In this document: positions 1-14,745 of the stretch, in pieces
Numbering within the stretch: position 1 is the first letter of the stretch
Layout: each line of letters opens with the position of its first letter
DNA from: Sulfurovum sp.
GTDB lineage: Bacteria > Campylobacterota > Campylobacteria > Campylobacterales > Sulfurovaceae
DNA length: 14,745 nucleotides
Assembly: GCA_026193735.1 (NCBI GenBank)
Contig: JAPHUJ010000203.1
Coordinates: 1-14,745, forward strand
Direction of reading: 5' to 3'
Notes under the pieces: model-generated
Databases searched by the model: none
What the model was told of the DNA's origin: nothing
What the model saw: only the letters and a program-made list of their open reading frames with translations
Position numbers and translations under genes: made by a program

Positions 1-221
1 CCTGTAATAGGTACTTCTACAAGTACACCCTTCTCCACCATCAAAATAATATTTTTATAGACAGTTGCAAGAGAAAGTGATGGATGTGTCTTGACTACTT
101 TTGCATAGATAGTATCTATAGACATATGTCCATGACTTTCTATACTTTCCAATATATTCATACGTTGAAATGTTGCTTTAAGCCCATTTTCTTTAAGAAG
201 TGTTACATAATCCGTCGCCAT
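1..221 (-). CDS. perR: Fur/PerR-family transcriptional regulator, N-terminal part (runs off the window)
   Basis: The minus-strand frame opens at the ATG at 219-221, stays open to the window edge and gives 73 residues. It starts MATDYVTLLKENGLKATFQR and contains the recognition-helix motif LSLATVYKNI, the hallmark of the Fur-family winged helix. A GAAAGGA ribosome site lies 6 nt upstream. Fur-family proteins are metal-dependent DNA-binding repressors, and the PerR branch senses peroxide through metal-catalysed histidine oxidation. The metal-binding C-terminal half is outside the window, so PerR rather than Fur or Zur is inferred from the adjacent upstream peroxiredoxin gene and from general resemblance to Campylobacter PerR. 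A perfect inverted repeat over its own promoter suggests autoregulation. Family assignment is strong, subfamily moderate. Confidence 0.85.
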   Translation of the reverse strand, partial: MATDYVTLLKENGLKATFQRMNILESIESHGHMSIDTIYAKVVKTHPSLSLATVYKNIILMVEKGVLVEVPIT

Positions 222-233
222 ATTTATCCTTTC

Positions 234-275
234 AATATATACATAAAATCATCATTATAAATTTATGTATATATT
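234..275 (-). promoter_or_regulatory. perR promoter with operator-like inverted repeat
   Basis: A perfect -10 hexamer TATAAT lies on the minus strand at 254-259, about 33 nt before the perR ATG. No convincing -35 is seen, which is common in Campylobacterota. A perfect 14-bp inverted repeat frames it: AATATATACATAAA at 234-247 and its reverse complement at 262-275, separated by 14 nt. With a start site near 247, one arm would be upstream and untranscribed and the other around +1, so a DNA operator is more likely than an RNA hairpin. An operator for PerR itself is inference. Confidence 0.5.
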
Positions 276-296
276 CCCACGAAAACCGTGGGAATA
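272..296 (-). terminator. Hairpin downstream of the peroxiredoxin gene, probable terminator
   Basis: A 10-bp perfect stem (272-281 with 287-296, core ATTCCCACG/CGTGGGAAT) with a 5-nt loop starts about 13 nt after the peroxiredoxin stop codon. It is the most GC-rich element of this intergenic region. In the minus-strand transcript only a mixed A/U stretch follows it, not a clean U run, so termination may be partial or the hairpin may be a 3' stabiliser. The outer 4 nt overlap one arm of the perR inverted repeat. Confidence 0.5.
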
Positions 297-309
297 AAAA
301 CTCTGAAGC

Positions 310-906
310 TTATAGTTCTTCAGCGTGTTTAGCAAGATAATCAGCAACACCTTCAGTGTCTGCTTTCATACCTTCGTCACCTTTTACCCAACCAGCAGGA
401 CACACTTCACCATGCTCGTTAGTAAATAACATAGTATCTACCATTCTGATCATCTCATCAATGTTTCTACCTAATGGAAGGTCATTGATCACTGCATGTC
501 TTACTGTACCATCAGCATCAATAAGGAATGACCCTCTAAGTGCTACAGCTTCGTCAAGAAGAACATCATAATCTCTAGCGATTTGTTTATTCAGGTCAGC
601 AACCAGTGGAAAATCAACTCTACCGATACCACCTTCGGCTACAGGAGTTTCTCTCCATGCAAAGTGTGAGAATTGGCTATCTACAGATACACCAATGATA
701 TTTACACCTCTTTCTCTAAACTCTGCTGCTCTGTGTGAAAATGCAATAATTTCTGATGGACATACAAATGTAAAGTCAAGTGGATAGAAAAAAAGTACCG
801 CACCTTTTTCACCAAGGTTTTCCATAAGATTAAAACCATCTACAATTTGACCATTCGCAAGTACAGCTGTTGCTGTGAAATCTGGAGCTTTTTTAGTTAC
901 TAACAT
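310..906 (-). CDS. Typical 2-Cys peroxiredoxin (AhpC/Prx1 type)
   Basis: This is a cytoplasmic thiol peroxidase that reduces hydrogen peroxide, organic peroxides and peroxynitrite. At 198 aa it has the full usual length. The peroxidatic site is PLDFTFVC (P42, T46, C49). The resolving cysteine is C169 in HGEVCPAGW, and the conserved active-site arginine is R124 in RGSF. The loop GGIG (92-95) resembles the GG(L/I)G motif of overoxidation-sensitive enzymes, but the C-terminal YF partner is YL here (190-191). ATG at 906 is supported by TTTAAGGAAAT just upstream. The nearest neighbour downstream is a PerR-like regulator, which fits oxidative-stress control. Whether its reductant is AhpF, thioredoxin or another protein cannot be told from this window. 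Confidence 0.96.
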   Translation of the reverse strand: MLVTKKAPDFTATAVLANGQIVDGFNLMENLGEKGAVLFFYPLDFTFVCPSEIIAFSHRAAEFRERGVNIIGVSVDSQFSHFAWRETPVAEGGIGRVDFPLVADLNKQIARDYDVLLDEAVALRGSFLIDADGTVRHAVINDLPLGRNIDEMIRMVDTMLFTNEHGEVCPAGWVKGDEGMKADTEGVADYLAKHAEEL

Positions 907-915
907 GTTATTTCC

Positions 916-969
916 TTAAAGATAATTTTTATTAACAACAAAATTTTATCATATTATCTTTAAAGAGAA
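916..969 (-). promoter_or_regulatory. Peroxiredoxin promoter with operator-like palindromes
   Basis: On the minus strand an extended -10, TGATAAAAT, lies at 943-951. An 11-bp perfect inverted repeat flanks it: TTAAAGATAAT at 916-926 and ATTATCTTTAA at 953-963 on the plus strand. The outer arm is also the core of a 16-bp palindrome with one mismatched pair (954-969, centre CTTTAAAG), which would overlay the -35 area. The inner arm lies in the leader just before the Shine-Dalgarno. These are plausible PerR/Fur-type sites, although they do not match the Bacillus PerR box exactly. Confidence 0.45.
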
Positions 970-975
970 GTTAAA

Positions 976-2796
976 TTAAAAAGGCAGCAATCCAAACTTT
1001 TTAATAAATGCCTCATCTATATCGATAAGCCCTTTTTCCTGAAGCATATCAAGTACCTCTTTTGTACAGAAAGTGTCACCAGGCCATTCCCTTTCATAGC
1101 CGTCCACTTCACTCTTATTAGTCGCATCTATGGCTATAAATGGTGCAAGTGTGACATCCCGACTTGCATCAATATTGTTTACTATACGCCAGATAAGCAT
1201 ATAGGCATCTTTCAAATCGTTATTTATATTATCTACAATAATGAGTAATTTGATATGTTTTTTTAAGACTTTAAGTTTTTTAATAAGCTTAAGTTGAGAC
1301 TTTTTCTTGTCAACAGCAATGACACAGACGGGTGTTTTAGTCTTTTTCATGTATTGCTTAAGTCCAACTACCCTAGCACTAATCTCCTGCATCTTCTCAA
1401 GTAGATCTTTGTCTGAAAGTAATTCTTCTACACCATTCTCTACTTCATCCCCTGTTGCATCCACGCCCAGTTTCCCACCGACAAACTGTTCTGATGAAGA
1501 GTGGTCAAGGTGATCAACAATACCTTGTGTGATGAGTACTTTATTCTTATCGAGTCTATTAAGTATATGCTTGGCTAACGCTTCACTCTCTTCAAGCTCA
1601 GGTGCATCTTCTCCTACGAAAAGTGCATGTTTTACAAAGCTCATCTGTCCTACACCCCAAAATGCATGCATAAACTGCTGTGCATGTCCAGGATAGAGTG
1701 TTTTCATCTTAGCCAGAATAAGGTTATGAAACACCCCATTTTCAGGCATGTTGTAGTCTATAAGGTCTGGTGCCATAGGCTTAAGCATCGGTAAAAAAAT
1801 ACGTTCTGTGGCCCAACCCATATACTTGTCTTCCAATGGTGGTTTCCCTACCACAGTAGCTTGAAATACAGGATTCTTTTTCATCGTGATCGTCTCTACA
1901 TCCATCACAGGAAAAGGCTCTTTAAGTGTGTAGTATCCCGTATGATCACCAAATGGCCCTTCTATCTCCATGAGTTCAGGGTCAACAAAACCTTCTATGA
2001 CCACATCTACATCACGTGGGATATAAATGTCATTGGTGATGGATTTTACCAGTTGTGCATTTTTGTTACGTACAAAACCATAAAGCAACATCTCAAACAT
2101 CCCATGAGGCATCGGAGCCTGTCCACACCAAATATAAAGAGGGTCACCACCGATAGCAACTGTTACAGGCATTTTTTTTCCTGCCCTTTGGTACTGGTCA
2201 AAAAAGTGAGAAGCATCTTTATGTATCTGCCAGTGCATACCCAGTCTATTTTTATCATACTGCTGAAGTCTGTACATTCCAAGATTTTGCATCTCTCCAT
2301 CAAGACTCTGTGTATAGACCTGTCCCATCGTGATAAAAGGACCACCATCTTCTTCCCAGGTTTTGAGTATAGGCAACATGTCAAGATCCACCTCTTCTTT
2401 AGGAATGATAACTTCTTGACACTCCCCTTTAAAATTTAAACGTTTTGGAAAAACATTTTTAAGTGAGAAAAGTTTTGGGATCATTGCCAACTTAGCTTTA
2501 AGCCCTTTGGGTGGTTTTAGTTTAAGAAGTTCTCCTATCCCCTCTGCGACTTCATCAGGATGTTTACCAAAGATCTTTTCAGTCAGTTCTTTGTTTGCAA
2601 AGATATTCATAAGTACCGGCATATCATATTCTATGCCTTTGGCCTTATTAATAGGCTTGGTAAAAAGGATAGGACGAGAATCATCTGTTTTGACTTCTAT
2701 ATACGCTACATGGGGAATCTCAAGCTCCACATCAAGTGCATCATCTATGATCTTTAAATTGCCATTTTCCTTAAGCCATTCTACGACATTTTGCAT
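976..2796 (-). CDS. ubiD: UbiD-family prenylated-FMN decarboxylase, probable menaquinone-pathway enzyme
   Basis: UbiD enzymes remove a carboxyl group from aromatic or alpha,beta-unsaturated acids using prenylated FMN made by UbiX. The 606-aa protein carries the family's conserved stretches: NLGMYRLQ (N171, R176) at the cofactor site, QAPMPHG (226-232) and the catalytic EGPFGDHTGYY (279-289). It is longer than E. coli UbiD (497 aa); the C-terminal extension from about 490 is Lys/Leu-rich and then mixed. Campylobacterota make menaquinone by the futalosine pathway, where a UbiD homologue (MqnL) decarboxylates 1,4-dihydroxy-6-naphthoate, so that role is more likely than ubiquinone synthesis; this is family knowledge, not visible here. 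ATG at 2796 has GAGGA 8 nt upstream. The gene precedes the peroxiredoxin gene, which has its own promoter. Confidence 0.93.
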   Translation of the reverse strand: MQNVVEWLKENGNLKIIDDALDVELEIPHVAYIEVKTDDSRPILFTKPINKAKGIEYDMPVLMNIFANKELTEKIFGKHPDEVAEGIGELLKLKPPKGLKAKLAMIPKLFSLKNVFPKRLNFKGECQEVIIPKEEVDLDMLPILKTWEEDGGPFITMGQVYTQSLDGEMQNLGMYRLQQYDKNRLGMHWQIHKDASHFFDQYQRAGKKMPVTVAIGGDPLYIWCGQAPMPHGMFEMLLYGFVRNKNAQLVKSITNDIYIPRDVDVVIEGFVDPELMEIEGPFGDHTGYYTLKEPFPVMDVETITMKKNPVFQATVVGKPPLEDKYMGWATERIFLPMLKPMAPDLIDYNMPENGVFHNLILAKMKTLYPGHAQQFMHAFWGVGQMSFVKHALFVGEDAPELEESEALAKHILNRLDKNKVLITQGIVDHLDHSSSEQFVGGKLGVDATGDEVENGVEELLSDKDLLEKMQEISARVVGLKQYMKKTKTPVCVIAVDKKKSQLKLIKKLKVLKKHIKLLIIVDNINNDLKDAYMLIWRIVNNIDASRDVTLAPFIAIDATNKSEVDGYEREWPGDTFCTKEVLDMLQEKGLIDIDEAFIKKFGLLPF

Positions 2797-2821
2797 TTAT
2801 TATCCTCAATTTTTCTAAAAT

Positions 2822-2827
2822 ATTATA
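2822..2827 (-). promoter_or_regulatory. ubiD promoter -10 box
   Basis: The minus-strand sequence TAGATATAAT holds a perfect TATAAT at 2822-2827, about 25 nt before the ubiD ATG, giving a short leader that contains the GAGGA ribosome site. No clear -35 is seen. It faces away from the plus-strand promoter at about 2860 in the same divergent intergenic region (2797-2894). Confidence 0.5.
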
Positions 2828-2859
2828 TCTATAAAGTAATTTACACTAGATGATTATGG

Positions 2860-2883
2860 TATGATAATAAAAAGTATGTAAGG
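2860..2883 (+). promoter_or_regulatory. Promoter -10 and ribosome site of the first AsmA-like gene
   Basis: TATGATA at 2860-2866, in the context TATGGTATGATA, is a plausible -10. AAGG at 2880-2883 is the ribosome site, 11 nt before the ATG at 2895. The second paralogous gene has the near-identical arrangement TATGCTATGATA and AAGG, 12 nt before its ATG. The similarity suggests the two control regions share ancestry. Confidence 0.45.
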
Positions 2884-2894
2884 ACATTTTGCCT

Positions 2895-5564
2895 ATGTCA
2901 GCTATTATAAAATATTTTATTTTTATTATAATATTTATCTCACTTATACTTTTTTCACTTGTTTACACGCCTTTTGGTAATAAACTGATATATAGCGCCG
3001 TTGGTTACACACTTAGTAAAAAAACTGACTTAAAGGTTGAAGTTCAATCTATAAACGTACACCAGTATCCTTATCTTGTAGTAGATATGGTTGTTGAACA
3101 AAAATATAACCTTGAACTTAAAGGTACCTTTTATAACAATCATATTGACATGGATTACAGACTTACAAGCAACTGTCTTCAAAATGATATCTGTACTATC
3201 GATGATGAGATTGTTGTTCTGGGACACATAAATGGTCCATTGGGAGATATCCACGTCACTGGAGAAGGAAAAGCACTTGAAGGTAATGTCAGCTATGTTT
3301 TGATGAAACATGATGATACGTTTAAAGATGTGAACTTTATGCTGAATGATGTAAATTCAAGCAAACTTTTTACACTTCTTGGTCAAACCGCTATTTTTAA
3401 AGGTAAGGCCAATGCCCACATACTTTTTGACCACATAGGGGAAAACAGTAAAACAGGTAAGATACTTTATGATGTCAAAGACAAAGATTTTTCTGGTTTA
3501 CACATCGATCTACATGCCCAAATAGATATACATGATGCAAACCAGACATTTATCATCGATGTCACTGCACCAGAGTTAACAGTGCATCTTACTAAAGGAC
3601 AATATGATGAAGAGAGGAAATATGCACATGCATTTTATGCTCTGAACATCAAAGACTTAAGTCATTTAGAGCATATTTTAGGTCACAAATTCATAGGTCC
3701 GTTTTATGCCTTTGGCGAGATAGAATATGACAAACATATCATAATCAAAGGGCTTTCTAAAAGCTTTGACGGGTTGCTTGACTTTCTGTATGAAAAAGAC
3801 GTATTACAAGTCAATTTAAAGGATATTCCTTTCAGAAATATCACGCAACAACTCGCTTATAAAGCTCCTCTTGATGCCAACATAACAGGACAGATCGAAT
3901 ATCATTTTATTGACAAGCGTATCACAGCTAAGACAAAACTCAAAAATGCAAGGTTCCTACCTACAGAACTTCTCGATACACTTTCCCAGAAATCCGGTAT
4001 TAATATATCACAGGAAGTTTTTGATGACAGTAGTTTGGACCTCACCTATAAAGACGATATTTTATCTGGTGATATAAAGTTTGCAAATACAAAAAATCAT
4101 TTGTTGTTACGCGATACAACAGTAAATCCTGCAAAAAAATCTATTAATAGCTATATTGATCTACAAATACAAAAACATAAAATTGCAGGGAAAACATATA
4201 TTGCAATGCTTGATGATGCTACCCCTATGCAAAACGCACTGCAAGATACATACATTAGATTTGATGGAAAAGTTGACACCCATTACAACCTTAAACTTAA
4301 TGGTCTGGTCAATGACTCTTGGATTAATATGGACTATGCACTTAACGCTGCCCGTTTTCCAAGTCATATCTGTATCATAGAAGATAATGTCGATTTTATG
4401 GGACATATCAATGGTCCTTTTTCTCATTTGCATATTAGTGGACAAGGAAAAGCACTTGATGGTAATGTAAGCTATGAGGGCATTAAAATTAATGATACAT
4501 TGGAAAACTTCACCTTTACAATGAATAATATCCATGCATTAAAACTTTCCACGCTTCTTGGTAAACCTTCCTTTCCTAAAGGGAGAGCCGATATGCAAGC
4601 AAATTTTAAGTATCTAAGTAAAGATAACAAGAAAGGTACGTTTACGTACATACTTAAAAAAGGTACATTTTCTAAACTTCCTTTTACTTTACATACACAG
4701 ATAAATGTGGATAATGCGAAGAAAACCTTTACTGCGGAGATGACCCTGGCAAATGCCAAGATCAATATCACAAAAGGTTCACATGATTCAGACAAAAATA
4801 TCACAAGTGCTTTTTATGTCATCGATGTGAAAGATCTGTCAAAGTTTGAAGCACTTTTTGGCTTCAAATACCAAGGACCATTCTACGCGATGGGAGAAGC
4901 AACCCATAACAAACATCTAAAGATACAAGGACTTTCTAAAACATTTGGAGGCATGCTTGATTTTGTTTATGAAAAAGACAAATTGCACATAGAGCTGGAT
5001 GCTGTCTCATTTAAACAGTTTATGATGTTGTTTCCCTACCCTCTGATGTTAGATGCCAAAACCACAGGTTACATCAATTATGACTTTATAAAAAAGAGTA
5101 TGATCGTTAAGACCAAACTGAACAAGGCAAAGTTTTTACATACAGATCTGGTCAGTAATATTTATAAAAAAGCTAACGTAAATATGCTTGTAGAAGAATT
5201 TGATGATAGTAGTTTAGAGGCGAGTTACCAGAATGGTATTTTACTTGGAGACTTAAAACTTACCAATGAAACAAGCTCTTTTTCTCTCACACATACAGAA
5301 CTGAATTCTGAAAAAAACACTATTAATGCATACTTTGCCCTTAAAATGCAAAACCAGGAATTTTCAGGGAAAGTGTATGGCTCACTCGATGATCCAGAAA
5401 TAAACTTGGACATGCAAAAACTCATCCAACACAAAATGGATCAACAGTTAGACTCAATGATGGGAAAAGAAAACCGTGAAATGATGGAAAGTATGCCTAT
5501 GGGTGGTACAGCAAAAGATGTTGCAACAGGTACAGCTGCAGGTTTTATGAAAATATTTTTTTAA
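2895..5564 (+). CDS. Large membrane-anchored AsmA/TamB-like protein with two internal modules, function unknown
   Basis: I do not recognise a named family. The 889-aa protein begins with a hydrophobic anchor (residues about 5-25) and the phrase YTPFGNKLIY, typical of AsmA-like envelope proteins. The rest is a beta-strand-rich extracytoplasmic region. Two modules of about 375 residues repeat: 71-444 and 464-836. Shared landmarks are GHINGP, G(K/E)GKAL(D/E)GNVSY, GPFYA(F/M)GE, GLSK and DDSSL. The C-terminal phrase FSGKVYGSLDDPEINLD is like the AsmA/TamB C-terminal signature. C94 and C100 in module 1 could form a disulfide; module 2 keeps only C493. A TTG at 2889 is an alternative start, but ATG 2895 aligns exactly with the paralogue's start. 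A Gly/Met-rich tail ends in FF. AsmA-like proteins act in envelope biogenesis or lipid transport; a similar role here is inference. Confidence 0.8.
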   Translation: MSAIIKYFIFIIIFISLILFSLVYTPFGNKLIYSAVGYTLSKKTDLKVEVQSINVHQYPYLVVDMVVEQKYNLELKGTFYNNHIDMDYRLTSNCLQNDICTIDDEIVVLGHINGPLGDIHVTGEGKALEGNVSYVLMKHDDTFKDVNFMLNDVNSSKLFTLLGQTAIFKGKANAHILFDHIGENSKTGKILYDVKDKDFSGLHIDLHAQIDIHDANQTFIIDVTAPELTVHLTKGQYDEERKYAHAFYALNIKDLSHLEHILGHKFIGPFYAFGEIEYDKHIIIKGLSKSFDGLLDFLYEKDVLQVNLKDIPFRNITQQLAYKAPLDANITGQIEYHFIDKRITAKTKLKNARFLPTELLDTLSQKSGINISQEVFDDSSLDLTYKDDILSGDIKFANTKNHLLLRDTTVNPAKKSINSYIDLQIQKHKIAGKTYIAMLDDATPMQNALQDTYIRFDGKVDTHYNLKLNGLVNDSWINMDYALNAARFPSHICIIEDNVDFMGHINGPFSHLHISGQGKALDGNVSYEGIKINDTLENFTFTMNNIHALKLSTLLGKPSFPKGRADMQANFKYLSKDNKKGTFTYILKKGTFSKLPFTLHTQINVDNAKKTFTAEMTLANAKINITKGSHDSDKNITSAFYVIDVKDLSKFEALFGFKYQGPFYAMGEATHNKHLKIQGLSKTFGGMLDFVYEKDKLHIELDAVSFKQFMMLFPYPLMLDAKTTGYINYDFIKKSMIVKTKLNKAKFLHTDLVSNIYKKANVNMLVEEFDDSSLEASYQNGILLGDLKLTNETSSFSLTHTELNSEKNTINAYFALKMQNQEFSGKVYGSLDDPEINLDMQKLIQHKMDQQLDSMMGKENREMMESMPMGGTAKDVATGTAAGFMKIFF
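3105..4226 (+). repeat. Module 1 of the internal protein duplication
   Basis: Codons 71-444 of the 889-aa gene encode the first of two related modules. The second lies about 393 codons downstream with almost constant offset (Y71/Y464, D440/D832). DNA similarity is still visible, for example GGACA(C/T)AT(A/C)AATGGTCC and GGAAAAGCACTTGA in both copies, so the duplication is not ancient beyond DNA recognition. Confidence 0.85.
4284..5402 (+). repeat. Module 2 of the internal protein duplication
   Basis: Codons 464-836 repeat module 1. The first cysteine of the module-1 pair (C94) is replaced by arginine (R487). A linker of about 20 residues joins the modules. Module 2 runs into the AsmA-like C-terminal phrase, which is degenerate in module 1 (AGKTYIAMLDDATP). 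Confidence 0.85.
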
Positions 5565-5602
5565 ACCATTTAGCATTTGATTCATATTCATTAACAATAT
5601 GC

Positions 5603-5629
5603 TATGATACAAAAGAAAAATACATAAGG
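5603..5629 (+). promoter_or_regulatory. Promoter -10 and ribosome site of the second AsmA-like gene
   Basis: TATGATA at 5603-5609 and AAGG at 5626-5629 precede the ATG at 5642, in the 77-nt gap after the first gene. The arrangement mirrors that before the first gene. No convincing terminator separates the two genes, so read-through plus an internal promoter is possible. Confidence 0.4.
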
Positions 5630-5641
5630 TCCTCTCTAAGT

Positions 5642-7132
5642 ATGTCTACTTTTTTAAAATCACTTGTTTATCTTATAGTTTTTATTTCTATCGGACTTTT
5701 TTACCTCTTCTATACCTCTCTAGGCAATAAACATCTTTATGATCTTGTAAGTTATACACTTAGTCAAAAATCAGATTTGCATATCGACGTTAAATCAATA
5801 GATCTAGATCAATATCCCCATGTTGTCATTGAAATGAATATAGAAAAAAAAGCCAAACTTATACTTAATGGCCTTATAACCACCAATTCTATCGATATGG
5901 ATTACATACTTACAAGTAAGTGCATTGCAAGTGATGTATGTGAAATTAATGATGACATCGATATAGATGGGCATATCAATGGACCATATTCTCGTATGCA
6001 GGTGCAAGGAAAAGGCAAAGCGTTAGATGGCCATGTCAACTACAATGCTCTAAAGTTTACAGAAAAAGTAAAAGATCTAAACCTCACTATGAATGATATC
6101 AATTCAACCAAACTTTTTACCCTGATGGGTTACGATGCACTCATCAAAGGGAAAGCCGATGTAGATGTCAATTTTAAATTAATGGAAAAAGACAACATAC
6201 AAGGTTCATTTAGCTATGACGTAAAAGACAATAACTTTTCCGGATTACCTTTAAATCTACATACTAAAGTAAATTTAGAAGGTATGAAACATACCTTTCT
6301 TGCAGATATCACTTCACCTTACTTAAAACTCAATATTTCAAACGGACAGTATGACCAAGATACAAAACTTGCAAAAGCATTTTATATCCTTGATATAAAA
6401 GACTTATCAAAGCTAGCAACCCTTTTAGGGAATAAATACTTAGGTCCATTTTATGCCATGGGAGAAATGACATATGACAAGTTTTTAAGTATCAGTGGTC
6501 TTTCCAAATCCTATGGTGGGATGTTGGATTATCTTTTTGAAAAAGATGGCTTGCATATAAAATTAGAAGCTGTTTCTTTCATGGATTTCATGAAAATATT
6601 CCCTTATCCACCAATGCTTGATGCAGATGCCACAGGTGACATATATTACAATTTTATACAAGAAACCCTGGTAGTGAACACAAAACTCAACAATGCAAAA
6701 GTGATACATACTGACCTTGTAAATGTTATCCGTCAAAAATCCGGTGTCAACTTGTTACAGGAAACCTTTAATAACAGTAATTTAGATGCCACGTATCATA
6801 AAGGAATACTCTTAGGAGACTTAAAACTTGCGAACAATGAGAATCACCTCTTTTTAACAAGTACAAAAATGGATACTAATAATCATACCATCAATGCATA
6901 TTTTGACTTTAAAGTACAGGAGCAGGAATTCTCAGGAAAAGTGTATGGATCACTGGGGGATCCTGATGTCAATCTCGATTTACAAAAACTGATAAAGTAT
7001 CAAATGGAAAAACAGTTAGATGCGATTATGGGGAAAGGAACCACTAAAGCTATGAGAAGCATACCCATGGAGGGTACAGCAGAAGATATGGCAACAGGAG
7101 CCGCATCAACTTTTATGGGAATGTTCTTTTAA
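5642..7132 (+). CDS. Membrane-anchored AsmA/TamB-like protein, single-module paralogue, function unknown
   Basis: The 496-aa protein aligns from its first residue with the preceding gene product: MSTFLKSLVYLIVFISIGLF as membrane anchor, then YTSLGNKHLY, and a single module at about 71-440. It has the same landmarks (GHINGP, GKGKALDG, GPFYAMGE, GLSKSYGGMLD) and the C-terminal phrase FSGKVYGSLGDPDVNLD. C94 and C100 are at the same positions as in module 1 of its neighbour. Its N-terminal half looks closer to module 1 and its C-terminal half closer to module 2, suggesting origin through recombination. The Gly/Met-rich tail ends in GMFF. It is transcribed convergently with hemC, with only 27 nt between their ends. 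An envelope role is inferred; no enzyme motif is seen. Confidence 0.8.
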   Translation: MSTFLKSLVYLIVFISIGLFYLFYTSLGNKHLYDLVSYTLSQKSDLHIDVKSIDLDQYPHVVIEMNIEKKAKLILNGLITTNSIDMDYILTSKCIASDVCEINDDIDIDGHINGPYSRMQVQGKGKALDGHVNYNALKFTEKVKDLNLTMNDINSTKLFTLMGYDALIKGKADVDVNFKLMEKDNIQGSFSYDVKDNNFSGLPLNLHTKVNLEGMKHTFLADITSPYLKLNISNGQYDQDTKLAKAFYILDIKDLSKLATLLGNKYLGPFYAMGEMTYDKFLSISGLSKSYGGMLDYLFEKDGLHIKLEAVSFMDFMKIFPYPPMLDADATGDIYYNFIQETLVVNTKLNNAKVIHTDLVNVIRQKSGVNLLQETFNNSNLDATYHKGILLGDLKLANNENHLFLTSTKMDTNNHTINAYFDFKVQEQEFSGKVYGSLGDPDVNLDLQKLIKYQMEKQLDAIMGKGTTKAMRSIPMEGTAEDMATGAASTFMGMFF

Positions 7133-7159
7133 GAGAAAAGTCGTCGCTTTCAGATTAAA

Positions 7160-8113
7160 CTATAATCTCTCCGGCATTTCATCTTTAAATGCTATCTCTT
7201 CTGCTTTAGAGAGTATGTCTAATGCACCATCCACTATCATTGCTTCAGCTAATTGCTGACCTAATGTATCACATTCACTTACTTTTGATGTCAGTTCTTT
7301 GTGCATGATATTCGTACCGTCAGGGTACCCCAGCATCGCTTTTACAGTAATATAATCACCTGTAATAACTGCATTCACTGCTACAGGTGCAGAACATCCC
7401 GCTCCTATCTTAGAAACAAAGTCACGTTCTAACTTTGTACAGATAAAAGAGTTTTCATCATTTAAAGTCATAGCTATTTCGCGAATTCTATCATTAGCAC
7501 TCACAATCTCAATACCCAAAGCAGCTTGTCCCATAGGCGGTATGAAAAAATCCAATTTTTCAACAAAAGGAATGTCCTTAAGCAAGTCAAGTCTATTAAG
7601 TCCAATATAAGCAAGTATAATAGCGTCATACTGGCCTTCTTTGAGCTTTCTAAGCCTTGTGTTAACATTACCCCTAAGCTCTTTTACTTTCAAGTCTGGA
7701 CGCTTTTCAAGAAGTTGCATACGTCTTCTAAGACTTGTTGTTCCGACAACTGCACCTTGGGGAAGTTCATCTAGACTCTTATACGTATGGGAAAGAAGTA
7801 CATCACTCTGGTCTTGACGAGTAGTAATAGCACACAGTTCTAAGCCTTCAGGAATGTAGGTAGGGACATCTTTGAGTGAATGCACTGCAAGATCAGCATT
7901 ACCTTCAAGCATTTCATCTTCAAGCTCTTTGGTGAAATGTCCTTTTCCCCCTATCAGTGCAAGCGGTTTATCCAATATCTTGTCACCTTTAGAGGTAATT
8001 TCATTAAGCTCTACTATTATCTCAGGAAACGATGTCTCGATTCTCTCTTTTATGTGATATGCCTGCCAGAGAGCTAGGTTACTTGCTCTTGTTGCGATGA
8101 TTAATTTTTCCAC
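7160..8113 (-). CDS. hemC: Porphobilinogen deaminase (hydroxymethylbilane synthase)
   Basis: This cytoplasmic enzyme joins four porphobilinogens into hydroxymethylbilane in tetrapyrrole synthesis. The 317-aa protein has the family motifs in order: IATRASNLALWQA (6-18), HSLKDVPT with catalytic D82, TSLRRRMQL, ELRGNVNTRLRKL, PPMGQAALGIE and GAGCSAPVA, where C240 carries the dipyrromethane cofactor. The start is GTG at 8113 with AAGG 7 nt upstream; no in-frame ATG fits better. It is the last gene of the operon and follows the Dsb-like gene by 110 nt. HemA, the first committed step of the same pathway, is encoded upstream in the same gene run. The protein ends close to the convergent AsmA-like gene. 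Confidence 0.97.
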   Translation of the reverse strand: MEKLIIATRASNLALWQAYHIKERIETSFPEIIVELNEITSKGDKILDKPLALIGGKGHFTKELEDEMLEGNADLAVHSLKDVPTYIPEGLELCAITTRQDQSDVLLSHTYKSLDELPQGAVVGTTSLRRRMQLLEKRPDLKVKELRGNVNTRLRKLKEGQYDAIILAYIGLNRLDLLKDIPFVEKLDFFIPPMGQAALGIEIVSANDRIREIAMTLNDENSFICTKLERDFVSKIGAGCSAPVAVNAVITGDYITVKAMLGYPDGTNIMHKELTSKVSECDTLGQQLAEAMIVDGALDILSKAEEIAFKDEMPERL

Positions 8114-8223
8114 TACTTTACCTTATATGAACGTATATAGAGCAAAGCCCTATACAATAGGACTAAAACGCTGAGTTTAGACCGCCCAAACGATTTGTCG
8201 TTACGTACATTTTGATTTATTTG
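8114..8223 (-). other. 110-nt gap between the Dsb-like gene and hemC with small inverted repeats
   Basis: This is the longest gap in the operon. It holds AACGA-caaa-TCGTT (5-bp stem, near 8189-8202), and TATAGAGC-aaa-GCCCTATA (one mismatch) near the hemC side. Neither is followed by a U run on the minus strand, and no clear -10 box is seen. It could be a processing site, a weak attenuator or a hemC leader. No tRNA or known riboswitch was recognised. Confidence 0.3.
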
Positions 8224-9057
8224 TTATTTGATGAGTTTTTTGTATCCGTCACGCATTTTATCCCATTCACCATCAATGTAGATAGTAGGTGTGCCTGAAA
8301 CCATCATTTTACCTGCAGCTATCTCATCTGCCTGCATTGCTTCTTTGACTTCTTTTGTATCTACTTGAGCTGCAGTGATGCTATAACCTGTATGCGTTTT
8401 TACTGCAGAAAGTATCTTTGTCATATCTGTCTCTCTTGGATTGATCTTAAGTGAATATATCTTTTCAACCACATCTGCCTTACCTTCATGTTGGGCAACA
8501 TACATCACACGTGTCAGTGTATCTGAAACTGGATGTATACGAAGCAATGGCAAGTGATAATAATAAACCGCTATTTTTGTAGGATTTTCTCTTGATGCTT
8601 TAAAAATTGACGGTACTACCTCTTGACAAAATGGACACTGAGGATCAGAGAAGATAAGTACTTTATGCTCTGCATCTTTATTACCAAAAAGTAAATGCGC
8701 ATCATTATAATAACTTTGAGGTACCGAAGGTTTGATATTGTCACGGTAATCATTACCTGTTGACAAATCTACAAGATGCCCTGTGACAAGTCCATCTTTC
8801 ACAAACATCATCTCTGGCGCATGGATCTCTTTTTTCTGATATTCTAAATCCATAGTTGTTAACAGAATAGTCCATCCAGGTAACTTTTCATCTGTTTTAG
8901 ACTCAATAACTGTCACACCTTTTACTTTTACTTCCGGGTTTTTCACCACGGCTTTTTTAACATATTTAAGTAAATCTTTATTGTCTGCCTGTGCATTTGC
9001 ACTAAGAGCTACGGTCGCTGTGACTGTGCTCATCAATAATTTCGACATCAATGACAT
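8224..9057 (-). CDS. Periplasmic thioredoxin-fold protein, DsbC/DsbG-like
   Basis: The 277-aa protein probably handles disulfide exchange or isomerisation in the periplasm. A signal peptide runs to about residue 24 (VALSANAQA, cleavage after A24). An N-terminal region of about 95 residues is followed by a thioredoxin-fold domain with the active site DPQCPFCQ (C141, C144, the only cysteines) and the cis-proline loop GTPT (P257). Start choice: ATG 9063 directly abuts the Shine-Dalgarno AAGGAG, while ATG 9057 has 6-nt spacing, so 9057 is preferred. The start overlaps the end of fxsA by 56 nt, implying coupled expression. Two-domain architecture points to DsbC/DsbG rather than a simple DsbA; the N-terminal domain is not similar enough to E. 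coli DsbC for certainty. Confidence 0.85.
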   Translation of the reverse strand: MSLMSKLLMSTVTATVALSANAQADNKDLLKYVKKAVVKNPEVKVKGVTVIESKTDEKLPGWTILLTTMDLEYQKKEIHAPEMMFVKDGLVTGHLVDLSTGNDYRDNIKPSVPQSYYNDAHLLFGNKDAEHKVLIFSDPQCPFCQEVVPSIFKASRENPTKIAVYYYHLPLLRIHPVSDTLTRVMYVAQHEGKADVVEKIYSLKINPRETDMTKILSAVKTHTGYSITAAQVDTKEVKEAMQADEIAAGKMMVSGTPTIYIDGEWDKMRDGYKKLIK

Positions 9058-9424
9058 TATCATCTCCTTGTTTTGTAAAATGTGTTGTTCGTTCGGGTGT
9101 TATTTTAGCGATAAATTGTAAATAAACAGTGTAAAAAAGTGCTATTATTCCTAAAAAATCAGAAAATACTCCAGGGATAATGAGAAGTATCGCACCGACA
9201 AAATAGGACATGCTGGCATTTTGAAATCTTTGCATGTCAAGTTTTCCCTGTCTCATAGACTGCATATTACCCATCATAGTTTGTGAAGACTTTTGTAAAA
9301 GTATCATACCTAACATAAAGCTAAGCACTATCCATACCACTGACCAAAAGAATCCTATAGTCTCTCCGGTCTTTAAGGAAAGGTACAGTTCTATAAGAAA
9401 AAAAGGTACAAGCAGAAATATCAT
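9002..9424 (-). CDS. fxsA: FxsA-family small membrane protein
   Basis: FxsA proteins are small inner-membrane proteins; E. coli FxsA, when overproduced, relieves exclusion of phage T7 by the F plasmid, but the normal role is unclear. The 140-aa product has hydrophobic segments at about 1-16, 24-43 and 73-101, and the family phrase IIPGVFSDFLG (82-92). The C-terminal tail is polar and acidic. ATG 9424 is chosen over an in-frame ATG at 9451 because it gives the usual FxsA start (MIFLLVPFFLIELYLS), has GGAAAG 8 nt upstream, and lies one base after the proS stop. A homologue sits next to proS in C. jejuni as I recall (Cj0544). The 3' end overlaps the Dsb-like gene. Confidence 0.85.
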   Translation of the reverse strand: MIFLLVPFFLIELYLSLKTGETIGFFWSVVWIVLSFMLGMILLQKSSQTMMGNMQSMRQGKLDMQRFQNASMSYFVGAILLIIPGVFSDFLGIIALFYTVYLQFIAKITPERTTHFTKQGDDNVIDVEIIDEHSHSDRSS

Positions 9425-9425
9425 A

Positions 9426-10946
9426 TTAAAATCTTTCCGATAGAAAATCAACTATCTCATCTACAGACACTTCTTCTTTTTCCATGCCGTTTCTACTAAT
9501 AAACTCTACTACACCATCAGCTAGATTTTTACCTATAACCACTGCATGAGGTACTCCTAGAAGTTCATAATCTTTCATCTTCGCACCAAATCTGTCTTTT
9601 CTCTCATCGAGTAGGACATCTACTCCTTTATCCAACATCACTTCATAAAGTTTTTCGCCCAAAGCTACCTGGCCATCATCTTTAATATTAGAGATAATGA
9701 TCTGCAGATCAAACGGTGCAGACTCTTTTGTCCAGATACAGCCTTTATCATCATGATTTTGTTCGATAATGGCAGCAAGTAAACGACTTACACCGATACC
9801 ATATGTTCCCATCACCATAGGCTGTGCTTTTCCGTTTTCATCTAAAAAGTTTGCACCTAATGGTTCAGAATACTGTGTTCCCAGTTGAAAGATATGTCCG
9901 GCTTCTATACCCTTGGTATAACGTAATGCTCCACCACAAGTAGCACAAGAGTCTCCTTCCTGAACTGCTGATATATCGGCATACGATTTCTCTTCGGCAA
10001 TGAGACTGTCTACACCTTCCAATAGACTGTCTGCAACCAGTGTTATTATAGTATCCGTATCTTCGTGTTCTACAAGTTCATTTGCATTGACTGCATTACA
10101 TGCTTTTACTTCTTGCAGTTCAACTGATGAGGGTAAGGCAAAATGTACTACTTTTGTTACACCTTCATCATACAATGCTTTCATCGTAACAACTTTTACT
10201 TGTGTAGAGACATCATAGGTTTTAGGCTTTGCGACAGCAGCTTCAATGTTTGCACCATACTCACAATCAGGACATACCACTATCGTATCTTCTCCACTGT
10301 CTGCAAGTACCATAAACTCTTTACTTCCAGACCCACCGATAGCACCTGAATCCGCATCTACCACTCTGAATTCAAGTCCAAGGCGTGTGAATATTTTCTT
10401 ATATGTCTCTTCCATAAGTGCAAATTCTCTTTGCATATCTTCAGTTGATGTATGAAAACTATAAGCATCTTTCATCAAAAACTCTCGTCCACGCATCAGA
10501 CCAAATCTTGGTCTGATCTCATCACGAAATTTTAAGTTTATCTGATAAACATTCAAAGGGAGTTGTTTATAACTCTTTACCGTTTGTCGTACAAGGTTAA
10601 CCATCATCTCTTCATGCGTTGGTCCCAATATAAAGTCATTGTTTTTTCGGTCTTTAAAACGCAATAACTCTTTACCATACTTCTCTAAGCGACCACTCTC
10701 TTCCCAAAGTGATGCCGGTGTGACAAAAGAAAGACTCACCTCTTGACATCCTGCTTTATCTAACTCATCTTTAACGACTGCATGAACTTTATCCAATATT
10801 TTTTTACCTAAAGGTAAAAAATTGTAGAGTCCGCTTCCTCCGACTGACTGTATAAATCCACCTCTTATTAAGAAGATATGACTTGCCAATGTTGCATCAT
10901 TAGGTGTCTCTTTAGTTGTAGGGATCAATAATCTTGAAAATCTCAC
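9426..10946 (-). CDS. proS: Prolyl-tRNA synthetase, bacterial type with shortened editing insertion
   Basis: This class II synthetase charges tRNA-Pro. Motif 1 region is around 40-84 (GLYNFLPLG to WEESGR), motif 2 at 139-163 ([20 protein letters not shown]), and motif 3 at 380-395 ([16 protein letters not shown]). The anticodon-binding domain fills about 410-506. Bacterial ProRS usually has about 565-575 aa, with an INS editing domain of about 180 residues between motifs 2 and 3. Here the protein has 506 aa and the corresponding stretch (about 232-328) is only about 100 residues; the conserved GP/GAN-type part of INS is not recognisable. The CPDC (225-228) and CATCGG (334-339) flanks and [11 protein letters not shown] remain. 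The start is GTG 10946, overlapping the hemA stop as GTGA, with AAAGGA upstream. Confidence 0.95.
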
Positions 10947-12250
10947 GCGTTGTATCCTTTTGTATGGTGGTCTGCTTTATACTGCTTGAAGTCGATATTT
11001 TCAGTGTCTATATTAAACATCTTTCTTACTGCTTCTATACAGTTTGCATTCTTCTTTTCAGTAGAAGAATGTCTCAGGTTTTGCGTTGGCTTATGTAAAA
11101 AACGTTTAAACATTTGCTCTGCCATTTTACGCATATTGGCTTCAGCTTCTTCTGGTACAAAACCTTTTTTTATCGCCCTTTTCATCTCGGTATCTATGGC
11201 TTCAGAAACATGTTCTCTCATCTGTTTAATAACAGGTTCTATGGAAAGTGCTCTAAGCCATGCATAAAATTCTTCTTTGTACTTTTCTACTATCTCGGCT
11301 GCTCTTACAGCCTGTTCTTCGCGTAACGCATGATTATTTTGAGAGATCGCACGAAGATCATCTATACGAAAAAGTTGTAATTTATCTAGATCCATATCTT
11401 CTATATCACGAGGAATAGCCATATCAAACCAAAGTCTTGGTAATGTCTCATTTTCGATGAGTCCTTTTGTAATGATAGGCTCTCTGGCTGCAGTGGCTGA
11501 GAAAAGCAATCGGTAACGGTTCAGATATTTTGGAAGCTTATCCATCGTAGCAGCTTTTACATTTTCCCCTAAAGTATGGGCTATAAGTGCCACCTTCTCT
11601 TGATCTCTTCCTAGCATAACTACATCACAACCTGCTCTAAGCAAATGTTTTGCTGCGAGTACACCCATTTCACCTGCTCCTACAACAACCGCTGTCATAC
11701 CAGCCATGTTGTCACCCAAAAGTTTATGTGCCTGAGCCACGGCTACGGAAGCTATTGAAATAGGATTTTGAGAAATATTTGTGGCATTACGTACTTCTGC
11801 TGCACACTTCACTGCATAAGAGATGATACGATTAAGTTTACGTCCGGCAGTACCGTTTCTATGAGAAAGCATAAACGCTTCTTTAACCTGTCCCGTGATT
11901 TGAGATTCACCTATGACCAAAGAGTCTAAAGAAGAAACAACAGAGAAAATATGCTGTACTGCTTCTTCATCATCATAACGTTCCCCCACCGTTTTAATCT
12001 CATAAAAATTCAATGCACTTTTCTGACTCATAAGCCCTAAAATCGTATGATAACTTGAAAAGTTATCACGTGTAGCCAAAACTATTTCAACACGGTTACA
12101 GGTAGATACGATAAACGCTTCATGAATAAATTCAAATTCAACAAGTTGATTAAGCATTGCTATTTTTTCTTCATCATTAGCAAATGCCAACTTCTCTCTC
12201 ATGCCCTGATCACAATTTTTATGGGAAAAGCTCATCACCTGATAATACAT
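10943..12250 (-). CDS. hemA: Glutamyl-tRNA reductase
   Basis: HemA reduces glutamyl-tRNA-Glu to glutamate-1-semialdehyde with NADPH, the first committed step of five-carbon tetrapyrrole synthesis. The 435-aa protein contains STCNRVEI with catalytic C51, [13 protein letters not shown] of the catalytic domain, the NADPH-binding GAGEMG, and a helical C-terminal dimerisation region (about 300-410). The ATG at 12250 shares one base with the stop of the polyprenyl synthase gene (TAATG), and its stop overlaps the GTG of proS, so the three genes are probably translationally coupled. Length is close to the family norm. No tetrapyrrole-responsive element was identified. Confidence 0.97.
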
Positions 12251-13146
12251 TAAAAATCCCTTTCTATCATCTGCATAGCAATACTGGAGAGTGCATGTTC
12301 ACCTCTCTCATTCATCAAAGCTATTGCTTCTTCTATAAGTACTTTAGCTTCCAAATAACTTTTTTGTATGACTTGATATTTTTGCATTATTGTTTTAATC
12401 CAAAGTTGTTCTTGCTCAGTAAGTTTCTTTGCATGTAATGATCTTAATTTTTCTTTTTCATCGTTACCCAATACTTCGTACAGATAAATATATGGCAGTG
12501 TGGTTTTCCCTTCTTCAAAATCATGCAAAGAGGGTTTACCCAATGTCTCCGCGTCAGCCGTGATATCAAGTATGTCGTCTATCATTTGAAATGCCAACCC
12601 CAGGTTTCTACCGTATATCATATATGCTTCTTTAGGTTTACCTGCTAACAATGCTGCAGCCCCGGCACTCGCCTCCATAAGAGAGGCCGTTTTTTGGTAT
12701 ATCATTTCAAGATATAGCTCTTTATCTAAGTTAAATGTTTTTGAGAGTGAAACATCTTTAAGTTCTCCAAGGCTGAGTTGCACAACAGCATTTGAAATCA
12801 CTTTAGCCACATCTGCACTAATATTATTTAACTCTAAAAAACCTTTTGAGTAAAGGATATCGCCAAGCATAATGGCAGTTTTATTACCATAGAGTGCATT
12901 AAGAGAAGGTTTTGAACGTCTGGTATATGCATCGTCTATGACATCATCATGCAAAAGACTTGCAGCATGTATCATCTCGACAATAGCAGCCGTTTTGACT
13001 ACAGAGAGACTACTGCCTGCTATTTTCAGGATGAGTTTTGCACGCAGTCTTTTGCCATGAGGAAGCTGCGTATAAAGTCTACTTACTTCCTTATCATTCA
13101 AATCAGCAATAAATTGTTCTATTTTTCTCTCAACTGCACTCAACAT
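12250..13146 (-). CDS. ispB: Long-chain polyprenyl diphosphate synthase
   Basis: This trans-prenyltransferase extends allylic diphosphates with isopentenyl diphosphate, here most likely making the menaquinone side chain. The 298-aa protein carries GKRLR (31-35), the first Asp-rich motif DDVID (67-71), the second Asp-rich motif DDILD (190-194), and QKTA with its conserved lysine (151-154). Residues before the first motif (A62, S63) are small, as in long-chain enzymes, rather than the bulky residues of short-chain farnesyl or geranylgeranyl synthases. It is slightly shorter than E. coli IspB (323 aa). The ATG at 13146 has AGGAA about 11 nt upstream. It is the second gene of the operon. The exact chain length cannot be read from sequence. 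Confidence 0.92.
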   Translation of the reverse strand: MLSAVERKIEQFIADLNDKEVSRLYTQLPHGKRLRAKLILKIAGSSLSVVKTAAIVEMIHAASLLHDDVIDDAYTRRSKPSLNALYGNKTAIMLGDILYSKGFLELNNISADVAKVISNAVVQLSLGELKDVSLSKTFNLDKELYLEMIYQKTASLMEASAGAAALLAGKPKEAYMIYGRNLGLAFQMIDDILDITADAETLGKPSLHDFEEGKTTLPYIYLYEVLGNDEKEKLRSLHAKKLTEQEQLWIKTIMQKYQVIQKSYLEAKVLIEEAIALMNERGEHALSSIAMQMIERDF

Positions 13147-13159
13147 AAACTATCTATTC

Positions 13160-13465
13160 CTATTCACACTGAGTAACGATTCGACCAACAAGGTCTATAA
13201 ATACAGAACCTGTTCTACCGTCTATATCTTCATCTATCACAGTACGTGAGATTTCCTGTCTGATTGCATCTTCACCAATACCTTGCTCTTCGAGCATTCT
13301 CTCTACAACAGCTAATCTCCTAAAAACAGCTTCAAGTTCTTGTTCTACTATGTTTTGATTTGCAGTTTTTGCTATCTCAAAATAACTTGATTGAGGTGTT
13401 CTACCCCAAAAGTCATCTTTATAATCACCGTAATCATCATCATCTTCGTCGATATAATTGCTCAT
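13160..13465 (-). CDS. DUF2018-family small protein (HP0242-like)
   Basis: The 101-aa protein has a very acidic N-terminus (YIDEDDDDYGDYKDD) followed by a helical region. From DDFWGRTP onward it matches my memory of H. pylori HP0242 (DUF2018), especially the ELEAVFRRLAVVERML stretch against ELERLLELLALLE, and it holds the same place beside the polyprenyl synthase. HP0242 is a small all-helical homodimer with an entwined fold; its cellular role is unknown. The ATG at 13465 has AGGAAG 5 nt upstream. It is the first gene of the operon, 13 nt before the polyprenyl synthase. The acidic extension is not present in HP0242 as I recall it. Confidence 0.7.
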   Translation of the reverse strand: MSNYIDEDDDDYGDYKDDFWGRTPQSSYFEIAKTANQNIVEQELEAVFRRLAVVERMLEEQGIGEDAIRQEISRTVIDEDIDGRTGSVFIDLVGRIVTQCE

Positions 13466-13515
13466 ATTGCTTCCTAAATAATTTTTTGTTTTCTATATTT
13501 GCATAAAAGTCAATT

Positions 13516-13521
13516 ATTATA
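13516..13521 (-). promoter_or_regulatory. Candidate promoter -10 for the DUF2018-hemA-proS operon
   Basis: A perfect TATAAT on the minus strand (context TTAGATATAAT) lies about 50 nt before the DUF2018 start in the 83-nt intergenic region. It resembles the ubiD -10 context (TAGATATAAT). The -35 is weak at best. It is the only convincing promoter upstream of the seven-gene run. Confidence 0.45.
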
Positions 13522-13548
13522 TCTAAATAATTTTAAGAGTGAAAGTGC

Positions 13549-14745
13549 TTAGTCTTTTTTATCTAAATACGATTCAATAGGTCCGGGTTCACCCAAATAA
13601 AACCCTTGAGAATATTGGATATCTAATTCTTTTACCATTTCATAGATATCTTCATGTGAAACAAATTCTGCTATAAGTTCATACTGAAAAGTTTCAGCCA
13701 ATTCCTTAATGGATTTAAGAACCGTTTTGGCACGCTCCGGAGTAGTCTGTAGTTCACGAATGATACTTCCATCAATTTTCAAAATATCTATATCTAATTG
13801 TATGAGATAACTATAACTTGCATACCCGCTGCCAAAGTCATCAAGCGCCACTTTTGAACCAAAGGCTTTTAACTGCTGCAAATAAAACATTACTTTTCCA
13901 TAGTCTTTTATTTCATGTTCTTCAAGAATTTCAAAAGTCAATCTATTTGCTGTAGTTCTGTTTTCATATAAATTATGTGTTATAAGTTTCATCATATCAC
14001 CATTATCGAGATCATCCAAGTCCAGATTAACACTTATTTCCACATCTTTATATGTCTGTAATGTAATAAATACATCACGTAAGACCAACTTACTCATTTT
14101 AATATATTGGCTTGTACCTTTTATCACATTCATAAAATAAAAAGGTGCAATGAGTTTCTTCGGATCATCTTTATCGATGAGTCTGACCAAGGCTTCATAT
14201 TTGACAATTTGTTTTGTTTTTGTCTCATAAATAGGCTGATAAAGACATATTAATCGTTCTTCATCCAGTGCTTCTCTAATGTAATCAATATTAGTATACT
14301 GTACTTCACTGAGTTGCGTAATACCCAAAATGCCTAAACCGTTTTTTCCGTTACTTTTTACTTCTAAAAGTTTTTCATCCAACAATCTTTCTATATTTTG
14401 TATATACATAGTCTCTTCCGGTATACTGATCGCACTCATTGAGACAGTTACATGCTGTACTTCATTTCCTATAAGATATTTTTTCTCTTTTAGCACTTCA
14501 AATACTTTTTGTGCCTGTTCTTCTACATTGCCTACTTCTTTAGGTGTGACAACCAAAAATTCAGTCCCGCCTATACGTACAACGATTGCAGAAGAAGGCA
14601 AAGTAGCCAAGAGTACCTCTGAAAACTGTTTAAGGATAATATCACCATATTCATAACCAAATTTTTGATTTATCTCTTTAAATTCATCTATATCGATCAG
14701 CATTGCATGATAATTATCTATTTTTCTATTGTTGAAAAATTCTTC
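13549..14745 (-). CDS. GGDEF-EAL protein, C-terminal part (runs off the window); probable c-di-GMP phosphodiesterase
   Basis: The open frame continues to the window edge beyond the internal ATG at 14703 (residues EEFFNNRKIDNYHAM precede it), so the true start is outside. The GGDEF domain keeps the IDIDEFKEIN phrase, but its signature is GGTEF (VRIGGTEF) and the RxxD inhibitory site is absent, so cyclase activity is unlikely. The EAL domain keeps YEALVRL, VNLDLDD, FEILEE, LDDFGSGYAS, KIDGS, AEF and QGFYLGEPG, that is, most metal- and substrate-binding residues. The second acidic residue of the usual AEGVE is serine (AEFVS). Such proteins hydrolyse c-di-GMP to pGpG; phosphodiesterase activity is inferred. 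It is separated from DUF2018 by 83 nt and is probably a separate transcription unit. Confidence 0.93.
   Translation of the reverse strand, partial: EEFFNNRKIDNYHAMLIDIDEFKEINQKFGYEYGDIILKQFSEVLLATLPSSAIVVRIGGTEFLVVTPKEVGNVEEQAQKVFEVLKEKKYLIGNEVQHVTVSMSAISIPEETMYIQNIERLLDEKLLEVKSNGKNGLGILGITQLSEVQYTNIDYIREALDEERLICLYQPIYETKTKQIVKYEALVRLIDKDDPKKLIAPFYFMNVIKGTSQYIKMSKLVLRDVFITLQTYKDVEISVNLDLDDLDNGDMMKLITHNLYENRTTANRLTFEILEEHEIKDYGKVMFYLQQLKAFGSKVALDDFGSGYASYSYLIQLDIDILKIDGSIIRELQTTPERAKTVLKSIKELAETFQYELIAEFVSHEDIYEMVKELDIQYSQGFYLGEPGPIESYLDKKD

Follow-up and report, generated by a model that had tools for sequence, protein, structure and literature searches.

Among described systems, the AsmA-like proteins, which include TamB, YhdP, YdbH, and AsmA of Escherichia coli, combine an N-terminal anchor helix with a long, repeated amphipathic beta region, and an excerpt of one account of this clan gives a single N-terminal transmembrane helix of ca. 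22 aa (PMC8593681). A second reference point is WS0172, a 675-aa protein similar to HP0358, for which the 2006 listing, as excerpted, places all significant hits in epsilonproteobacteria (PMC1557499). Here, we analyze two adjacent genes, A and B, whose products are predicted to share the anchor helix and the long, repeated amphipathic beta region of the AsmA-like clan, but which differ from it in having no direct match to a clan profile, a weak chorein-like signal, and, for B, a much shorter length.

Results

A pair of paralogous genes of two lengths

The window, i.e., the whole stretch of 14,745 nucleotides that was analyzed, is a contig of a Campylobacterota genome (1.70 Mb, 78% complete), and the named relatives found at its locus are mostly Sulfurovum. 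Genes A and B are intact, adjacent plus-strand open reading frames and paralogues of one another, lying where a sequence-only reading of the window had placed them (Table 1). Gene A could start at TTG 2889 or at ATG 2895; the latter was taken as the start because relatives are 889 aa long. Each translation has the anchor helix and two shared phrases, GKVYGSLxDPxxNLD and YTxxGNKxxY, the latter reading YTPFGNKLIY in A and YTSLGNKHLY in B. The GC content of A (34.2%) and B (33.7%) is lower than that of seven neighboring genes (36.9–39.1%), with a third-position GC of 30% that falls inside the neighbors' range of 20–34%. Elsewhere in the window, an open reading frame at the contig edge (13549–14703), possibly missing its start, encodes what we take to be a GGDEF/EAL signaling protein.

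Table 1 Coordinates of genes A and B, of their parts, and of the flanking genes in the window
Feature	Position	Strand	Description
UbiD-like decarboxylase (presumed)	976..2796	-	Left neighbor
Gene A	2895..5564	+	889 aa; anchor helix, amphipathic helix, four ~175-aa beta units (two blocks), C-terminal helices, terminal FF
A anchor and amphipathic helix	2895..3026	+	Hydrophobic anchor residues 2–24, amphipathic 26–44; from the secondary structure of the model and the hydrophobic stretch in the sequence
A first block	3072..4214	+	About residues 60–440
A second block	4251..5396	+	About residues 453–834
A C-terminal helical region	5412..5561	+	Residues 840–889, mostly low confidence; terminal FF
Gene B	5642..7132	+	496 aa; layout as A, but two ~175-aa beta units (one block)
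B anchor and amphipathic helix	5642..5773	+	Anchor 2–24, amphipathic 26–44; predicted model
B beta region	5819..6952	+	About residues 60–437; homologous to each of the two blocks of A
B C-terminal helices	6980..7129	+	447–463 and 478–495; residues 458–496 low confidence; terminal FF
hemC (presumed)	7160..8113	-	Right neighbor, convergent with B

Repeat units and origin of the long form

Two overlapping stretches of B align without gaps to successive parts of A (here numbered as 891 aa): residues 3–442 of A match residues 1–440 of B (46% identity, E 4e-140), and residues 452–891 match residues 57–496 (51% identity, E 2e-159). By sequence comparison this double match is far above chance, and it bears out the proposal of an adjacent plus-strand pair with a common layout. 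Since 889 = 496 + 393, A equals B plus one extra block. The sequence-only reading had described A as a two-module and B as a one-module protein; the two blocks of A and the single block of B stand, but each module is itself composed of two ~175-aa units. When cut units were compared, unit 1 matched unit 2 in the 500-aa class of the family (eight sequences, two of them pair-type) with 98.2% probability (E 3.6e-14 across 169 columns), against 0.4% for the reversed control. Within the subfamily of A and B, the value was only 26.5% (reversed 0.7%), so that the inner repeat is visible there mainly via relatives. Judged from these profiles, what had been taken for a single module is a pair of old, drifted ~175-aa units, with two units in B and four in A. 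Across the phylum, family members fall into size classes of ~500, ~680, and ~850 aa with two to four such units each, and a profile of the 500-aa class hits longer members piecewise, ~170–180 residues out of register.

All 36 A-type proteins chosen for cutting divided into two blocks, and a tree was built from 36 first blocks, 36 second blocks, 30 B sequences (29 hits and the one from the window), and five outside members. First blocks formed one clade (1.0), as did second blocks (1.0), and both were joined (0.986); B sequences fell on the outgroup side, not as a clade of their own. This topology suggests that A arose once, through internal doubling of a B-like protein, although the very distant outgroup (18–19% identity) leaves the root uncertain. 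A derivation of B from the second block of A, its closest match (51%), was considered and rejected, because the tree joins the two blocks of A and places B on the outgroup side.

A protein search with B yielded 151 proteins and one with A yielded 121, and most of the matches listed (the best 120 of each) are ~496 and ~889 aa long. Where an organism is named for these listed matches, it is Sulfurovum, Campylobacterota, or Epsilonproteobacteria, with one exception from Pseudomonadota (P0173); another relative among them (P0166) carries an improbable protein name (Smg). In alignments of chosen hits (63 rows for B, 70 rows for A), many glycines are invariant, and full-length relatives have near-constant lengths of about 480–515 and 880–902 aa at 39–90% identity. 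The C-terminal residue is phenylalanine in 62 of 63 B rows and 70 of 70 A rows (window 7127–7129 and 5559–5561). Of 33 further family members, some of them truncated where their contigs stop, 22 share this residue; most sequences in the YhdP, TamB, and DUF748 sets have another one at this position.

Predicted fold

In AlphaFold2 models, both proteins consist of an anchor helix at residues 2–24, where the sequence of both is also hydrophobic, an amphipathic helix, beta strands (26 in B, 50 in A), and C-terminal helices. The strands are predicted to be amphipathic, with one greasy and one polar face; the greasy face was picked strand by strand from the same data, which makes its composition flattering, and a shuffle test served as control. 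The AsmA/TamB-like layout that had been proposed from the letters alone is thus recovered in the predicted fold, as a repeated amphipathic beta structure. If strands stack at ~4.8 Å per strand, A could extend over at most about 24 nm and B over about 12 nm at most; twist would reduce both lengths.

The leading solved-structure match, a loose one, was the apolipoprotein B beta-belt, which Foldseek gave for A and VIA-align for B. Unlike A and B, apolipoprotein B100 is eukaryotic and has no membrane anchor, and its beta-belt shares 7–10% identity with them in a loose superposition. The solved matches in the fold searches were sheets and barrels of other kinds, and no AsmA-clan structure stood among the best 50 matches of each search, which is no evidence of absence.

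Relationship to the AsmA-like clan

Profile searches gave no strong match to any well-characterized family, in agreement with the sequence-only reading, which had recognized no named family. Neither A nor B had a useful match in Pfam or NCBIfam, B had nothing meaningful among PDB sequences, and A, B, and the scanned family members had no direct match to the Pfam AsmA, TamB, DUF748, YhdP, and YdbH-like profiles. The C-terminal TamB (DUF490) domain has no match in A or B, and the window's genome, at 78% completeness, gave none to TamB; the YhdP profile does not match A or B either, and the YhdP match of this genome is a separate gene on contig C274. Among 40 diverse family members compared with Pfam and NCBIfam, no AsmA-type model matched, and hits at E up to 0.05 were single members on unrelated families; GspN, found for one of the 40 at E 0.013, i.e., at chance level, was the sole AsmA-like name among such hits. 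Pfam AsmA touches the family genes of the 850-aa class in G005 and G033 at 25.6–25.8 bits, below its cut-off of 29.8 (about 4e-6, one genome), and DUF748 touches the N-terminus of a family gene of G013 at 19.7 bits, below its cut-off of 50 (1.6e-4).

In profile–profile comparisons with an alignment of 40 members, DUF748 scored 72% (reversed 0.4–0.5%), YhdP 87% (reversed 28–32%), and TamB 91% (reversed 52–73%, the upper value from the reversed family profile), and two controls, groEL and one other, scored 0.1%. The long alignments were obtained with a looser mact of 0.2; with default settings they cover 53, 491, and 150 columns for DUF748, YhdP, and TamB, respectively, at unchanged probabilities, and the DUF748 alignment lies at family columns 29–84. 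An earlier test with 6 and 63 sequences gave forward values of just 0.2–8%. Cut C-terminal profiles scored 44–69% and N-terminal ones 1–50% forward, with reversed values up to 38%, and a profile of the N-terminal (chorein-N-like) region scored 34% with DUF748, 12% with TamB, and 4% with YhdP, with reversed values of at most 0.6%. For comparison, DUF748, YhdP, and TamB score 36–63% among themselves, with one reversed pair at 48%. High scores of the reversed controls spoil the TamB link, and overall the profile links of the family to DUF748, YhdP, and TamB are suggestive.

These scores bear on whether the resemblance is one of descent. A and B could instead belong to an independent family of single-layer amphipathic beta-sheets that converged on this form, as with apolipoprotein B or OspA, an explanation in keeping with the lack of direct profile hits, the 73% reached by reversed controls against TamB, and the different kinds of sheets and barrels among the solved matches. 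With each of the three AsmA-type families, nevertheless, the forward score is higher than the reversed, by a clean margin for DUF748; groEL and the other control remain at 0.1%, and below-cut-off AsmA and DUF748 matches occur in three family genes. We regard convergence as unlikely. The A/B family would work like an AsmA-type bridge, and is probably a distant, still putative member of the clan.

A family spread across Campylobacterota

A profile of eight 500-aa members (two pair-type) had a match in 45 of 61 and in 165 of 200 Campylobacterota genomes, and the single B sequence had one in 277 of 397 genomes. The B-subfamily profile (63 rows) matched that of six 500-aa members, A and B not among them, at 100% (E 4e-39, 461 columns), and residues T25, G28, and N29, of the T..GN phrase that accompanies the anchor helix, are invariant among eight aligned family members. 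The window's genome itself carries a further member on contig C322. This member (L088, 3–1391) lies divergent to a pair of genes whose clusters, c5 and c6, recur in L087 and L085, again close to the family member. A gene that we take to be GroEL-like stands divergent to the family gene in 5 of 16 loci (L080, L081, L082, L083, and L090).

A protein search with the family profile found 37 proteins, including ones from H. pylori (about 511 aa), H. cetorum, and Arcobacter. Their labels are hypothetical, uncharacterized, or blank, except for one relative from H. pylori (P0236) labeled 'outer membrane protein'. A C-terminal phenylalanine is also typical of outer-membrane beta-barrel proteins, and may account for this label. 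We take the H. pylori member to be HP0358, based on gene order and on the wording of a published table. One genome (G167), presumably Wolinella succinogenes, encodes at about 175 kb a member whose length, 675 aa, equals that of WS0172, and which we take to be that protein. The Campylobacterota family thus very likely includes WS0172/HP0358. The pair had been put forward as the best candidate for an undescribed system, a view that gives way here to membership in a phylum-wide family with a relative, WS0172/HP0358, already on the 2006 list as excerpted (PMC1557499). Within this family, A and B form a diverged branch, with about 13–21% identity to 33 other aligned members, which is found in Sulfurovum-type genomes and whose long form is internally doubled. 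Literature searches, covering mostly the beginnings of abstracts, found no published study of the family's function, and no papers under Cj1219c, presumably the name of the C. jejuni member.

The outer-membrane label matters for a second explanation, in which an AsmA-like fold serves the assembly of outer-membrane proteins or surface lipoproteins in a TamB- or GspN-like manner, the sheet chaperoning polypeptides or lipoproteins. Along with the label of P0236, an excerpted table gives HP0358 as a putative outer membrane protein (PMC8942036), one of 40 members touches GspN at the chance level noted above, and the numerically highest score of the family profile is with TamB, albeit with poor controls. 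Against this, no recurring partner gene lies beside the pair, as far as the extra genes could be judged by eye, and we hold an assembly role to be quite unlikely.

Other AsmA-type proteins in the same genomes

Across 61 Campylobacterota genomes, a YhdP match was found in 58 (56 over the cut-off), TamB in 10, DUF748 in 19 (12 over the cut-off), AsmA in 12 (7 over the cut-off), and YdbH in none, co-occurrence counts that depend on profile sensitivity. A YhdP match is present in all 45 family-bearing genomes of this set, and the YhdP-like proteins of Campylobacterota are of similar size (833–1102 aa for the 18 fetched). The family and YhdP were the only AsmA-type proteins found in 28 of the 61 genomes, as counted from TamB matches, over-cut-off DUF748 and AsmA matches, and any YhdP match; counting below-cut-off matches as well lowers this number to 24, and two of the four genomes lost are cases of AsmA touching the family gene itself. 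YhdP alone was found in 11 of 61. In the window's genome (78% complete), the YhdP match on C274 is accompanied by no match to TamB, DUF748, AsmA, or YdbH. Two genomes (G003 and G047) have TamB and no match to either the family or YhdP, as if the systems replace one another.

Genomic site and distribution of the pair

The genes flanking the pair are, as we presume from their sequences, ubiD and hemC. At 14 named loci, A is followed by B in seven, A, a second A, and B occur together in one (L034), A occurs without B in five, and one holds a fragment (L047); B without A was found in none of the 14. The sequence-only reading had envisaged a two-length set of two genes, and the five loci with A alone, the second A, and the fragment show that it is not a fixed one. 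The tandem triple occupies 2529–9488 of L034, and the same order occurs in G400. In 9 of the 14 loci (L034, L037–L041, L043, L044, and L046), the cassette sits between ubiD and hemC; ubiD alone was seen beside it in L036 and L045, hemC alone in L042, where the end of the contig truncates A, and neither in L035 and L047. Since L036 has no hemC within 8 kb of the cassette, the ubiD–hemC site is usual, not universal.

The interval between cassette and hemC looks like a variable spot: differing extra genes lie on this side in L040 (9573–12527), L171 (417–3629), L044 (9538–11478), L172 (972–5777), and L173, and those of L040, a 984-aa aspartate-rich repeat protein, and of L171 have a similar lipoprotein-like start. 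No conserved third gene was found beside the pair, the extra genes of these five loci differing when judged by eye.

In a survey of 78 genomes of the genus, A had a match at E 1e-20 or better in 23, of which 19 carry an A/B-type gene (one a contig-end fragment) and four only the remote paralogue. This leaves 59 genomes, many of them incomplete, with no A/B-type match. A hemC match was obtained in 70 genomes, and 30 hemC loci were fetched: A or B adjoins hemC on the opposite strand in 8, ubiD directly follows hemC in 8 (about 5–185 bp between aligned ends), and neither arrangement is seen in 14, some owing to contig ends. The A/B pair is therefore an extra, without a match in most genus genomes and with its flanking genes adjacent in some relatives. 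On a hemC+dsbG tree of 30 genomes, its presence takes 5 changes, whereas shuffled data averaged 9.6 and came down to so low a number once in 1000; a pair-less clade is nested inside pair-bearing genomes, making loss likely there. Recent acquisition of the pair was rejected, as its presence is clustered on the tree and resembles old presence with later losses.

This patchy distribution is also what a third explanation draws on, namely that A and B are fast-evolving optional paralogues, products of local duplication with no special function, which contribute little of their own or duplicate what the further family member and the YhdP-like protein already do. Both of these proteins have genes in the window's own genome (on C322 and C274, respectively), A/B-type matches occur in 19 of the 78 genus genomes, copy number varies between loci, and hemC and ubiD adjoin each other in a related clade. 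Near-constant lengths at 39–90% identity, invariant glycines, and the terminal FF point the other way, and each of A and B accordingly seems to be under selection. A minor or redundant role appears improbable to us.

Discussion

We propose, with about even confidence, that A and B are AsmA-like lipid bridges of two lengths, and that their family, WS0172/HP0358, is a branch of such proteins in Campylobacterota. Each protein would be held in the inner membrane by its N-terminal helix and reach into the periplasm, and the greasy face of its beta region may form a trough that shields phospholipid acyl chains between the inner and outer membranes; the shape of the groove, the cargo, and the direction of transport are likewise conjectural. 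With four units and a predicted length of about 24 nm at most, A could cross the periplasm. At about 12 nm, B could not span it alone; it might act as a feeder on the inner-membrane side, cooperate with A as its partner, or make up half of a bridge that a partner in the outer membrane completes. The idea of a working set of two lengths is guesswork.

At the level of the phylum, the family (45 of 61 genomes) and YhdP (58 of 61) are found more often than the other AsmA-type proteins, which makes the family a natural candidate for the redundant partner. More tentatively, the WS0172/HP0358 family could supply the second phospholipid bridge between the membranes that Campylobacterota seem to lack, replacing TamB or YdbH beside the YhdP-like protein, and Sulfurovum could have doubled its units to yield a periplasm-spanning A that works with a half-length B; we consider this possible but doubtful. 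Such a candidate partner concerns the phylum that holds Helicobacter and Campylobacter, and the long and short proteins of the pair offer a natural experiment on whether the number of units sets the length of a bridge.
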